This document shows positions 1-64,000 of a stretch of 64,000 nucleotides of DNA, piece by piece. The notes under the pieces are model-generated. The model saw only the letters and a program-made list of their open reading frames with translations, was not told where the DNA came from and searched no databases. The translations under genes were made by a program, and so were the position numbers. Source of the DNA: Desulfovibrio fairfieldensis (GTDB taxonomy: Bacteria > Desulfobacterota > Desulfovibrionia > Desulfovibrionales > Desulfovibrionaceae); assembly GCF_001553605.1 (NCBI RefSeq), contig NZ_CP014229.1, positions 3,066,501 through 3,130,500 of the forward strand, given 5' to 3'. Each line of letters starts with the position of its first letter. The stretch's first letter is position 1.

Positions 1-800
1 CCGTGGAAGTGCAGGGCTTTGAGGGTGTGCCCGTGGCGGGCGAGGAATTCTTTGTGGTGGCCGACGAAAAGCTGGCCCGCCGCATCGCCGATTCCCGCGC
101 GGCCAAGCAGCGCGAACGCGATCTGGCCTCCGAATCCCGAGTCACGCTGGAAACGTTCCTCTCCCAGCGGGCTTCGGATCAGGAAACCCTGACCCTCAAT
201 CTGGTGGTCAAAGCCGACGTGCAGGGCAGCCTGGAAGCCATTACCGAGGCTCTGAACAAGCAGAGCACGGACAAGGTGCGCCTCAACGTGGTGCATGGCG
301 GCACCGGCGCGATCACGGAATCCGACATTCTGCTGGCGTCGGCCTCCAAGGCCATCATCATCGGCTTCAACGTGCGTCCCACGTCCAAGATCAAGGACGT
401 GGCCGAGCACGAGAACGTGGACATCCGCTTCTACGATATCATCTACAAGCTGGTGGATGACATCAAGAGCGCCATGGCCGGCCTGCTGGCCCCGGTGCAG
501 CGCGAGGTCTACCTGGGTCAGGCCGAGGTGCGCGAGACCTTCAGCGTGCCCAAGATCGGCGTCATTGCCGGTTCCTATGTGGCGGACGGCAAGATCGCCC
601 GCAATGCCGGGGTGCGCCTGCTGCGCGACGGCGTGGTGGTCTATACCGGCAAGATCTCGTCCCTCAAGCGTTTCAAGGATGACGCCAAGGAAGTGGTCAA
701 GGGCAATGAATGCGGCGTGGGCCTGGAGAACTTCAACGACGTCAAGATCGGCGACATTATTGAAGCCTTCGAGACTGTGGAGGAAGCGGCGACGCTGTAG
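1..800 (+). CDS. infB: Translation initiation factor IF-2, C-terminal part
   Basis: The 3' part of infB, cut by the window edge, so no start is visible; about 265 residues remain. IF-2 is the GTPase that places initiator fMet-tRNA in the ribosomal P site. The visible part covers the end of domain II, domain III (stretch [15 protein letters not shown]) and the C-terminal domains that bind fMet-tRNA, including [19 protein letters not shown] and the [19 protein letters not shown] segment near the end. The G domain lies outside the window. It heads a typical infB-truB-rpsO-pnp block, but a 444-bp repeat-bearing gap separates it from the next gene. Confidence 0.97.
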
Positions 801-1244
801 AGGCTGGAAGCCGGGTTACGGCCTGGTTGGATTGCCGGGTTATACGGCGAAAAACGGTTTTTCTTCCGCTGGCTGTGTCAGCGGCGCGGTTGGGACGCTC
901 ACGTACCTGAGTACGTTGCGCGTCCCAACCGCGCCGCTTCCTTGCCTGCAAAAGAAACTCTTATTTTTACCGCATTCTCCGGCACGGGCCATCCGCCTCC
1001 GCTCCGCTTCGGCGGAGCAAGGGTGCTTCGCTCAACGCTGAAAAAAGTTGCCGGTACCATCACCGCACGCGATACCTGCTCTACTATTCTCCCTCCCGGC
1101 ATCATTGGTCGTCAGCTTCCTTAAAAAATTTTTTATGTTGCCAAGGAAACAATATAGTTTTGCTGACACAGGCAGCATGAAAAAGGCTGCTTTTCGTCAA
1201 ATAACCAGGGCGTATTAACGGCCCCAAGCCAAGGCACAGCTTTT
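801..1244. repeat. Intergenic region with long hairpin repeat (copy 1 of 2)
   Basis: Non-coding gap after infB. It holds a perfect 18-bp inverted repeat (881-898 with 920-937) whose loop contains ACGTAC-CTGA-GTACGT. It is followed at about 983-1040 by a GC-rich segment with the motif CATCCGCCTCCGCT and a short CGGCGGAG complement. The same arrangement recurs at about 53500-53670, with a conserved loop and downstream segment but a different stem. No coding potential was seen. The last 100 bases before DUF503 are AT-richer and may carry a promoter, but no clear -35/-10 pair can be defended. Confidence 0.6.
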
Positions 1245-1541
1245 ATGCCCATGTTCATGGCGGTTCTGACCGTCGAATTCAGCCTGGACGGCAACGACAA
1301 CCTCAAGGCCAAGCGCCGCGTCGCCAACAGCCTGAAACAAAAAACCCGCAACAAATTCAACGTGGCCATCGCCGAAGCAGGCACCGAGGACTGCCTCACC
1401 CGCCTGCGTCTGGCCGTGGTTTCCATTTCCAACAGCGAAACCCACCTCCGTAGCCGCATGGACAAATGCGCCCTGATGATGGAAGCGGTCTGCTCCGAGG
1501 AAATGGTGGGCAGCCAGGTGGAGATTTATGCCGCAGACTGA
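1245..1541 (+). CDS. DUF503 (YlxP-like) protein
   Basis: A 98-residue protein of the DUF503 family, usually found between infB and rbfA and thought to be linked to ribosome function; its biochemical role is unknown. The sequence has the family's opening (FMAVLTVEFSLDGNDNLKAK) and the later VSISNSETHLRSRMDKC stretch. The family is small and predicted to have a ferredoxin-like fold. The first ATG at 1245 is used; an ATG two codons later is equally possible because the ribosome-binding site is weak. Its 3' end overlaps the next gene by 14 bases, implying translational coupling. rbfA, the usual next gene, is not present here. Confidence 0.85.
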   Translation: MPMFMAVLTVEFSLDGNDNLKAKRRVANSLKQKTRNKFNVAIAEAGTEDCLTRLRLAVVSISNSETHLRSRMDKCALMMEAVCSEEMVGSQVEIYAAD

Positions 1542-2544
1542 ACTGATTCCCGCGTTCTTCCGGGACGGCGCGCAACGTATGGCCCAAGCCCTGCGGGGCG
1601 TGGACCGCGTCCTGGTGTCCGGCCACGTCAACCCCGACGGCGACGCCGTGGGTTCCCTGGCCGCCGCCGGGCATATCCTGCGCGCCATGGGCAAGGAATT
1701 CATACTCTACAGCAGCACCGGCCTGCCCCAGTACCTGAAGTTCTTCCCCTTGCCCGGCACGGTGCGCACCAGCCTGAGGCATCTGCCTTTCACGCCCCGC
1801 AGCGCCCTGCTGCTGGACTGCGGCGAACCCCACCGCCTAGGCAGTGAACTTGCCGATCGCCTGCCGCGCCTCACCAGCGTGAACATCGACCACCATCTGG
1901 GCGGGAACGGCATGGGCAGTCTGGCAAACTGGGTGGAGCCCCAGGCGGCGGCCACCGCCCAGCTCATGGCCTATGTGGCCCTGGCCGCCGGTCTGCCGCT
2001 CGAAAACGAACTGGCCTGCGACGTGGCCCTGGGCATCATCACGGACACGGGCGGCTTCTGCCACGGCAATACCAGCGCGGACGTCTTTTCCCTCTGCGCG
2101 CATCTGGTGCGCAACGGCTGCGATCTGACCGGGCTGCGCGAGCGTCTGGAAAACACCTGGAGCATGGGCCGCATGCGCCTCTGGGGACGGCTCATGGACC
2201 GCGCCCGCCTGGAACGCAACGGCGAGATAGCTTTCTGCCGGGTGCTGCTGGAAGATCTGCGCCAATGCCGGGCCCTCAAAGAGGATTTGGAAGGCTTTGT
2301 GGAGCAGTTGCGGCGTCTGGGCGGGGTGCGCGCGGCGGCCCTGCTGCGCGAGGACAGCCCGGAACTGTGCAAATTCAGCCTGCGTTCCTACGGCGCCACG
2401 GACGTGCGCGCGGCCGCGGCCGCCCTGGGCGGCGGCGGGCACCTCAACGCGGCGGGCGGCACCTTGAGGATGACGCCGGACCGGGCCGAGGAAGCCCTGC
2501 TGGCGGCCGTCAACGCGCAACTGGACCGGGAAGACAATATCTGA
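1528..2544 (+). CDS. nrnA: DHH/DHHA1 phosphoesterase, NrnA-type
   Basis: A 338-residue DHH-superfamily phosphoesterase. NrnA enzymes degrade oligoribonucleotides and dephosphorylate 3'-phosphoadenosine 5'-phosphate, a by-product of sulfur metabolism. Visible motifs are NPDGDAVGS near residue 35 (metal binding), VNIDHH near residue 112 (the DHH signature), ITDTGGFCHGNTS in the middle, and the C-terminal DHHA1 glycine motif GGGGHLNAAGG. Length fits the family. A Shine-Dalgarno-like TGGAG lies inside the end of DUF503, and the 14-base overlap indicates co-expression. The placement between DUF503 and truB matches many bacteria. Whether it prefers oligonucleotides or pAp cannot be told from sequence. 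Confidence 0.92.
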   Translation: MPQTELIPAFFRDGAQRMAQALRGVDRVLVSGHVNPDGDAVGSLAAAGHILRAMGKEFILYSSTGLPQYLKFFPLPGTVRTSLRHLPFTPRSALLLDCGEPHRLGSELADRLPRLTSVNIDHHLGGNGMGSLANWVEPQAAATAQLMAYVALAAGLPLENELACDVALGIITDTGGFCHGNTSADVFSLCAHLVRNGCDLTGLRERLENTWSMGRMRLWGRLMDRARLERNGEIAFCRVLLEDLRQCRALKEDLEGFVEQLRRLGGVRAAALLREDSPELCKFSLRSYGATDVRAAAAALGGGGHLNAAGGTLRMTPDRAEEALLAAVNAQLDREDNI

Positions 2545-2610
2545 TCCGCTGTCGATAACAGATAACATTTTGACTTCGCGCCGCACTGCGGCTATGGTGC
2601 ATGCTTGCGT

Positions 2611-3564
2611 ATGACCAACGAGGAAACCGCCGCCGCGCCGCAAACGCGCCCGCCCCAGCTGCCCCAATTGCACGGGGTGCTGGTGCTGAACAAGCCCTCG
2701 GGCCCCACATCGGCCCGCTGCCTGACGGCGCTCAAGCGTCTGGGGCAGAAAAAAATCGGCCACGCCGGAACGCTGGACCCCCTGGCGTCGGGCGTGCTGC
2801 TGGTGTTGCTGGGGCAGGCCACCAAGCTCTCCTCGCACCTGATGGCGGGCGGCGGCAAGGTCTACAGCGGCGTTCTGCGCCTGGGCCGGACCACGGACAC
2901 CTGGGACTGCCAGGGCCAGGTGCTGACCGAAGCGCCTTGGGAACACGTCAGCGAAGGCGATGTGCGGCGCGAGATCAGCCTCTGGCAAGAAGCGCGCGAG
3001 CAGCCCGTGCCGCCCTATTCGGCGGCAAAGCATGAGGGCCAGCCTCTGTACAAGCTGGCCCGCAAGGGCGCGGCGGCTCCGGCCAAGGTCAAACGCATGG
3101 AAATTTCACAGGCGGACACGCTCGATGTGAGCCTGCCGTTTGTGCGCTTTCGGGTCGCTTGCAGTTCCGGCACCTACATACGCTCCCTGGCCCACAGCTT
3201 GGGGATGCGACTTGGGTGCGGAGCCGTGCTCACGGAACTGACCCGGGAGTATAGTCACCCCTTCGGCCTTGACGCGGCCCGCGACCTGCGGGACCTCACG
3301 GCTGACCCTGCCCTGCTGGCCGCCAGCCTGCGTCCCATCGCCTCGGCGCTGCCGCACTGGCCCAGGGTGGAGCTCACGCCGGAACAGGCCGCGCGGGTCC
3401 GCAACGGCATTGCCGTGTCCTGCGCCGCAACCCCGTCCGATAACGGGACGGCGGAGGACGACTTGGCGTTGTTGCTGGTCCAGGGCGAAGCCCTGGCTCT
3501 GGCGCGGCGTGAGGATGCGCCGGGCGGGCCCTGCTGGGCCGTATTGCGGGGACTTTGGAACTAA
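2611..3564 (+). CDS. truB: tRNA pseudouridine(55) synthase TruB
   Basis: TruB isomerises U55 to pseudouridine in the T-loop of most tRNAs and helps tRNAs fold. The catalytic aspartate motif [14 protein letters not shown] is present near residue 50, preceded by the substrate-loop KPSGPTS, and the C-terminal part has the PUA-like region. The ATG at 2611 is chosen over an in-frame TTG two codons upstream; neither has a strong ribosome-binding site. It follows nrnA after 66 bases and precedes rpsO by 25. ribF, often found between truB and rpsO, is absent here. Confidence 0.96.
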
Positions 3565-3589
3565 CTTCATCCTCTCAAGGAGAACTGCT

Positions 3590-3859
3590 GTGGTCATGGA
3601 TGCGGAACAGAAAAAGACGGTTATTGACGCCCACGCCAAACATGAAGGCGACACGGGTTCCCCGGAAGTCCAGGTGGCGCTGCTCACCGCGCGCATTGAA
3701 GGCCTGACCGGGCACTTCAAGGTGCACAAGAAGGACTTCCACTCCCGTACCGGCCTGCTCAAGCTGGTGGGCCAGCGCCGCAAGATCCTGAACTATCTGA
3801 AAAAGAAAGATGTTCAGCGCTACCGCGCGCTTATCGAAAAACTGGGCTTGCGCAAGTAA
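3590..3859 (+). CDS. rpsO: 30S ribosomal protein S15
   Basis: Ribosomal protein S15, 89 residues, exactly the usual length when translation begins at GTG 3590. S15 binds 16S rRNA early in assembly of the small-subunit platform. Hallmarks are [16 protein letters not shown], the [15 protein letters not shown] helix and the terminal [13 protein letters not shown]. The GTG is preferred over an ATG at 3596 because AAGGAG at 3578-3583 sits about 6 bases upstream of it, and many S15 proteins begin MVM. As in other bacteria it directly precedes pnp. Confidence 0.97.
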
Positions 3860-3872
3860 ACTTTTTGGCTGA

Positions 3873-3897
3873 AAGGGGGAGTCGCGGACTCCCCCTT
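3873..3897 (+). terminator. rpsO-pnp intergenic hairpin
   Basis: A perfect 11-bp stem (3873-3883 with 3887-3897) with a 3-base loop, just after rpsO. It has no following U-run, so it is more likely an mRNA processing or partial termination structure than a full terminator. In E. coli the rpsO-pnp spacer carries a hairpin cut by RNase III as part of PNPase autoregulation; a similar role here is inference from position only. Confidence 0.55.
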
Positions 3898-4059
3898 GCC
3901 GCATTCGGCTTACGGTTCGTCCGCGACGCGGATGCGGCTGCATGAACGCCCGCAGGGGCACAAACGCGAGAGAAGGGGGGTCCGGGAAAATCAGGCAAAT
4001 TTGTCGTTCATTTGCCCGCTTTTGCCGGAATCCCCTTCGGACGAGCAAAGGATTCACAT

Positions 4060-6303
4060 ATGTTGCAGGATATTTTCAATCCCACCAGGGTCACAGCCCA
4101 GGTGGGCGGCAAGGAAGTCATTTTTGAATGCGGCCGTCTGGCCAATCAGGCCCACGGCGCGGTCTGGATGCAGTGCGGCGGCACGGTGGTGCTGGTCACG
4201 GTCTGCTCCCAGCCCCTGGAATTCGACAAGGGCTTTTTCCCGCTTACGGTGGAATATTCCGAAAAAATGTACGCCGCCGGACGCATTCCCGGCAGCTTCT
4301 TCCGGCGCGAGATCGGCCGTCCCTCGGAGCGTGAAACCCTGGTTTCCCGCCTCATCGACCGGCCCATCCGCCCGCTCTTTCCCAAAGGCCTGAACGAGGA
4401 CGTCCAGGTGCTGGCCAGCGTGATTTCCGCCGACCAGGAGAACGAGTCCGACGTGCTGGCCCTGACCGGCGCGTCGGCGGCCTTGATGGTTTCGCCCCTG
4501 CCCTTTGAGGGCCCGGTGGCGGGCGGGCGCATCGGCCGGGTCAACGGCCAGTTTGTGCTCAATCCCTCCTTTGAGCAGCAGGCCCAGAGCGACCTGAACA
4601 TCCTTTTCGCGGCCTCGCGCGACGCCCTGACCATGGTGGAGGGCGATGCCCGCTTCCTGTCCGAGGATGTAATCATCGAGGCTCTGGACTGGGGCCGCAA
4701 GGAAATCCAGCCGCTCATCGACGCCCAGCTTCAGCTGCGCGAACTCTGCGGCAAGGCCAAGATGGCCTTCACCCCGCATGAGGACGATCCCGCCCTGCTG
4801 GCGCGGGTGCATGAGCTGGCCCGCGAGGCCGGCATCGAGGACGCCCTGCGCGTGCCGGACAAGCTAGAACGCAAGGACGCCCGCAAGGCCGTGAAGGGAA
4901 AAGTCATGGAGGCCCTCAAGGCCGACCCGGCCTGGGCCGAGAACGAAGCCGCGCTGAAGAGCGTGGGCGACATCATCGGCGACCTGGAAAAGAAGTTGGT
5001 GCGCGCCCGCATCGTCAACGAGGGCACGCGCATCGACGGACGCGACACCAAAAGCGTGCGCCCCATCCAGATCCAGACGGGCGTGCTGCCCCGGGCCCAC
5101 GGCTCGGCGCTGTTCCGCCGGGGCGAGACCAAGTCCCTGGTTATCGCCACCCTGGGTTCCTCCACGGATGAGCAGCGCATGGACTCGCTCACCGGCGACG
5201 TGACCAAGCGCTTCATGCTGCACTACAACTTTCCGCCCTACTGCGTGGGCGAAGTGAAGCCCGTGCGCGTGTCGCGCCGTGAAATCGGCCACGGCGCCCT
5301 GGCGGAAAAATCCCTGCGGCCCATTCTTCCGGCGGACGCGGATTTCCCCTTCACCCTGCGGGTGGTGGCCGAAACCATGGAATCCAACGGTTCCTCCTCC
5401 ATGGCCGCGGTCTGCGGCGGCTCCCTGTCGCTGATGGACGCGGGCGTGCCGGTCAGCGCGCCGGTGGCCGGCGTGGCCATGGGCCTGATCAAGGAAGGCG
5501 AAAAATTCATCGTGCTCACCGACATTCTGGGCGATGAGGACGCGCTGGGCGACATGGACTTCAAGATCGCGGGCACGGCCGACGGCGTGACCGGCGTGCA
5601 GATGGACATCAAGATCACCGGCCTGACCACGGACATCATGCGCGCCGCCATGCGGCAGGCACGCGAAGGCCGCCTGCACATCCTGGCCGAAATGGCCAGG
5701 GCCATCGCCGAGCCGCGCAAGGAGCTTTCGCGCTTCGCGCCGCAGCACGCCGAAGTCTTTGTGAACCCGGACATCATCCGTCTGATCATCGGCCCCGGCG
5801 GCAAGAACATCAAAGCTATCACGGCCGCCACCGGCGCGTCCGTGGACATCGAGGATTCGGGCCGGGTGTCCATTTTCGCGCCCACGGCCGAAGCCCTGGA
5901 AAAGGCCCGCGAAATGGTGGCCTACTACGACCAGCGCCCCGACCTGGGCAAGAACTACCTGGCCAAGGTCCGCAAGGTCATGGAAATCGGGGCCATTGTG
6001 GAAGTGCTGCCCAATGTGGAAGCCCTGGTCCATGTGTCCCAGTTGGATGTGAACCGCGTGGAGCAGCCCGGCGACGTGGCGCGCCTGGGCGAGGACATGC
6101 TGGTCAAGGTCATTGAGATCAACGGAGACCGCATCCGCGCCAGCCGCAAGGCCGTACTCCTGGAAGAGCAGGGCCATCCCTGGAATCCCGAGGAAACCGC
6201 CCGCCCGCCGCGTTCCGACCGCGGCGACAGGGGCGACCGGCATGACCGCGGCGGACGCGGCCGGGATCGCGGCGACCGTGGTGATCGCGGCGGACGTCGC
6301 TGA
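4060..6303 (+). CDS. pnp: Polynucleotide phosphorylase
   Basis: PNPase, 747 residues, a trimeric 3'-5' phosphorolytic exoribonuclease that degrades mRNA and small RNAs. Two RNase PH-like cores surround an alpha-helical linker (first core about 10-225, second about 335-550). The KH domain (IIGPGGKNIKAITAATGASV) begins near residue 575 and the S1 domain follows to about 700. The tail (about 718-747) is an Arg-Gly-Asp-rich low-complexity stretch built from short RGDRGD-like repeats, which probably adds RNA affinity. The ATG at 4060 has AAAGGA about 8 bases upstream. It lies in the conserved rpsO-pnp arrangement, with an intervening hairpin that may mediate autoregulation. Confidence 0.97.
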   Translation: MLQDIFNPTRVTAQVGGKEVIFECGRLANQAHGAVWMQCGGTVVLVTVCSQPLEFDKGFFPLTVEYSEKMYAAGRIPGSFFRREIGRPSERETLVSRLIDRPIRPLFPKGLNEDVQVLASVISADQENESDVLALTGASAALMVSPLPFEGPVAGGRIGRVNGQFVLNPSFEQQAQSDLNILFAASRDALTMVEGDARFLSEDVIIEALDWGRKEIQPLIDAQLQLRELCGKAKMAFTPHEDDPALLARVHELAREAGIEDALRVPDKLERKDARKAVKGKVMEALKADPAWAENEAALKSVGDIIGDLEKKLVRARIVNEGTRIDGRDTKSVRPIQIQTGVLPRAHGSALFRRGETKSLVIATLGSSTDEQRMDSLTGDVTKRFMLHYNFPPYCVGEVKPVRVSRREIGHGALAEKSLRPILPADADFPFTLRVVAETMESNGSSSMAAVCGGSLSLMDAGVPVSAPVAGVAMGLIKEGEKFIVLTDILGDEDALGDMDFKIAGTADGVTGVQMDIKITGLTTDIMRAAMRQAREGRLHILAEMARAIAEPRKELSRFAPQHAEVFVNPDIIRLIIGPGGKNIKAITAATGASVDIEDSGRVSIFAPTAEALEKAREMVAYYDQRPDLGKNYLAKVRKVMEIGAIVEVLPNVEALVHVSQLDVNRVEQPGDVARLGEDMLVKVIEINGDRIRASRKAVLLEEQGHPWNPEETARPPRSDRGDRGDRHDRGGRGRDRGDRGDRGGRR

Positions 6304-6318
6304 ACATAACGTCGCGTC

Positions 6319-6358
6319 CCGTCCTTCCGCTTCCCCGAAGGGGGAAGCGGAAGGACGG
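6319..6358 (+). terminator. Strong hairpin downstream of pnp
   Basis: A perfect 18-bp inverted repeat (6319-6336 with 6341-6358) with a GAAG loop. It lies 16 bases after the pnp stop and 10 bases before the next start codon. There is no U-run, so it may protect the pnp mRNA 3' end or attenuate read-through into the downstream gene. Confidence 0.6.
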
Positions 6359-6368
6359 AGACGCACAG

Positions 6369-7379
6369 ATGGGGATTTTTCGCATGCCCGGAAAACGCAA
6401 GGAAACAATGCCCGAAGAGGCTGCCGAACGGCCCGCCGCTGAGCAGTTTGTGCAGGTGAGCCCGGCCGACGGCGCGATGCCTGACGGACGGGAGCCCACG
6501 CCCGAAGAAATGGAAGCCATGCTCGAAGGCAAGAACCGCACCCACTTCGAAGGCCTGGGCGACGCCTGGGCCGTGCTCACCGGCCAGAATCCGGCCGCGG
6601 TGGTGCCCCAGGTGGTGGGCACGGTCATGCACGAGGGCGGCACCCGTCCCGCCTGGCAGTGGAAGCGCGGCGGCAGGGATCACATCCTGCTGGCCTGGCC
6701 CCAGGACCAGCCCGTGCGCGCCTCGGTGCTGGTGGCCGGGGAAGAAGGCGGCAAACTGGCTCCGGTCAGCGCCGTGCCCCTGCTGGACGGCCTGCCCAAC
6801 GATCTGACCGTGGAGGAAGTCCACCCCTGGGAAAACGGGCTGGGCGCCAATGTGGCCGTAAGCATGATCGAGGGCAAGAATCCCATGTGGTTCTTTGACC
6901 CGCTCTACGGGCGGGACCGTGACGACCTCACGCCCGGCATCACCCATACTTTTCTGCTGGCCGGTCTGGCCTACGGCCTGCGCAAGGCCCTGCTGGACGA
7001 GGTGACCATCACCCAGGGCCCGAAATTTGAAGCCTACGCCGAAGCCTGGCTGGCCGAAAACCCCGGCGCATCCCGTCTGGACGTGCCGCCGCTCAAGGTC
7101 AAGGTGGCGGGCCGCCACATGATCATGCCGGGCCGTCGCTTTTGCGAATACCAGATGCGCGCCGTCATTGAGGAAGTCCAGGACTGCCAGCTGGAAAAAA
7201 TGCCGGTCAAGCTCCTGTATCTGAGTTTCCCCTTTGAAAACCGCGAGCCCATGCGCCTGGCGCTCTATGTCTCCAAAATGGTACTGGGCGACTTTGAGCC
7301 CGAAAAAGGCCAGGAAGTGGACGCCTATGTCTGGTTGCAGGCACGGATCATTGATATCGACCAGGGCCCGCAGCAGTAG
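6369..7379 (+). CDS. Conserved hypothetical protein
   Basis: A 336-residue soluble protein that I do not recognise. There is no signal peptide or membrane segment. The first 50 residues are charged and rich in Pro/Glu. The body contains GDAWAVLTGQNPAAVVPQVV, then WFFDPLYGRDRDDLTPG, and a C-terminal segment ending in AYVWLQARIIDID that could be an OB-like strand set. A second ATG lies 15 bases downstream; the first is used because GGAGA precedes it at suitable distance. It is set off from pnp by a strong hairpin. The codon use resembles that of its neighbours, so it is probably native rather than acquired. Confidence 0.75.
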   Translation: MGIFRMPGKRKETMPEEAAERPAAEQFVQVSPADGAMPDGREPTPEEMEAMLEGKNRTHFEGLGDAWAVLTGQNPAAVVPQVVGTVMHEGGTRPAWQWKRGGRDHILLAWPQDQPVRASVLVAGEEGGKLAPVSAVPLLDGLPNDLTVEEVHPWENGLGANVAVSMIEGKNPMWFFDPLYGRDRDDLTPGITHTFLLAGLAYGLRKALLDEVTITQGPKFEAYAEAWLAENPGASRLDVPPLKVKVAGRHMIMPGRRFCEYQMRAVIEEVQDCQLEKMPVKLLYLSFPFENREPMRLALYVSKMVLGDFEPEKGQEVDAYVWLQARIIDIDQGPQQ

Positions 7380-7407
7380 GCGCGTGCTCCCGATCAACAA
7401 CAGCGGA

Positions 7408-7439
7408 TCAACGTTGAAAAGTGACATTCTCAACGTTGA
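7408..7439. repeat. Short palindromic intergenic repeat
   Basis: Two copies of TCAACGTTGA (7408-7417 and 7430-7439), each itself a palindrome, flanking 12 bases. This belongs to a recurrent set of TTGAA/TTCAA dyads in this window's intergenic regions. The flank GACGCTGCCTTCAGCC is repeated after the next copy at 7968-7994. Confidence 0.6.
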
Positions 7440-7484
7440 CGCTGCCTTCAGCCTGCGGCGGGTACGCGGTCCGGGAGGCGCGGC

Positions 7485-7958
7485 ATGAGCGCGCCTCTGC
7501 TCTGGTTTCTGCTGGGTCTCGCTTTTCTGCTTATCGAGCTGATGGCCCCGACCCTGGTGCTGATCTTTTTCGGCGCCGGGGCTTGGGTCACAGCCTGCGT
7601 CGCGCTGCTGGGCCTCTCCCTGAACTGGCAGCTGGTGACGTTCATCTTTGTCTCCCTGTTCACCCTGCTTTTTCTGCGCCGCCATTTGCGCGCCGTTTTC
7701 GGCGGCCGGGCCCACCGGGTCGATGACCAGGGCGGCCATGCCCCGACCCATCCCCTGACGAACCGCGTAGGCACGGTCAGCAAAACCCTGCGCCCCGGCG
7801 AAGTGGGCGAGGTGAGCATTGACGGCAGCTTCTGGCGGGCCGTGGCGGAAACGGAAATCCACGAAGGCCGCCCGGTTCGCGTGCTCGGCACCCAGCCCGG
7901 CGATGCGCTGATGTTGCGGGTGGCCCCTTTCGACGGCCCTTCGGGAGAGCGGATCTAG
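7485..7958 (+). CDS. NfeD-family membrane protein
   Basis: A 157-residue NfeD-like protein. The first 70 residues form two to three membrane helices (LLWFLLGLAFLLIELMAP and a later ALLGLSLNWQLVTFIFVSL segment). The C-terminal 65 residues fit the soluble OB-fold of the family, with GTVSKTLRPGEVGEVSIDG and a WRAVAE strand. NfeD proteins are almost always encoded next to an SPFH/stomatin protein and assemble with it in membrane microdomains, which is the arrangement here. The short version without the N-terminal ClpP-like protease domain corresponds to the NfeD1b/YbbK type. Confidence 0.9.
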   Translation: MSAPLLWFLLGLAFLLIELMAPTLVLIFFGAGAWVTACVALLGLSLNWQLVTFIFVSLFTLLFLRRHLRAVFGGRAHRVDDQGGHAPTHPLTNRVGTVSKTLRPGEVGEVSIDGSFWRAVAETEIHEGRPVRVLGTQPGDALMLRVAPFDGPSGERI

Positions 7959-7967
7959 AGCAGATTC

Positions 7968-7994
7968 GCTTTGAAATTGTACCAATTTCAAAGC
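7968..7994. repeat. Short palindromic intergenic repeat
   Basis: A perfect 12-bp stem, GCTTTGAAATTG with CAATTTCAAAGC, and a TAC loop, between the NfeD gene and its SPFH partner. It is preceded by AGAGCAGATT and followed by GACGCTGCCTTCAGCC, both of which recur at other copies. It may act as an mRNA stabiliser or be a remnant of a non-autonomous repeat. Confidence 0.65.
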
Positions 7995-8058
7995 TGACGC
8001 TGCCTTCAGCCTTGCGGCCCCGCCCTCCCCCTTCACGCACAACCATTCCGGAGCTCCT

Positions 8059-9021
8059 ATGTCCCTCTTTGAATCCTTTGGTCAGTTCGGCTGGCTGTTC
8101 CTGCTGGCGGTACTGGTCATCATCGTTCTGATCAAAACCGCCGTTGTGGTGCCCAACCAATCCGCCTATGTGGTGGAACGCCTGGGCAAATTCCACAAGG
8201 TGCTTTACGCGGGCTTTCACCTGTTGCTGCCCTTTGTGGATGTGGTGGCCTACAAACGCAGCCTCAAGGAGCAGGTTCTGGACGTGCCCAAACAGACCTG
8301 CATCACCCGCGACAACGTCAGCGTGGACATTGACGGCGTGCTCTACCTCCAGGTCATCACGCCGGAAAAATCCGCCTACGGCATTTCCGATTACGAATGG
8401 GGCGCCATTCAGCTGGCTCAGACCTCGCTGCGCTCGGTCATCGGCAAGCTGGAACTGGACAAGACCTTTGAGGAACGTACCCGCATCAACCAGGAAGTAG
8501 TGGAGGCCCTGGATGCGGCCACCGCGCCTTGGGGGGTCAAGGTGCTGCGCTATGAAATTCGCGACATCACGCCCCCGGCCACGGTCATGGAAGCCATGGA
8601 AAAACAGATGCGCGCCGAACGTGAAAAGCGTGCCACCATCGCCGAATCCGAGGGCGAAATGCAGTCGCAGATCAACCGGGCCGAAGGCGCCAAGGCGGCG
8701 GCCATTGCCCAGTCCGAAGGCCAGAAGCAGGCCATCATCAACCAGGCCGAGGGCGAGGCCGCCCAGATCCGCACCGTGGCCACGGCCACGGCCGAGGGCC
8801 TCCGCATCGTGGGCGACCAGCTGGGCAACGACGGCGTGGCCGCGGCCCAGCTCCGGCTGGCCGAGGCCTACATCAACGAATTCGGCAAGCTGGCCAAGAC
8901 CGGCAACAGCATGATCATACCGGCCGACGTGGCCGACGCCGCCGGCATGGTGGCGACCATGACTAAGATCATCAAGCCGGGCCAGGGCCTGTCCGCCGAA
9001 ACCAACAAGACCAAAGCCTGA
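8059..9021 (+). CDS. SPFH/Band 7 (stomatin, QmcA-like) protein
   Basis: A 320-residue stomatin-like membrane protein. An N-terminal membrane anchor (about residues 8-28, LFLLAVLVIIVLIK) is followed by the SPFH domain (VVVPNQSAYVVERLGKFHKVL ... GVKVLRYEIRDITPP). A long Ala/Glu-rich coiled-coil follows, about 180-260, typical of flotillin-like oligomers. Such proteins form large rings that organise membrane microdomains and often modulate FtsH-type proteases. The NfeD-family partner is immediately upstream, separated by 100 bases that hold a palindromic repeat. Closest in architecture to E. coli QmcA. Confidence 0.93.
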   Translation: MSLFESFGQFGWLFLLAVLVIIVLIKTAVVVPNQSAYVVERLGKFHKVLYAGFHLLLPFVDVVAYKRSLKEQVLDVPKQTCITRDNVSVDIDGVLYLQVITPEKSAYGISDYEWGAIQLAQTSLRSVIGKLELDKTFEERTRINQEVVEALDAATAPWGVKVLRYEIRDITPPATVMEAMEKQMRAEREKRATIAESEGEMQSQINRAEGAKAAAIAQSEGQKQAIINQAEGEAAQIRTVATATAEGLRIVGDQLGNDGVAAAQLRLAEAYINEFGKLAKTGNSMIIPADVADAAGMVATMTKIIKPGQGLSAETNKTKA

Positions 9022-9051
9022 TTGGGCATATAGGCCAAGGGGGAATCGGCC

Positions 9052-9348
9052 ATGGCGGCATTTTTCATAGTCAGCATCCAGCTCGACAATCCGGCCGCCC
9101 GTCCGCTCTATGATGCCTATATTAAGAAAGTAAGGCCCATCGTGGAACGTCACGGCGGCCGCTACCTAGTGCGGACCGAACGGCTTGCGCATCTTGCCGG
9201 GGACTGGCGGCCGGACCGGGTGATTATGATCCGTTTTCCGGACAGAGCCGCGCTGGAAGCCTGCTTCGCCTCGGAAGAATATCGGGCCATCCAGGATCTG
9301 CGGCTTGCGTCTGTCAGGAGCAGCGCGGTCATTGCCGAAGACGACTGA
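9052..9348 (+). CDS. DUF1330 family protein
   Basis: A 98-residue protein with the dimeric alpha/beta-barrel (ferredoxin-like) pattern of DUF1330: YDAYIKKVRPIVERHGGRYL, then VIMIRFPDRAALEACFASEEY and IQDLRLASVRSSAV. The family's enzymatic role is not established. AAGGGGG precedes the ATG by about 9 bases. It follows the SPFH gene after 30 bases and may be co-transcribed with it. A stable hairpin closes the region downstream. Confidence 0.8.
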   Translation: MAAFFIVSIQLDNPAARPLYDAYIKKVRPIVERHGGRYLVRTERLAHLAGDWRPDRVIMIRFPDRAALEACFASEEYRAIQDLRLASVRSSAVIAEDD

Positions 9349-9378
9349 GCCCCACGCTTACAGCCTTTTCTCGCGCCG

Positions 9379-9411
9379 CGCGCCGTGCCCCTCACAATTG
9401 GGCACGGCGCG
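9379..9411 (+). terminator. Hairpin after DUF1330 gene
   Basis: A perfect 12-bp GC-rich stem (9379-9390 with 9400-9411) and a 9-base loop, 30 bases after the stop. There is no clear U-run. The remaining 230 bases to the sensor kinase carry no further feature I can support. Confidence 0.55.
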
Positions 9412-9644
9412 TCCGCGTTCCGGACTCCCTTCATCCCGGTTCCCTGAAGGCGCATCAAAACAGGCAAAAGCAACGGCTCTCCGGCTTTTCCCGCATCTCT
9501 TGCGGAAAAACATCTTTCAGACTATGAGATTACAATACCCCTCCGTACCGACCCTCTAACCACACCTCTGTCTTATCCCGCCCTTCGCGCATTTTCTCAG
9601 TTCTTCCATTGATTCCCCGTTGACGCCACATGGAGGTTCCCGAA

Positions 9645-12600
9645 GTGGACCCGAAACGACTGCCTTTGATGACACGCCTTGAAAAAAAACTGGCGGATCT
9701 CGGCGTGGGCATGCGCGCTAAACTCATCAGCCTGTTTGCGGCCATCAAAGTCTTGCCTTTGATTCTGCTCGCCCTCCTGGCCTGGATGCAATCCAAGGAA
9801 CTCGGCGAGGAACTGAAAGTCCGCACGGCGGAAATTTCGCGCAAGGCCGTGAAGGCCCTTGATCATACCGGCAAGATCGCGGTCAACGACACGGTGCAGG
9901 CCCTGGACAACCGTGCCACCGCCGAGATAGAGCGCATGACCACCGACACGGCCCGCGCCGTGGCCGACTTTCTGTATCACCGCGACGCGGACATTCTTTT
10001 TGCCGCCGCTCTCCCCCCGGACGAGGCCTTGTACCGCAACTTCACAGCCCAAAAGCTGGGCCGCCTCGTCAAGCCCGGCCAGTGGGAGCTGGCGGCCAAC
10101 GGGCGGTCCTGGCAGCGGGCAAGCCCGCCGCCGCCCGCGCCGCGGATCACCTCCTCCATTGAGGAAAACGACTACAGCTTCCACTACCGGCCGCCCGACG
10201 GCTTTGAACGTGAATCCCGCCCCCTGTATCTTGAAATGACCTTTGTGGACCTCGACGGCATGGAGCGCCTCAAGGTGACCACCTCCCCGCTTTTGTCCCC
10301 AACGCTCAAAAATATCGCCGACAGGCGCAATACCTTTGTCAGGGCGGAAAGTTATTTCGCGGAGCTAAAAAAACTCAGGCCCGGCGAGATTTACGTTTCC
10401 GACGTCATCGGCCAATATGTGGGCACGAATTTCATCGGCATGTACACGCCGAGCAATACACGGGCCCGCCATATCCCCTATGATCCGGAAAAGCAGGCCT
10501 ATGCGGGCAAGGAAAATCCCAACGGCATACGCTTCAAGGGCCTGGTGCGCTGGGCCTCGCCCGTGGTGCGCGACGGCGCGGTTACGGGCTACGTCACCCT
10601 TGCGCTGGACCATGACCACCTCATGGAATTCGTGGACAGGCTGACCCCGGCCCTTGAGCGCTACACGGAACTGCCCGACGCCTTTGAAGGCAATTACGCC
10701 TTCATCTGGGACCACAAGGGCCGCAGCATTTGTCACCCCCGCCACCACTCCATCGCCGGTTATGATCCCGAAACCGGCGACCCGCAGGTTCCCTGGCTTG
10801 AAGAGCGAATTTACGAGGAATGGCAGGCCAGCGGCAAAAGTTACGCCGCGTTCATTGAGGACGTGCCCACCTTTCAGGCCCAGTCCAACAGCAAAAAACC
10901 AGCGGCTGAACTGACCCGCCGGGGCATGGTGGGCCTGGATTGCCGCTATCTGAATTTCGCGCCGCAGTGTACCGGCTGGTTCGACCTGACCAGGGACGGC
11001 GGCTCGGGCTCCTTTCGCATTTTATGGAGCGGCCTGTGGAAGCTGAACACCGCGGCGGCCATTCCCTATTATACCGGGCAATACGGCAACAGCCGCCGGG
11101 GCTTCGGCTTTGTGGCCGTGGGCGCGGGACTGGATGAATTCCACCGCCCGGCCATGACGACGCAGGCCACCCTGCAAAACCTCGTCAGCGCCACGGATGA
11201 GGAACTTTCCGCCGTTTCCGAAGACACCTACCGGGCCATCGGCGAAAACCTCTGGCAGACCGCCGCGAGCCTGTCCGTTTCCACAACGCTCATGTCCGTG
11301 CTGGTCATCCTCATCGCCATCTGGATGGCCTCGGTCTTTACCAGGCGCATCGCGCAGATGGTCCGAGGCATCTCCCGCTTCCGCGCGGGCGAGCGGCAAT
11401 TTCGTTTTCGCGCGCCGGTCAAGGATGAAATGGGGGCCCTGTCCGACTCCTTCGACGGTTTGGCCGACAGCCTGGTGAACAGCGACAAAGGCCCGCTCAG
11501 CATTGTCGATCTCTCGGGCAAGCTGGCATACATGAACGAGGCCGGGCTCGCCCTGATCGGCAAATCCCTGGAAGATGTGCTGGGCAAGCCCTATGCGGAA
11601 AACACCATCTTCCCTCCGGGCACGGCTTACTGCCCGCTGGCATGCCTGGCGCGCGGCACAGAGCCGGAGGTGCTCCGGCATGAACATTCCGGCCGCTACT
11701 ACCAGGGAAGGGCCGAGAGCCTGACCGACGGCCGGGGCGTGGTTACGGGCCATCTTGTGCATACCGCCGACGTCACCGCCATTATCGAGGAGCAGAAACG
11801 CATTGAACGACAACGCGCCCTGCTGGAAACCATTTTCGTCAATTCTCCGGACATACTCTGGTATCAGGACAAGGGGGGCAACTACCAGGCGGTCAACCCG
11901 CGCTTTGCGGCCCTGGTGAATAAAACTCCCGAGGAAATTCGCGGATTGCCCGCGTCCGCCGTCTTTCCGCCGGAGGTCGCCGCCCGCTCGCTGGAAAATT
12001 TCCGGGCGGCCATCGAGGGACGCACGCCTCTGTATACCGAAGAAACCGTGTATTTTGCCGACGGCCACAGCGAAAATATGGATGTGGTGCGCATCCCCCA
12101 ATTCAATGCCGGGGGCGAGGTTCTGGCCCTGCTGGGCGTGGCCCGCGACGTTTCGCAGCGGGTTGCCGTGGAAAAGGAGCTGCGCCGGATCCAGACGGAA
12201 TTGCAGGAGGCCTGCGCCACGGCCAACAGGGCCAACGAGGCCAAGAGCTCCTTCCTGGCCCGGATGAGCCATGAAATACGCACACCCATGAATGCCATCA
12301 TCGGCATGGCCAATATCGCCAGAAAAAAACTACACGCGGGCAGTCCCACCGATGAACTGCTGAACTGCGCCAATCAGATAGAGGTTTCCTCGCACCATCT
12401 GCTGGGCCTGCTCAACGACATTCTGGACATCTCCAAAATCGAGGCGGGCAAGATAGAACTGAGCGAAGACAGTTTTGCGCTTTCCAAGCTTGTGGACAGC
12501 GTGGAGAGCATTATCCGTCCCCGCTGCATGGAGAAAAACATTGCTTTCAATGTTGCCGTGGAAGGCATTGCAACCGCGCATCTGAAAGCGGACTCGCTGC

Positions 12601-13409
12601 GCCTGCGGCAGGTGCTGATCAATCTGCTGGGCAATGCGGCCAAGTTCACGCCGGAACTCGGGGAAATTCTTTTCCGGGTGCGCCAGGAGGACAGACGCCG
12701 GGGCGAACGCCTGATTTCCTTTCTGGTTCAGGACAACGGCGTGGGCATTGCCGAGGAAACGCTCAAGACCCTGTTCAAGCCCTTTGAGCAGGGGGGCACC
12801 CACATTGCCCGCGCCTATGGCGGCACGGGCCTCGGGCTCTCCATCAGCAAAAGCATCATCAAGCATATGGGCGGCGATATTGCCGTCACAAGCACGCCGG
12901 GCAAGGGCAGTGCATTTTCATTCTTGCTCTGGCTCAAGGAAGCGGACAACACCCCGCAACAGCGGGAAGCCCCCGACAAAAGCCCGGCAGCCTTGGCGGG
13001 CAAGCGCATTTTGCTCGTGGATGACGTGGAGATAAACCGCATCATCGTCATTGAACAGCTTTCGAACCTGGGTCTGCGGATGGATGAGGCCGCGGACGGA
13101 ACCGAAGCCGTGGCGATGTTCGCACGCTCGCCCGTCAACTTCTATGACCTGATTTTCATGGATCTGCAGATGCCCAGGATGGACGGCTACGCTGCGGCCA
13201 AAGCCATCCGCGCCATGGACCGGCCCGATGCCCGAAGCGTGCCGATCATCGCCCTGACCGCCAATGCCTTCAAGGAAGACGTGGACCTGGTGCTGGCCAA
13301 CGGCATGAACGGCCATCTTGCCAAGCCGCTTGAAAACGACAAGCTCATGGAGATGCTGGAAAAACTCCTGGCCAACGGCGACGGCGAACAGCGGCGGCCT
13401 CCGGCATAG
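9645..13409 (+). CDS. Hybrid sensor histidine kinase (dCache-HAMP-PAS-PAS-HisKA-HATPase-REC)
   Basis: A 1254-residue membrane sensor. Order: membrane helix about 27-48; a large periplasmic region to about 540 with a double-Cache look (GEIYVSDVIG; then a second lobe with CHPRHHSIAGYDPETGDP); second membrane helix 542-565; HAMP; two PAS domains (about 622-720 and 727-850); HisKA with phospho-accepting His876 in SHEIRTPMN; HATPase with DNGVGI and GGTGLGLSI; and a receiver with Asp1173 in FMDLQMPRMDG. GTG 9645 is chosen because GGAGG at 9632-9636 sits 8 bases upstream; an in-frame ATG at 9630 overlaps that site. No separate response regulator or His-phosphotransfer gene is adjacent, so output and ligand are unknown. 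Confidence 0.93.
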   Translation: MDPKRLPLMTRLEKKLADLGVGMRAKLISLFAAIKVLPLILLALLAWMQSKELGEELKVRTAEISRKAVKALDHTGKIAVNDTVQALDNRATAEIERMTTDTARAVADFLYHRDADILFAAALPPDEALYRNFTAQKLGRLVKPGQWELAANGRSWQRASPPPPAPRITSSIEENDYSFHYRPPDGFERESRPLYLEMTFVDLDGMERLKVTTSPLLSPTLKNIADRRNTFVRAESYFAELKKLRPGEIYVSDVIGQYVGTNFIGMYTPSNTRARHIPYDPEKQAYAGKENPNGIRFKGLVRWASPVVRDGAVTGYVTLALDHDHLMEFVDRLTPALERYTELPDAFEGNYAFIWDHKGRSICHPRHHSIAGYDPETGDPQVPWLEERIYEEWQASGKSYAAFIEDVPTFQAQSNSKKPAAELTRRGMVGLDCRYLNFAPQCTGWFDLTRDGGSGSFRILWSGLWKLNTAAAIPYYTGQYGNSRRGFGFVAVGAGLDEFHRPAMTTQATLQNLVSATDEELSAVSEDTYRAIGENLWQTAASLSVSTTLMSVLVILIAIWMASVFTRRIAQMVRGISRFRAGERQFRFRAPVKDEMGALSDSFDGLADSLVNSDKGPLSIVDLSGKLAYMNEAGLALIGKSLEDVLGKPYAENTIFPPGTAYCPLACLARGTEPEVLRHEHSGRYYQGRAESLTDGRGVVTGHLVHTADVTAIIEEQKRIERQRALLETIFVNSPDILWYQDKGGNYQAVNPRFAALVNKTPEEIRGLPASAVFPPEVAARSLENFRAAIEGRTPLYTEETVYFADGHSENMDVVRIPQFNAGGEVLALLGVARDVSQRVAVEKELRRIQTELQEACATANRANEAKSSFLARMSHEIRTPMNAIIGMANIARKKLHAGSPTDELLNCANQIEVSSHHLLGLLNDILDISKIEAGKIELSEDSFALSKLVDSVESIIRPRCMEKNIAFNVAVEGIATAHLKADSLRLRQVLINLLGNAAKFTPELGEILFRVRQEDRRRGERLISFLVQDNGVGIAEETLKTLFKPFEQGGTHIARAYGGTGLGLSISKSIIKHMGGDIAVTSTPGKGSAFSFLLWLKEADNTPQQREAPDKSPAALAGKRILLVDDVEINRIIVIEQLSNLGLRMDEAADGTEAVAMFARSPVNFYDLIFMDLQMPRMDGYAAAKAIRAMDRPDARSVPIIALTANAFKEDVDLVLANGMNGHLAKPLENDKLMEMLEKLLANGDGEQRRPPA

Positions 13410-13454
13410 CCACCGCACCCTGAAGACCACGCGCAACGGCGACTCAACGTAAAA

Positions 13455-13493
13455 GGCGGTCGCGGCCGCCCATGAGGGCTTGCCGCGACCGCC
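13455..13493. terminator. Bidirectional hairpin between sensor kinase and prfA
   Basis: A perfect 12-bp GC-rich stem (13455-13466 with 13482-13493) between two convergent genes, preceded by AAAA on the left. It could terminate transcripts from both sides. Confidence 0.65.
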
Positions 13494-13518
13494 GAAATGC
13501 GCCGGTTTGGTGCTGTGC

Positions 13519-14589
13519 CTAGTCTCCGGCCTGCGCCTTGAGCGCCTCGGTCTGCGCCGCTGTGGACAGGGCATCGAACAGCGGAGTCAGTTCGCCTTCC
13601 ATGATCCGGTCCAGGGAATAGAGAGTCAGGTTGATGCGATGGTCCGTGCAGCGGCCCTGTGGAAAATTGTAGGTGCGGATGCGTTCGGAGCGGTCGCCTG
13701 AACCCACCTGGGCCTTGCGGTCGGCGGAGAGTTCGGAATTCTGGCGTTCACGCTCGGCGGCCAGAATGCGCGAGGCCAGCACCTTCATGGCCCGGGCCTT
13801 GTTTTTGTGCTGGGAGCGCTCATCCTGGCAGGTGACCACCGTGTTAGTGGGCAGATGGGTGATGCGCACGGCGGATTCCGTCTTGTTGACGTGCTGGCCG
13901 CCCGCGCCGGAAGCGCGGTAAATATCGATGCGCAGGTCTTCGGGCCGGATCTCCACGTCCACTTCCTCGGCTTCGGGCATCACGGCCACGGTGGCCGCCG
14001 AGGTGTGGATGCGGCCCTGGGTTTCGGTGGCGGGCACGCGCTGCACGCGGTGGGTGCCCGCTTCAAATTTAAGTCGGCTGTAGACCCGGTCGCCGGCGAT
14101 CAGGCAGATGATTTCCTTGTAGCCGCCGGACTCGGACGGCGACTCGCTCATGATTTCCACCTTCCAGCCCTGAAGCTCGGCATAGCGGGTATACATGCGG
14201 AAGAGATCCGCCGCGAACAGGGCCGCCTCCTCCCCGCCGGTGCCCGCCCGGATTTCCAGAATGGTGTTCTTTTCGTCCAGGGGGTCCGTGGGCAGCAGGG
14301 CCACTTTCAGGGCCTGCTCAATCCGGGGCAGTTCGCTTTCTGCCCTGCGAATCTCCTCATGCGCCATATCCCGGATATCCGGGTCCTCGTCGTGCAGCAG
14401 TTGCTTGTTTTCAGCCATTTCCTGCTGCAGGGCCCGGTGGCGGCGGAAGAGATCCACAATCTCACGCAGATCGGCATGCGCCTTGGTCAGTTTGCGGTAA
14501 TGCTCCTGATCGTTGAACACGTCGGGCTGGGCCAGAGCTTCTTCCAGCTCCATATATTTCTTTTCAAGGCCTTCCAGTTTGGCGAACAT
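13519..14589 (-). CDS. prfA: Peptide chain release factor 1
   Basis: RF1, 356 residues, reads UAA/UAG stop codons and triggers peptide release. The catalytic GGQ is in [17 protein letters not shown] near residue 229, and the codon-recognition tripeptide appears as PAT in [12 protein letters not shown], which assigns it to RF1 rather than RF2. Start ATG at 14589 has GGAG about 8 bases upstream on the minus strand. It lies downstream of rpmE and DUF1385 on the same strand; the usual partner prmC is not in this block. Confidence 0.97.
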
Positions 14590-14731
14590 ATACGATCTCC
14601 AACACGCACTGCAAAAAGATGAAAAAGAACAAAATACGATCCACCCGGCCCCTGGCGGGCGCGGCAACGGCCCGCACGGCAAAACGACCGAGGCAGCCCG
14701 AGGGGGCTGTCCCCGTTGGCGGCAACGAAGC

Positions 14732-14806
14732 CATACGGAGATCGACAGCAGCGATAACCGCATTTTTTACCGGAATGAATCCTTTGAAACGTGTGCGTCT
14801 CAAAGG
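14732..14806. repeat. Dispersed intergenic repeat (CATACGGAG family)
   Basis: An intergenic segment between DUF1385 and prfA. It contains CATACGGAGATCGACAGCAG, a polyT stretch, GAATGA and a CCTTTGA/TCAAAGG dyad (14781-14787 with 14800-14806). The same order of motifs recurs at 27169-27243, and a diverged reverse copy at about 33700-33732. Confidence 0.6.
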
Positions 14807-14837
14807 CAATCCGCCCTGTCCCGGCGCGGGTGAAAAG

Positions 14838-15848
14838 TCAGGCTTCCGTATACGGCGCGGTGCGGATGTTGTCCCCGGCGTCCGGCCCCAGGGCCTCGCG
14901 CAGGGCAACCACGGCCACATCCAGCTGGGCTTCGTCCGGCTCGTAGGTGGTCAGGCGTTGCAGAGCCAGACCCGGCGCGCGCAGCAGCGTGGCCCAGAAG
15001 CCGTCGGGCATGCGCGCCGCGTAACGGATCAGCTCGTAGGCCAGGGCGCTGATGGGCACCATGAGCAAAAGTTTGAAGGCGATGGTCAGGGCATGCTTGG
15101 CAATCGCGCTCTGGGGCGTGTAAATCATCAACAGCAGGGGCACCAGCACCGCGTGCAGAATGATCGAAATGCAGATCACAAAGAGCAGAAAGGTGGTGCC
15201 GCAACGCGGATGCAGGCGGCTCATGCGGGCGGCGCTGGCCGCGCTGACCTCGTCCCCGCTCTCAAAGGCGTGGATGGTCTTGTGCTCGGCCCCGTGGTAC
15301 TGGAACACGCGACGGATATCCGGCACATAGGAAATCAGCCGGATATAGCCCATGAAGATGCAGCACTTGAAGAAGCCGTCCCAGAGATGGAAGGACAGCC
15401 CTTCCACGTCGCCGCCCAAATGCAGCCAGAGCATGACCAGCGACAACAGATGCGGGGCCACCACAAAAAGCGCGACGGCCATGACCAGCGCCAGGCCCAG
15501 GCTCAAAGCCAGATGCCAGCCCGAAAGCTCTTCCTCCTCGCCCTGGGCCGCGGCTTCCACCGAACGGTTCAGGGCCTGGATGCCGTTGACCAGGGTTTCC
15601 AGCAGAACCGGAAAACCCCGCACAAAGGGCTTCTTGAGCCAGGCATGGCGGGTCAGGGAAAACCAGGGCAGCCGCTGGGCGCGAATGACGCCGTCCGGAC
15701 GGCGCACGGCAAGACCATAGGTATCGCCGTTGCGCATCATCACGCCCTCCATGACGGCCTGACCGCCCACCGGGGGGCAGTCGGCCGTCAGGCAGGGCAA
15801 AAGGGCCAGCAGGCCGGGCACAAGGCCCGGCGGCGGGGCGAAACGCAT
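14838..15848 (-). CDS. DUF1385 membrane protein
   Basis: A 336-residue DUF1385 protein. The family signature PVGGQAVMEGVMMRNGD is near the N terminus and HPRCGTTFL lies in the C-terminal half. About four membrane helices are visible (around 125-150, 175-195, 230-255 and 265-290). In Desulfovibrio-like genomes it sits between rpmE and prfA, as here, suggesting a housekeeping but uncharacterised role. The start at 15848 lies 19 bases after rpmE on the minus strand and has only a weak ribosome-binding site, so coupling to rpmE translation is possible. Confidence 0.88.
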   Translation of the reverse strand: MRFAPPPGLVPGLLALLPCLTADCPPVGGQAVMEGVMMRNGDTYGLAVRRPDGVIRAQRLPWFSLTRHAWLKKPFVRGFPVLLETLVNGIQALNRSVEAAAQGEEEELSGWHLALSLGLALVMAVALFVVAPHLLSLVMLWLHLGGDVEGLSFHLWDGFFKCCIFMGYIRLISYVPDIRRVFQYHGAEHKTIHAFESGDEVSAASAARMSRLHPRCGTTFLLFVICISIILHAVLVPLLLMIYTPQSAIAKHALTIAFKLLLMVPISALAYELIRYAARMPDGFWATLLRAPGLALQRLTTYEPDEAQLDVAVVALREALGPDAGDNIRTAPYTEA

Positions 15849-15867
15849 GCGTCCGGCCGGTCCGCGC

Positions 15868-16080
15868 TTACTTCTGCTCAAACTTGGCGTACTTTTTACG
15901 GAAGCGGTCAATGCGGCCGGCCGTATCCAGGAAGCGTTGCTTGCCGGTGAAGAAGGGATGGCAGGCGGAGCAGACTTCCACATGCACCTGTTCGCCCTTG
16001 GTGGAGAGCACTTGCTCCTCATGGCCGCAGGCGCAGGTAATGGTGGCCATGAACACTTTGGGATGAATGTCTTTTTTCAT
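15868..16080 (-). CDS. rpmE: 50S ribosomal protein L31 (zinc-binding type)
   Basis: Ribosomal protein L31, 70 residues, beginning MKKDIHPKV. It keeps the zinc-binding cysteines (TCACGHEE and [13 protein letters not shown]), so it is the C+ form that depends on zinc, with no sign of the C- paralogue here. It is first of the minus-strand order rpmE-DUF1385-prfA. Confidence 0.96.
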
Positions 16081-16319
16081 GACAAAACCTCGTCGCAGTC
16101 GGCCGGACCCGGCTTCGAGCAGCCCGCCTTGCCGGAATGGACCGGCACGGGCCTGACCTTTACGGACGCCGCGCAATTTTTTTACTCTGCCTGAAGGGAA
16201 TATCAGACAGGGATGACATATATAGACCTCTTTTTGTCGCTTGGCAAGCGCCTCGCGCGCCGGGATCAGGCGGGCGGACCGCCATTGCCAGCGCGGCTCC
16301 GAGCGGCTATATCTGCCCC

Positions 16320-17114
16320 ATGCCCAAAGACAAGCGTCAGCGCGCCGACCAACTGGCCTTTGAACAGGGCCTGGCCGAAAGCCGGGAGCAGGCCCGCCGC
16401 CTGATCATGGCCGGTCAGATCGTCCTTTCGCCCACCGGGCCGGACGGCGAGCCCCTGCTGCCGCCCGGCGCGCCGCCGCAGCGCGTGCCCAAGCCCGGCC
16501 ACCCCTACCCCACGGAAACGCGCTTCGCCCTGCTGGAAAGCGAACGCTACGTGAGCCGGGGGGCCTACAAGCTGCTGACCATCCTCGACCACTTCCATCT
16601 GGACGTGAGCGCCCTGGTCTGCCTGGACGCCGGAGCCTCCACCGGCGGCTTCACGGACTGCCTGCTCCAGCGCGGGGCCGCGCGGGTCTACGCCGTGGAC
16701 GTGGGCCGCAACCAGTTGCATGAAAAACTGCGCGCCGACTCCAGGGTCGTCAGCCTGGAAGGCGTGAACCTGCGCCACGCGCCGCCGGAGCTGATCCCCG
16801 AAGCCGTGGACCTGGTGGTGGCGGATGTCTCCTTTATTTCCCTGACGCTGGTGCTGCCGCCGTGCATGACCTGGCTGAAGCCCGGCGGTCTGGCGGCCGT
16901 GCTGATCAAGCCCCAGTTCGAGCTGGGGCCCGGCGAAACGGTCAAGGGCGTGGTACGCGACGAAGCCGCCCGCCAGCGCGCGGTGGACAAGATTCTGGCC
17001 TTTTGCGCGGCCAACCTGAGTCTGGCGAGCGAGGGCGTGCTGCCCGCCGCCGTCAAGGGGCCCAAAGGAAATCAGGAATACATGGCCCTGTTTCGAAAGA
17101 ACCGGCGGGACTGA
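16320..17114 (+). CDS. tlyA: TlyA-family rRNA 2'-O-methyltransferase
   Basis: A 264-residue TlyA-type protein with an N-terminal S4 RNA-binding domain ([20 protein letters not shown]) and an FtsJ-like Rossmann methyltransferase domain. In the latter [20 protein letters not shown] binds S-adenosylmethionine. [13 protein letters not shown] and LIKPQFELG are further family motifs. TlyA proteins 2'-O-methylate rRNA and are often mis-annotated as haemolysins. The ATG at 16320 is chosen because it begins the conserved S4 domain. It diverges from rpmE across a 239-base spacer. Confidence 0.93.
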
Positions 17115-17118
17115 ACCT

Positions 17119-17270
17119 GGAGCAGATTGCCTTTGAAACGCTACACGTTTCAAAGGTTCATTCAGCCGAAGACCGCATTCTTCGGCTGAATCCACACCGC
17201 GTTGCGGCGGGCGGCTCGATTTGCTCACCGCCTCGCATTCCAACTTTTTCAAAGTTGAAATGCTCTAGCG
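17119..17270. repeat. Compound palindromic repeat between tlyA and dinB
   Basis: About 150 bases with three successive dyads: CCTTTGAAACG with CGTTTCAAAGG, then a 13-bp perfect stem ATTCAGCCGAAGA with TCTTCGGCTGAAT, then AACTTTTTCAAAGTT. The left end reads GGAGCAGATT and the right end AAATGCTCTAG, the recurring boundary motifs of this repeat family. It separates two convergent genes and may act as terminator. No coding content was seen. Confidence 0.65.
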
Positions 17271-17312
17271 CCCCCGGCGCGTCCGCCAGGCACTCGTCGC
17301 GTTGCCGGAACC

Positions 17313-18560
17313 TCACGTTTTTTTCGTCCTGCCGCCCTTCTTTTCTTTGCCCGGCTTTTCCTCCGCACCAGCCTCGCCCGGCCGGAACAGCCTGCCCCGC
17401 TGCACGGCCTCCTTGCCGAAACGCCCGCGCAGCGTGTCCAGGGCCTGGTCCAGCTTGCGCCGTTTGGCCTCCTGTTGCGGATCATGACCGCCCTTGCCCA
17501 GCGCCTTGCTCAGGTCCCGGCCCGGCAGAAGAAGCTGGACCGGATTCTCCTCAAAACCGGAAACACCCAGGCCGATGAGCCGCACGGCCTGTGGCAGCTT
17601 GAGTTCGCGCAGCAGTTCCCGGCCGGTCTCAAAAATGGTCTCCGTGGCGTTGGTGGCTTCCGCCAGGGTGCGGGACCGGGTGATCTGGCGAAAATCCGCG
17701 AACTTGACCTTCAGGGTGATGGTCCGGCCGCTGAGCTTGTGTCGCCGCAGCGAGGCGCCCACCCGCTCGGCGTGGGCCAGAAGCATGCGGATCAGAAACT
17801 CCCGGTCGCGGGTGTCCCGCTCAAAGGTGCATTCCGCACTCTCGCTTTTCATGGGCCGCTCGGGCGTGACCGGGCGCGGATCAATGCCGCAGGCCCGCTC
17901 ATGCAGGGCCCGGCCCCATTTGCCGTAGCGCTTTTCCAGAAATTCCGGGCTGTAGCGGCGCAACTGGGCCACGGTCACAATGCCCAGATCCCGCAGGCTC
18001 TCCACCATGCGCCGTCCCACGCCGGGCAGGCGGCCCACTTCCAGGGGCAGGAGGAAATCATCCACATCCTCGGGCCGCAGGATGAACACGCCGTCGGGCT
18101 TGTTCACATCCGAGCAGATCTTGGCCAGAAACTTCACGGGCGCGGCCCCCACCGAGCAGGTCAGGCCGCCCGTCACCTCGGCCACCCGACTCTTGATCCG
18201 CGCGATGAGCTCTTCCAGCGGGCCGAACAAACGCGTGAGGCCCGTGGCGTCCAGATAGGCCTCGTCGATGCTGGCCGGTTCCACCAAAGGGGAAAAATCG
18301 CCCAAGGCCGCCATGATGGCACGCGAAAGCTCGGAATAACGATGACGGCGGCCGTGGACAAAGATGCCCTGCGGGCAGAGCCGCCGGGCCGTGACAATGG
18401 GCATGGCCGAATGCACGCCGAAGACCCGCGCCTCATAGGAGGCCGTGGACACCACCCCGCGCAGGCCGCCGCCGATGATCACCGGTTTGCCGCGCAGTTC
18501 CGGGTTGTCCATTTGCTCCACAGCGGCAAAAAAGGCGTCCATATCCAGGTGCAGAATCAT
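17313..18560 (-). CDS. dinB: DNA polymerase IV
   Basis: Y-family translesion polymerase, 415 residues. The palm motifs HLDMDAFFAAVEQ (residues 4-16) and SIDEAYLD (around 103) supply the metal-binding acidic residues. The helix-hairpin-helix (GRLPGVGRRMVESLRDLGI) and little-finger domain follow. The last about 45 residues are a Lys/Arg/Gly-rich tail without the canonical clamp-binding QLSLF-type motif that I can see. The start ATG is at 18560. Its leader contains copy A of the three-copy structured element (18588-18718), whose 3' arm ends 28 bases upstream of the start codon. No SOS box was identified with confidence. Confidence 0.96.
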   Translation of the reverse strand: MILHLDMDAFFAAVEQMDNPELRGKPVIIGGGLRGVVSTASYEARVFGVHSAMPIVTARRLCPQGIFVHGRRHRYSELSRAIMAALGDFSPLVEPASIDEAYLDATGLTRLFGPLEELIARIKSRVAEVTGGLTCSVGAAPVKFLAKICSDVNKPDGVFILRPEDVDDFLLPLEVGRLPGVGRRMVESLRDLGIVTVAQLRRYSPEFLEKRYGKWGRALHERACGIDPRPVTPERPMKSESAECTFERDTRDREFLIRMLLAHAERVGASLRRHKLSGRTITLKVKFADFRQITRSRTLAEATNATETIFETGRELLRELKLPQAVRLIGLGVSGFEENPVQLLLPGRDLSKALGKGGHDPQQEAKRRKLDQALDTLRGRFGKEAVQRGRLFRPGEAGAEEKPGKEKKGGRTKKT

Positions 18561-18587
18561 GGTGAATCCGGTTTTGCCCCCAGCAAG

Positions 18588-18718
18588 GCCGTGCCATAGG
18601 AATTTTGCCCGCCGGCAAGGAAGGCGAGCTTTTTATGACGGGAGTGGACTCTGCCGGTCCTCGACCGGAATACAAAGCTCGCCTGACGCAGCCAGCGGAC
18701 AAAAGAACATGGCACGGC
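18588..18718 (-). ncRNA. Candidate structured RNA motif, copy A (kefB-dinB spacer)
   Basis: Read on the minus strand. Outer helix GCCGTGCCAT (18718-18709) with ATGGCACGGC (18597-18588), beginning on the last base of the kefB stop codon. Second helix TTTGTCCGC with GCGGGCAAA. Inner helix AGGCGAGCTTT (18684-18674 on minus) with AAAGCTCGCCT (18632-18622). Terminal mini-helix GGAC-CGGCAGA-GTCC (18660-18646). Conserved single-stranded boxes are CTGGCTGCGTC on the 5' side and TTCCTTGCC on the 3' side. It is homologous to copies at 33276-33425 and 52687-52815, with different but still complementary stems. RNA function is inferred. Confidence 0.6.
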
Positions 18719-20454
18719 TATTCCAGTTCCTCGCGCAGGCGCTGCAATTCACTCTGCGCATGGGCGTCCGTGGCCCCCAGGTCGTGCAGCAGGAATTCGG
18801 ACATGGCCAGGGCCACTTCCCGTTCGCCGCTGAAGACCTCGGCCACGCCCAGCTTGCGCAGGGCACGGGCCTCGCTCAGGAAGGCGGTATTGGCCAGAAT
18901 ACGGATGCCGGAATTGACCGAGCGGGCAATGGGCGTCACTTCACGGGCCGGAATGGACGGCGTGGTCAGCAGCAGGGCCTCGGCCCGTTCCAGTCCGGCT
19001 TCGCGCAGCACCTCGGCCTGGGCCGCGTCGCCGTGCACCGCCGGTTTGCCGTCGGCGCGCAGTTTGCGCACCGTGTCGATGTTGTTTTCCACCACCACCG
19101 GCGTGATGTCGCTGTCGCGCAGGATGCGGCAGAGGTTGCGGCCCACCGGGCCGTAACCCACCACAACCACGCGGTGGGGCTCGTTTTCCTCGACGGTCCC
19201 GCCAGCCCCCACAGCCTCGGCGGACAGACGCGGCAAAGGAGAGCGGGAGAGCCAGGCCGGGCCGTGCCGCTCCAGCCAGCGGACCGCGCCGTCAATGCGC
19301 CGGTACAGCAGGGGGTTGAGGGTAATGGAAATCATGGCCGCCGGGATGATGGCGTTGTTCACCTCGGGTCCGAACAGGCCGTGGCTGATGCCCATGGCCG
19401 CCAGAATGAAGGAAAATTCGCCGATCTGGCCCAGAGCCACGGCCACGGACAGGCTCAGGCGCAGAGGCTTCCGGAACAGGGTGGTCATGAGCAGAGCCGC
19501 CAGCGGCTTGACCACAATAATGATGCCCAGGGTCGCCAGCATCAGGGGCCAGTCGCTGAGCAGGGCCGCCGGGTCGAAAAGCATGCCCACGGAAACGAAA
19601 AAGAGCACGGCAAAGGCGTCGCGCAGGGGCAGGGCTTCGGCGGCGGCGCGGGCGCTGAAATCGGACTGGCCCACCACCATGCCCGCCAGAAACGCGCCCA
19701 GGGCCATGGAGGCGTCAAAAAAGAGCGCGGCGGCCACGGCAATGCCCAGCGCCAGGGCGATGACCGCCAGGGTGAAGAGATCGCGGGTGCCGGTGCGCGC
19801 CACATAGCCCAGGAAAAGCGGGATCAGCTTCTGGCCCACCAGCAGAGTGAACACGGAAAGCGCGGCCAGCTTGAGCAGGGTCAGGCCCAGGGCGGACCAG
19901 AAACCGCCGCCGCTGACGCCGCCTTCGGGCGTAAGCACGGCGGGCAGCAGCACCAGAAGCAGAATGGTGAAGAGATCCTCCACCACCAGCCAGCCCAGGG
20001 CCACATGGCCGGTGCGGGTGTGCAGGGCGTGGTTGTCGGAAAGCACGCGGGTCAGCACCACGGTGCTGGCCACGGAAACGGACATGCCGAACACGGCCCC
20101 GGCCAGGAGCGAAAAACCGAACAGGGACAATATGCCCATGCTGGCCACGGTGGTCAGGCCGATCTGGGCCACAGCCCCGGCCACGGCGATATTGCGCACG
20201 GCCAGCAGGTCCTTGAGATGGAAATGCAGGCCCACGCCGAACATCAGCAGGATCACGCCGATCTCCGCGCATTGGGCCGCCGTGGCCGCGTCGGCCACAA
20301 AGCCCGGCGAATGCGGGCCCACCAGCACGCCCGCCAGCAGATAGCCCACCAGGGGCGAAAGATGCAGCTTCTGGGTGATGAAACCCAGTACCAGGGCGGC
20401 GGAAAGGCCACCGGCCAGAGTCAGGATCAGAGTGACTTCATGCGTGCCGCTCAT
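18718..20454 (-). CDS. KefB/CPA2-type monovalent cation:proton antiporter with TrkA-N domain
   Basis: A 578-residue membrane transporter. About twelve helices form the Na+/H+ exchanger domain (residues 5-385; for example LVGYLLAGVLVGPHSPGFV and LVVEDLFTILLLVLLPA). A cytosolic TrkA-N/RCK nucleotide-binding domain follows, starting at RVVVVGYGPVGRNLCRIL near residue 420. The family exports K+ or Na+ in exchange for protons and is often gated by nucleotides or glutathione adducts. The ATG at 20454 overlaps the yjbQ stop codon (ATGA), so the two are translationally coupled. Called KefB-like by architecture; the ion is not determinable. Confidence 0.92.
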   Translation of the reverse strand: MSGTHEVTLILTLAGGLSAALVLGFITQKLHLSPLVGYLLAGVLVGPHSPGFVADAATAAQCAEIGVILLMFGVGLHFHLKDLLAVRNIAVAGAVAQIGLTTVASMGILSLFGFSLLAGAVFGMSVSVASTVVLTRVLSDNHALHTRTGHVALGWLVVEDLFTILLLVLLPAVLTPEGGVSGGGFWSALGLTLLKLAALSVFTLLVGQKLIPLFLGYVARTGTRDLFTLAVIALALGIAVAAALFFDASMALGAFLAGMVVGQSDFSARAAAEALPLRDAFAVLFFVSVGMLFDPAALLSDWPLMLATLGIIIVVKPLAALLMTTLFRKPLRLSLSVAVALGQIGEFSFILAAMGISHGLFGPEVNNAIIPAAMISITLNPLLYRRIDGAVRWLERHGPAWLSRSPLPRLSAEAVGAGGTVEENEPHRVVVVGYGPVGRNLCRILRDSDITPVVVENNIDTVRKLRADGKPAVHGDAAQAEVLREAGLERAEALLLTTPSIPAREVTPIARSVNSGIRILANTAFLSEARALRKLGVAEVFSGEREVALAMSEFLLHDLGATDAHAQSELQRLREELE

Positions 20455-20888
20455 GGCCGGGCCTCCCCGCATTCTCCGTTTTCGCCGGGCAGCCATTGCA
20501 GCCAGAGGGAACGGCGGCGCGGGCCGTCGCCCTCACAGAGATAGACGGACTGCCAGGTGCCCAGGCGGATTTCGCCGTCCTCCATCAGAAGCAGCAGGGA
20601 GGGGCCGTGCAGGCTGGCCTTGATGTGGGCGTCGCTGTTGCCTTCGGCATGGCGGTAGTCGCCTTGCTCCGGCGCGAGGCGGCTGAAAAAGGCCAGCATG
20701 TCGCGCCGCACGTCCGGGTCCGCGCCTTCGTTGACGGTCAGACCGCAGGTGGTATGCGGGCAGAACAGGGCCAGAGCTCCCTGCCGCCAACCCCGCTCAC
20801 GGGCCATGCGGCCCGCCAGGGCGCGCAGCTCCGGGGTAATGTCGCGCATTTCGCAACGCGCGTTGGTAGTGAATTCGAGTTTGTACAT
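20451..20888 (-). CDS. YjbQ (UPF0047) family protein
   Basis: A 145-residue UPF0047 protein. The conserved CPHTTCGLTVNEGADPDV and HAEGNSDAHIKASLHGPS segments carry the histidines thought to form the metal/active site; some members have weak thiamine phosphate synthase activity, but the in vivo role is unclear. It lies 11 bases after the ATP-grasp gene and overlaps kefB by 4 bases, forming a three-gene minus-strand operon. Confidence 0.92.
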   Translation of the reverse strand: MYKLEFTTNARCEMRDITPELRALAGRMARERGWRQGALALFCPHTTCGLTVNEGADPDVRRDMLAFFSRLAPEQGDYRHAEGNSDAHIKASLHGPSLLLLMEDGEIRLGTWQSVYLCEGDGPRRRSLWLQWLPGENGECGEARP

Positions 20889-20899
20889 AAAACATGTCC

Positions 20900-22057
20900 T
20901 TACTGCATATATTCCGTAAGGTCGGAACGGATAATGCGGTCCAGCTCTTCCCGCCGGTCCGCCGGAGTTTCGGTAAACAAAAAGCCGAAATGGGAAAAAC
21001 GCCTGAAATCGCAGGGCCGCAAATGCAGCACCTTGCCGAAATCCCGGCGCAGGGCGTCGTAGTCAAAGCTCTGCACCGGCGAGCAGTTTTCGGGCTTGTT
21101 CAGCACCATCAGGGTATAGAGCTTCCCGGCCTTGCCGGCCAGGGCCCGTTCCCAGTCCGGACGCCTGCCTTCCAGAAAGCAGCCGTAGGAGTGGAAACCC
21201 CAGGCAAAAAGACTGACGTCTGTGGAGCACCAGCCCGCGAAACGCAGGGGATTGAATTCAATGGGCGCGATGCGGCCCTTGTCGTCCCGGCGCAGCTCCA
21301 CATGGACCGGGAAATTGCGCAGGCCCAACAGGCCGTTGACCCGGTTGAACCAGGCCTCGAACTCAGTCAGGCGGCTTTCGATGATCTCCCGGCTCGTATA
21401 GTAGAGGCGGTCGCTGACGTCCGCAGCCGAGGAAAATTCGTGCCGCAGAATGTCGCAGACCACGGCCCGGCCCTGCTCGTCAAAGTAGACGTCCACGGCG
21501 TATTCCTCGCCCTGGATGTATTCCTCCAGCAGGAAAGTGCCGCCGCCCACAACCTCGGGCGGGTATTGCTCGCTCCAGCGGGCGGCGTCCTCGGTCACGG
21601 CGGCCTTGGCCGCCTCCCACTGGGCCGCGTTTTCAATGCTGTACACGCCCAGGCTGAAAAAACCCACCGCGGGTTTGAGCACGCAGGGAACCTTGAGTTC
21701 CTCAAAGGGCAGTACCGCCAGCTCCGCCGGAGTGACCCGGCGGAAGAAAAAATCCCCATAGAGCGGGGCCAGCAGATCCCGGCAGGCCGCCTTGTCCTTC
21801 AGCCGCCAGATGCGTTCCACCAGCGCGTTGTTGCCGGATTTTTTGTACACCCACTCCAGGGCGTTTTCCGAACAAGTGTACAGGCGGGGCGCGCCCCGGC
21901 AGAGCGCCGCGAAGGCGTCGTCGGACACCAGATTAAGGGCCGCCCCGTATTCGCGCGCGCAGGCGCGGGCCGTGGCGTTATCCAGTACGGATTCCTGCCG
22001 GGCGGCGGCGTAGGCGGCCAGCTCCGGCGAGACATAGGGTTCATCGAGAATGATCAT
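20900..22057 (-). CDS. ATP-grasp domain protein
   Basis: A 385-residue ATP-grasp-fold ligase. ATP-binding features include VPCVLKPAVGFFSLGVYSI (about 143-161), FLLEEYIQGEEYAVDVYFD (about 194-212) and the metal-binding IAPIEFNPLRFAGW. Such enzymes join a carboxylate to an amine or thiol with ATP, often making dipeptides or modified amino acids; the substrate is unknown. It is the first gene of an operon with yjbQ and the cation antiporter. The upstream spacer contains an unusual run of eleven G (22202-22212). Confidence 0.88.
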   Translation of the reverse strand: MIILDEPYVSPELAAYAAARQESVLDNATARACAREYGAALNLVSDDAFAALCRGAPRLYTCSENALEWVYKKSGNNALVERIWRLKDKAACRDLLAPLYGDFFFRRVTPAELAVLPFEELKVPCVLKPAVGFFSLGVYSIENAAQWEAAKAAVTEDAARWSEQYPPEVVGGGTFLLEEYIQGEEYAVDVYFDEQGRAVVCDILRHEFSSAADVSDRLYYTSREIIESRLTEFEAWFNRVNGLLGLRNFPVHVELRRDDKGRIAPIEFNPLRFAGWCSTDVSLFAWGFHSYGCFLEGRRPDWERALAGKAGKLYTLMVLNKPENCSPVQSFDYDALRRDFGKVLHLRPCDFRRFSHFGFLFTETPADRREELDRIIRSDLTEYMQ

Positions 22058-22201
22058 GGTTGGGCCGTGGCTCCGCTGATGCTGTCTGATTGTTGAACAT
22101 GCATGCGCCGCCTTCCGGCCGCCGCGGCGGCGCGCCGGACCGGAGGCAAACCTGCCCCGGCGGGCAGCCGTAAGAATGCCAGACTTGCGGGGCGGGGTCG
22201 A

Positions 22202-22212
22202 GGGGGGGGGGG
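22202..22212. repeat. G11 homopolymer tract
   Basis: Eleven consecutive G on the plus strand, followed by A and six more G, in the 229-base spacer between hom and the ATP-grasp gene. It lies about 145 bases upstream of the latter's start. Long homopolymers are prone to slipped-strand length change, so variable expression or sequencing error is possible. Confidence 0.6.
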
Positions 22213-22244
22213 AGGGGGGCCTGCGGGCGCGACCGAAACGAGAA

Positions 22245-22272
22245 GCGGCGGGCCCCTTCCGGAACCCGCCGC
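22245..22272 (-). terminator. Hairpin downstream of hom
   Basis: GCGGCGGG (22245-22252) with CCCGCCGC (22265-22272) around a 12-base loop, 14 bases beyond the hom stop on the minus strand. There is no strong U-run; likely a terminator or 3'-protecting hairpin. Confidence 0.45.
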
Positions 22273-22286
22273 CGCATTGCCGCTTT

Positions 22287-23642
22287 CTACAGCACCCTGA
22301 AATACACCGCCGGTTCCTTGAGCAGGCCCGCGTCCACCGCGCGCTGGAGGGCGTCGCTCATGGCTCTGGCCGATGTTTCATGGGTCATGAAAACCAGGGG
22401 CACGCCCTGGCCCTCATCCGCTTTCTGGATCATCTGGGCCACGCTGATGCCCTCGGCGGCCATGCAGCCGGAAATGTCCCGCAGCACGCCGGGCGCGTCC
22501 TGGACCATGACCCGCACGTAGTAGCAGGAGCGCCATTCCTCGGGCGGCACAATGGCGGCCTTGGGCAGTTCCTTGCCCACAAAGCCCGTGTTGTTGGGCC
22601 GCTCCTCGCGGGCCACGGCCATCAGGTCGGCCAGCACGGCCCCGGCCGTGGGCAGATCCCCGGCTCCGCGCCCGTGGAAGAAGAGCGCCCCGGCCGCGTT
22701 GGCCTCCACCCGCGCGGCATTGTACACGCCGCCCACGCGCGCCAGCAGAAAGGTATGGTGCACCAGGGCCGGAAAGACCCCGGCTTCCAGGCGGACCGGA
22801 CGGTCAAAACCGTCGCCCGCGCACTCCTTGCCGTCCTTTTTCGCATCGGGGCAACGCACTTCGCGCACCTGGCCGATGAGCTTGATACGGTAGCCGAACT
22901 CGCGCGCCAGACGGATGTCCATGGCCGAAAGCCCCCGGATGCCGCGCACGGACAGGGCCGTGTAGGGATAATTGACCCCGTGGGCCAGGCGGATCAGCAG
23001 GATCAGCTTGTGGGCCGCGTCGTGCCCGTCGATGTCCAGCGTGGGATCGGCCTCGGCGTAGCCCAGCTCCTGGGCCTGCTTGAGGGCCAGGTCAAAATCC
23101 AGGCCGTTGGAGGTCATTTCCGACAGGATGTAATTGCTGGTACCGTTGAGAATGCCCATCAGCGACTCGATGCGGTTGCCGGTCAGGCTTTCCTTGAGGG
23201 CCTGGACAATGGGGATGGCCCCGGCCACGCTGGCCTCATAGCGCAGAATGCGCTTTTTGCGCTCGGCCTTCTGGAAGAGGGCCAGGCCCTCCTCGGCCAG
23301 CAGGGCCTTATTGGCCGTGACGATATGCTTGCCCTGGTCCAGGGCGCGGTCGATGAGCGCGCGGGCCTGGTCAATGCCGCCGATGAGCTCCACCAGCACG
23401 TCGATATCCGGATCGTCGGTGAGCAGCGCCGGGTCGGTGGTCAGTTCCGCGCCCTCGGGCAGCGGCACGTTGCGGGCCTTCTGGGCGTTGCGCACCAGCA
23501 CGCGCTTGACCACGATGTCGCGGCCCGTGCGGCGGCGGATGATGTCCGCGTTTTCCTTGAGCAGACGCGCCAGGCCGCCGCCCACCGTGCCGAAACCGGC
23601 CAGACCGGCCACCAGGGGTTTGCTTTCGTTGGCTTTCGTCAT
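22287..23642 (-). CDS. hom: Homoserine dehydrogenase
   Basis: Homoserine dehydrogenase, 451 residues, reduces aspartate semialdehyde to homoserine for threonine and methionine synthesis. The NAD(P) motif GLAGFGTVGGGLARLL is at the N terminus and the catalytic region includes GILNGTSNYILSEM and EADPTLDIDGHDAAHKLI. A C-terminal ACT domain (VMVQDAPGVLRDISGCMAAE, from about 375) suggests feedback control by threonine. It starts 2 bases after the aminotransferase stop codon, so the two are certainly co-transcribed. Confidence 0.96.
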   Translation of the reverse strand: MTKANESKPLVAGLAGFGTVGGGLARLLKENADIIRRRTGRDIVVKRVLVRNAQKARNVPLPEGAELTTDPALLTDDPDIDVLVELIGGIDQARALIDRALDQGKHIVTANKALLAEEGLALFQKAERKKRILRYEASVAGAIPIVQALKESLTGNRIESLMGILNGTSNYILSEMTSNGLDFDLALKQAQELGYAEADPTLDIDGHDAAHKLILLIRLAHGVNYPYTALSVRGIRGLSAMDIRLAREFGYRIKLIGQVREVRCPDAKKDGKECAGDGFDRPVRLEAGVFPALVHHTFLLARVGGVYNAARVEANAAGALFFHGRGAGDLPTAGAVLADLMAVAREERPNNTGFVGKELPKAAIVPPEEWRSCYYVRVMVQDAPGVLRDISGCMAAEGISVAQMIQKADEGQGVPLVFMTHETSARAMSDALQRAVDAGLLKEPAVYFRVL

Positions 23643-23644
23643 GC

Positions 23645-24826
23645 TTACTCCGGCGCGCCCGAGAGCAGGCGGCGCATATTGCTGATGGCCTGCCGGGTGC
23701 GGTGCTCGTTTTCAATGAGGGCGAAACGCACGTACTCGTCGCCGTAGGAACCGAAGCCCAGCCCCGGCGATACGGCCACCTGCGCCTCGGTCAGCAGCAA
23801 TTTGGAAAATTCCACGGAACCCATCTTGCGGAAGGGCTCGGGAATGCGCGCCCAGACAAACATGGTGGCCTTGGGCGAGGGCACCTCCCAGCCGATGCGC
23901 CCCAGCCCCTCAATGAGGCGGTCGCGGCGCTCGCGGTAGATGTCGCAAATTTCGTGCACGCAGTCCTCCGGCCCGTTGAGGGCCACGGTGGAAGCGATCT
24001 GGATAGGCTGGAAGATGCCGTAGTCCAGATAGCTCTTGATCCGGGCCAGAGCGTGCACCAGACGCGGATTGCCCAGACAGAAGCCCACACGCCAGCCGGG
24101 CATGGAATAGCTCTTGGACAGGGTGTAGAACTCCACGCCCACATCCTTGGCCCCTTCGGCCTGAAGGAAACTGGGGGCCTTGTAGCCGTCGAAAACCAGA
24201 TCCGCGTAGGCCAGGTCATGGACGACCCAGAGGCCGTTCTCCTTGGCGAAGGCCACCACCTTGCGGAAGAAATCCAGGTCCGTCACCTCGGTGGTGGGAT
24301 TGTGCGGATAGCAGAGGAAAAGCAGCTTGGGCTTGGGCCAGGCCTGGCGGGTGGCGGCGGTCAGATCCTCGAAAAAGTCGCGTCCCGGGCCGATGGGCAC
24401 GCTGCGCACGTCCGCGCCCGCGATGATCGGCGCATATTTATGGATGGGATAGGTGGGGTCCGGAGCCAGCACCACATCGCCGGGCTCCAGCATGGCCAGG
24501 GAGAGGTGGGCCAGGCCTTCCTTGGAGCCCATGGTCACGATGGCTTCGCGTTCCGGGTCCAGTTCCACGCCGTAGAGGCGGGCGTAACGGTCACAGACGG
24601 CCTTGCGCAGATTGGGGATGCCCTTGGACAGGGAATAGCGGTGGTTGACCGGTTTTTGCGCGGCCTCCACCAGCTTGTCCACCACATGGCCCGGCGTGGG
24701 AATGTCGGGATTGCCCATGCTGAAATCCACGATGTCGATATTCTGCCGACGCAACTTCATCTTGAGGTCGCCCACGACGGCAAAGACATAAGGAGGCAGG
24801 CGCTGGATACGCGAAAACTCTTCCAT
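23645..24826 (-). CDS. Class I PLP-dependent aminotransferase (AlaC-like)
   Basis: A 393-residue fold-type I aminotransferase. The cofactor lysine lies in [16 protein letters not shown], and the NPTTEV and [13 protein letters not shown] motifs match the alanine/LL-diaminopimelate/aspartate-like group that includes E. coli AlaC. It is tightly linked to hom, which points to an aspartate-family or branched amino-acid role, but the substrate is not decided by sequence. The upstream region holds a palindromic repeat (24876-24903) and a separate 13-bp hairpin (24965-24994). Confidence 0.88.
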
Positions 24827-24875
24827 TGTGCTTCTCGCTTGTTTTGAACCGGCCCCCCGGACCCCGGCGCGGATT

Positions 24876-24903
24876 AACTTTGAGAATAGACATTCTCAAA
24901 GTT
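24876..24903. repeat. Short palindromic intergenic repeat
   Basis: A perfect 12-bp stem AACTTTGAGAAT with ATTCTCAAAGTT around AGAC, preceded by GCGGATT. A member of the TTTGA-dyad repeat family. Confidence 0.65.
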
Positions 24904-24964
24904 TCCTTGCCCCAGAGGTCGGGCGCGCACGGCGCGCGGCCCGGCTTGGCGTGCAGAATAGCCA

Positions 24965-24994
24965 GCGGCGCGTCTTTTTGTAAAGACGCGCCGC
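24965..24994. terminator. Perfect 13-bp hairpin upstream of aminotransferase gene
   Basis: GCGGCGCGTCTTT (24965-24977) and AAAGACGCGCCGC (24982-24994) with a TTGT loop, at the left border of the AT-rich island. It could terminate transcripts leaving the island on the minus strand or form part of the aminotransferase leader. The stretch 24995-25169 has no gene and turns sharply AT-rich after about 25050. Confidence 0.5.
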
Positions 24995-25169
24995 CTGGGT
25001 GGGATGTGCGGAACCCAAACCTGACTGGAGGTCGCTACGCTGAAAATTCGCAGCCTTAACGAAAGGAAAAATATTTTTTGTGACGAAAAGTCATGCTGCG
25101 ACTATAAGGATTATATAAAAAATAAACTAAAATAAAAAATTGCAACAAGGATGCGGGGGCAATATTCAA

Positions 25170-25658
25170 TTACTGAAATAAATTTTTTACTGTTTGTATA
25201 TCAGAAAAAGAGTCTATCAATTGCTTTTGGATCGCAGCGGGGTCATTTCGATCATTACCTTCAAATTCTGAATTCGCGCATAACAAAACATGGAGCGGGT
25301 TATCTTCACTGATTGCCTTCTGCAGAGAAAAATCCATTTCTGACAAAATATCTTTTGTTGTACACGCCCCCCTTGCACCAATGTCATGGTTCTCGCAATC
25401 GCATTCCTCGCTGTCATCCCAGGTGCTGTTTTGTCTCGCACCCCTTGAACAATAGCTACAGGCATTAGCCTTGGCTGCATCTTTATTTTGCGCTGTTAAG
25501 AGTAAAAAGGAAGCCAGGGAAATTGTGCCGCTATCACATTTTCCAGATGGCAACCTGTTCATTGCTTTCAATATCTGGCTTAGAGGAAAAGCTGAAGGCT
25601 TGAGTGTGCCGTTTTTATTCACTTTTTTGGGGTGCACCCAGCGAACAATCTGACTCAT
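25170..25658 (-). CDS. Island cassette gene C, hypothetical protein
   Basis: A 162-residue protein, last of a three-gene minus-strand cassette. The N terminus RWVHPKKVNKNGTLKPSAF resembles small proteins with an R-x-V-H-P then dG-x-x-x-x-x-AF opening that I recall being encoded beside TIGR04255-type proteins. The middle is cysteine-rich (CSYCSRG, CDCENHD, GACTTKD). The end (NPLHVLLCANSEFEG, then a helical tail) recalls an 'NPAHA-I-G' segment of the same family. No catalytic motif, signal peptide or membrane helix is visible. It begins 3 bases after gene B's stop. Base composition is far more AT-rich than the flanks, suggesting acquisition. Confidence 0.65.
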   Translation of the reverse strand: MSQIVRWVHPKKVNKNGTLKPSAFPLSQILKAMNRLPSGKCDSGTISLASFLLLTAQNKDAAKANACSYCSRGARQNSTWDDSEECDCENHDIGARGACTTKDILSEMDFSLQKAISEDNPLHVLLCANSEFEGNDRNDPAAIQKQLIDSFSDIQTVKNLFQ

Positions 25659-25661
25659 ACC

Positions 25662-26198
25662 TTAACTCTGTCTCTTTAAAATATGAAGTTCAATTTCTTG
25701 GGGAATGGAGTCAGAAAAAGACAAAATTTCACCCGAAATCTGGGAATTGGAGGTCTTACAAAAATATCTTAAAGAATTATTTTGGAAAAAGTGAATAATA
25801 AAATAAAAATTCTCTTCTTGCCAATATAAGGCGACTTCTTCACCTGTCGCGGCAGAAAATTCCGGTATTTTGTGTGCGGGCTGAAGCAGACATACAAATT
25901 TTTTAGCAAGGCTCAGGCAGGTCGGATTGGTTTTTTCCTCTAATTCATTATCCCAGCCTTCAGGAAGATCATAATATTCATCGATTTCAGATAAAAGTTG
26001 CTCTATGCATGACTTATATTCAGTGATCGAAGAAACAGCAATAGGAGGAGCTTTTTTGCTAAAAACAATCTGTTCAATACTATTGCAATTGGACGAACAC
26101 GCTTCCCTCTCATATGCACCGTTTATCGCTGAAAATGAGGCCGCAATGCCCATCCAGAAGCCCTGCATCAGGGCGTCTTGTGATAAAGGATATTGCAT
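25662..26198 (-). CDS. Island cassette gene B, hypothetical protein with WD motif
   Basis: A 178-residue protein. Residues around 72-95 contain EIDEYYDLPEGWDNELEEK, like the 'LP-x-GWDGYGA' motif of small proteins common in mobile gene cassettes. The C-terminal half has EVALYWQEENFYFIIHFF, a beta-rich stretch in which such proteins present an aromatic strand. The first 35 residues (FWMGIAASFSAINGAY) are moderately hydrophobic but not a clear membrane helix. The start codon is one base after gene A's stop, so translation is coupled. Function is unknown. Confidence 0.65.
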   Translation of the reverse strand: MQYPLSQDALMQGFWMGIAASFSAINGAYEREACSSNCNSIEQIVFSKKAPPIAVSSITEYKSCIEQLLSEIDEYYDLPEGWDNELEEKTNPTCLSLAKKFVCLLQPAHKIPEFSAATGEEVALYWQEENFYFIIHFFQNNSLRYFCKTSNSQISGEILSFSDSIPQEIELHILKRQS

Positions 26199-26199
26199 A

Positions 26200-26958
26200 T
26201 TACATCAATCCAATGCTTTTTAATACGTCTTTTTCTAAAATATTTGACACATATTCCTTATTGCGTTCATGCATTACTTGGGTCAATGTTTCAAAAATCT
26301 CTCTAATATCGGTATTCCCAATTTTCCCCTTTTTATCTCTAAAAGAAGAAATTTGCCGATGTGCAACAATAAAATTTAACCCACTGTCTGAAAAATTTGC
26401 TATGATTTTTATATCATTCTCCAAACAATATGAAAAATTTTTACATTGTATATTATGTTCATGAAACCTGTACGCTGAGAGCGCCGGTGGATATTTTGTA
26501 TCAAAAAAAACAGGAACTATAAATTTTGATTTTTTATTAAAAAGTTCATTAAGCGCGAAATCTCTCCCTGTCTCCTTTTCCATCATAACATCAAATTCAT
26601 CTTCAACATACAATCCTATGCCTTTTATATCATTTAATATAAATGCATCAAGGTTAGAAAATATATTTTTTGCAATATCAAAAAATTTGCTCCATCTCGT
26701 ATATTCATGGCACTCAACACCTATACATTTATCAACAAATATGATTTTCCAAATTATATTATCGTTTTTTAGTAATGCTATCTCTGTTGACGAACGCTTT
26801 TGAGTGCGCTTTACAACACATTCTTTATCAATTAAATTAGATAAATATATATCTTTAAAAAATTCTATATATGTTGCCGCTTTTTTGGATAGAGTAAAAA
26901 AAACGACACTTTCTGCAAGTGCGTGCTCAGTCTTAATCGGTATAATTTTTGAATGCAT
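26200..26958 (-). CDS. Island cassette gene A, TIGR04255-like protein
   Basis: A 252-residue protein resembling the TIGR04255 family: a core strand pattern with IIWKIIFVDKCIGVECHEYT followed by RWSKFFDIAKNIF, then a region (IKGIGLYVEDEF) like the family's 'R-x-G-L-R-Y-I-N' strand. The family has no established function but is widespread and patchy, often in accessory DNA. ATG 26958 is chosen over an in-frame GTG at 26967 because TAGGTG lies just upstream. It heads the A-B-C cassette. Assignment rests on pattern recall, not on a search. Confidence 0.55.
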   Translation of the reverse strand: MHSKIIPIKTEHALAESVVFFTLSKKAATYIEFFKDIYLSNLIDKECVVKRTQKRSSTEIALLKNDNIIWKIIFVDKCIGVECHEYTRWSKFFDIAKNIFSNLDAFILNDIKGIGLYVEDEFDVMMEKETGRDFALNELFNKKSKFIVPVFFDTKYPPALSAYRFHEHNIQCKNFSYCLENDIKIIANFSDSGLNFIVAHRQISSFRDKKGKIGNTDIREIFETLTQVMHERNKEYVSNILEKDVLKSIGLM

Positions 26959-26967
26959 AGCTAACAC

Positions 26968-27343
26968 CTATTTTCCAGCTACTGAGCGTAGAAATATATT
27001 TTTTGTAAAGACATTTCTTTTGATATTAGAGTATTTCAACCTTGAAATGCTCTAACGGCGCATCGCAGTTATCAAGGTTCCCAGAGTGCTTTGCCTGTAC
27101 AGGCATACCCCTGATGGCCGCCATCAGGCGCGTACATCGAAGAGCTGTCTTCTTTGGCATAACAGAACCATACGGAGATCGACAGCAGCGGCAACCGCCT
27201 TTTTTAGCTGAATGAGCCTTTGAAAAAGTGAAACCTTTCAAGGACACTCTGCTTTAGGATATCTTGGATTCAAAAAAAATCAAACACTCCAGACCAAAGC
27301 TGTATAAGCCGGGCGGCGCGGCGGAGGCGCGGACGGGCTTTTG
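26968..27343. repeat. Intergenic region with two dispersed repeats
   Basis: A gap between the island cassette and the toxin-antitoxin pair. At 27028-27053 AGAG-T-ATTTCAA-CC-TTGAAAT-G-CTCT forms a dyad of the TTTCAA repeat family. At 27169-27243 a copy of the CATACGGAG repeat (also at 14732-14806) is followed by a CCTTTGAAA / TTTCAAGG dyad. The repeats mark the right edge of the AT-rich island. No coding potential was seen. Confidence 0.6.
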
Positions 27344-27604
27344 TCAGTAGTGATAACGGCATTGCAGCACAATGAACTGTCCGGCGGGCTCATCCACTCG
27401 ATAGACGAGGCGGTGGGCGAGATCAATCCGGCGTGACCAGCAGCCGTTGAGATCGAATTTCAACGCTTCCGGTTTGCCCAGTCCAGAACCGAAGTCGCGC
27501 AGGGCGTCACGGAGAAGCGCGTTGATACGTTTGAGGATTTTTTTGTCCGTACCTTGCCAGTAGAGGTAATCCTCCCAGGCTTGCGGCGTCCAGGCAAGCA
27601 GCAC
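27344..27604 (-). CDS. yoeB: YoeB-type toxin (RelE superfamily ribonuclease)
   Basis: An 86-residue RelE/ParE-superfamily mRNA interferase. Family features are WTPQAWEDYLYWQ at the start, the DLNGCWSRRIDLAHRLVYRV core with conserved Glu/Arg/His positions, and the terminal CRYHY ending in catalytic His-Tyr. YoeB cleaves mRNA at the ribosomal A site. It starts with GTG 2 bases after the antitoxin stop, so synthesis is coupled. Length matches E. coli YoeB (84 residues). Confidence 0.93.
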   Translation of the reverse strand: MLLAWTPQAWEDYLYWQGTDKKILKRINALLRDALRDFGSGLGKPEALKFDLNGCWSRRIDLAHRLVYRVDEPAGQFIVLQCRYHY

Positions 27605-27606
27605 GC

Positions 27607-27864
27607 CTATGCCTCCTCAAGCCGGCGAAGCGTGGTTTCCCCCTTGGCCGCGGCGCTTAGGGCCGCCCGCAACCGCTCGGCATTGGCGGGACTTTGCAGC
27701 AGATAGGAGGTTTCAGCCAGACTGCTGTAGTCCTCCAGCGAAAGCATGACCACTGGTTGGGACTTGCGTCGGGTGATGATCAGGGGCGTATGCGTGTCGC
27801 ATACGCGATTCATGGTTTCCGCCAGATTCTGACGGGCCTCGGAATAGGTAATGGCCTGGCTCAT
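27607..27864 (-). CDS. yefM: YefM/Phd-type antitoxin
   Basis: An 85-residue antitoxin. The N-terminal DNA-binding part (AITYSEARQNLAETMNRVCD, then PLIITRRKSQPVVMLSLEDY) matches YefM/Phd. The C-terminal tail binds and neutralises YoeB. ATG 27864 is preferred over upstream in-frame starts because GGAG lies 8 bases ahead. A matching operator palindrome lies just upstream at 27878-27897. Confidence 0.93.
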   Translation of the reverse strand: MSQAITYSEARQNLAETMNRVCDTHTPLIITRRKSQPVVMLSLEDYSSLAETSYLLQSPANAERLRAALSAAAKGETTLRRLEEA

Positions 27865-27877
27865 GACAAACTCCATT

Positions 27878-27897
27878 TTGTACAAAAATATGTACAA
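27878..27897. promoter_or_regulatory. YefM operator, paired TGTACA boxes
   Basis: TTGTACA (27878-27884), six bases, TGTACAA (27891-27897): a perfect hyphenated palindrome with two TGTACA cores 12 bases apart, 14 bases upstream of the yefM start. TGTACA cores are the known recognition element of the E. coli YefM-YoeB repressor, so autoregulation is very likely. Confidence 0.8.
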
Positions 27898-28085
27898 CTG
27901 GAGAGTATGTCAAGAACTTCTGCCCACATAGGAAATGCGCGCAACGGGCCACGTGTCGCCCTCTCCGCATCCCCTCATCTCCTCCACCGGGGCCGTTCAG
28001 GCCAGAGGCCTTATTCCGGACCTGAAAAGCAGAAAAAACGGCATGTTACACTGCACTTCCGACAGAGATCAAAAATGTCCGCACG

Positions 28086-28102
28086 CATATCCAGCGGATA
28101 TG
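28086..28102. repeat. Palindrome CATATCC-AGC-GGATATG
   Basis: A perfect 7-bp dyad around AGC just left of the candidate invertible segment. Possible regulator or recombinase accessory site; role unknown. Confidence 0.4.
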
Positions 28103-28114
28103 TATACAATTCAT

Positions 28115-28294
28115 CGACAGATGTACTGTCAATGAGTTATTGAATAATGATACTTTCAGCCGCATAAATTTGCAATAGCATCTCGCTGATAAAAAATTCC
28201 CAATTTCTACTTTATAAAAATACTCATTATTTCATCAAGATAGCTCTCCCACAAATTCTCGAAGCCCAGCCGGAAACCGACAGTACATCTGTCG
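28115..28294. promoter_or_regulatory. Candidate invertible promoter upstream of the autotransporter
   Basis: A 16-bp perfect inverted repeat (CGACAGATGTACTGTC at 28115-28130; its reverse complement at 28279-28294) encloses 148 AT-rich bases. Each arm is itself a GACAG-N5-CTGTC dyad. Inside, the plus strand has TTGAAT (28140-28145)-17 bp-CATAAA (28163-28168) facing the autotransporter. The minus strand has the better TTGATG (28238-28233)-16 bp-TATAAA (28216-28211) facing away. Inversion would exchange which promoter drives the gene. No recombinase gene is adjacent, so a trans-acting invertase would be needed. The alternative is two operator sites for one regulator. Confidence 0.5.
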
Positions 28295-28303
28295 GTAAAG
28301 GAA

Positions 28304-28348
28304 AGGAGCATTGGGCTCCGTATGAATTCTTGAGGAGCGGATGCTCCT
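28304..28348 (+). promoter_or_regulatory. Leader hairpin and ribosome-binding site of the autotransporter
   Basis: AGGAGCAT (28304-28311) pairs with ATGCTCCT (28341-28348), and inner GCTCC with GGAGC, placing a stable stem one base ahead of the GGGAGG ribosome-binding site (28349-28354). The 3' arm could alternatively pair with that site, so translation control is conceivable. Confidence 0.45.
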
Positions 28349-28360
28349 GGGAGGTATGCT

Positions 28361-31300
28361 ATGCTGACGAAGGGCGCTATCGGCAATCTTGTTAACAAAT
28401 ACCGGGCTGTACTCAAAAAATGCGGCCTGCTCAATGTCTTCGGCTCGTTGGCCGTGGCCGGGGCGCTGGTCCTGGGCGGCGCGGGTCTGGCCGTGGCGGC
28501 GGTTCCTTGGGGGGCGGATCAGGATGTGGTGATTGAGAGCTCGGTATCCGTGACACAGAGCGAGCAAGCCAAAAACCTGACCATCGGCGGCGCGGGCAAC
28601 AGCCTGACCGTCAGTTCCAGCACCGGCCATCTCTATGTGAGCGGTGCGACCACCCTGAATGACGGCGGCATGCTGACCCTCAATACCGGCCCGCACGGCC
28701 TGCTGGGCACCACGGACAACGCCAGCGAGGCGGCCGACACCTGGACCGGCTCCTTTGGCATGACCGGCGGCAAGCTGGAAATTAGCAGCAGCCAGTTGCA
28801 GATGGATGCCGTAACTATCAGCGGCGGCACGGCCAACATTGCCGGGCGGATCGGCGGCGGCACCAACTGGGATGACGGGGCCATGCTGGTGGGCGGCCTG
28901 AACGGCGCGGCCACCACCGTAAGCGGCGGCAAAATCACCGTGGGTGACTACGGCCAAGTGGTGGGCGGACAGGTCAACATCAGCGGCGGCGAAGTGGCGT
29001 TGGGCGGCGACAGCGGCAAGGCCGCCATTTTGCGCTCTTACGGCGCGGACAACGCCCTGACCCTCACCGGCAACGGCAAAATCAGCGTGTCTGCCTCCAA
29101 GTATGGCGTGCTGACCGCCAATGCGGTCAACATCAACGGCGGCACCCTGGACGTGAAGGGCAACCTGACCCTGGCCGGTGCGCTGGCCAAGAAACAAGGC
29201 CTTGCCAACGCCCTCAAGGCCAGCGGCGACGCCACGGTCAACCAGACCGGCGGCACGGTGGCGGTGGCGGCTGGCGGCGCGCTGAACATCAATAGAGGCG
29301 TGGAATACAATCTCAGCGGCGGCACGCTGAGCAGCGCGGGGACCCTGCATGTTGAAGGCGAACTCAATCTGAACGGCAATGTGGCGTTGACAGATCTGAC
29401 GGCCGGGACAGGCAAGGTCTATCTCGGTTACGATCCTGATGGCTATGGCGCGGACCAGAACGGATATGCCAAGATTCGTCTGGGTACGGCTGAAAATGTC
29501 ACTCTGGCCACTTCGACTTTGGGCGATAAGAGTGACGGCAAATCGATTACAGTGGATGCCAACGGCAGCCTTCAGGTCCAGAATCTGACTTTGACCGGTG
29601 ATTCTCTGTCGATCAATAAAAAGGGAAGAATCAAGGTCAACAGCCTGACCCTGACGCCGAACGCTGCTCAAGCCTTCACCCTGTCCTCCGGCCAACTCAT
29701 GCTCAAGGGCGAAGACGGTTCTTCAACGCTTTCCGTCGGAGGCACGGGCGGCCTGAAAGTCGACGGCAGCAGCAGTAACGCCGAACTGAAGCTGGGCGAG
29801 GTGAAGTCTGACGGCACGGTCAATCCCGGCGGCAGCCTGAATGCCGACATTACGGCCACGGGCAACAACGCCAAGGTGACTGTGAACGGTGGAGCCTGGA
29901 CCCTGGCCGAGGGCAAAACCCTGGACATCCAGGGCGGCGCGCTCACCGTGGGCGGCGGAACGGACATCGACTACGCGGGCAACCTTCCCGCCGAGCTGGA
30001 TGTGAGCAAAGGCACGCTGAAGACCACGAACGGCGTTGCAGCCACAGTGGAAAATCTTGGGACTCTGGTTGCTTCCAAAGATTCTCTGACCACAACGACT
30101 GACTGGGACAATGTAGGCCAAGTGCTCACTATCAATGGCGGCGGCACCTTCAAGGTCAGCGGCATCGGAAGCATTACCGCCGCCGATCTTGGTACGCTCA
30201 AAACCAACCTAATGACCGGCAACGGTCTCCTTGACGTGGCCGACGCCGATATCAGCGGCGTCAGCGGCGGCAGTACTATTGCGTATACCGACGCGAAAAA
30301 ACTGAGCAATACCACCAGCGACAGCCTGCGCGAAGCCACGGTCACGGATGTGAACGGCGCTCTCTCCGGCGCATACGCGGGTGCGGAACTTCAGGCCGGG
30401 ACCACTTCCCTGAGCGTGGCCGCCAACAGCACCTTGCAGCTCTCCGGCGCGAACGGCGGCAACATCATCGCGGACGCGAGCGACAATGCGGGCGCTCTCA
30501 CGGTGGCGAACACCGGCACCGCGATTCTGGGCGAAGCGGGCAAGGACAATCAGGGCACGGTGGGCAATGTGACGCTGACCGGCACCGGCACGCTCAACGC
30601 CATGGGCAACGGCGGCGCGTCTTTCATCACCGGCGACATCACGGCCCAAACTGACGGTGGCGGCGTGATCAACGCGACCGGCGCAACCCTGAATGCCGAA
30701 GCTATCGGCGTTGCGGGAACTAAGGTCGGCACCGTCAATGCCAACAGCGGCACCATCAACGCAGCTTCCATCAACACTGACGCCCTGACCGCCGACAACG
30801 GCATAGTCAAGGCCACAGGTAACATCACTGTTACCAGCGCTGTGACCGGCCTGAACAACGGCACAATCCATTCCACCACCGGCGACGTGACCCTGACTGC
30901 TGGCGCGAGCAACGCCAGCGGTCTCATTGAGGCCACCTTGGGTGAGATTAATGCTGGCAGTTCTAGCATCACCGCCGCCTCCGGCAAAAGTCTGAACCTG
31001 TATGGGCTTGAAAAAATTACCGCTGGTGCCATTGAGGCCACCAGTGTCCATTCGGGCGGCATTATTGATACTCAGGTTGCAAATGGAAACGTGACGGCCA
31101 CCCAGGTGCGTGCCACTACTCTGAAGACCGGTAGCGGCACTGTGGCCATCACTGACGGTTACCTGGATCTCAGCGGGACTGGTAGCAACGCCAGCTCCGT
31201 GGGCTCTCTGGCTCTGGACAATGCCCAGGCGGTAGTGGGCGATCTGACCGTGACCAGCGCGGCGACCATTGAGGGCGGCAGCTTCACGGGCAACGCCGTG

Positions 31301-33277
31301 ACCCTGTCCGGCGGCGGCGAAATCAGCAACGGCGCGCAAGTCACGGTGGATACGCTGACCGGCGCTGGACAGACCATCAAGGTGGGTTCGGACACAGACA
31401 CCGTGGCCACCAGCCTGACGGTCAACACTCTGGACATGGCGGGCGGCAGCCTGCTTATCGACCCGGCCTGGACTTCCGGCTCCAACGTGATGGCTGTCGG
31501 CGACTTTGACAGCGGCGACATCGATGTGCTTGCGGGCGTGGGCCAGAATTCCATGCTGCTTATCGGCAGCGCGGACGCGAACTGGCTGACCTCCCAGGTC
31601 AATGCCGCGACCAACGGCGCGGGCCTGACCCGGAACGGCGTGGATTCCGTGCTGGGTATTTACAGTTCCCAGACGCTGGATAACACCAATGGCGGCATTC
31701 AGGTGGACGGCACCAAGACGAATAGCGGCGTCACTTCGCTGAGTCCCGCCGCCAACACTGCCGACTTCTCCGGCAAATCCCTGCTGGTGGTCAACGCCGA
31801 CGCGGCGACCGGCGGCAATGTGGCTCTGACCGCGACCGGCGGCACGCTCAACCTGACCGACGGGGCGAAACTGCGCATCGCCGGGGCGAAAATCGGTGCG
31901 GACTACACTGTGGTGGATGGTTTCACGACAACAAACTACCTTAAAGCTGATGGTACTACCCCCACGACCGAAGCCGACTCCACGGCCTGGGTGGGCGCGA
32001 ACCTCTCCACGGACTCCAAGCTGGTGCATCTGGAAAAGAGCGCCACCGGCGAATACAAGGGCGCGCTGACTTCCGCCGCCGCCTTCATGCCCAAGCTCGA
32101 CGGCGAACTGGTCAAGGTGGTGAACAACATGGCCCTGGCGGGCAACACCGGCACGGCCGGTGAAATGTCCGAGACCAAGGGCGTCCGATTCCTGAACCGG
32201 GCCATCAGCGAAAAATATCTGAACAATGACGCCGCTGCCGCCGTGACCATTGAAAGCGCGGCGCGCATGGCGCTCGTCGGCGCGGTGCCGCAGATGACCA
32301 TGGCGGCCAGCAACGCGGCGGGCAATGCCGTGACCCAGCGTACCAGCCTGGCCCAGCCCGGCGGCAACGCCATCCAGAGCGTGGCCCCGGACGGCTCCAT
32401 GCAAACCGGCGCTTCCGCCGGAGACGCCGCCAAGACCGGCTTCGCCATGTGGATCATGCCCCTGTACCAGAGCAGCAACGGCTACGGCATGAAGGCCGGA
32501 AACTTCGACATGGACTTCAGCGGCGGCCTGGGCGGCGTGGCCATCGGCGCGGACTACACCTTCGACAACGCCATCCGCGCGGGCATCACCTTCAACATCG
32601 GCGGCGGCTACGCCACCGGCTCCGGCGACCTCAACGAAACCACCAACAATATGAACTTCTGGGGCATCGGCGCGTATGCCGGTTGGGCCCAGAACAACTT
32701 CGGCGTGACCGCCGACGTGAACTACACCTCCACCTACAACAAGCTGGAACAGGACCTGCCCGCAAGCATGCAGATGGGCAAGCTCAAGAGCGACGTGACG
32801 GCCTACGCCATCAGTGCGGGCCTGCGCGGCGAATACAGGTTCGAAACCAGCGTCATGGACATCACCCCGCATGTAGGCGTGCGCTACATGAGCCTGAACA
32901 CCGACGAATACGACGTGAAGTCCGGCGGCACGCTGCTCAAGGGCGACGCCATCAACCAGAGCATCTGGACCTTCCCGGTGGGCGTGGCCTTCAGCAAGCA
33001 AATCGAGACGGGCAACGGCTGGCACTTCAAGCCCAGCCTGGACCTGGCCGTGATCCCGGCCGCCGGGGACATTGACGCCCGCAGCGACGTGCGCTTCACC
33101 GGCACGGGCACCAAGGCGGAACTGGACACTCAGACCATGGACTACGTCTCCTACATGGGCGGCCTGGGCCTGGAATTCGGCAACGATACCACGTCCCTGG
33201 GCGTGAACTACAACATCCAGCTCGGCGCGAAGAGCACGGCGCACGGCGTGTTCGGGACGTTCCGCTACGAGTTCTAG
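28361..33277 (+). CDS. Autotransporter adhesin-like protein (type Va secretion)
   Basis: A 1638-residue surface protein. Residues 1-47 are an extended signal peptide (MLTKGAIGNLVNKYRAVLKK, then a hydrophobic segment ending AGLAVAA), as in large autotransporters. The passenger (about 48-1300) is Gly/Thr/Asn/Ser-rich with repeated short strands such as LTLTGNGKISV and GGTLDVKGNLTLAG, typical of a right-handed beta-helix. The C-terminal beta-barrel (about 1360-1638) begins at FAMWIMPLYQSSNGYGM and ends TFRYEF with the usual terminal Phe. There are very few cysteines. No protease motif was recognised, so adhesion or aggregation is likely. A candidate invertible promoter and a leader hairpin precede it; a structured element starts on its stop codon. 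Confidence 0.93.
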   Translation: MLTKGAIGNLVNKYRAVLKKCGLLNVFGSLAVAGALVLGGAGLAVAAVPWGADQDVVIESSVSVTQSEQAKNLTIGGAGNSLTVSSSTGHLYVSGATTLNDGGMLTLNTGPHGLLGTTDNASEAADTWTGSFGMTGGKLEISSSQLQMDAVTISGGTANIAGRIGGGTNWDDGAMLVGGLNGAATTVSGGKITVGDYGQVVGGQVNISGGEVALGGDSGKAAILRSYGADNALTLTGNGKISVSASKYGVLTANAVNINGGTLDVKGNLTLAGALAKKQGLANALKASGDATVNQTGGTVAVAAGGALNINRGVEYNLSGGTLSSAGTLHVEGELNLNGNVALTDLTAGTGKVYLGYDPDGYGADQNGYAKIRLGTAENVTLATSTLGDKSDGKSITVDANGSLQVQNLTLTGDSLSINKKGRIKVNSLTLTPNAAQAFTLSSGQLMLKGEDGSSTLSVGGTGGLKVDGSSSNAELKLGEVKSDGTVNPGGSLNADITATGNNAKVTVNGGAWTLAEGKTLDIQGGALTVGGGTDIDYAGNLPAELDVSKGTLKTTNGVAATVENLGTLVASKDSLTTTTDWDNVGQVLTINGGGTFKVSGIGSITAADLGTLKTNLMTGNGLLDVADADISGVSGGSTIAYTDAKKLSNTTSDSLREATVTDVNGALSGAYAGAELQAGTTSLSVAANSTLQLSGANGGNIIADASDNAGALTVANTGTAILGEAGKDNQGTVGNVTLTGTGTLNAMGNGGASFITGDITAQTDGGGVINATGATLNAEAIGVAGTKVGTVNANSGTINAASINTDALTADNGIVKATGNITVTSAVTGLNNGTIHSTTGDVTLTAGASNASGLIEATLGEINAGSSSITAASGKSLNLYGLEKITAGAIEATSVHSGGIIDTQVANGNVTATQVRATTLKTGSGTVAITDGYLDLSGTGSNASSVGSLALDNAQAVVGDLTVTSAATIEGGSFTGNAVTLSGGGEISNGAQVTVDTLTGAGQTIKVGSDTDTVATSLTVNTLDMAGGSLLIDPAWTSGSNVMAVGDFDSGDIDVLAGVGQNSMLLIGSADANWLTSQVNAATNGAGLTRNGVDSVLGIYSSQTLDNTNGGIQVDGTKTNSGVTSLSPAANTADFSGKSLLVVNADAATGGNVALTATGGTLNLTDGAKLRIAGAKIGADYTVVDGFTTTNYLKADGTTPTTEADSTAWVGANLSTDSKLVHLEKSATGEYKGALTSAAAFMPKLDGELVKVVNNMALAGNTGTAGEMSETKGVRFLNRAISEKYLNNDAAAAVTIESAARMALVGAVPQMTMAASNAAGNAVTQRTSLAQPGGNAIQSVAPDGSMQTGASAGDAAKTGFAMWIMPLYQSSNGYGMKAGNFDMDFSGGLGGVAIGADYTFDNAIRAGITFNIGGGYATGSGDLNETTNNMNFWGIGAYAGWAQNNFGVTADVNYTSTYNKLEQDLPASMQMGKLKSDVTAYAISAGLRGEYRFETSVMDITPHVGVRYMSLNTDEYDVKSGGTLLKGDAINQSIWTFPVGVAFSKQIETGNGWHFKPSLDLAVIPAAGDIDARSDVRFTGTGTKAELDTQTMDYVSYMGGLGLEFGNDTTSLGVNYNIQLGAKSTAHGVFGTFRYEF

Positions 33278-33425
33278 AGGGTGCCGCCATGAGTGTCTTT
33301 TCGGTTATCTCCGCGTCGAACATCGCCTTTTATTTCGGTCGAGTACCAGAAGAGTACACTCCCTGCATAAAAGGCTCGTTCTCCTTGACATAGCACGAAA
33401 ATCCATCTCATGACGACACCCTCTA
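33276..33425 (+). ncRNA. Candidate structured RNA motif, copy B (autotransporter 3' end)
   Basis: Begins within the TAG stop codon. Outer helix AGAGGGTGCCGCCATGAG (33276-33293) with CTCATGACGACACCCTCT (33408-33425), two mismatches in 18. Second helix TTTTCG..TAT with ATA..CGAAAA. Inner helix GAAC..GCCTTTTAT (33318-33333) with ATAAAAGGC..GTTC (33367-33381). Terminal mini-helix GTAC-CAGAAGA-GTAC (33343-33357) after GGTCGA. Boxes CTCCGCGTC and CTCCTTGAC correspond to those in copies A and C. This copy has no gene within 680 bases downstream, which favours a 3'-UTR rather than a leader role. Confidence 0.6.
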
Positions 33426-33431
33426 ACATCA

Positions 33432-33466
33432 GCGCGGCGGCTCCATTGGGTAAGGAGCCGCCGCGC
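33432..33466 (+). terminator. 13-bp GC-rich hairpin after the autotransporter
   Basis: GCGCGGCGGCTCC (33432-33444) with GGAGCCGCCGCGC (33454-33466). No U-run follows; it probably assists termination together with the next hairpin. Confidence 0.5.
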
Positions 33467-33583
33467 CCGGACATCCGGGAGGCGGGGGCTTCCCGGGTCC
33501 GGTTGCCGTCCGCCGACATCGCTTCCCCGGCGGGCGGCACCTCCTGAAGTCCGCGCTCTTGTCCCTTCCTGAAGGGCGCGGGC

Positions 33584-33620
33584 AACGGCGCGGCGGGTGA
33601 ATTCCGCCGCGCCGTTTTTT
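33584..33620 (+). terminator. Intrinsic terminator downstream of the autotransporter
   Basis: A perfect 13-bp stem, AACGGCGCGGCGG (33584-33596) with CCGCCGCGCCGTT (33604-33616), loop of 7, followed directly by TTTT. A classic rho-independent terminator for plus-strand transcription, 307 bases after the stop. Confidence 0.85.
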
Positions 33621-33649
33621 GGGGCGAGGGGGGCTTGTCGCCCGGACTG

Positions 33650-34114
33650 GATTTATAGTGCCCTGCGGGCACAGGAGCTTTACGCCTCCCGGCGTTTGGG
33701 CCGCCTATCGTTGCTGTCTTCATCCGTAAGGCTGCCTTGCCGCCAACGGCTGAAGCCTCCCTCCGCGCCGCGCAATTGCCATTGACGGCTGGGCTTCGAG
33801 TCAAAACGCCGTCCGCTGCCGGAAATTGACGCGCGGCGATTTCGGGGCGCAGCGAGCCACGCGAGCAAGACCCGTGGGACGCCGCGTCACCACGTTACGA
33901 CGTACAGCGGGGGCAGGGGGTTGTAGGGGGCCTGGGGGCTGCCGCCCCCGGCCCCCTGCCGCACGCCGCGTAGGCGGCCAAAACGGCGGCACGCCGTAAG
34001 CCCCCGTGCCCGCAGGGCGCACAGAACATCATCCGTATGACAAGACCTTTCCGTCTGGCAGGATAAAAAAAGCCCTCAATGACACGACACACATAAAAAC
34101 AGGAAACCATCCCC
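33650..34114. repeat. Intergenic region with dispersed repeat (CTTTACGCCTCCCGGC family, copy 1)
   Basis: At about 33650-33712 the string TGCCCTGCGGGCACAGGAG followed by CTTTACGCCTCCCGGCGTTT and GGGCCGCCTA recurs with few changes at 56049-56098. Next comes a diverged reverse copy of the CATACGGAG repeat. From 33840 to 34030 the DNA is very GC-rich, with C- and G-run hairpins and no credible gene. The promoter for the lipoprotein gene is presumably in the last 80 bases, but none is clear. Confidence 0.55.
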
Positions 34115-34693
34115 ATGCGTCACACTGCAACAACGCTTGCCCTCACGGCCCTCCTTGCCGCCTGCCTCCTGGGCGGCTGTCTGGAGGGCAGCACCAGCGC
34201 CGCGCCCCAGACCGCCGTGGTCGATCTGGAGCGGATCATGTCACAATCCCGCGCCGCCGAGGCCGGGCGCGCCCATCTGGCCCAGGCCCGTCGGCGCCTG
34301 GAACAGGGCTTTGCCGATCTGCAAAAAGCCTGGGCCAAGGCTCCGGACAAGGAGCGCGAGGCCGTGCTCCGCGACGGCGCGCTGGCCCTCCGCCGCCAGA
34401 TGGCCGCCGAGGAGGCCGCCGTACAAAATGTCGTCAACGGCCTGTTGCTGGAAGAGGTCAAAGCCTGGCGCAAGGCCCACAAGGCCGCCCTGGTTCTGCC
34501 CCGCCGGAATGTGCTGGACGCCGACGCCAGCCTGGACATCACCGCAGCCATACTCAAGGGCATGGACGCCCGCAAGGCCGTCTTCCCGGCGTTGCCCGTG
34601 GTGTCCGTCAAGCTGCCCGGCGAGAAGGGGAAAACGCCGGAAACCCCCGGCCAAGCCAATCACAACGCCGCCCCCGGCGCAAAAAGGAAGTAA
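34115..34693 (+). CDS. Skp/OmpH-like lipoprotein
   Basis: A 192-residue putative periplasmic lipoprotein. The signal peptide ends in the lipobox LLGGC (Cys21). A long helical, Ala/Arg/Glu/Gln-rich region follows (VVDLERIMSQSRAAEAGRAH through about residue 125), like the coiled-coil arms of Skp/OmpH chaperones that carry outer-membrane proteins. The C-terminal 40 residues are Pro/Lys-rich and probably disordered. It is 2 bases upstream of the DUF3467 gene. Proximity to the autotransporter fits an envelope-biogenesis role, but the family is only weakly conserved. Confidence 0.75.
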   Translation: MRHTATTLALTALLAACLLGGCLEGSTSAAPQTAVVDLERIMSQSRAAEAGRAHLAQARRRLEQGFADLQKAWAKAPDKEREAVLRDGALALRRQMAAEEAAVQNVVNGLLLEEVKAWRKAHKAALVLPRRNVLDADASLDITAAILKGMDARKAVFPALPVVSVKLPGEKGKTPETPGQANHNAAPGAKRK

Positions 34694-34695
34694 GC

Positions 34696-35034
34696 ATGAG
34701 CGCACAGAAAAATTCCGGCAAGACCGGGGCCGAAACCGCCGCTTCCGGCGAAGGCCAACAAATCCGCGTGGCCCTGAACAGCGCGCGGCTCCGCACGTCC
34801 TACGCCAATGTCTTCCAGACCCGCTGCACGGCCGAGGAGGTCATCCTCTGCTGCGGCCTGAGTCAGCCCGAAAGCCTGAACACCCAGGACGGCGGTACTG
34901 AAAACGTCCTGGCCGTGGACCTGGACCGGCGCATCGTCATGACCCCGGCCTCGGCCCAACGCCTGCTCCTGGCCCTGGACCGCACGCTCAAGGAGCATGC
35001 CGCCCGTTTCAGCAACAACAGCCCGCACGCCTGA
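34696..35034 (+). CDS. DUF3467 family protein
   Basis: A 112-residue small cytosolic protein. After a polar N-terminal 25 residues it shows the DUF3467 pattern: RTSYANVFQTRCTAEEVILCCGL and a later RIVMTPASAQRLLLALDRTL. Function of the family is unknown. The ribosome-binding site overlaps the end of the lipoprotein gene, with a spacing of 2 bases, so the two form an operon. Confidence 0.8.
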   Translation: MSAQKNSGKTGAETAASGEGQQIRVALNSARLRTSYANVFQTRCTAEEVILCCGLSQPESLNTQDGGTENVLAVDLDRRIVMTPASAQRLLLALDRTLKEHAARFSNNSPHA

Positions 35035-35065
35035 ACCGGTTTTGCGACCCGAAACCACGCAAAAG

Positions 35066-35087
35066 GGCCGCGTCAGACGACGCGGCC
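35066..35087. terminator. Hairpin between DUF3467 and the minus-strand secreted protein gene
   Basis: GGCCGCGTC (35066-35074) with GACGCGGCC (35079-35087) and an AGAC loop, between convergent genes. At 35099-35110 the repeat motif AGAGCATTTCAA follows. Confidence 0.6.
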
Positions 35088-35122
35088 TCTTACATGACAG
35101 AGCATTTCAAGTGGTAACTGTT

Positions 35123-35677
35123 CTAGTTGCCCAGCTTGATGCTCTTCAAAACGGTTTGCAGCTTGGCGGGCAGTTTGGTGTCGCGCTGCCGGAGCATAGC
35201 GCTCACGGCCAGGGTCTTTTTGCCTTCGTAAAATCCCCAGCTCACATTGCACAGACCCCTGGCCGGGAACAGCGCGGACACGGCCAGAGCCGCGCCCTTG
35301 GCCGTTGTTTCGCGCGCGCAGTTCACTTCCGTGGCGCCGCCCCGCTTGAAGCCGTCGATGGCCTGCGCGCAGATTTTCTTGACGCCGTCCTCATCCAGTT
35401 TGGCGAAAGCGGCCTGGTCCATCTCGCCCACGGGCTGCTCCATAATGGCGAACTGCGGCACTTCCGGGCTCTGGGCCATCAGCAGCACCTTCATGTCCCC
35501 GGCCTGCTTCTGCACTTGGGCCAGAGCCTCCTTGGGGGCGATTTGCCAGTCCGAGGGCAGGTCGATGGCCAAGCCCGGCAGTTTGTGCTCCTTGAAGCCG
35601 TCCGGAGCCGCCAGGGCAGCGCCCGCCAGGCCCAGGCTCAATGCCCCGGCCAGCAGCAAAGTCCATGCGTAACGCAT
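35123..35677 (-). CDS. Secreted hypothetical protein
   Basis: A 184-residue protein with a clear Sec signal peptide (MRYAWTLLLAGALSLGLAGA, cleaved near AAPDG). The mature part has GLAIDLPSDWQIAPKEALAQ, two cysteines (KKICAQ and LCNVSWGF) that could form a disulfide, and a terminal LPAKLQTVLKSIKLGN. The look is of a small periplasmic fold, similar to PsbP/MOG1-like 'D-x-P-x-x-W' proteins, but I cannot name the family. A strong AGGAGG precedes the ATG at 35677. Confidence 0.75.
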   Translation of the reverse strand: MRYAWTLLLAGALSLGLAGAALAAPDGFKEHKLPGLAIDLPSDWQIAPKEALAQVQKQAGDMKVLLMAQSPEVPQFAIMEQPVGEMDQAAFAKLDEDGVKKICAQAIDGFKRGGATEVNCARETTAKGAALAVSALFPARGLCNVSWGFYEGKKTLAVSAMLRQRDTKLPAKLQTVLKSIKLGN

Positions 35678-35858
35678 ATCTTGATTTCCTCCTGAGTAGT
35701 GGGCGGCGCGGGCACAATCCCCTGCCGCCGGAGCAACTCTATGCCCGGCTCGCGGGACTGTCCAGAACCCGACCCCATACCGGCGCGGGCACTCTTCCGG
35801 CAAGCCGTTTTTTGCCATCGGACGCATTGTCGTGTAAGGCAGGGAACAAGGAGACGCC

Positions 35859-36917
35859 ATGAACGACCACATCCGTTTTGATCGCGACGCCCTGGAACTG
35901 CATCTGCTGGACCAACGCCTTTTGCCGGGAGAGGAGGCGGATTTCGTCTGCCGCACGCCCGACGAGGTGATCACGGCTCTGCAAACCATGGTGGTACGCG
36001 GCGCTCCGGCCATTGGCGTCGCCGCCGCCTGGGGCTGCGCCCTGGCCGTCTCCCGGACCGGGGACGGCGACGGCTGGCGGGAGCGCCTGGACGCCGCCCT
36101 GGAGGCCATTGCCGACGCCCGGCCCACGGCCGTGAATCTGCGCTGGGCAGTGGAACGCATGCGCGCGTGCCGACGCGCCGCCGGAGATGTGGACCGCCCC
36201 GCCCTGCTGGAGCTTTTTCTGCGCGAGGCCCGGACCATGCAGGACGAGGACGTGGCCGCCTGCAAGCGCCTGGGCCGCTTCGGCGCGGACTGCCTTGAGG
36301 ACGGAGACACGGTGCTCACCCACTGCAACGCCGGGGCCCTGGCTACGGCGGGCTACGGCACGGCTCTGGGCGTGATCCGCGCGGCAGTGGAACAGGGCAA
36401 GCGCATCCGGGTCATTGCCGATGAAACCCGCCCTTTTTTGCAGGGCGCGCGGCTCACGGCCTGGGAACTGCACCAGGACGGCATTCCGGTTACCGTGGCC
36501 TGCGACAACGCCTGCGCCCTGCTGATGCAGAAAGGGCTCGTCCAGCGCGTGGTGGTGGGCGCGGACCGCATCGCGGCCAACGGCGACGCGGCCAACAAAA
36601 TCGGCACCTTCGGCGTGGCCCTGCTGGCGCGGCATTTCGGCATCCCCTTCTATGTGGCCGCGCCCCTCTCGACCATTGACCCGCAAACGGCCGACGGCAC
36701 GGCCATTCCCATTGAGGAACGCCCGGCCGGGGAGGTGACCCATGCGGGGGGGCGGCGCGTGACGCCCGAGGACGTGCCGGTTTACAACTTCGCTTTTGAC
36801 GTGACCCCGGCGGCGCTGATCAGCGGCATCATCACCGAAGCGGGCGTGCTGCGGCCGCCTTACGGCCCGGCTGTCCGCGCGGCCCTGGACGAAGCCGCGA
36901 CGGAGGCGCGCCCATGA
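35859..36917 (+). CDS. mtnA: S-methyl-5-thioribose-1-phosphate isomerase
   Basis: A 352-residue MtnA, an aldose-ketose isomerase related to eIF2B. It converts methylthioribose 1-phosphate to methylthioribulose 1-phosphate in methionine salvage. Signatures: [19 protein letters not shown], the active-site [36 protein letters not shown] and [26 protein letters not shown] precedes the start. No other salvage genes are adjacent, so the pathway partners lie elsewhere or a shortened salvage shunt is used. The last four bases overlap the next gene (ATGA). Confidence 0.95.
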
Positions 36918-38857
36918 AAGAACTGGTGCTGCTGGTGGAACCGGCCAAGGAGCCGTCCGTACCGTCGCCCGCCTCCGGCCGGGGCCAGGCCGTCGCCCAC
37001 TGGAGCGCCTGGGAAGTGCCGGAAGGCCGGATATCCCTGCCCGCGCGTCTCCATGCGGACCTGGTGGCGATCCGCGCCGAACACATGGCCTGGGCCTATG
37101 ATCTGGGCCGTTTGCGCGTGGGCCGCAAGGAATTGCAGGAAAAACTCAAAGCCGGGGAAAGCCTGTCCATGTGGTGGTGCTCCCTGCTCTACGAGCGCCA
37201 CCCCAAGATGGCGCCCAATCTCTACGCCATCTACAAGCTGCGCGCCCTGGAACGCCTCATGGACGAGGAAGGCTTCACGGCCCTGCGGCTCTGCGGCGGC
37301 GACGCCACCCTGCGCCACACGCTGGCGGATTTCTGCGCCGTGTCGGGCCGCCTCTTTGTGGAATGCCACGAGCCGGGGCTGCGCCTCAAGCCCGCGCAAA
37401 GCCTGCTGCGGCGGGTCTACAACGCCTGCCCCGCGCCCTTGCGGGCCGCGGCCCGCTACGCGCACTGGTGGTGGACCATACGACGCAAGCTGCCCTGCAT
37501 CCGGAAAGAAAAAAACTGTCTGCCGCCCGCATCGGGGCAAAAGCCCGCCGCCACCATTGCCACCTATTTCCCTAATCTGGACATGCACGCCGCCGGTCTG
37601 GGGCGCTTCCGCTCCCGCTACTGGGAAAAGCTGCACGACGTTCTTGACGCGGAGGCCCGGCGTGAAGGCGCGCAGTTCGTGCGCTGGCTGTTCATCCGCT
37701 TTCCCGCGCCCCAGCTTTCCTTCGCCCAATGCCGCAAACTGCGCGACCGTTTCCGCGAGAAAGGCAAAGACGGCCTTTCCTTCCACTATCTGGAAGAATT
37801 TCTGCGCCACCGCGATCTCTGGGCAGCCCTGTGGCGGCATCTGCGCCTCTGCTGGGCCAGCCTGCGCCTGGAAAAACACGCGCGCCCGGCCTTTCACTTC
37901 GCCGGTTCCCGGCTCAATTTCTGGGACTACGCCAAGGGCGACTGGGCCGAATCCTTCCGGGGCTGGCGCGGCCTGGAGCGCTGCCTTCAGAACCGGGCCT
38001 TCAAGAGCTATGCGCACTGCGCCGGGCCGCAGCGCTGGACCCTGTTCCCGCTGGAAAACTGCCCTTGGGAGCGCATGCTGACCCAGGCCGCGCATGAGGC
38101 CGGGAACGGGCCGGTCTTCGGCGCGCAGCATTCCACCATCCGGCCCACGGACTTCCGCTATTTCGACGACCCGCGCACCTTCAGCGCGCCGGACTGCGCG
38201 ATCTTCCAACCTGACGCCATCCGGGGCAACGGCCGCTCGGCCTGCCGCCAGTGGCTGGACGCGGGCATGCCGCCCGAGCGCCTGGGCGAAGTGGAGGCCC
38301 TGCGCTACCTCTACCTCGCCGACGCGGCTCCGGCGCAAACGGAAGCCCCGGACCCCGCGCCGACTACGCCCGCGGGCGGCCTCAAGCGGCTGCTGGTCCT
38401 GACCAGCTTTTTCAACGACGAAACCGAGGCCCATCTGGTCTTGCTGGCACGCGCCGTGCATGCCGGGCTGCTGGAAGGCTGGGATATTGTCGTCAAGCCC
38501 CACCCCTACCTGCCCGTGGAAGAACGCCTGCGCGCCCTGCTGGGCCGCCGGATGCGCGAAATCCGCCTGGCGGACGGCCCCATTGCCGAACAGTTGCGGC
38601 CCGGCGTGACGGTCTGGGCCTCCAATTCCACCACAGCCGCCCTGGAAGCGGCGCTCAAGGGCCTGCCGGTCATGGTCATGCTGCCCAGCGACGACTTTGA
38701 CCTCTGCCCCTTGCAGGACGTGCCGGAACTGCCGCGCACCGGCGATCTGGAGGACGTGCGCCTGGCCCTGGCAACGGCGGCGCCCCTGGACCTGCCGCCC
38801 GATTATCTGGATCTGAACCCGGAACTGCCCCGCTGGCGGCAACTCCTGGGCTTGTGA
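36914..38857 (+). CDS. Surface carbohydrate biosynthesis protein (TIGR04326-like)
   Basis: A 647-residue cytosolic protein whose layout resembles the TIGR04326 surface-carbohydrate proteins: an N-terminal region with [20 protein letters not shown], and a C-terminal glycosyltransferase-B-like part with [32 protein letters not shown] and [20 protein letters not shown]. The last resembles the donor-binding end of polysialyl/CDP-glycerol-type transferases. Likely role is lipopolysaccharide or capsule sugar assembly. It overlaps mtnA by 4 bases, an odd pairing that implies co-translation. Family call is from pattern recall. Confidence 0.6.
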
Positions 38858-38864
38858 GGCCGTT

Positions 38865-39296
38865 ATGGACGCGCATCAGGAAACCGACCGGCGGATCGCG
38901 GAAATGGTCCGCGCCTGTTACTGGGACAGGGACATCAACTGTGCCCGCACCACCCTGTACTGCATGAGCCGCCTCTTCGATCCGCCCCTGGACCCGCAGC
39001 TGGACCGCGCGGCCATCGGCCTGAACGGAGCCGGGCGCATGGGCTGCCAGTGCGGCCTGCTGGAGGGCGCGCTGCTCTTCCTCGGAATCCATGCGTCGTC
39101 CCTGGGCAAGACGGAAAAGGAAGTCTGCGCCGTCTGCGGCCGCTATGCCGCCGCCTTCCAGGAACGTTTCGGCGGGGTCGATTGCCGGGTGCTGCGGCCC
39201 GGCGGCTTTCAGAAAAGCGATCCGCCGCATCTCTGCGAGGGGCTGACCGTGGAGGCTGTCCGCCTGCTCCACGATTTTGTGACGGCGTTGCGCTGA
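38865..39296 (+). CDS. C_GCAxxG_C_C family redox protein
   Basis: A 143-residue protein of the C_GCAxxG_C_C family. Five to six cysteines are spaced as in the family: NCARTTLYC, then MGCQCGLLEGALLFLG, VCAVCG and DCRVLRPG, with a final HLCEG. These proteins are predicted to bind metal or do redox chemistry and are common in anaerobes. It starts 7 bases after the previous gene and closes the mtnA operon. Confidence 0.85.
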   Translation: MDAHQETDRRIAEMVRACYWDRDINCARTTLYCMSRLFDPPLDPQLDRAAIGLNGAGRMGCQCGLLEGALLFLGIHASSLGKTEKEVCAVCGRYAAAFQERFGGVDCRVLRPGGFQKSDPPHLCEGLTVEAVRLLHDFVTALR

Positions 39297-39400
39297 CCGG
39301 AGAATGGGTCGCGGGCCCGCCCTGATTTGACGTTCCGGGCGTTTTCCCTTAATCAGTAATCATTATGCCTTGTTTCAGCAGCACAAAGGAGCACGACCTT

Positions 39401-39487
39401 ATGTCATCCGACAGTCCCGACTTTCCCGCACCTGAACCCGGTACGCATAATCCCGCCGGCCTGCCCGCGCCCGCCCTCTCCCGCTGA
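39401..39487 (+). CDS. Proline-rich leader peptide of the Mg2+ ATPase gene (MgtL-like)
   Basis: A 28-codon reading frame with a strong ribosome-binding site (AAGGAG at 39386-39391). It encodes MSSDSPDFPAPEPG then THNPAGLPAPALSR. Seven of 28 residues are Pro, and Asp/Glu alternate with Pro in the first half (D4, P6, D7, P9, P11, E12, P13). Enterobacterial MgtL is a short acidic-proline leader that lets the ribosome stall or fall apart when Mg2+ or proline is scarce and so turns on mgtA. The stop is 48 bases before the mgtA start, and GGCGCG-TCC-CGCGCC lies between. Function here is inferred from position and composition. Confidence 0.6.
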   Translation: MSSDSPDFPAPEPGTHNPAGLPAPALSR

Positions 39488-39534
39488 ACGCCTCTTGAGA
39501 GCGGCGCGTCCCGCGCCGGTCCCAGGAGGTTCCC

Positions 39535-42321
39535 ATGTTTTCCTTTTTCACGACTCTGAAAGCCTTATTCCATTCCCCGCGTCCGTCGTCCCGCCCGCTG
39601 TCCCGCGCGGACCGCGCCGCGCGCGGCGTCGGACGCCCCCACGCCCCGGCAGCGCCGAAGCGCGCCGCCTCGCAACATCTGCTTGATGCCGCCCGGCAAC
39701 GGCCGGACGCCCTGCTGCGCGCCTACAACTCGTCCACGCAGGGCCTGAACAGCGCGCAAATCCCGGCCCTGCGCCGGCGCCACGGTGAAAACCGCCTGAC
39801 CCGCAGCCGCCGGGAACCTCTGCCCCTGCGACTGCTCAGGGCATTTCTCAATCCCTTCAGCGTGGTTCTGCTGCTGCTCGCGGCCATTTCCTTCATCACC
39901 GACTATCTGCTGGCCGCCGCCGGGGAAAAGGATCTCACGGCCGTGCTCATCGTGGGCGGCATGGTGCTGATCAGCGGCACGCTGCGCTTCGTGCAGGAGG
40001 CCCGCTCCGGCGACGCCGTGGCCCGCCTGGAATCCCTGGTCAACACCACCATCGACGTGCTGCGCGACGGCCGGGGCGGCGAACGGCCCATCAGCGAGCT
40101 GGTGCCCGGCGATGTGGTCCGCCTGGCCGCCGGGGACATGATCCCGGCTGATCTGCGGATTCTGGAGGCCAAGGACCTCTTCATCAGCCAGTCCTCCCTG
40201 ACCGGCGAAAGCGAACCGGTGGAAAAATTCGCCGGTCTGCCGGACGCCTCTCCAGACGCCCCGGCCAGTCCGCCCCAGAGCCCGCTGGACTGCGCCGACC
40301 TGGCCTTCATGGGCAGCAACGTGGTCAGCGGCTCGGCCCTGGCCCTGGTGCTGGCCGTGGGCAACGCCACCCTGTTCGGCTCCCTGGCCCGCCAGATCGC
40401 CGACACCACCACCCGCACCAGTTTCGACAAGGGCGTCAGCGCCGTGTCCTGGCTGCTGATCCGTTTCATGGCCTGCATGGTGCCCATTGTCTTTTTCATC
40501 AACGGCTTCACCAAGGGCGACTGGGTGGAGGCCGCGCTCTTCGCCCTGTCCGTGGCCGTGGGCCTGACGCCGGAAATGCTGCCCACCGTGGTTTCCGCCA
40601 ATCTGGTGCGCGGCGCGGCCTTCATGGCCCGCAAAAAGGTCATCGTGCGGCGGCTGGACGCCATCCAGAACCTGGGGGCCATGGACGTGCTCTGCACGGA
40701 CAAGACCGGCACCCTGACCAGGGACAAGATCATTCTGGAATATTCCCTGGACGTGCACGGCAACGAGGACGAGCGCGTGCTGCGCCACGCCTTTCTGAAC
40801 AGCTGGTTCCAGACCGGCCTGAAAAACCTGCTGGATGTGGCCATTGTGGACCATGCCGACGACCTGGACATGCTCACCCTGCGGCGGGACTACGTCAAAG
40901 TGGATGAAATCCCCTTTGATTTCGGCCGCCGCCGCATGAGCGTGGTCGTCGCCGACCACCTGGGCAAGACCCGGATGATCACCAAGGGCGCGTTGGAGGA
41001 AATGCTGGCCGTCTGCGCCTGGGCCGAATACCACGGCCAGGTGGAGCCGCTGACCCCGAAACTGCGGGAGGAAATCCTGGCCCGCACCCGCCGCTACAAT
41101 GCCGACGGCCTGCGCGTGCTGGGCGTGGCCCGGAAAACCCTGCCGGACGGCGGCCGGAGCTTTTCCGTAGCCGACGAGGCCGACATGGTGCTCATGGGCT
41201 ATCTGGCCTTTCTGGACCCGCCCAAGGAATCGGCGGCCCAGGCCGTGGCCGCCCTGCGCGACTACGGGGTGCGCGTCAAGGTGCTCACCGGTGACAACGA
41301 CGCCGTGACCCGCAGCATCTGCCGTCAGGTGGGCCTGCCCGCCGAACGCGTGCTGCTGGGCGCGGATCTTGCGGATATGGACGACGAGCGCCTTCGGCAG
41401 GAAGTAGAGCGGGTGGATATCTTCGCCAAGCTCAGCCCGCAGCAGAAGGCGCGCATTGTGGCCTGCCTGCGCGGCAACGGCCATGTGACGGGCTTCATGG
41501 GCGACGGCATCAACGACGCGGCGGCCATGCGCACCGCCGATGTGGGCATTTCCGTGGACACCGCCGTGGACGTGGCCCGCGAGTCGGCGGGCGTGATCCT
41601 GCTGGAAAAGGATCTCACCGTGCTGGAGGCCGGGGTCATTGAAGGACGCCGCACCTACGCCAACATCATCAAGTACATCAAGATGACGGTGAGTTCCAAT
41701 TTCGGGAATATGTTCTCGGTGCTGGCGGCCAGCGTCTTTCTGCCCTTCCTGCCCATGACGCCCCTGCAGATTCTGGTGCTCAACCTGATCTACGATCTGT
41801 CCTGCACCACCATCCCCTGGGACAATGTGGACGAGGAATTCCTGCACCAACCCCGTACCTGGGACGCCGGTTCCATCAGCTCCTTCATGCTCTGGCTCGG
41901 GCCCACCAGCTCGATTTTCGATCTGCTGACCTTTGTCCTGATGTACCGGCTGATCTGCCCGGCGGTTCTGGGCGGCCCCTGGCACAGCCTGGACCCGGCC
42001 GGGCAGGCCGCCTTCGCGGCGCTGTTCCAGGCGGGCTGGTTTGTGGAGTCGCTCTGGTCCCAGACCCTGGTCGTTCACATGATCCGCACGCCCAAGCTGC
42101 CCTTCGTGGAGAGCCGGGCGGCCTGGCAGTTGACGCTCCTGACCAGCCTGGGCATTGCCGTGGGCACGGTCATCCCCTTCACCTCCCTGGGCCGGGGCCT
42201 GGACATGGCGGCCCTGCCCGTCGGGTATTTCCCCTGGCTGGGCGGCATGATCCTGGGCTATATGCTGCTGACCACCGTGGTGAAGCGGGCTTACATCCGG
42301 CGCTACGGCCAGCTGCTGTAG
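39535..42321 (+). CDS. mgtA: Magnesium-translocating P-type ATPase
   Basis: A 928-residue P3B-type ATPase that imports Mg2+. The phosphorylated Asp389 is in CTDKTGTLTRD; the actuator motif LTGESEPVEK and hinge GDGINDAAAMR are present. Family-specific helices read VAVGLTPEMLPTVVSANLVR and NFGNMFSVLAASVFLPFLPM, placing it in MgtA/MgtB rather than Ca2+ pumps. The first 55 residues are basic and Pro/Ala-rich, as in MgtA. AGGAGG precedes the ATG. A proline-rich leader peptide lies upstream. No mgtC or phoPQ is nearby. Confidence 0.95.
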   Translation: MFSFFTTLKALFHSPRPSSRPLSRADRAARGVGRPHAPAAPKRAASQHLLDAARQRPDALLRAYNSSTQGLNSAQIPALRRRHGENRLTRSRREPLPLRLLRAFLNPFSVVLLLLAAISFITDYLLAAAGEKDLTAVLIVGGMVLISGTLRFVQEARSGDAVARLESLVNTTIDVLRDGRGGERPISELVPGDVVRLAAGDMIPADLRILEAKDLFISQSSLTGESEPVEKFAGLPDASPDAPASPPQSPLDCADLAFMGSNVVSGSALALVLAVGNATLFGSLARQIADTTTRTSFDKGVSAVSWLLIRFMACMVPIVFFINGFTKGDWVEAALFALSVAVGLTPEMLPTVVSANLVRGAAFMARKKVIVRRLDAIQNLGAMDVLCTDKTGTLTRDKIILEYSLDVHGNEDERVLRHAFLNSWFQTGLKNLLDVAIVDHADDLDMLTLRRDYVKVDEIPFDFGRRRMSVVVADHLGKTRMITKGALEEMLAVCAWAEYHGQVEPLTPKLREEILARTRRYNADGLRVLGVARKTLPDGGRSFSVADEADMVLMGYLAFLDPPKESAAQAVAALRDYGVRVKVLTGDNDAVTRSICRQVGLPAERVLLGADLADMDDERLRQEVERVDIFAKLSPQQKARIVACLRGNGHVTGFMGDGINDAAAMRTADVGISVDTAVDVARESAGVILLEKDLTVLEAGVIEGRRTYANIIKYIKMTVSSNFGNMFSVLAASVFLPFLPMTPLQILVLNLIYDLSCTTIPWDNVDEEFLHQPRTWDAGSISSFMLWLGPTSSIFDLLTFVLMYRLICPAVLGGPWHSLDPAGQAAFAALFQAGWFVESLWSQTLVVHMIRTPKLPFVESRAAWQLTLLTSLGIAVGTVIPFTSLGRGLDMAALPVGYFPWLGGMILGYMLLTTVVKRAYIRRYGQLL

Positions 42322-42339
42322 AAGCTGAAGCGAGCTCTT

Positions 42340-42374
42340 CGCGGTGCGGATTTTCCACGGAAATCCGCACCGCG
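42340..42374. terminator. Bidirectional 14-bp hairpin between mgtA and DUF2179 gene
   Basis: CGCGGTGCGGATTT (42340-42353) with AAATCCGCACCGCG (42361-42374), loop of 7, between convergent genes. Just right of it, on the minus strand, lies TAGGAGCTGTTTCTAAA (42378-42394), a 17-mer that recurs at 56303-56319 next to another very long hairpin. Confidence 0.75.
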
Positions 42375-42390
42375 CGTTTAGAAACAGCTC

Positions 42391-42915
42391 CTACGGCAGA
42401 TAGCCGCCGTGCGCGCTGCGCACATCCTCAATGGTAAGAAAGCTCTTGGGCGAAAGTTTCTTGCACAGGCGCACCAGGCTGTTGACCTTGCGGCGCGGCA
42501 AGACCACCCGCAAGAAGTGCATTTCGTCATGCATGCCGAAGGCCTCAAGCCGGGTTACGCCGAAACCGGCTTTGCGCAACACGGCGGCAAGGTGCTCGTC
42601 GTCCTCGGGCGCCACGATATTGACGACGGTGATGCCCAGAGCCAGGCGCTCTTCCACGAAAATACCCATCAGAATGCCGCAACTGTAGCCCCCGGCATAG
42701 GCAATGATGTTGAAGACGTTGTCCAGATGCGCCATGACCCGTGAGATGGCGACCACCCAGATGACGATCTCGAAAAAGCCCACCAGGGCCGCCACAAAAC
42801 GCACGCCGCGCATGACCAGGACGGTTCTGACCGTACCCAGAGTCACGTCCGCGAGACGCAGGCAGAAAATCAGCAGCGCTCCCGCAAAATCCAAATGCAT
42901 TCCCAAGAGTGTCAT
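42391..42915 (-). CDS. DUF2179 (UPF0316) membrane protein
   Basis: A 174-residue protein with three membrane helices in the first 90 residues (ALLIFCLRLADVTLGTVRTV; FVAALVGFFEIVIWVVAIS; NIIAYAGGYSCGILMGIFVE) and a C-terminal DUF2179 domain (EHLAAVLRKAGFGVTRLEAF ... EMHFLRVVLPRRKVNSLVRL). This is the UPF0316/YebE-type arrangement; function is unknown. It may be a small-molecule-sensing membrane protein. Confidence 0.88.
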   Translation of the reverse strand: MTLLGMHLDFAGALLIFCLRLADVTLGTVRTVLVMRGVRFVAALVGFFEIVIWVVAISRVMAHLDNVFNIIAYAGGYSCGILMGIFVEERLALGITVVNIVAPEDDEHLAAVLRKAGFGVTRLEAFGMHDEMHFLRVVLPRRKVNSLVRLCKKLSPKSFLTIEDVRSAHGGYLP

Positions 42916-42978
42916 GACATCCTCACTGAATATGTAAAGCCGGGATAGTGCGGATATCCCGGCTGAAAATTTCGCCCC

Positions 42979-43010
42979 TGGAGCAGATTAACTTTGAGTT
43001 GAAATACCCA
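42979..43010. repeat. Short intergenic repeat (GAGCAGATT family)
   Basis: CTGGAGCAGATTAACTTTGAG followed by TTGAAATACCC, the left-end motif of the TTTGA-dyad repeats, between the DUF2179 promoter and the end of the sigma-54 activator gene. Confidence 0.5.
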
Positions 43011-43109
43011 ACCTGGCGATGTGTTTATGGCAATGCTACCAGAACGCCGCATTTTGGCAATCAGGCGGCCTTGCAAAACCGGGGCGGACGACTCCGACGC
43101 GGCTCAGCT

Positions 43110-45035
43110 TCAGTCCCGGCCCGCCATTTTCTTCAATTTCCGGTAGAGCGTGGGGCGGCTGACGCCCAGGGCGCGGGACGCGGCCCGGATATTGCCGTTG
43201 TGCCGGGCCAGAGCTTCGGCCACGGCCCGTTGCTCCAGGTCTTCCAGGGTGCCCTGGCCGGAGCCGCCGGACGGTTCCGATGGAGCCGCCTGCCGGGGCC
43301 GCTCCAGCCCGGCGATGCCGAAATGCTCGGCCAGCAGATCGCCGCCCTCGGCCAGATGCATGGCGCGCTCCACCGCGCTTTCCAGCTGGCGGACGTTGCC
43401 GGGCCAGGCATGGGCCGTGAGCATGGCGGCGGTGTCCGGCGGCAGGACCGCCGTGGGTTTGTTCAGACGCAGCCTGTGCCGCTGGATGAAATACTCGGCC
43501 AGGGGCAGAATGTCTTCCGGCCGCTCGCGCAAGGGCGGCACAAGGATGTTCAGAGTGCTGATGCGGTAATAGAGATCCGCGCGAAATTTCTGCTGTTCGA
43601 TGGCCTGCCTCAGATCCTTGTTGGTGGCCGAAATGACGCGCAGATCCACGGGCACGGTACGCAGGCCGCCCACGCGCTGGATCTCGCCGGTCTGGAGCAC
43701 GCGCAGCAGCTTGACCTGCATGTCAAAGGGCATGTCCCCGATTTCGTCCAGAAAAAGCGTGCCCGAATCGGCCAGCTCGAACTTGCCGGGCCGCCCGCCC
43801 TTGCGCGCGCCGGTAAAGGCCCCCTCCTCATAGCCGAACAGCTCGCTTTCCAGGAGTTCCTTGGGAATGGCCCCGCAGTTGATGGCCACAAAGGGCCGGT
43901 TGCGCCGCTCCCCGCCGTTATGGATGGCCTGGGCGAAGAGCTCCTTGCCCGTGCCCGTTTCGCCGCAGAGCAGCACCGGGGCCGTACTGGCCGCCGCGAT
44001 GCGCGCGTGGCGCAGGGCCTGCCCCAAGCAGGCGCTGGACCCCAGAATGGAATCAAAGGTGAAATGGGCGTGGCTGCCGGTCACTTCCACGGCCATGCCC
44101 ATGACTTCCTTTTTTTCCTGCACGGTGAGCAGGCCGCCCACCACTTCACCGTTGCTCATGCAGATGGGGTCAAAGGAAGCGAAATGCGTCATGCCGCTGT
44201 GCCGGGCGAGAATTTCGCGCGCCTTGAAACTTTTGCCCGTGGCGAGATGTTCCAGCACGCCGCTGCGGCCGCCGGTAAAGTCCTCGAAATCCCGCCCGGC
44301 GGGCGAGACGGGCAGACTGAAGAGCCGCCGGGCGCTACGGTTGGTCTGCACGATGCGGCCGTGCGAGTCCACGGTGACAATGCCCCGCGAGTCGGATTCG
44401 ATAAGGGCGCGCAAATACTGGTTGGTGGTGGCCAGGTCCCGCATGCGCTCCCGCTCGCGCAACTGGGAGGTCACGGTTTCCGCGGCCTGGCGCACCAGGC
44501 CCAGGGTGTGCACATGCATCATGGCCGACTCGCCGCTGAGCGAAATGGCCCCCAGCACAACGCCGCCGTCCGGCGCGAAAACCGGCGCGCCCGCATTGCT
44601 CAGACGGCGCGCGTCCATGGAAAACATGGCGTCGCCGGGCAGAAAGACCGGCACCTTCTCCTCCAGGGCCAGACCGATGGCGCAGGTGCCCACGTCGCGC
44701 TCCAGCCAGCGGTAGCCGGGCAGGCAGCGCCGCCGTTTGAAATGCTCCACCAGTTCCGCGTCCCCCACCACGTAAAGCACATAGCCCTCACTGTCGGCCA
44801 GGGCCATACAGAAACCCGTGCCTTTGAGCAGGCCGTAGAGCGTGTCGATCTGCGCCCGGGCCAGGTCAAAGAACTCCCTTTGCCCGTTGATCCGCTTGCG
44901 CAGACCCGCCGCGCTCAGACCTCCGGCCTCGGGCGCGCCGTCCAGATGCGGGTCCAGGCCGTAGCGCGCGGAACGCGCGTGCGAACGCCGGATAAGTTCC
45001 TCAAGGTTCGGAATGGCGGACATCTGGCTGAGCAT
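43110..45035 (-). CDS. Sigma-54-dependent transcriptional activator (GAF-PAS-AAA-HTH)
   Basis: A 641-residue enhancer-binding protein. An N-terminal GAF-like sensor (about 60-190, [20 protein letters not shown]) and a PAS domain (about 205-310) precede the AAA+ domain. That domain has Walker A GETGTGKE, the sigma-54 contact loop GAFTGA, Walker B LFLDEIGD and the R-finger region. A Fis-type helix-turn-helix ends the protein ([20 protein letters not shown]). The architecture is that of AcoR/DhaR-like activators. It is divergent from a catabolic operon preceded by a -24/-12 promoter and repeated TTTTATTACA boxes, so it almost certainly controls that operon. Confidence 0.95.
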
Positions 45036-45045
45036 GGGCTGTCCT

Positions 45046-45175
45046 TGTAATAAAAAAATACATGTAAAATTTTATTACACTTAAATACGAAAATGCGCGC
45101 CCGGACAGGCTGCATTCGCGGCTGATGCTGATTTCAACGTGCTTCTTTTTTCACAGATTGTCACGTTTTATTACA
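45046..45175. promoter_or_regulatory. Repeated TTTTATTACA boxes, candidate activator-binding sites
   Basis: TGTAATAAAA (45046-45055, inverted), TTTTATTACA (45070-45079) and TTTTATTACA (45166-45175): three copies of a 10-mer, two as a dyad and one direct, 74 to 200 bases upstream of the sigma-54 promoter. Position and repetition fit upstream activating sequences for the adjacent enhancer-binding protein. Confidence 0.6.
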
Positions 45176-45248
45176 TAACCATGGCCTCTTTTTATCAATA
45201 CCAACCATAACACGCTTAAAATACTAATAAAAACACTTCAAGCCAAAG

Positions 45249-45266
45249 TTGGCATGGTCCCTGCTT
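45249..45266 (+). promoter_or_regulatory. Sigma-54 promoter of the RidA operon
   Basis: TTGGCATGGTCCCTGCTT: invariant GG (45251-45252) and GC (45263-45264) separated by ten bases, close to the consensus TGGCAC-N5-TTGC. It lies 118 bases upstream of the RidA start. A 19-base near-palindrome around 45310-45355 (AAATTATCGC..GCGATAATTT) sits in the leader. Confidence 0.75.
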
Positions 45267-45383
45267 TTCCTCTCCCGAATGCGCGCCCTGCCCCGGCCTG
45301 TCCGGAGCTCGAAATTATCGCAAGGCGAATTTACTTCGCCGTTAAGCGATAATTTCAAGCGCAAAATATTTTAGGGAGGAAAC

Positions 45384-45767
45384 ATGCCCATCACACGTTA
45401 CGGGACTCCGGCCAAAGCGGGCGCGCTGCCCTTTTCCAAGGCCGCGGGCGCGGACGGCTGGCTCTACGTCAGCGGTCAGGTGCCCCGCGCCGCCGACGGC
45501 GAAATCGTTTCCGGCAGCATGACCGTGCAGGCCCGCGCGGCCCTCAACAACCTCAAGGCGGCCCTGGCCCTGGCGGGTTACGGCCTGGAAGACGTGGTGC
45601 GGGTGAACGTCTTCATCGACGACCCGCGCGACTTCGCCCAGTTCAACAAGGTCTACGCGGAATTTTTCACGCCGGAGCACGCCCCGGCCCGGGTCTGCGT
45701 GCAGGCCGCCATGATGAGCGATCTGCGCGTGGAAGTGGACTGCATCGCTTACAGGGACAAGGCCTGA
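45384..45767 (+). CDS. RidA family deaminase
   Basis: A 127-residue RidA/YjgF/UK114 protein. Such proteins hydrolyse reactive enamine/imine intermediates released by PLP or flavin enzymes. Conserved features: GWLYVSGQVPRAADG, the DVVRVNVFIDDPRDFAQFN middle and the active-site arginine in APARVCVQAAMM. As the first gene of an operon with an amino-acid-oxidising flavoprotein complex it probably converts the imino acid product. AGGAGG precedes the ATG. Confidence 0.92.
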   Translation: MPITRYGTPAKAGALPFSKAAGADGWLYVSGQVPRAADGEIVSGSMTVQARAALNNLKAALALAGYGLEDVVRVNVFIDDPRDFAQFNKVYAEFFTPEHAPARVCVQAAMMSDLRVEVDCIAYRDKA

Positions 45768-45792
45768 GCAAACCGCCGCCGGGAGGCGAAGC

Positions 45793-46926
45793 ATGGACAA
45801 AAAAACGCCGTCAAGAAAATCCGGAGAACGCGACGTCGTCATCGTGGGCGGCGGCATTTCCGGCGCGGCCCTGGCTTTCGGACTGGCCGGAAAAGGCTGC
45901 AAGGTCACGGTGCTGGACGCGCCCACCCGCACCAACATGGCCTCGCGCACCAATGTGGGGCTGATCTGGTGCCAGTCCAAATTCCTGCATCTGCCGGAAT
46001 ACGCCCGCTGGGGCTTCATGTCCTCGCGGCTCTTTCCGGAACTGGTCCGGGAACTGGAAGAAATCTCCGGCCTGCACGTGCCCGTGAACTTCACGGGCGG
46101 CCTGATTCCGGTGCTCGGCGCGGAGGATTTTCAGAAGCGCGCCGACTACATCGTCAAGCTGCGCGAAGCTCTGGGCGAATACCGGGGGGCCGTGATCGAA
46201 CGCGGCGAGCTGGAAAAAAAGCTGCCCAAAATCCCCTTTGGTCCGGAGGTCTGCGGCGCGGCCTGGTGTGAGGAGGACGGCGTCATCGACCCGCTGGCCC
46301 TGCTGCGCGCCTACCGGGCGGCTCTGCCCCGGCTGGGGGCCGAATATGTGGAAACCCTGGTGCTCGACGTGACCCCCCATGCGGGCGGCTACCGCGTCGC
46401 CACCCGCAACGGGGACTATTTCTGCCGCCGCCTGGTGCTGGCCGCCGGTCTGGCAAACCGGCGCTTCGCCCGTTTCGCCGTGCCGGATCTGCCGGTCTAT
46501 CCGGACAAGGGCCAGGTGCTGCTGGTGGAACGCCTGCCCATGGTCATGCCCATTCCGGTGCTGGGGGCCACCCAGACCTTCGGCGGCACGGTGATCATCG
46601 GCTTCAAGCATGAACGCGTGGGACACGACAGCGGCGTTGTTCCCGCCTCGGTGGCCACGGAAGGCCGCTGGGCCATGCGGGTCTGGCCGGAACTGGCGAA
46701 AAAGCGCCTGATCCGGACCTGGTCCGGCCTGCGCGTCATGCCGGAAGACAATATGGCCATTTACAGCCGCCTGCCCGGCCACCCCCAGGTGAGCCTGATC
46801 AATACCCACAGCGCCGTGACCATGGCCGCCGCGCACAGCCGTCTGCTGCCCGATTTCATTCTGGGCGGGGAGCTGCCCGAAACCGCGCGCGGCATGACGC
46901 TCAAACGCTTCGGCTTCGCCTGCTGA
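45793..46926 (+). CDS. FAD-dependent amine/D-amino-acid dehydrogenase, DAO family (HcnC-like subunit)
   Basis: A 377-residue DAO-superfamily flavoprotein. The FAD motif DVVIVGGGISGAALAFGLA is at residues 14-32; substrate-domain and C-terminal FAD motifs include EDGVIDPLALLRAYRAALP and RTWSGLRVMPEDNMAIY. It is followed by a 2Fe-2S protein and a second flavoprotein, the arrangement of HcnABC-type and hydroxyproline/proline/opine dehydrogenase complexes, in which this subunit oxidises the amine. Substrate is unknown. Confidence 0.85.
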   Translation: MDKKTPSRKSGERDVVIVGGGISGAALAFGLAGKGCKVTVLDAPTRTNMASRTNVGLIWCQSKFLHLPEYARWGFMSSRLFPELVRELEEISGLHVPVNFTGGLIPVLGAEDFQKRADYIVKLREALGEYRGAVIERGELEKKLPKIPFGPEVCGAAWCEEDGVIDPLALLRAYRAALPRLGAEYVETLVLDVTPHAGGYRVATRNGDYFCRRLVLAAGLANRRFARFAVPDLPVYPDKGQVLLVERLPMVMPIPVLGATQTFGGTVIIGFKHERVGHDSGVVPASVATEGRWAMRVWPELAKKRLIRTWSGLRVMPEDNMAIYSRLPGHPQVSLINTHSAVTMAAAHSRLLPDFILGGELPETARGMTLKRFGFAC

Positions 46927-46937
46927 AAGGAGTTTTC

Positions 46938-47219
46938 ATGCACAACGCCAACACAGCCACTGTGCGCATCATCTTTGACGGGCGGGCCCTGGACGTTCCG
47001 GCGGGCATCAGCGTGGCCGCCGCCGTGCTGGGGCACGCCCACGCCGGGCGTACCGCGACGCATCCCGTGGACCACAGCCCGCGCGCGCCCTATTGCCTGA
47101 TGGGCGTCTGTTTTGAATGCCTCATGGAAATCGACGGCGAAGCCGACGTCCAGTCCTGCCTGGTGCCCGTGCGGGAAGGCATGGTCGTGAACCGGCAGAC
47201 GCCCCCGGAGGACAAGTGA
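46938..47219 (+). CDS. (2Fe-2S)-binding small subunit (HcnA-like)
   Basis: A 93-residue ferredoxin-like protein. Cysteines in APYCLMGVCFECLMEIDG and SCLVPVREGM give the C-x4-C-x2-C...C pattern of the small subunit of three-part dehydrogenases. It would pass electrons between the two flavoproteins. Its stop overlaps the next start codon by one base (TGATG). Confidence 0.88.
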   Translation: MHNANTATVRIIFDGRALDVPAGISVAAAVLGHAHAGRTATHPVDHSPRAPYCLMGVCFECLMEIDGEADVQSCLVPVREGMVVNRQTPPEDK

Positions 47220-48607
47220 TGGACAAGCATACGGATGTCGTCATTGTCGGCGCGGGCCCGGCCGGTCTGGCCGCGGCCTGCGCGGCGCGTTCCTGCGGCC
47301 TGACGGTGACCCTGCTGGACGAGCAGGCCGCGCCGGGCGGGCAGTTGCTGCGCAATGTGGAAAGCCCCCTGGCCCAGGCCCTCATGGACCCCAGGGAACG
47401 TGAAGCGGGCCTGCGCCTGGTGGAGGATTTCCGCGGCAGCGGCGCGACATACGTGCCGCGCGCCGTGGTCTGGGGCATGGAAGGACGCTGCCTTTCCTTC
47501 AGCGTGGACAATGTGCCGCAACGTTTGAGCGCGGCCAACGTCATTCTGGCCCCCGGCGGCATGGAACGGCCCGTGCCCTTTCCGGGCTGGACCCTGCCCG
47601 GCGTCATGGGCGCGGGCGGGGCGGACATTCTGCTGCGCTCCGGCGGCAGCCTCACGGCGGACAAGGACGCCCCCGTGGTGCTGGCGGGCAACGGCCCCCT
47701 GCTGCTTCTGCTGGCCGGGCATCTGCTGGACGCGGGCGTGCGTATCGCGGCCTGGCTGGATACGGGCAGCCTGTCGCAACGTCTGCTCTCCGGCGCGGCC
47801 ATGCCCGCCGCCCTGCTGGACCCGCCCTATCTGGGCAAGGGCCTGCGCATGGCCCTGCGCGTGCTCAGGGGCGGCGTGCCCGTCATCCGCAACGCGCGGG
47901 ACATCCGGGCTCTGGGCGCGAACAGCCTGGAAAAGGTTTCCTACGCCGCCAAGGGCGAAACGAGGGAACTTCCGGCCGCCGTGCTGCTGCGCCATGAGGG
48001 CATCATCCCCCGCGTCCAGATCTGTAACGCCCTGGGCGCGCGCCTGCGCTGGGACCGGGTCCAGCGCTGCTGGTATCCGGACGTGGACGCCAACGGTCGC
48101 ACCAGCCTGGACGGCCTGTATGTGGCGGGCGACGGCGCCTATGTGCACGGCGGCGACGCCAGCCGCCTCAAGGGCTGGCTGGCCGGCATCGACGCGGCCC
48201 GGCGTCTGGGCGTCATCTCCCCGGCCGAGGCCGGACGCCGCGCGGCTGGGGCCCGGCGCAAACTGGCCGTGCTGCGCGCGGCGCGCGGCTTTTTGCGTTA
48301 CGTCTTCGCGCCTGACCCGAAGATTTTCGACGTGCCGGACGAAACCCTGGTCTGCCGCTGTGAGTGCGTCAGCGCGGGCGCCATCCGCAAGGCCGTGGCC
48401 GAAGGCTTTCACGAGGTCAACGAGGTCAAGCGCGTGACCCGTTGCGGCATGGGCCAATGCCAGGGGCGCATGTGCGGCCCGGCCTTGGCGGAGATTACGG
48501 CCCGTGCGCAGGGCGCGCGGCCCGACGCCGTGGGCTGCCTGCACATGCGCAGCCCCTTCCGCCCCGTGAAACTTGAAACCTACTGCAATCTCCACGCGCC
48601 GGAATGA
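47219..48607 (+). CDS. FAD/NAD(P)-dependent oxidoreductase with BFD-like 2Fe-2S domain (HcnB-like)
   Basis: A 462-residue flavoprotein. The FAD motif VVIVGAGPAGLAAACAA opens the protein, a pyridine-nucleotide-disulfide oxidoreductase fold follows, and the C-terminal 100 residues carry the BFD-like cluster cysteines (CRCECVSAGAI and RCGMGQCQGRMCGP). It forms the large subunit of a three-component dehydrogenase with the two preceding genes, and takes electrons to an acceptor. Start ATG at 47219 overlaps the previous stop. Confidence 0.9.
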   Translation: MDKHTDVVIVGAGPAGLAAACAARSCGLTVTLLDEQAAPGGQLLRNVESPLAQALMDPREREAGLRLVEDFRGSGATYVPRAVVWGMEGRCLSFSVDNVPQRLSAANVILAPGGMERPVPFPGWTLPGVMGAGGADILLRSGGSLTADKDAPVVLAGNGPLLLLLAGHLLDAGVRIAAWLDTGSLSQRLLSGAAMPAALLDPPYLGKGLRMALRVLRGGVPVIRNARDIRALGANSLEKVSYAAKGETRELPAAVLLRHEGIIPRVQICNALGARLRWDRVQRCWYPDVDANGRTSLDGLYVAGDGAYVHGGDASRLKGWLAGIDAARRLGVISPAEAGRRAAGARRKLAVLRAARGFLRYVFAPDPKIFDVPDETLVCRCECVSAGAIRKAVAEGFHEVNEVKRVTRCGMGQCQGRMCGPALAEITARAQGARPDAVGCLHMRSPFRPVKLETYCNLHAPE

Positions 48608-48795
48608 TCGCCATCCCGCGCAAGAGTAAAGAGAAAAGCTTTTGAGAATATATATCCCCGGAATTTGAAGCAGGCCCGCTTCGGCGTTTATCCGCGCAAA
48701 CGGATTGCGCATACGCCCACGCGTCGGGCGGCTGCTTCCGCAGCCACCAGGGCCGTTTCAACGTGAAATTGCCCGAACCCCCAGGAGTGACGGAC

Positions 48796-50229
48796 ATGCC
48801 CATTAACTGGATAGATTATTCCATCATCATCCTCTACCTTTTCGTGGTCGTTTACATCGGCTGGTGGGCCATGAAAAAGGTCTCCAACTTCGACGACTAC
48901 GCCGTGGCCGGGCGCGGCCTGCCCATGAGCATCTTTTTCGCGGCCATCGCGGCCACGCTCTGCGGCGGCGGTGCCACCATCGGCCGGGTGGCCTTCATGC
49001 ACACCACGGGCATTGTGGTTTTCGCCGGGTTGATGGGCGTGGTCATCAACCAGATTTTCTCCGGCCTGTACATCGCCGGGCGCGTGCACAACATCAAAAA
49101 CGTCTACGGCCTGGGCGACCTCTGCGGCCTCTACTACGGCCATGCCGGGCGGCTTGTGTCCGCCGTGGTTTCCTTTCTCTTCTGCCTCGGGCTGTTCGGC
49201 GTGCAGATTCTGGCCATGGGCGCGATCATGCAGACGGCCACCGGCATCGACCTGATCCCGGCGGCCCTGATCTCCTCGGCCATCACCCTGGCCTACACCT
49301 GCTGCGGCGGCATGCTCGGCGTGACCATGACCGACGCCATCCAGTACGTGATCATCATTGTGGGCATAAGCCTCTGCGGCTGGCTGGCCATTGACCACGC
49401 CGGCGGTTTCGACGTCATGATGGCCAACCTTCAGGCCGCGCCCGCCTATGTCGACAATCTCAAAATCTTCGCGGACTGGTCACCCATCCAGGTCGTCAGC
49501 CTCTTTTTCGGCTTCCTGTTCGGCGAATTCTGCGCGCCCTACTTCATCCAGCGCTATGCCTCCACCAAGTCGGCCAAGGACAGCAAGGCGGGCGTGCTGA
49601 TCTTCTCCGTACACTGGATCTTCTTCCTGGCCACCACGGCGGGCATCGGTCTGGCCTCCATGGCCCTGCAACCCGACGTCAAGCCGGATCTGGCCTTCAC
49701 CAACCTGATCCGCGACGTGCTGCCCGTGGGCATCACGGGCCTGGTGCTGGCCGCCCTGCTGGCCGCCGTGATGAGCTCGGCCGCGGCCTTCATCAACACC
49801 GCCTGCGTCTCCTACACGCGCGACATCTACAACAAGTTCATCAATCCCCAGGCGACCCAGGCCCAGATGCTGCGCCAGTCGCGCCTTTCCACCCTGGTGG
49901 TGGGCGGCGGGGCCATTCTGGCGGCCATTACCTTTCAGGACGTCTTCGGCCTGATGCTCTATGTCTTCAAACTCTGGCCCTCCACCATCATTCCGCCCCT
50001 GCTCTGCGGCCTGCTCTGGGGCAGGATTTCGCCCTACGCGGGCGCGCCCGCCATGGTCATCGGCGGCTTGAGCTATCTGCTGTGGAGCGACAAAGTGCTG
50101 GGCGAGCCCTTCGGCATTCCGGCCAACCTGGTGGGCATGGGCATCAACTGCCTGGTCCTCTTCGTCATCCACCAGCTCATGAAAAACCGCCCGCCCCGAA
50201 GCGGCATGTACGCCCCGGAACAACTGTAA
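48796..50229 (+). CDS. Sodium:solute symporter (SSF family)
   Basis: A 477-residue transporter with about 13 membrane helices and the SSF signature around NFDDYAVAGRGLPMSIFFAA. ATG 48796 is chosen since AGGAG at 48783-48787 is 8 bases upstream; it also starts the first helix (SIIILYLFVVVYIGWW). In this operon it presumably imports, with Na+, the amine or amino acid oxidised by the flavoprotein complex. A 188-base gap from the preceding gene leaves room for a secondary promoter. Confidence 0.92.
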   Translation: MPINWIDYSIIILYLFVVVYIGWWAMKKVSNFDDYAVAGRGLPMSIFFAAIAATLCGGGATIGRVAFMHTTGIVVFAGLMGVVINQIFSGLYIAGRVHNIKNVYGLGDLCGLYYGHAGRLVSAVVSFLFCLGLFGVQILAMGAIMQTATGIDLIPAALISSAITLAYTCCGGMLGVTMTDAIQYVIIIVGISLCGWLAIDHAGGFDVMMANLQAAPAYVDNLKIFADWSPIQVVSLFFGFLFGEFCAPYFIQRYASTKSAKDSKAGVLIFSVHWIFFLATTAGIGLASMALQPDVKPDLAFTNLIRDVLPVGITGLVLAALLAAVMSSAAAFINTACVSYTRDIYNKFINPQATQAQMLRQSRLSTLVVGGGAILAAITFQDVFGLMLYVFKLWPSTIIPPLLCGLLWGRISPYAGAPAMVIGGLSYLLWSDKVLGEPFGIPANLVGMGINCLVLFVIHQLMKNRPPRSGMYAPEQL

Positions 50230-50265
50230 TCCGAGCCCGTTCACGCAATCATTCAGGAGACTCCC

Positions 50266-50379
50266 ATGCTGGAATTCACCAAGATACTGATCTATACATC
50301 CTTTGTGCTGAACATCGCCTGCGGCGTCTGGGTCTTTTTCGGCATCATCGGCTGGGTCCGCGATCTGCGCAAAAACTGA
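50266..50379 (+). CDS. 37-residue single-helix membrane protein
   Basis: A small gene with a good ribosome-binding site (CAGGAGA, 9 bases upstream). It encodes MLEFTKILIYTSFVLN then IACGVWVFFGIIGWVRDLRKN. Residues 7-30 form one membrane helix and the C terminus is basic, giving an outside-in orientation. It lies between the symporter and racemase genes and is likely a small accessory subunit of the symporter; no family is recognised. Confidence 0.7.
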   Translation: MLEFTKILIYTSFVLNIACGVWVFFGIIGWVRDLRKN

Positions 50380-50415
50380 TTTTCCGCGCTTCTTCCGCGT
50401 TGCAAGGAGACGGCC

Positions 50416-51138
50416 ATGATTCTGAAAGGCGGCACACGATACTATGACACGCCCGTGGGCGTGCTCTGCCTGGATTCTCTCTTTCCCAAACCCAGGGGGC
50501 ATCTGCGCAATCCCCTGACCTTCGGCTTTCCGGTGGTGACGCGGGTCATCACGGGCGTGGACGTCCCGCGCCTGCTCTTCAATCCCACGCCCGAGCTGCT
50601 GGAGCCCTTTGTGCAAGCCGCGCGGGAACTGGAAGCCGACGGCGTGCGCGCCGTCACCGGTTCCTGCGGCTTCATGGCCCGCTTCCAGGGGCAGATCGCG
50701 CGGGAACTCAAGGTGCCGGTACTGCTCTCAAGCCTCGTGCAGTTGCCGCTGCTGCGCCTGCTGCACGGCGAAAACGCGGTCATCGGCGTGCTCACGGCCA
50801 GCGCCGCGGCGCTCACGCCGGAGCTTTTCGCGGCCTGCGCCTCGAAAAGGGACGCGGTGCGCATTCAGGGCATGGACGAGCAGCCCGAATTCCGGGAAAC
50901 CATCTTGGAAAACAAGCGACACGATTTTGACCTGGACCGCCTGGAACAGGAAATCGTCGGCACGGCAAAAGCCTTCGCGCGGACGCAGGCCCTGGACGCC
51001 CTGCTGCTGGAATGCACGGATCTCTCGGCTTTTGCCGAACCTGTTCAGAAGGCGACGGGCATCCCGGTCTACGACATCTGCGGGTTGGTGGAATACGCGG
51101 CCCATGCGGTGTGCCGCAGAAAATGGGATCAACGGTAG
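50416..51138 (+). CDS. Aspartate/glutamate racemase family protein
   Basis: A 240-residue Asp/Glu/hydantoin racemase-superfamily protein. Two catalytic-type cysteines are placed as expected: GSCGFMA (about residue 84) and LLLECTDLSAF (about residue 200). In the operon it may racemise or epimerise the substrate to the D form before oxidation by the flavoprotein complex. AAGGAGA precedes the ATG. Last gene before a bidirectional terminator. Confidence 0.82.
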   Translation: MILKGGTRYYDTPVGVLCLDSLFPKPRGHLRNPLTFGFPVVTRVITGVDVPRLLFNPTPELLEPFVQAARELEADGVRAVTGSCGFMARFQGQIARELKVPVLLSSLVQLPLLRLLHGENAVIGVLTASAAALTPELFAACASKRDAVRIQGMDEQPEFRETILENKRHDFDLDRLEQEIVGTAKAFARTQALDALLLECTDLSAFAEPVQKATGIPVYDICGLVEYAAHAVCRRKWDQR

Positions 51139-51154
51139 GCAACGCCCAAAAAAC

Positions 51155-51190
51155 CGGGGCGGAAAGGCCGTTGAAAACCTTTCCGCCCCG
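51155..51190. terminator. Bidirectional terminator between racemase and thrC
   Basis: CGGGGCGGAAAGG (51155-51167) with CCTTTCCGCCCCG (51178-51190) and a 10-base loop between convergent genes, preceded by a run of A. Works plausibly for both operons. Confidence 0.75.
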
Positions 51191-51212
51191 CAATGCATCC
51201 ATCCTGTGGCGC

Positions 51213-52658
51213 CTATTTCCTCTTCAAACCCAACCGTTCCACCACGGCCTCGGCGCCCAGGCGGGCGAATTCGGCCACGTCCCGGCCCTGGCGCGCGCTT
51301 TCCGGCAAGAGCAGTTCGGGCCGGTTCGCCAGGCTCTTGTCCGGCGTGACCCCGTATTCCGGCGGAAAGGCATCGTTGAAATACATGTCCTGAAAACCCG
51401 CGAACTTCAGGCTGTGGGCCGTGGCGTCCAGCACCGCGTGCTCGTCGCCGCCGATGAGCCCCAGCGCACGGGCGTTCAGCAGACCGGCCAGACATTCGCC
51501 GCCCTGGGTGCAGGCGATGTGCCCGTGGCGGTTGGCCTGAATCATGGCGTCCATGATCTGCTGTTCCGTGACCTGAACCACCTGGAAGGCCGTTTCCCCG
51601 CCCGCCTCAACAAAACGCTCGGCCAGCCGCCGCACGCGCGGAAAAGACACGGGATTGCCGATCATGGCGGCCTGGGCCACGCTGGGCGTGACCGTCACCG
51701 GCTGCCAGTGGCGGGTCTCTTTGGGCGCGGCATAGTAACGCCAGACCGGGTCCGCGTGTTCGGACTGCACGCCGAAGACGCGCGGCAGGCTCGTGATGAT
51801 GCCCAGGTCCAGCATTTTCAGAAAGCCGGACATGATTGCCGTGACATTGCCCGCGTTGCCGATGGGCACGAAAAGGCAGAGCCCGGCCACGTCCCAGCCA
51901 TACCACTGGGCCACTTCATAGGCGTAGGATTCCTGGCCCAGAATGCGCCAGCTGTTTTTGGAATTGAGCAGGGCCACGCGGTAGTTTTCCGCCAGATATT
52001 CCACCACTTTCATGCAGTCGTCGAACACGCCGGGCAGCTCCAGCACCGTGGCTCCGCTGCCCAGGGGCTGCGAGAGCTGCTGGGGCGTGACCTTGCCGTA
52101 GGGCAGCAACACCACGGACTTGAGCGGCGTTCCCACATAGGCCGCGTACAGGGCGGCGGCGGCGGAGGTGTCGCCGGTAGAGGCGCAGACCGTAAGCACT
52201 TCGTCCCACTCGTGACGGCGGCAGAGCCATTTGAGATAGCTGAAGGCGCAGGCCATGCCTCGGTCCTTGAAGGAAGCGCTGGGATTCTGGCCGTCGTTCT
52301 TGTAGGCGAAGGGCAGGCCCACGCGATCGCGCAGGGCGGGCGCGGCCTCCACGATGGGGGTCAGGCCTTCGCCCAGATAGACGATGTCCTCTTGCTCCAG
52401 CAGCGGGGCCAGCAGTTCGTAATAGCGGAAAATACCCTTGAGCGCCGTGTCGCGCGTGGCCGCGCGGGCATCGAACAGCTCCCGCCAGGCCGCGCCGTCG
52501 CGCTCTTTCAGGCGCTCGAAGTCCAGGTTTTCCAGCAGGAACACGCCGCCGCACTGCGGGCAGGCGTAGAGCAGGCTGTCGCCGGGATAACGCGCCCCGC
52601 AGTCCAGACAGACGTATTCCATACGGCCGCGATAGGCCGGAAAATCAGGATGTACCAC
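51213..52658 (-). CDS. thrC: Threonine synthase
   Basis: Threonine synthase converts phosphohomoserine to threonine with PLP. The N-terminal zinc-ribbon-like part (CLDCGARYPG, CPQCGG) and the cofactor lysine motif QNPSASFKDRGM are visible, then VCASTGDTSAAAA and IGNAGNVTAIM for phosphate binding. With GTG 52658 the protein has 481 residues; GGAGGA (52671-52666) sits 7 bases ahead. An in-frame ATG at 52673 lacks a ribosome-binding site. Its leader holds copy C of the structured element, whose outer arm ends only 16 bases before the ribosome-binding site. Confidence 0.94.
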   Translation of the reverse strand: MVHPDFPAYRGRMEYVCLDCGARYPGDSLLYACPQCGGVFLLENLDFERLKERDGAAWRELFDARAATRDTALKGIFRYYELLAPLLEQEDIVYLGEGLTPIVEAAPALRDRVGLPFAYKNDGQNPSASFKDRGMACAFSYLKWLCRRHEWDEVLTVCASTGDTSAAAALYAAYVGTPLKSVVLLPYGKVTPQQLSQPLGSGATVLELPGVFDDCMKVVEYLAENYRVALLNSKNSWRILGQESYAYEVAQWYGWDVAGLCLFVPIGNAGNVTAIMSGFLKMLDLGIITSLPRVFGVQSEHADPVWRYYAAPKETRHWQPVTVTPSVAQAAMIGNPVSFPRVRRLAERFVEAGGETAFQVVQVTEQQIMDAMIQANRHGHIACTQGGECLAGLLNARALGLIGGDEHAVLDATAHSLKFAGFQDMYFNDAFPPEYGVTPDKSLANRPELLLPESARQGRDVAEFARLGAEAVVERLGLKRK

Positions 52659-52686
52659 GAAACATTCCTCCATAGTGGATGGCGTT

Positions 52687-52815
52687 CTGAAACGATGGAT
52701 TTTTTCCCCTGGCAAGAAAGAAGGCGGTCCCGGTTCGGGGATAGTACTCTTATGGTACAGCCCCGGGCCGGAACCGCCTTCTGCCGCAGCCCAGGGAAAG
52801 AAAGGCGCGTTTCAG
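52687..52815 (-). ncRNA. Candidate structured RNA motif, copy C (plsY-thrC spacer)
   Basis: Read on the minus strand. Outer helix CTGAAACG (52815-52808) with CGTTTCAG (52694-52687), overlapping the plsY TGA stop. Second helix TTTCCCTGG with CCAGGGGAAA. Long inner helix of 22 positions (52782-52761 with 52740-52719), one wobble and two mismatches. Terminal mini-helix GTAC-CATAAGA-GTAC (52758-52744). Boxes GGCTGCGGC and TTTCTTGCC match copies A and B. It lies between two co-directional genes, so it could act on the plsY 3' end, the thrC leader or both. Confidence 0.6.
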
Positions 52816-53405
52816 CTTTTGCTCTTTAACCAGCTTTTTTCCGTCCCCGCCCGCAGGCGGGCGATGTTCTCGCGGTGCTTCCAGACCACCAAGGCCAGCA
52901 GACAAAGGCTCAGGGGCAGCCAGCTCCAGATGCCGCTGAGCAGCAGAAGCAGGGGCAGGGCCGCCACCAGGGTCAGGGACCCCAGGGAGACATAGCCGCT
53001 GCGCCAGATCACCAGCAGGCAGAGCGCGGCGGCGATAAGCAACTGCCAGAAGGCCAGGGGCAGAAACACGCCGATGCTGGTGGCCACGGCCTTGCCGCCC
53101 TTGAACTTCATGAAGCAGGAAAAGACATGCCCCAGCACGCAGGCCAGGCCGGTCAGGCTGACAAAGACAGGGGACGGATTGATGGCCAGCGCGGCCCAGA
53201 CCGGCAGCGCGCCCTTGAGCACGTCGCAGAGCAGGGTTGCCACGCCCCAGCCGAAACCGCAGAGCCGGGAGACGTTGGTGGCCCCGGTGCTGCGGCTGCC
53301 GTCCGTGCGGGGGTCGATGCCGCAGAAGGTTTTGGCGATGACCAGTCCCCAGGGCACGGAACCCAGCACATAGGCCACCGCTATCCAGAGTGCCTGCACA
53401 AGCAT
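52812..53405 (-). CDS. plsY: Glycerol-3-phosphate acyltransferase PlsY
   Basis: A 197-residue integral membrane enzyme that transfers acyl from acyl-phosphate to glycerol 3-phosphate, the first step of phospholipid synthesis. Family motifs: [43 protein letters not shown] and the C-terminal [15 protein letters not shown]. Five or more membrane helices are apparent. It is upstream of thrC on the same strand, separated by the structured element. Confidence 0.95.
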
Positions 53406-53499
53406 GTTTTTCTCCTCCCGAAAAACCGGACTGACCCAAGGCAGGCGTATCTTGCCCGCCGCGATTCTCCGGGGAGAACAGCCTCACGCACGCTGCCCG

Positions 53500-53744
53500 C
53501 GTCATCCGGCATTTTTTGCTGCTCACGTACCTGCGTACGCTGCGCGCGAAAAATGCCGGACCTCGGCAGCGCACGAAAATCTTATTCTCCGCCGGATTCC
53601 CCCGGCACCAGCCATCCGCCTCCGCTACGCTCCGGCGGAGTAAAGGAGGCTTTGCCCAACAATGCCGGGCAACATTCAGAATTATATTTCCTGAGTGTAC
53701 CCTGCTGTCTTTCAATAACTTTCAGTTGCGCCAGCCTGGCGGGT
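53500..53744. repeat. Intergenic region with long hairpin repeat (copy 2 of 2)
   Basis: CCGGCATTTTTTGC (53506-53519) pairs with GCGAAAAATGCCGG (53546-53559) with one wobble. The loop, TGCTCACGTACCTGCGTACG then CTGCGC, is nearly identical to that of the hairpin at 881-937, although the stem is different. The downstream part (CATCCGCCTCCGCT, CGGCGGAG, then GCTTTGCCCAAC) also matches copy 1. No gene is visible in the 339-base gap between plsY and the ribonuclease. Confidence 0.6.
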
Positions 53745-55925
53745 CTACCCTTCCAGGGTGGCGGCCTCCACGATCTGTATCTCATTATACAACGGATGCA
53801 CCTTGCCCAGGCGCACTTCCACGGCCATGCCGGGACAGGCCCGCTCGTCGAACATCCGGCGCTTGCCGCGCACGAAAATGCCCTGATCCGGCAGGCTCAC
53901 GCTGACAAAGGCGTCGTTCTCCTCGGTGATCACACCGGGCCACCAGGCCTTGTCCCCCTTCTGGCGGAAGAAAAGCAGCTTCCAGTAACGGGGCCGGAAA
54001 CGCTGCACCTGCCCGGCGGCTTCCAGCACGGGCGAAAGGCTGTTCAGCAGCTCCGCCAGACCGCTTTCATCCCAGCGTGCCTGCCCGGCGCGCAGAAAAT
54101 GCACCACCTGGGCCTCGTTGACAAGGTCCGGGTAGCGGCGCAAAGGCGAAGTCACAGGGGTGTAGCGGGGCAGGCCCAGAGCCGCGTGGGGCCGGGCCTG
54201 GAGTTCCAGGCTGGAGGGCGTCAGCGCCCGCATGATCCGGGCCATGTCCTGGGGCGCGGTCCAGACGCCCGCGTATTCCTTGGGCAGGGCCACGTCTTGG
54301 GTCCGGTGGAGCATGGGCAGCCCACGCTCCCGCGCCCATTCGGCCACGGCGGCGCTGGCCAGAATCATGGTTTCCGCCACCAGCATCTGGGCATCCGGGG
54401 CCGGATCGTCCGGGGACACGTCCACGCGCAGTTCCGCGCCTTCACCTTCCAGGCGGATCACCGGATCGGGCCGGTCCATGATCACGGCTCCGGCCGCGAT
54501 GCGCGCCTTCTGCCGCCGCCGGGCCAGATCCAGGCCCAGGCGCAGTTGCTCCGCGTGGAGCGCGGCGGGATTGTCCGGCAGAGCCGCCTCCGCGCCGCCG
54601 GACGTTTCCACCCGCCCTTGCGCGGCCAGGGCGTCCAGCACGGCCTGGCTGTCCTTGTAGGTCAGGTTGGCGGCCAGACGCGCCCTGGCGACAAAAACCT
54701 CGCACGCGCCCGCCTGGCCTTCGCTGTCCACAGCCACCCGCACGCAGAGCGACGGACGCGGCTCGCCCGCCAGCAGGGAAAAGGCCCCGGTGCCCAGCGT
54801 CTCGGGCAGCATGTGGCATGTGCCTTCCGGCAGATAAATGCTGGTGCCCCGGTGCAGCACGGCCTTGTCCAGCGGCCCGCCGAAGGGCCAGAGCAGGGCC
54901 GGACAGGCCAGGGCCAGGGTCAGGCTGCACCCCGCGCCGTCGCTCTGGACGAAAAAGGCGTCGTCCACGTCGCGGGTGCTGGCGCTGTCAATGCTCACAA
55001 AGGGCAGCTCGCAGAGCGGCAGGTCCGCCGCTGCCGGGTCGTCCCCGCAGGCCGCCCGCGCCAGGGCCTCCACCTCGTCGGCGTGCTCCTGCCACCATGT
55101 ATCGTCCGGCGCGTAGTCGGCCCGGTCCAGCCAGAAATTGTAGTGCGGCGGCAACTCGCCCCAGGCGACCAGCAGTTGCAGGGGCAGATGCGGCACGTCG
55201 GGCAGGCCCTTGGCGAGCATGCGCCAGAGCGCTTCATGCTCCTGGCTTTCCGGATCAATCATCCGGGCGCGCAGCAACTCTTTGAGGCGATCCGCCACTT
55301 CGGGCGCGGGCCATTCCGAACCGCTTTCCGCGCCGGACCGTCCGGAGGGGGCGGACGGGGGCGGCAGAGGACGCTTTTTGCAGGCCACATCCCAGAGCAG
55401 GCGGAAAAAAGCCGCCCCGCCCGCGATAAGCGCCTCGCGTTCCTCCCGGCTTTTCTGCTCGGCCAGGCGCTTTTCCACGGTTTCAGCGGAAAAGACCTGA
55501 AAATCCGGCGGCTGGAAACGAAAATGGCTTTTGCAGGCCAGCAGCGCGCGGCCGTAAGCGGACACATGGTCCGGGTCCGGATCGCTGACAAAGAGCTCGG
55601 CGAACCATTGGGCCTGGGCCGTCGCCACTTCGCCCTGGGCCAGTTCCCAGGCGTCCATGACCGGCACCGCGGCGGCCAGTTCCTCCCTGGCCTTTTTGTG
55701 TGTTTCCAGCAGGCGCACCGCCTCTTCCCGGCCCGCGTCGGCCGCGTGCAGCGGCCCGAGCCAGGGTAGCAGGCGCGCCGCCGTCAGCCGCGTTTCCCGC
55801 CGATTAGGCAGCAAAAGGCGCAGGCGGCCCCCGACTTCTTCAGTGACCATGGCGATCTGGACGGCATTGCCCTCCATATATTCCACAATGCAGCCCGGCG
55901 CGGGATAGCGCACACAACCCGGCAT
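53745..55925 (-). CDS. RNB-family exoribonuclease (RNase II/R-like)
   Basis: A 726-residue 3'-5' exoribonuclease. The catalytic RNB domain has SIDSASTRDVDDAFFV with the metal-binding aspartates, ILASAAVAEWARERGLPMLH, and TSPLRRYPDLVNEAQV near the C terminus. The N-terminal about 280 residues have no classical cold-shock pair; they contain a small beta domain and a helical region, as in the shorter RNase II-like proteins of cyanobacteria and plastids. An acidic/Pro/Ser spacer lies around 190-210. AAAGGAG precedes the ATG at 55925. Called RNase II-like rather than RNase R. Confidence 0.88.
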   Translation of the reverse strand: MPGCVRYPAPGCIVEYMEGNAVQIAMVTEEVGGRLRLLLPNRRETRLTAARLLPWLGPLHAADAGREEAVRLLETHKKAREELAAAVPVMDAWELAQGEVATAQAQWFAELFVSDPDPDHVSAYGRALLACKSHFRFQPPDFQVFSAETVEKRLAEQKSREEREALIAGGAAFFRLLWDVACKKRPLPPPSAPSGRSGAESGSEWPAPEVADRLKELLRARMIDPESQEHEALWRMLAKGLPDVPHLPLQLLVAWGELPPHYNFWLDRADYAPDDTWWQEHADEVEALARAACGDDPAAADLPLCELPFVSIDSASTRDVDDAFFVQSDGAGCSLTLALACPALLWPFGGPLDKAVLHRGTSIYLPEGTCHMLPETLGTGAFSLLAGEPRPSLCVRVAVDSEGQAGACEVFVARARLAANLTYKDSQAVLDALAAQGRVETSGGAEAALPDNPAALHAEQLRLGLDLARRRQKARIAAGAVIMDRPDPVIRLEGEGAELRVDVSPDDPAPDAQMLVAETMILASAAVAEWARERGLPMLHRTQDVALPKEYAGVWTAPQDMARIMRALTPSSLELQARPHAALGLPRYTPVTSPLRRYPDLVNEAQVVHFLRAGQARWDESGLAELLNSLSPVLEAAGQVQRFRPRYWKLLFFRQKGDKAWWPGVITEENDAFVSVSLPDQGIFVRGKRRMFDERACPGMAVEVRLGKVHPLYNEIQIVEAATLEG

Positions 55926-56036
55926 AAACGCTCCTTTAGTCCGAACATCCTCATGGCAGCCCGACGCAGAGAATCCAGCATTTTTGCCGTTCTGGCAAGT
56001 CTTGGGCCTCTGCCAAGGTCATTCCGTTTCCCGCTC

Positions 56037-56100
56037 GTTGTTTTATTCTGCCCTGCGGGTACGGGGCTTTACGCCTCCCGGCATTTGGGCCGCCTAGCGC
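56037..56100. repeat. Dispersed repeat (CTTTACGCCTCCCGGC family, copy 2)
   Basis: TTTATTCTGCCCTGCGGGTA followed by CGGGGCTTTACGCCTCCCGG and CATTTGGGCCGCCTA repeats 33650-33712 with a handful of changes. It directly abuts the outer-membrane-protein remnant. Confidence 0.6.
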
Positions 56101-56218
56101 GGCGGTGGGCCGCGGGGTCTTCGACCCCAATGAAGAGGAAATCCGGGCCTATGCCGGCGAATACGGCGCGCAGCAGGAGGTGCATACCGGCTGGCTGAGC
56201 ATGAAGTTTGAGTTTTAG
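56097..56218 (+). pseudogene. 3' remnant of an outer-membrane beta-barrel protein gene
   Basis: An open frame of about 37 codons with no start, reading GRGVFDPNEEEIRAYAGEY then GAQQEVHTGWLSMKFEF and TAG. The ending in alternating residues and a terminal Phe is the insertion signal of outer-membrane barrels such as autotransporters. The rest of the gene is missing and its left end coincides with a dispersed repeat, suggesting deletion by repeat recombination. The parent family cannot be named. Confidence 0.4.
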
Positions 56219-56302
56219 GGCAGCGTTGCGGTGAAAATGCGTCCATGCTCAGGCGGCGGCTTCACTGTCCAGGACTTCTGCGTCGTCAACAGCCATGCCC
56301 GC

Positions 56303-56431
56303 TAGGAGCTGTTTCTAAATAAGGATTTTCGCCCCCTGCCGGAACAATTTCAAGATGAAACCGCTTTGACGCCGCCGTCTGAAAAATCCGTGCCCTTCCC
56401 CACAGAAAGGGCACGGATTTTTCAGACGGCG
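56303..56431. terminator. 25-bp perfect hairpin next to a repeated 17-mer
   Basis: TAGGAGCTGTTTCTAAA (56303-56319) recurs in reverse at 42378-42394. Then a perfect 25-bp inverted repeat (56373-56397 with 56407-56431, core AAAAATCCGTGCCC with GGGCACGGATTTTT) and a 9-base loop. On the minus strand it follows the amidase remnant stop by 37 bases and could be its terminator; its length is unusual. Confidence 0.6.
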
Positions 56432-56467
56432 CGATGACACGGCCCGGCGGCCCCAAGCCGCCGGGTC

Positions 56468-57160
56468 CTAGGCTTTGTCCCGGTAATCCGGGAACAGATC
56501 GCCGTGGTACAGGCGCAGGCCCGTCCGCGCGTATCCGGCGGCCACCCGGAAGGCGGCCAGATCGTCAAAGGTATTGCCCACCACCTGCATACCCATGGGG
56601 ATATTATTGGGGGCCACGCCCACGGGCACGTCCACCACCGGATAACGGCTCAGCAGGTTCCAGATATATGTCAGTATATATCCGGGTCCCTTCACGGGCC
56701 TGCCGTTGATCGTCAGGGCATCCTTCGTCGGATCGTTGTCCGCCGGGAAATAGGGCGTGGCAAGGGTCGGCATGAGCAAGGCCCGGCAGCCCTTGCCGAA
56801 AACCTCCTGTTGCAGGTGCCGGTGGAGCCTGGCCGCAAGCTCATCGGCGGCGGCCATGGCCTCGGGCCCGCCGTTGCGCGCCGATTTGAGCGCCTGCCGG
56901 GCGTAGCTCGTCATCAGCTCCTGCTGAGGCTCGGCGGCCAGCAACATGGCGCCGATGCCGGTGGAGAGCAGGCCGTTCATATAGATGGGGAATATCTGAG
57001 CGTTGGTCCAGCCCAGCCTGACCTCCTCCACCACGGCTCCCTGTCCGCGCAGCACTTCTGCCGCATTGCGCAGCGAATCCCGCACGGAAGCGTCGACGCC
57101 CTCCGGCAGCCAGTCCTCAAAATAGTCCAGCGCGATCTTCACGCCCTTGAGATTCTCATA
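56468..57160 (-). pseudogene. 5'-truncated amidase gene
   Basis: About 230 codons of the C-terminal part of an amidase-signature enzyme: KIALDYFEDWLPEGVDASV, ALLMPTLATPYFPADNDPT, NLLSRYPVVDVPVGVAPNNI and MGMQVVGNTFDDLAAFRVA up to the stop. The N-terminal half, including the Gly/Ser-rich signature and the Ser-Ser-Lys catalytic triad, is absent; upstream DNA is unrelated. It is therefore almost certainly non-functional, although the surviving frame is intact, so decay is recent or the fragment is expressed. Confidence 0.75.
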
Positions 57161-57388
57161 CTTAATCAGTGTTACCGTAATCGAATACTTTTGCAATCCG
57201 GAACAAATGCGGCGGGTCTGTGGCGCGAGGCCGGATGCGGGCCAGCGCTTCGACCGGGAATTCCGACGCGCCGGAGGAGTGGAAGAAGGACCGCGCACTG
57301 GACGAGCGGGCGGGAAGCGGCTATACAAAATTTTTATAGCCTCAATTCCTACCGTGCCCCAAGGGCGCGCACGAGCGAGACACAGCCC

Positions 57389-59233
57389 ATGAGCATCATT
57401 CACCAGCCGGGCGGCAACCGCGTCTTGAATCTGCACGAGCCTGAAAAGCCCCAACTCTACCGTGAACTTTTTCCCTATACGAGCATTTGCCGCACGTCTT
57501 TCGACGAAGTGCTGCTGGCCCCGCGTCCGGCGGAGCAGATGCGCATCACCGACACCACCTTCCGCGACGGCCAGCAGGCCAGGCCGCCCTACACGGTCAA
57601 GCAGGTGGCCAAAATGTTCGACTTCCTGCACCGCCTGGGCGGCAAAACCGGGCTGATCACGGCGTCGGAATTCTTTCTCTACTCGGCCAAGGACCGCAAG
57701 TGCATCGATGTCTGCCGGGCGCGCGGCTACCGCTTCCCCAGGGTCACGGCCTGGATCCGCGCCACCAAGGAAGACCTCAAGCTGGTGCGGGACATGGAAT
57801 TCGACGAGACCGGCATGCTCACCAGCGTGTCCGACTACCATATCTTTCTCAAACTTGGCAAAACCCGCCAACAGGCCATGGACATGTATGTGGACCTGGC
57901 CAGCCAGGCACTGGAATGGGGCATCATTCCGCGCTGCCACTTCGAGGACGTGACCAGGGCCGACATTTACGGTTTCTGCCTGCCCCTTGCCCAGCGGCTC
58001 ATGGAGCTTTCGCGCCAGAGCGGCATGCCGGTGAAGATCCGCCTCTGCGACACCATGGGCTACGGCGTGCCCTGGCCCGGCGCGGCCCTGCCCCGCTCGG
58101 TGCAGCGCATCGTGCGGGCCTTCACCGACGAGGCCGGAGTGCCCGGCCAGTGGCTGGAATGGCACGGCCACAACGACTTCCACAAGGTGCTGGTCAACGG
58201 CGTCACGGCTTGGCTGTACGGCTGCGGCGCGGTCAACGGCACCCTGTTCGGCTTCGGCGAACGCACGGGCAACACGCCCCTGGAAGCCCTGCTGGTGGAA
58301 TATATCTCCCTCACCGGCGACGACGCTGCGGCGGACACCACGGTTCTGAGCGAAGTGGCCCAATTCTTCGAAAAAGAACTGCACTACCGCATCCCGCACA
58401 ATTATCCCTTTGTGGGGCGCGACTTCAACGCCACCAGCGCGGGCGTGCATGCCGACGGCCTGGCCAAAAACGAGGAAATCTACAATATCTTCGACACCAA
58501 GCATCTTTTGGGGCGCCCGGTGCCGATCATCATCACCGACAAGACCGGCCGCGCGGGCGTGGCTTACTGGATCAACAACAACCTGAATCTGGCGGAAGAC
58601 AAGCAGGTTTCCAAAAAGCATCCCGCCGTGGGCCAGATCTACGACGCCATCATGGCCGTGTACGAGGAAACCGGGCGCACCACCAGCTTCTCCCATGACG
58701 AAATGGAAGCACTGGTCCAGCGCTTCATGCCCGAACTCTTCGCCACCGAATTCGACCAGATGAAACAACTGGCCGGGGATCTGGCCGCGCATCTCATCGT
58801 GCGCCTGTCCCGCAGTCCCGGCCTGACCGACCTCAGCGAGCAGGCCTGCGCCCGGCTGGATGAATTCGTGCACGAGTATCCCTTCATCCAGTTCTGTTGC
58901 CTCACGGACGCCCGGGGCAAGATGCGTTGCTCGGCTGTCACGGACCCGGAATACAAGGAAGTCTACGAAGCCCTGCCCGTGGGTTATGACTTCTCGCAGC
59001 GCGAATGGTTCAAGATGCCCATGAAGACCGGCGACCTGCACATCATGGACGTCTATCAGTCGCACTTCACCGGCAAGCTGGTCATTACGGTGTCCTGCGC
59101 GGTGACCGACGAGAAAGACCGCATCGTGGGCGTGGTCAGCGGCGACATCCAGCTGGAGCAGCTGCTCAAGCGCGCCCGTGCCCTGCAACAGGAAGTCGGC
59201 TCGCAGGACGAGGTCGACAGCGACAGCGAATAG
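57389..59233 (+). CDS. Re-type citrate synthase with C-terminal Cache-like domain
   Basis: A 614-residue enzyme of the isopropylmalate/homocitrate synthase (DRE-TIM) family. The metal/catalytic motif is DTTFRDGQQ near residue 55, with WHGHNDFHK near 258, GFGERTGNTPLEALLVEY and AGVHADGLAKNEEIYNIFD. With icd and an aconitase-like gene next to it, the best reading is the Re-citrate synthase known from Desulfovibrio and Clostridium kluyveri, which makes citrate from oxaloacetate and acetyl-CoA. Residues about 490-600 (REWFKMPMKTGDLHIMDVYQ then TGKLVITVSCAVTDEKDRIV) look like a single Cache/PDC sensor module, longer than the about 450-residue clostridial enzyme. The ATG at 57389 is used as the start of the conserved protein. 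Confidence 0.85.
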   Translation: MSIIHQPGGNRVLNLHEPEKPQLYRELFPYTSICRTSFDEVLLAPRPAEQMRITDTTFRDGQQARPPYTVKQVAKMFDFLHRLGGKTGLITASEFFLYSAKDRKCIDVCRARGYRFPRVTAWIRATKEDLKLVRDMEFDETGMLTSVSDYHIFLKLGKTRQQAMDMYVDLASQALEWGIIPRCHFEDVTRADIYGFCLPLAQRLMELSRQSGMPVKIRLCDTMGYGVPWPGAALPRSVQRIVRAFTDEAGVPGQWLEWHGHNDFHKVLVNGVTAWLYGCGAVNGTLFGFGERTGNTPLEALLVEYISLTGDDAAADTTVLSEVAQFFEKELHYRIPHNYPFVGRDFNATSAGVHADGLAKNEEIYNIFDTKHLLGRPVPIIITDKTGRAGVAYWINNNLNLAEDKQVSKKHPAVGQIYDAIMAVYEETGRTTSFSHDEMEALVQRFMPELFATEFDQMKQLAGDLAAHLIVRLSRSPGLTDLSEQACARLDEFVHEYPFIQFCCLTDARGKMRCSAVTDPEYKEVYEALPVGYDFSQREWFKMPMKTGDLHIMDVYQSHFTGKLVITVSCAVTDEKDRIVGVVSGDIQLEQLLKRARALQQEVGSQDEVDSDSE

Positions 59234-59243
59234 CACCACGCAA

Positions 59244-59277
59244 GGCCGCTTGCCCGTAGCGGCAAGGCGGCCTTTTT
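59244..59277 (+). terminator. Terminator or attenuator between citrate synthase and icd
   Basis: GGCCGCTTGCC (59244-59254) with GGCAAGGCGGCC (bulged G), then TTTTT. Only 30 bases precede the icd start, so transcription into icd is either attenuated here or restarts. Confidence 0.7.
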
Positions 59278-59307
59278 ACGCGGAACACGCTAACTCGGGA
59301 AAGGAAC

Positions 59308-60447
59308 ATGCGCAAAAAAATCTACTGGATCGAAGGCGACGGCATCGGCCCGGAAATCTGGCGGGCCGCGCGCCCGGTCATTGACGCGGCCCTGGCCAAG
59401 GAATCGGATCTCCGCCTGGACTGGCAGGAACTGCTGGCCGGGGAAAAGGCCGTGGCCGAAACCGGCTCCCCTCTGCCCGAAACCACCATGGACGCCCTGC
59501 GCGGCGCGGACATCGCCATGAAAGGCCCCCTGGGCACGCCCGTGGGCACGGGCATCCGCAGCCTGAACGTGGCCCTGCGCCAGGGTCTGGATCTTTATGC
59601 CTGCATCCGGCCCGTGCGCCATTTCGACGGCCTGGAAACCCCGGTCAAGCATCCCGAGCGGGTGGATATGGTCATCTTCCGCGAGAATACGGAAGACGTG
59701 TACGCGGGCGTGGAATTCGCCGCTAATACGCCCGAGGCCCGCAAGCTCATCGCCTTTTTGCGCGATGAGCTGGGCGTGAGCAAGGTGGGCGAGGCCGCCG
59801 CCGTGGGCATCAAGCCCATGACCGAGGCGGGCTCCAAGCGGCTGGTGCGCCGGGCCCTGCGCTATGCCCTGGACAACGGCCGCGACAGTCTGACCCTGGT
59901 GCACAAGGGCAATATCATGAAGTTCACCGAGGGCGCGTTCCGCCAGTGGGGTTACGATGTGGCCGCGCAGGAATTCGGCGGCCAAACCTGCACGGAAAAA
60001 GAGCCCATGCCCGGCCGTCTGGTGGTCAAGGACCGCATTGCCGACGCCATGTTCCAGGAAGCCCTGCTGCGGCCCGAGCAATATCAGGTGCTGGCCACGC
60101 CCAACCTCAACGGCGACTACATTTCCGACGCCCTGGCCGCCCAAGTGGGCGGGCTGGGCCTCGCGCCGGGCGTGAACATGTCCGACAGTCTGGCCTTTTT
60201 CGAGGCCACCCACGGCACCGCGCCCACCATCGCCGGGCAGGACAAGGCCAATCCCGGCAGCGTGATCCTCTGCGGCGCGCTGCTCATGGAGCATTTGGGC
60301 CTGCCCAAGGCTGCGGAGCGCATCCGCTCCGCCGTGGGCAAGGCCATTGCCGCCAAGGCCGTCACCGTGGACCTGGCCGCCCAGGTCAGCGGCGCGCGCG
60401 TGGTCGGTTGTCGGGAGTTCGGCGAGATCATAGGAGAAAATTTGTAG
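59308..60447 (+). CDS. icd: Isocitrate dehydrogenase
   Basis: A 379-residue beta-decarboxylating dehydrogenase converting isocitrate to 2-oxoglutarate. Substrate-binding RSLNVALRQGLDLYACIRPV with the conserved Ser, FRENTEDVYAGVEF, and the metal/cofactor motifs LATPNLNGDYISDALAAQVG and FEATHGTAPTIAGQDKANPG are present. Sequence style is closer to NADP-type IDH than to isopropylmalate dehydrogenase, but cofactor choice is not proven. It completes, with its neighbours, the oxidative branch that supplies glutamate. AAAGGAA precedes the ATG. Confidence 0.93.
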   Translation: MRKKIYWIEGDGIGPEIWRAARPVIDAALAKESDLRLDWQELLAGEKAVAETGSPLPETTMDALRGADIAMKGPLGTPVGTGIRSLNVALRQGLDLYACIRPVRHFDGLETPVKHPERVDMVIFRENTEDVYAGVEFAANTPEARKLIAFLRDELGVSKVGEAAAVGIKPMTEAGSKRLVRRALRYALDNGRDSLTLVHKGNIMKFTEGAFRQWGYDVAAQEFGGQTCTEKEPMPGRLVVKDRIADAMFQEALLRPEQYQVLATPNLNGDYISDALAAQVGGLGLAPGVNMSDSLAFFEATHGTAPTIAGQDKANPGSVILCGALLMEHLGLPKAAERIRSAVGKAIAAKAVTVDLAAQVSGARVVGCREFGEIIGENL

Positions 60448-60458
60448 GGATCGCCTTT

Positions 60459-60498
60459 CCGGGGGAGGGGAACTTTTGTAAAAGTTCCCCTCCCCCGG
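60459..60498 (+). terminator. 19-bp hairpin downstream of icd
   Basis: CCGGGGGAGGGGAACTTTT (60459-60477) pairs perfectly with its complement (60480-60498) around GT, 11 bases after the icd stop. No long U-run. The rest of the 215-base spacer has no feature I can support. Confidence 0.65.
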
Positions 60499-60662
60499 TC
60501 CCCCACCCGTCAAAACCTTTATTCTTTAGCGTGATTATGGAGAGAGTCACCCGGAAACACCGGCTGACATAGCCGCGCCGCTTCTTAATAAATGGGGTTC
60601 TCAAAGGGCCGCGCCCCTTGAGCCGCCGGAGTCGCTGTTATCCTCTCCATGAAGGCCCTGCC

Positions 60663-61343
60663 ATGATTTCGCTGGAAAACCTGCTGCTCTACGTGCCCCT
60701 GGCCGCCATTCTGGTCATCCTGCCGGGGCCGGACTTTGCCCTGATCGCCAAGATTTCCCTTCTGGACGGCAGGCGGCAGGGTCAGGCCGCGGCCTGCGGC
60801 GTGGCCCTGGGCATCGTGATCCACACCAGCGCGGCCATGCTGGGCATTTCCGCCATCATCGCGCAATCCGTGTTTCTGTTCAGCATCCTGAAATACGTTG
60901 GCGCGGCCTATCTGCTCTGGCTGGGCATCCACGCCCTGCGCCAGGGCCGGGCCGTCAGCCGGGCTGTGGTCCGCACCGCGCCCCTGCCCGGCCGGGAGCC
61001 GGAAAGCATGACGGACACAACGGCGCGGCCCGCGCCCCGCGTCCTGTGGCGCGCCTTCAAGCAGGGTTTTCTGACTAATCTGCTCAATCCCAAGGCCGTA
61101 TTGATTTTTCTGACCTTCCTGCCGCAGTTCATGAACCCGCACATGCCCCTTGTCCCCCAGTTTCTGGAACTGGGCGGCATCATGTCGCTGCTCTGTCTGC
61201 TCTGGTACGTGTCCCTGGCCTATATTCTGGGCCAGGTGCGCAGGGCCTTTGAAAATCCCCGTTTCCAGCAATGGCTGCACCGCTGCACCGGCGTCGTGTT
61301 CATCGCCTTCGGCCTCAAACTGGCCGCGGCGCATGCCGACTGA
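60663..61343 (+). CDS. LysE/RhtB-family amino acid exporter
   Basis: A 226-residue membrane protein with six helices and the family's N-terminal ILPGPDFALIAKISLLDGRR loop. LKYVGAAYLLWLGIHALRQG and NPKAVLIFLTFLPQFM are further hallmarks. It exports amino acids such as threonine, homoserine or lysine; the substrate is unknown. It sits between icd and the aconitase-like gene, interrupting the citrate cluster. A central Pro/Thr/Arg-rich loop (about 105-130) is cytosolic. Confidence 0.88.
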   Translation: MISLENLLLYVPLAAILVILPGPDFALIAKISLLDGRRQGQAAACGVALGIVIHTSAAMLGISAIIAQSVFLFSILKYVGAAYLLWLGIHALRQGRAVSRAVVRTAPLPGREPESMTDTTARPAPRVLWRAFKQGFLTNLLNPKAVLIFLTFLPQFMNPHMPLVPQFLELGGIMSLLCLLWYVSLAYILGQVRRAFENPRFQQWLHRCTGVVFIAFGLKLAAAHAD

Positions 61344-61384
61344 CCGGGCGGCTTCAACGTCAACACTACTGAAGAAGGTTTCCC

Positions 61385-63712
61385 ATGATCCAGCTTTTTG
61401 ACCAGACCACCGTTATTGACGGCGCGCAGGTCCTTGCCGTCGGCGAGGCGCGCGCACGGGGCGTGGAGCCGGACGCCGCCCGCGCCCATACCCTGACCCA
61501 CCGCATTCTGGCGGCCCACAATGCCGCCCCGGCCGGAGACGCGGGCCTGCGCCTGCGCTTTGACGCTCTGGCCTCCCACGACATCACCTACGTGGGCATC
61601 ATCCAGACCGCCAGGGCCAGCGGCCTGACGGAATTCCCCGTGCCCTACGCTCTGACCAACTGCCACAACAGCCTTTGCGCCGTGGGCGGCACCATCAACG
61701 AGGACGACCATCTCTTCGGCCTTTCCGCCGCGAAGAAATACGGCGGCATTTTCGTGCCCCCGCATCTGGCGGTCATCCATCAGTACGTGCGCGAAATGAT
61801 GACCAAATGCGGCGGCATGATTCTGGGTTCGGACAGCCACACCCGCTATGGGGCCCTGGGCGTCATGGGCGTGGGCGAGGGCGGCCCGGAACTGGTCAAG
61901 CAGCTCCTGGGCAAGACCTACGACGTGCCCGCGCCCAAGGTCGTGGCCGTATGGCTGGAAGGAACGCCCGCGCCCGGCGTGGGGCCGCAGGACGTGGCCC
62001 TGGCGATCATCGGCGCGGTGTTCAAGAACGGTTTTGTGAAAAACAAGGTCATGGAATTCATGGGCCCCGGCATTGACGGTCTTTCGGTGGAGTACCGCTG
62101 CGGCATCGACGTGATGACCACGGAAACCACCTGCCTGTCCTCCATCTGGCGCACGGACGACAAAGTGCGTCAGTACCTGGCCCTGCATAAGCGGGAACAG
62201 GATTTCGCCGAACTGGCCCTTCAGGGACCGGCCTGCTACGACGGGCTGATCCGGGTGGATCTGGGCAAGATCGAACCCATGATCGCCCTGCCTTTCCACC
62301 CCAGCAACGTCTGGCCCGTGGCCGAAGTGGTTCGCCGCGCGGACGAAATCCTGGCCGCCGTGGACGAAGAGGCCGTGAAACAGTTCGGCGAAGCGGGCAA
62401 GAGCCTGAACCTGCGCGGCAAGATCCGCGAGGGCGGCGTATGGGTGGACCAGGGCATCATCGCGGGCTGCGCGGGCGGCTCCTTTGAAAACATCAGCCTG
62501 GCCGCCGCCATTCTGGACGACAAGAGCACGGGCAACCAAGCCTTCAGCCTCTCTGTCTACCCGGCCAGCGAGCCGCAGGCCCTGGCCCTGGTGCGCAACG
62601 GCTCCACGACCAAACTGATGGCCGCCGGTGCCGTGCTCAAAAACGCCTTTTGCGGCCCCTGTTTCGGCGCGGGCGACACCCCGGCCAACGGAGCTTTGTC
62701 CATTCGCCACTCCACCCGCAACTTCCCCAACCGCGAGGGCTCCAAGCCCTCGAACGGCCAGCTTTCCACCGTGGCGCTCATGGACGCCCGCTCCATTGCC
62801 GCCACCGCGGCCAACGGCGGCCGCCTGACCCCGGCCACGGATCTGGACTGGAACGACCCCGGCCTGAACGTGGACCTCAACTACCATTTCGAGCCCATCA
62901 TCTATCAGCGCCGCGTCTACAACGGCTTCGGCGCGCCCAAACCGGAAACCCCGCTGATCTTCGGCCCGAACATCGCGGACTGGCCGGAAATGAGCCCCCT
63001 GCCCCAGCATCTGATTCTCCAGGTGGTCAGCGTGATCACCGACCCGGTGACCACCACGGACGAGCTGATTCCCTCGGGCGAGACCTCCTCCCTGCGCTCC
63101 AATCCGCTCAAGCTGGCAGAGTATACCCTGTCGCGCAAGGATCCCGGCTACGTGGAGCGGGCCAAGGCCTTCCAGGCCCTGGAAAAAGCCCGCCTGAAAA
63201 ACCCGGCGGACCCGGCGCTGCTGGCCCGCGTGCGCGAAATCTGCACGCCTTGCGGCGTGGGGGATTTCGTTGACGAACTCACGTCGCTGGCAAACATCGG
63301 CCTGGGCAGCACCATTTTCGCGGTCAAGCCGGGCGACGGCTCGGCACGCGAGCAGGCGGCCTCCTGCCAGAAGGTGCTGGGCGGTTGGGCCAACCTGGCC
63401 GTGGAATACGCCACCAAGCGCTACCGCTCCAACCTGATCAACTGGGGCATGCTGCCCTTTGTGGTTGACGCTGATCTGGCCAAGGATCTGCGTGTGGGCG
63501 ACTATCTGGTGATTCCGCGCATCCGCGAGGCCGTGGAAAAGGCCCATCCCAATATCCTGGCCTGCCTGGTGCATGAAAGCGAGGCGGACGGCGAGCATAA
63601 AATCTGGGCCGAACAGATCGCCCTGACTCTCAAGGAACTTACGGACGACGAACGCCGGATCATCCTGGACGGCTGCCTGATCAACTTTTACAACAGCAAA
63701 CAGCCGCAATAG
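61385..63712 (+). CDS. Aconitase-like hydratase (YbhJ-type)
   Basis: A 775-residue protein of the aconitase superfamily, closest in look to the YbhJ-type hydratases. The [4Fe-4S] ligands are retained: Cys362 (IIAGCAGGSFEN), Cys423 and Cys426 (FCGPCFGAGD), a spacing of 61 and 3 like classical aconitase. ILGSDSHTRYGALGVMGVGE and STRNFPNREGSK are further active-site segments. Beside the Re-citrate synthase and icd it most likely serves as aconitase for 2-oxoglutarate synthesis. No AcnA/AcnB is in the window. The start has AAGAAGG ahead of the ATG. Confidence 0.85.
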   Translation: MIQLFDQTTVIDGAQVLAVGEARARGVEPDAARAHTLTHRILAAHNAAPAGDAGLRLRFDALASHDITYVGIIQTARASGLTEFPVPYALTNCHNSLCAVGGTINEDDHLFGLSAAKKYGGIFVPPHLAVIHQYVREMMTKCGGMILGSDSHTRYGALGVMGVGEGGPELVKQLLGKTYDVPAPKVVAVWLEGTPAPGVGPQDVALAIIGAVFKNGFVKNKVMEFMGPGIDGLSVEYRCGIDVMTTETTCLSSIWRTDDKVRQYLALHKREQDFAELALQGPACYDGLIRVDLGKIEPMIALPFHPSNVWPVAEVVRRADEILAAVDEEAVKQFGEAGKSLNLRGKIREGGVWVDQGIIAGCAGGSFENISLAAAILDDKSTGNQAFSLSVYPASEPQALALVRNGSTTKLMAAGAVLKNAFCGPCFGAGDTPANGALSIRHSTRNFPNREGSKPSNGQLSTVALMDARSIAATAANGGRLTPATDLDWNDPGLNVDLNYHFEPIIYQRRVYNGFGAPKPETPLIFGPNIADWPEMSPLPQHLILQVVSVITDPVTTTDELIPSGETSSLRSNPLKLAEYTLSRKDPGYVERAKAFQALEKARLKNPADPALLARVREICTPCGVGDFVDELTSLANIGLGSTIFAVKPGDGSAREQAASCQKVLGGWANLAVEYATKRYRSNLINWGMLPFVVDADLAKDLRVGDYLVIPRIREAVEKAHPNILACLVHESEADGEHKIWAEQIALTLKELTDDERRIILDGCLINFYNSKQPQ

Positions 63713-63826
63713 AGCAAAGCAACTTTTTAAAGTTACTTTGCTCCGGCGGCTGCGAAAGCGGAGGCTCGCGCCTGAAGCCCGAGTCAACGTTGAAAATATC
63801 AATTCTCAACGTTAATCCGCTCCAGA
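63711..63826. repeat. Two palindromic intergenic repeats after the aconitase-like gene
   Basis: First GAGCAAAG-c-AACTTT-TT-AAAGTT-a-CTTTGCTC (63713-63743), a near-perfect stem. Then AACGTTGA..TCAACGTT (about 63786-63813) flanked by a right-end TCCGCTCC. Both belong to the TTTGA/TTGAA-dyad family. Confidence 0.6.
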
Positions 63827-63849
63827 ACACGGCTGCCGCAATACAGAAC

Positions 63850-63885
63850 AAACGGCGCGCGGATATGATCCGCGCGCCGTTTTTC
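63850..63885 (+). terminator. Intrinsic terminator of the aconitase-like gene
   Basis: A 15-bp perfect stem AAACGGCGCGCGGAT (63850-63864) with ATCCGCGCGCCGTTT (63868-63882), ATG loop, then TT; a textbook rho-independent terminator. The last 115 bases of the window show no gene. Confidence 0.85.
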
Positions 63886-64000
63886 ATCAACCAAGCCGAG
63901 TGATTACGGCGCAAGGCTGAAGGTAGAGAAAATTGCTTGTTATCTACTTGTCAAATGCGACCGTATGCTCAACGGGTACAGCATTTACAGATTCATGGGC

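Follow-up and report, generated by a model that had tools for sequence, protein, structure and literature searches.

Anatomy of the segment upstream of the autotransporter gene

The stretch of DNA analysed here (64 kb of the Desulfovibrio fairfieldensis genome, hereafter the window) contains an autotransporter gene that is preceded by a perfect 16-bp inverted repeat. The repeat is formed by CGACAGATGTACTGTC at 28115-28130 and its reverse complement at 28279-28294, with 148 bp between the arms, and it ends 66 bp upstream of the ATG of the gene (Table 1). These features agreed base for base with the initial annotation, which had also described a GACAG-N5-CTGTC dyad in each arm, and both dyads were seen in the sequence. 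The identity that it had given to the downstream gene was confirmed by a PF03797 beta-domain at residues 1364-1618 of the product (E 2.7e-34). No other perfect 16-bp inverted repeat with a loop of 40-300 bp occurs in the window, and none was found in 50 shuffles. Hence, the repeat is not due to chance. As in an inverton, short inverted repeats flank an intergenic segment that precedes a gene.

Two small GGAGC/GCTCC hairpins (28305-28319 and 28334-28347) lie between the gene-proximal arm and the ribosome binding site. Upstream of the repeat, on the minus strand, the window carries a YefM-YoeB type toxin-antitoxin pair (PF02604 and PF06769, 27344-27897), which has a promoter-like site of its own (27913-27885).

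Table 1. Features of the putative switch and of the gene that it precedes (window coordinates)
Feature	Position	Strand	Description	Basis
Distal recombination site (predicted)	28111..28135		TCATC GACAG-ATGTA-CTGTC AATGA; half-sites around a 5-nt spacer; one outer-dyad mismatch	Sequence; same site in 49 elements; spacer agrees with the other arm
Gene-proximal recombination site (predicted)	28276..28296		ACC GACAG-TACAT-CTGTC GGT; inverted relative to the distal site	Sequence; spacer identical to that of the distal arm; spacer covariation across loci
Proposed invertible segment	28121..28288		Between both 5-nt spacers, spacers included	Homologues: 4 copies in own genome; relatives with both orientations relative to flanks
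Promoter-like pair P1	28147..28175	-	-35 TTGCAA (28175-28170); 17-nt spacer; -10 TATCAT (28152-28147)	Found independently by promoter scan
Ribosome binding site of the autotransporter gene	28350..28355	+	GGAGGT	Sequence
Autotransporter gene	28361..33277	+	1638 aa; proposed controlled gene	

Four homologous segments in the same genome

The genome, a single contig of 3.70 Mb, was searched for GACAG-N5-CTGTC and then with a relaxed pattern. Paired sites of 178-180 bp were present at four places, namely at 484 kb, 2.38 Mb, 2.86 Mb and in the window. The initial annotation had suggested looking for further pairs, and three sister pairs were thus obtained. Single sites at 868 kb, 2.31 Mb, 3.03 Mb and 3.33 Mb were dropped because they had no matching partner. 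The four segments are homologous, each directly precedes an autotransporter gene, and these genes share the leader MLTKGAIGNLVNKYRAVLKKC. A PF03797 scan of the genome returned four full autotransporters and one sub-threshold match, with an element before every one of the four full ones. The leader around the two GGAGC/GCTCC hairpins is well conserved among the four copies.

Across the four loci, the fourth base of the spacer reads C, G, T and T, and the two arms never differ within a locus. A view in which every locus of a genome has a spacer of its own was rejected, since ATGTA occurs both in the window and in the 2.86-Mb copy and since two other genomes (G031 and G063) also repeat spacers. 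The window element and the copy at C1:2860707-2860886 have, besides this spacer, near-identical outer flanks, and they lie in opposite directions 234 kb apart. With a shared spacer and opposite directions, recombination between them could therefore invert a large part of the chromosome.

Matched spacers in elements of the Desulfovibrionaceae

With a pattern in which the spacers were left free, paired sites were detected in 28 of 288 genomes of the family, 7 of the 28 holding only chance matches, with spacers unmatched between the arms. We collected 49 elements in 21 genomes, up to ten of them in one genome; the named relatives were Desulfovibrio and Mailhella. The strict pair was absent from 60 genomes of other families of the order. 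The ACAG/CTGT half-sites were built into the search and hence do not count as evidence in their own right. Spacer identity and the internal motif described below were outside the search criteria, save for a filter that admitted at most one spacer mismatch per pair, and the pairs rejected by this filter are the visible chance matches.

The two arms shared their spacer in 48 of the 49 elements, whereas 20,000 shuffles gave 2.8 such pairs on average and 11 at most, and 30 different spacers were present. In the one exception, L105, a third site about 34 bp further out has a spacer that matches exactly. This locus (around 5220-5290), which precedes a polyketide synthase gene, has two different spacers among its three sites and is possibly a nested double switch. 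At two further loci, the base adjoining the spacer was also altered in both arms, so the matched region may be 6 nt. Judged from these comparisons, a spacer that is matched within the pair and variable between loci is the signature of a strand-exchange overlap.

Two readings without recombination were weighed against this pattern. If the arms were paired operators, spaced by roughly 164 bp, at which a dimeric regulator looped the DNA between them, the dyad in each arm and the nearly constant distance between the arms at most loci would be accounted for. The central 5 nt of such operators, however, need not match between the arms while varying among loci, and the linked tyrosine recombinase and the flipped segments at homologous loci (see below) would be left unexplained, so that we regard this reading as highly unlikely. 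It is extremely improbable, in our view, that the arms act in the RNA of a leader, each folded into a hairpin or both paired together, with the matching spacers reflecting base pairing. The arms do fold into stable hairpins, and the spacer changes are compensatory as RNA pairs too, but no one-sided spacer change (counting the third site of L105) and no G-U pair occurred among the 49 pairs, the switch region gave no Rfam match, and the recombinase linkage would again lack an explanation. Moreover, because the promoter-like site sits between the arms, a transcript from P1 would not contain both of them.

The elements precede genes for autotransporters, flagellin, GT2 and other glycosyltransferases, DegT aminotransferases and SIS-CBS sugar-phosphate isomerases, which we take to be KpsF-like, as well as polyketide synthases and a chemoreceptor. 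The target was taken as the nearest open reading frame, an assignment that is uncertain at some loci; so defined, the predicted targets are largely surface or glycan genes.

A conserved promoter-like pair and the predicted OFF state

The elements of the family carry a conserved motif, TTGGCAA or TTTGCAA, at an offset of about 52 from one segment end. On the opposite strand this reads as TTGCCA or TTGCAA, 17 nt and TATNNN, a consensus match for an outward sigma-70-like promoter (P1). In a free scan, the best promoter pair fell at the place of P1 within one base, with a 17-nt spacer, in 32 of the 49 elements. The window P1 reads left, away from the autotransporter gene, and the sequenced state is therefore probably OFF. 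The same probably holds for all four copies of the genome.

An OFF state had been proposed in the initial annotation from two other promoter boxes, and the comparative evidence favoured that state. Both boxes exist, TTGAAT-17-CATAAA on the plus strand (28141-28169) and TTGATG-16-TATAAA on the minus strand (28238-28211), and the one judged better points away from the gene, as P1 does; neither is conserved among relatives.

In the present orientation, P1 reads toward the YefM-YoeB pair in the sense direction. Many elements (L066, L104, L114, L119 and L124 among them) have GATTTTTT or GGTTTTTT on the inner side of the arm that lies opposite the promoter, and this arm with its T run resembles an intrinsic terminator carried on the invertible segment. 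A built-in terminator of this kind (GACAG-N5-CTGTC-GATTTTTT, on the non-promoter arm) was rejected here as a general feature, as the copies of the window's own genome have no T run.

A tyrosine recombinase linked to the elements

Immediately beside the 484-kb element lies the gene of a 320-aa tyrosine recombinase (PF00589, E 6.9e-31; C1:484163-485122). The window's genome has exactly one copy, with an intact reading frame, about 2.6 Mb from the window element in contig coordinates. The initial annotation had expected a recombinase acting in trans, with none adjoining the window copy, and had suggested looking for a lone invertase; a matching enzyme was thus located beside a sister element. The recombinase found beside elements is of the tyrosine type, as at L005. 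Members of the same subfamily adjoin about half of the 49 elements, are mostly 55-77% identical and are transcribed toward the element. The catalytic R, K, HxxR, H and Y are present, and these residues are invariant in 7 relatives. A recombinase of about 50% identity or more was encoded in 20 of the 21 genomes with elements, compared with 11 of the 267 without (Fisher p 5e-22). Linkage and co-occurrence point to this subfamily as the site-specific recombinase matched to the sites. Some copies in other genomes had no exact site pair nearby; degenerate pairs were found at some of these and none at others.

On the XerC/XerD/XerA models, the recombinase of the window's genome scored 79-86 bits (a relative up to 103) against cut-offs of 220-335. 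Relatives reached 20-23 bits on the FimB/FimE-type tyrosine invertase model (PRK09870, NF007370), whose cut-off is 221, and the recombinase of the window's genome was absent from the matches listed for this model.

The genes adjoining the recombinase at 484 kb gave weak matches to phage virion models. This would suit a prophage integrase unrelated to the switches, the arm identity then stemming from template-switch correction of quasi-palindromes. Nevertheless, the arrangement of recombinase, element and autotransporter recurs in another genome (G018) with a recombinase 84% identical, and because this order is conserved, the enzyme is unlikely to be merely a prophage integrase. The same subfamily also stands beside elements in many genomes with other neighbours, and the arm identity is confined to the half-sites and spacer, without the spreading that template-switch correction would bring. 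Hence, we consider this explanation very improbable. Among viral contigs, the matches to the recombinase were remote only (28-31%).

Segment orientation in the family

The orientation of the segments relative to the recombinase gene was mixed (20 to 5, with one member of the minority, L068, resting on a gene fragment). At a locus made of recombinase, element and polyketide synthase, the predicted promoter faces the recombinase in L060 and the synthase in L109, with L108 equal to L109. The flanks of L060 and L109 aligned at the DNA level with 74% identity over 647 nt on the synthase side and with 68% on the recombinase side. Two elements of one genome, L072 and L073, carry opposite segments next to recombinase flanks that are 84% identical. 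A leave-one-out position-weight test upheld every orientation call, the weakest being L108 (14.8 bits) and L109 (15.5 bits). Homologous genes were likewise seen with the promoter in either state, both for polyketide synthases (three facing, one not) and for GT2 genes (L057 versus L071).

Two metagenome contigs, L065 and L116, consist of a flank, the segment and the reverse complement of the same flank, with the copied flank running 99 and 23 bases, respectively, to the very end of the contig. Such a structure is as expected of an assembler when the reads hold both orientations; a genuine long inverted repeat, or an artefact of amplification, could also give it and is less likely. Draft contigs ended less than 200 bp from an element in five cases versus 0.9 expected. 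Based on L060/L109, L072/L073, L065 and L116, both orientations appear to exist in the family, and the combined comparative case for inversion in the family is strong. For the window copy, we infer inversion by homology.

The counter-evidence is that the autotransporter-linked copies, all four of this genome and all those inspected in others, share one orientation relative to the gene. In addition, the distal arm of L005 and L209 is a long palindrome with arms of 18-22 bp that crosses the proposed crossover into the outer flank. This palindrome lies at 7012-7056 in L005 and its L209 counterpart in the upstream region, and paired compensating differences separate the two species. Since frequent inversion would break the palindrome, these copies may flip seldom, or selection may hold them in one state; they may be mostly OFF, or a hairpin with which the OFF transcript begins may matter.

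Both the single orientation and the palindromes, with their paired changes on both sides, would fit autotransporter copies that are locked, inversion having been lost or become very rare and the arms being fixed regulatory palindromes. This reading competes with ours only for the copies of the window's own genome. It is at odds with spacers that match between the arms at each of the four loci despite three values (T, C and G) at position 4, a pattern for which continuing exchange or constraint would be needed, and with the intact recombinase reading frame that the genome has retained. On balance, we think it unlikely that these copies are locked.

Proposed mechanism and its implications

Taking together the computed site pairs, spacer identity, conservation in the family, recombinase linkage and co-occurrence and both orientations at homologous loci, we consider it very likely that the segment is an invertible promoter flipped by the trans-encoded 484-kb tyrosine recombinase. 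As for its binding and chemistry, the recombinase would recognise (Y)GACAG half-sites flanking a 5-nt, perhaps 6-nt, overlap in each arm, pair the two inverted sites and exchange strands within the overlap, so that the segment flips. The segment would carry one conserved outward sigma-70-type promoter near one end. If this promoter is active, the D. fairfieldensis strain would be OFF in the sequenced orientation, with the promoter directed away from the autotransporter gene; once the segment is inverted, the promoter would be directed at the gene, the leader would measure about 90 nt, and the switch would be ON. One recombinase would serve all four autotransporter switches.

A more far-reaching proposal, which we put forward as a tentative possibility, is that of a dedicated system spanning the family, with one recombinase subfamily, a fixed half-site, a drifting arm-matched overlap and a regulon of surface switches that includes all full autotransporters. 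The OFF promoter would then fire antisense into the linked recombinase gene, coupling the state of the switch to the supply of the enzyme.

As the switch recurs before surface genes across the Desulfovibrionaceae, sulfate reducers of this family probably vary their surface by promoter inversion. If every full autotransporter of a gut-type sulfate reducer is indeed under such a switch, a clonal population would contain cells that differ in surface and adhesion. The 49 elements also constitute a natural alignment; the recombinase site, the overlap and the promoter can be deduced from it before any experiment, and the elements predict phase-variable surface genes for each species.

Comparison with known invertible-promoter systems

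The literature search, which covered neither supplementary or PhaseFinder inverton tables nor subscription papers, returned no paper on promoter inversion in Desulfovibrio, and it is possible that single loci are already listed in the tables of genome-wide inverton surveys. The initial annotation had pointed to gut Bacteroidetes, in which invertible promoters before surface genes are established; the host here belongs to the Desulfovibrionaceae. Its reading of the repeat as a phase-variation switch is supported by the comparative evidence. The global capsule invertase of Bacteroides, Mpi, is a serine recombinase, whereas the enzyme linked to the elements in the Desulfovibrionaceae is a tyrosine recombinase (PF00589). 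Bacteroides inverts promoters at multiple polysaccharide and outer-membrane loci, and the likeness of the proposed system lies in several surface-structure promoters inverted per genome and in a recombinase able to act in trans (PMC4747536, PMC8748976).

Clostridioides difficile has RecV-type switches (flg and cmr) and a pdcB switch, with Cdi2 measuring 174 bp and having 19-bp repeats (PMC9286219). Short invertible promoter segments, several loci per genome and a recombinase that is not beside every switch are also features of the system proposed here, but C. difficile belongs to another phylum, its repeat sequences differ, and its targets include c-di-GMP enzymes and flagella (PMC9286219).

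In Escherichia coli, an operon that includes an autotransporter gene (UpaE) is preceded by the 260-bp invertible promoter ipuS, and the fimS and ipuS switches are served by the tyrosine recombinases IpuA, IpuB, FimB, FimE and FimX, five in one strain (PMC6083910). Here the resemblance of the predicted switch comprises an invertible promoter, short inverted repeats and tyrosine recombinases, some of which act on distant elements (PMC6083910). The ipuS repeats, however, are of 7 bp and of another sequence than the Desulfovibrionaceae arms (PMC6083910). Furthermore, the Desulfovibrionaceae subfamily reached 23.3 bits at best on PRK09870 against the cut-off of 221, and one recombinase would serve several elements with variable, arm-matched spacers. 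By its anatomy and the comparative evidence, the predicted switch is thus an invertible-promoter system, and by the curated cut-off it lies outside the FimB/FimE model.
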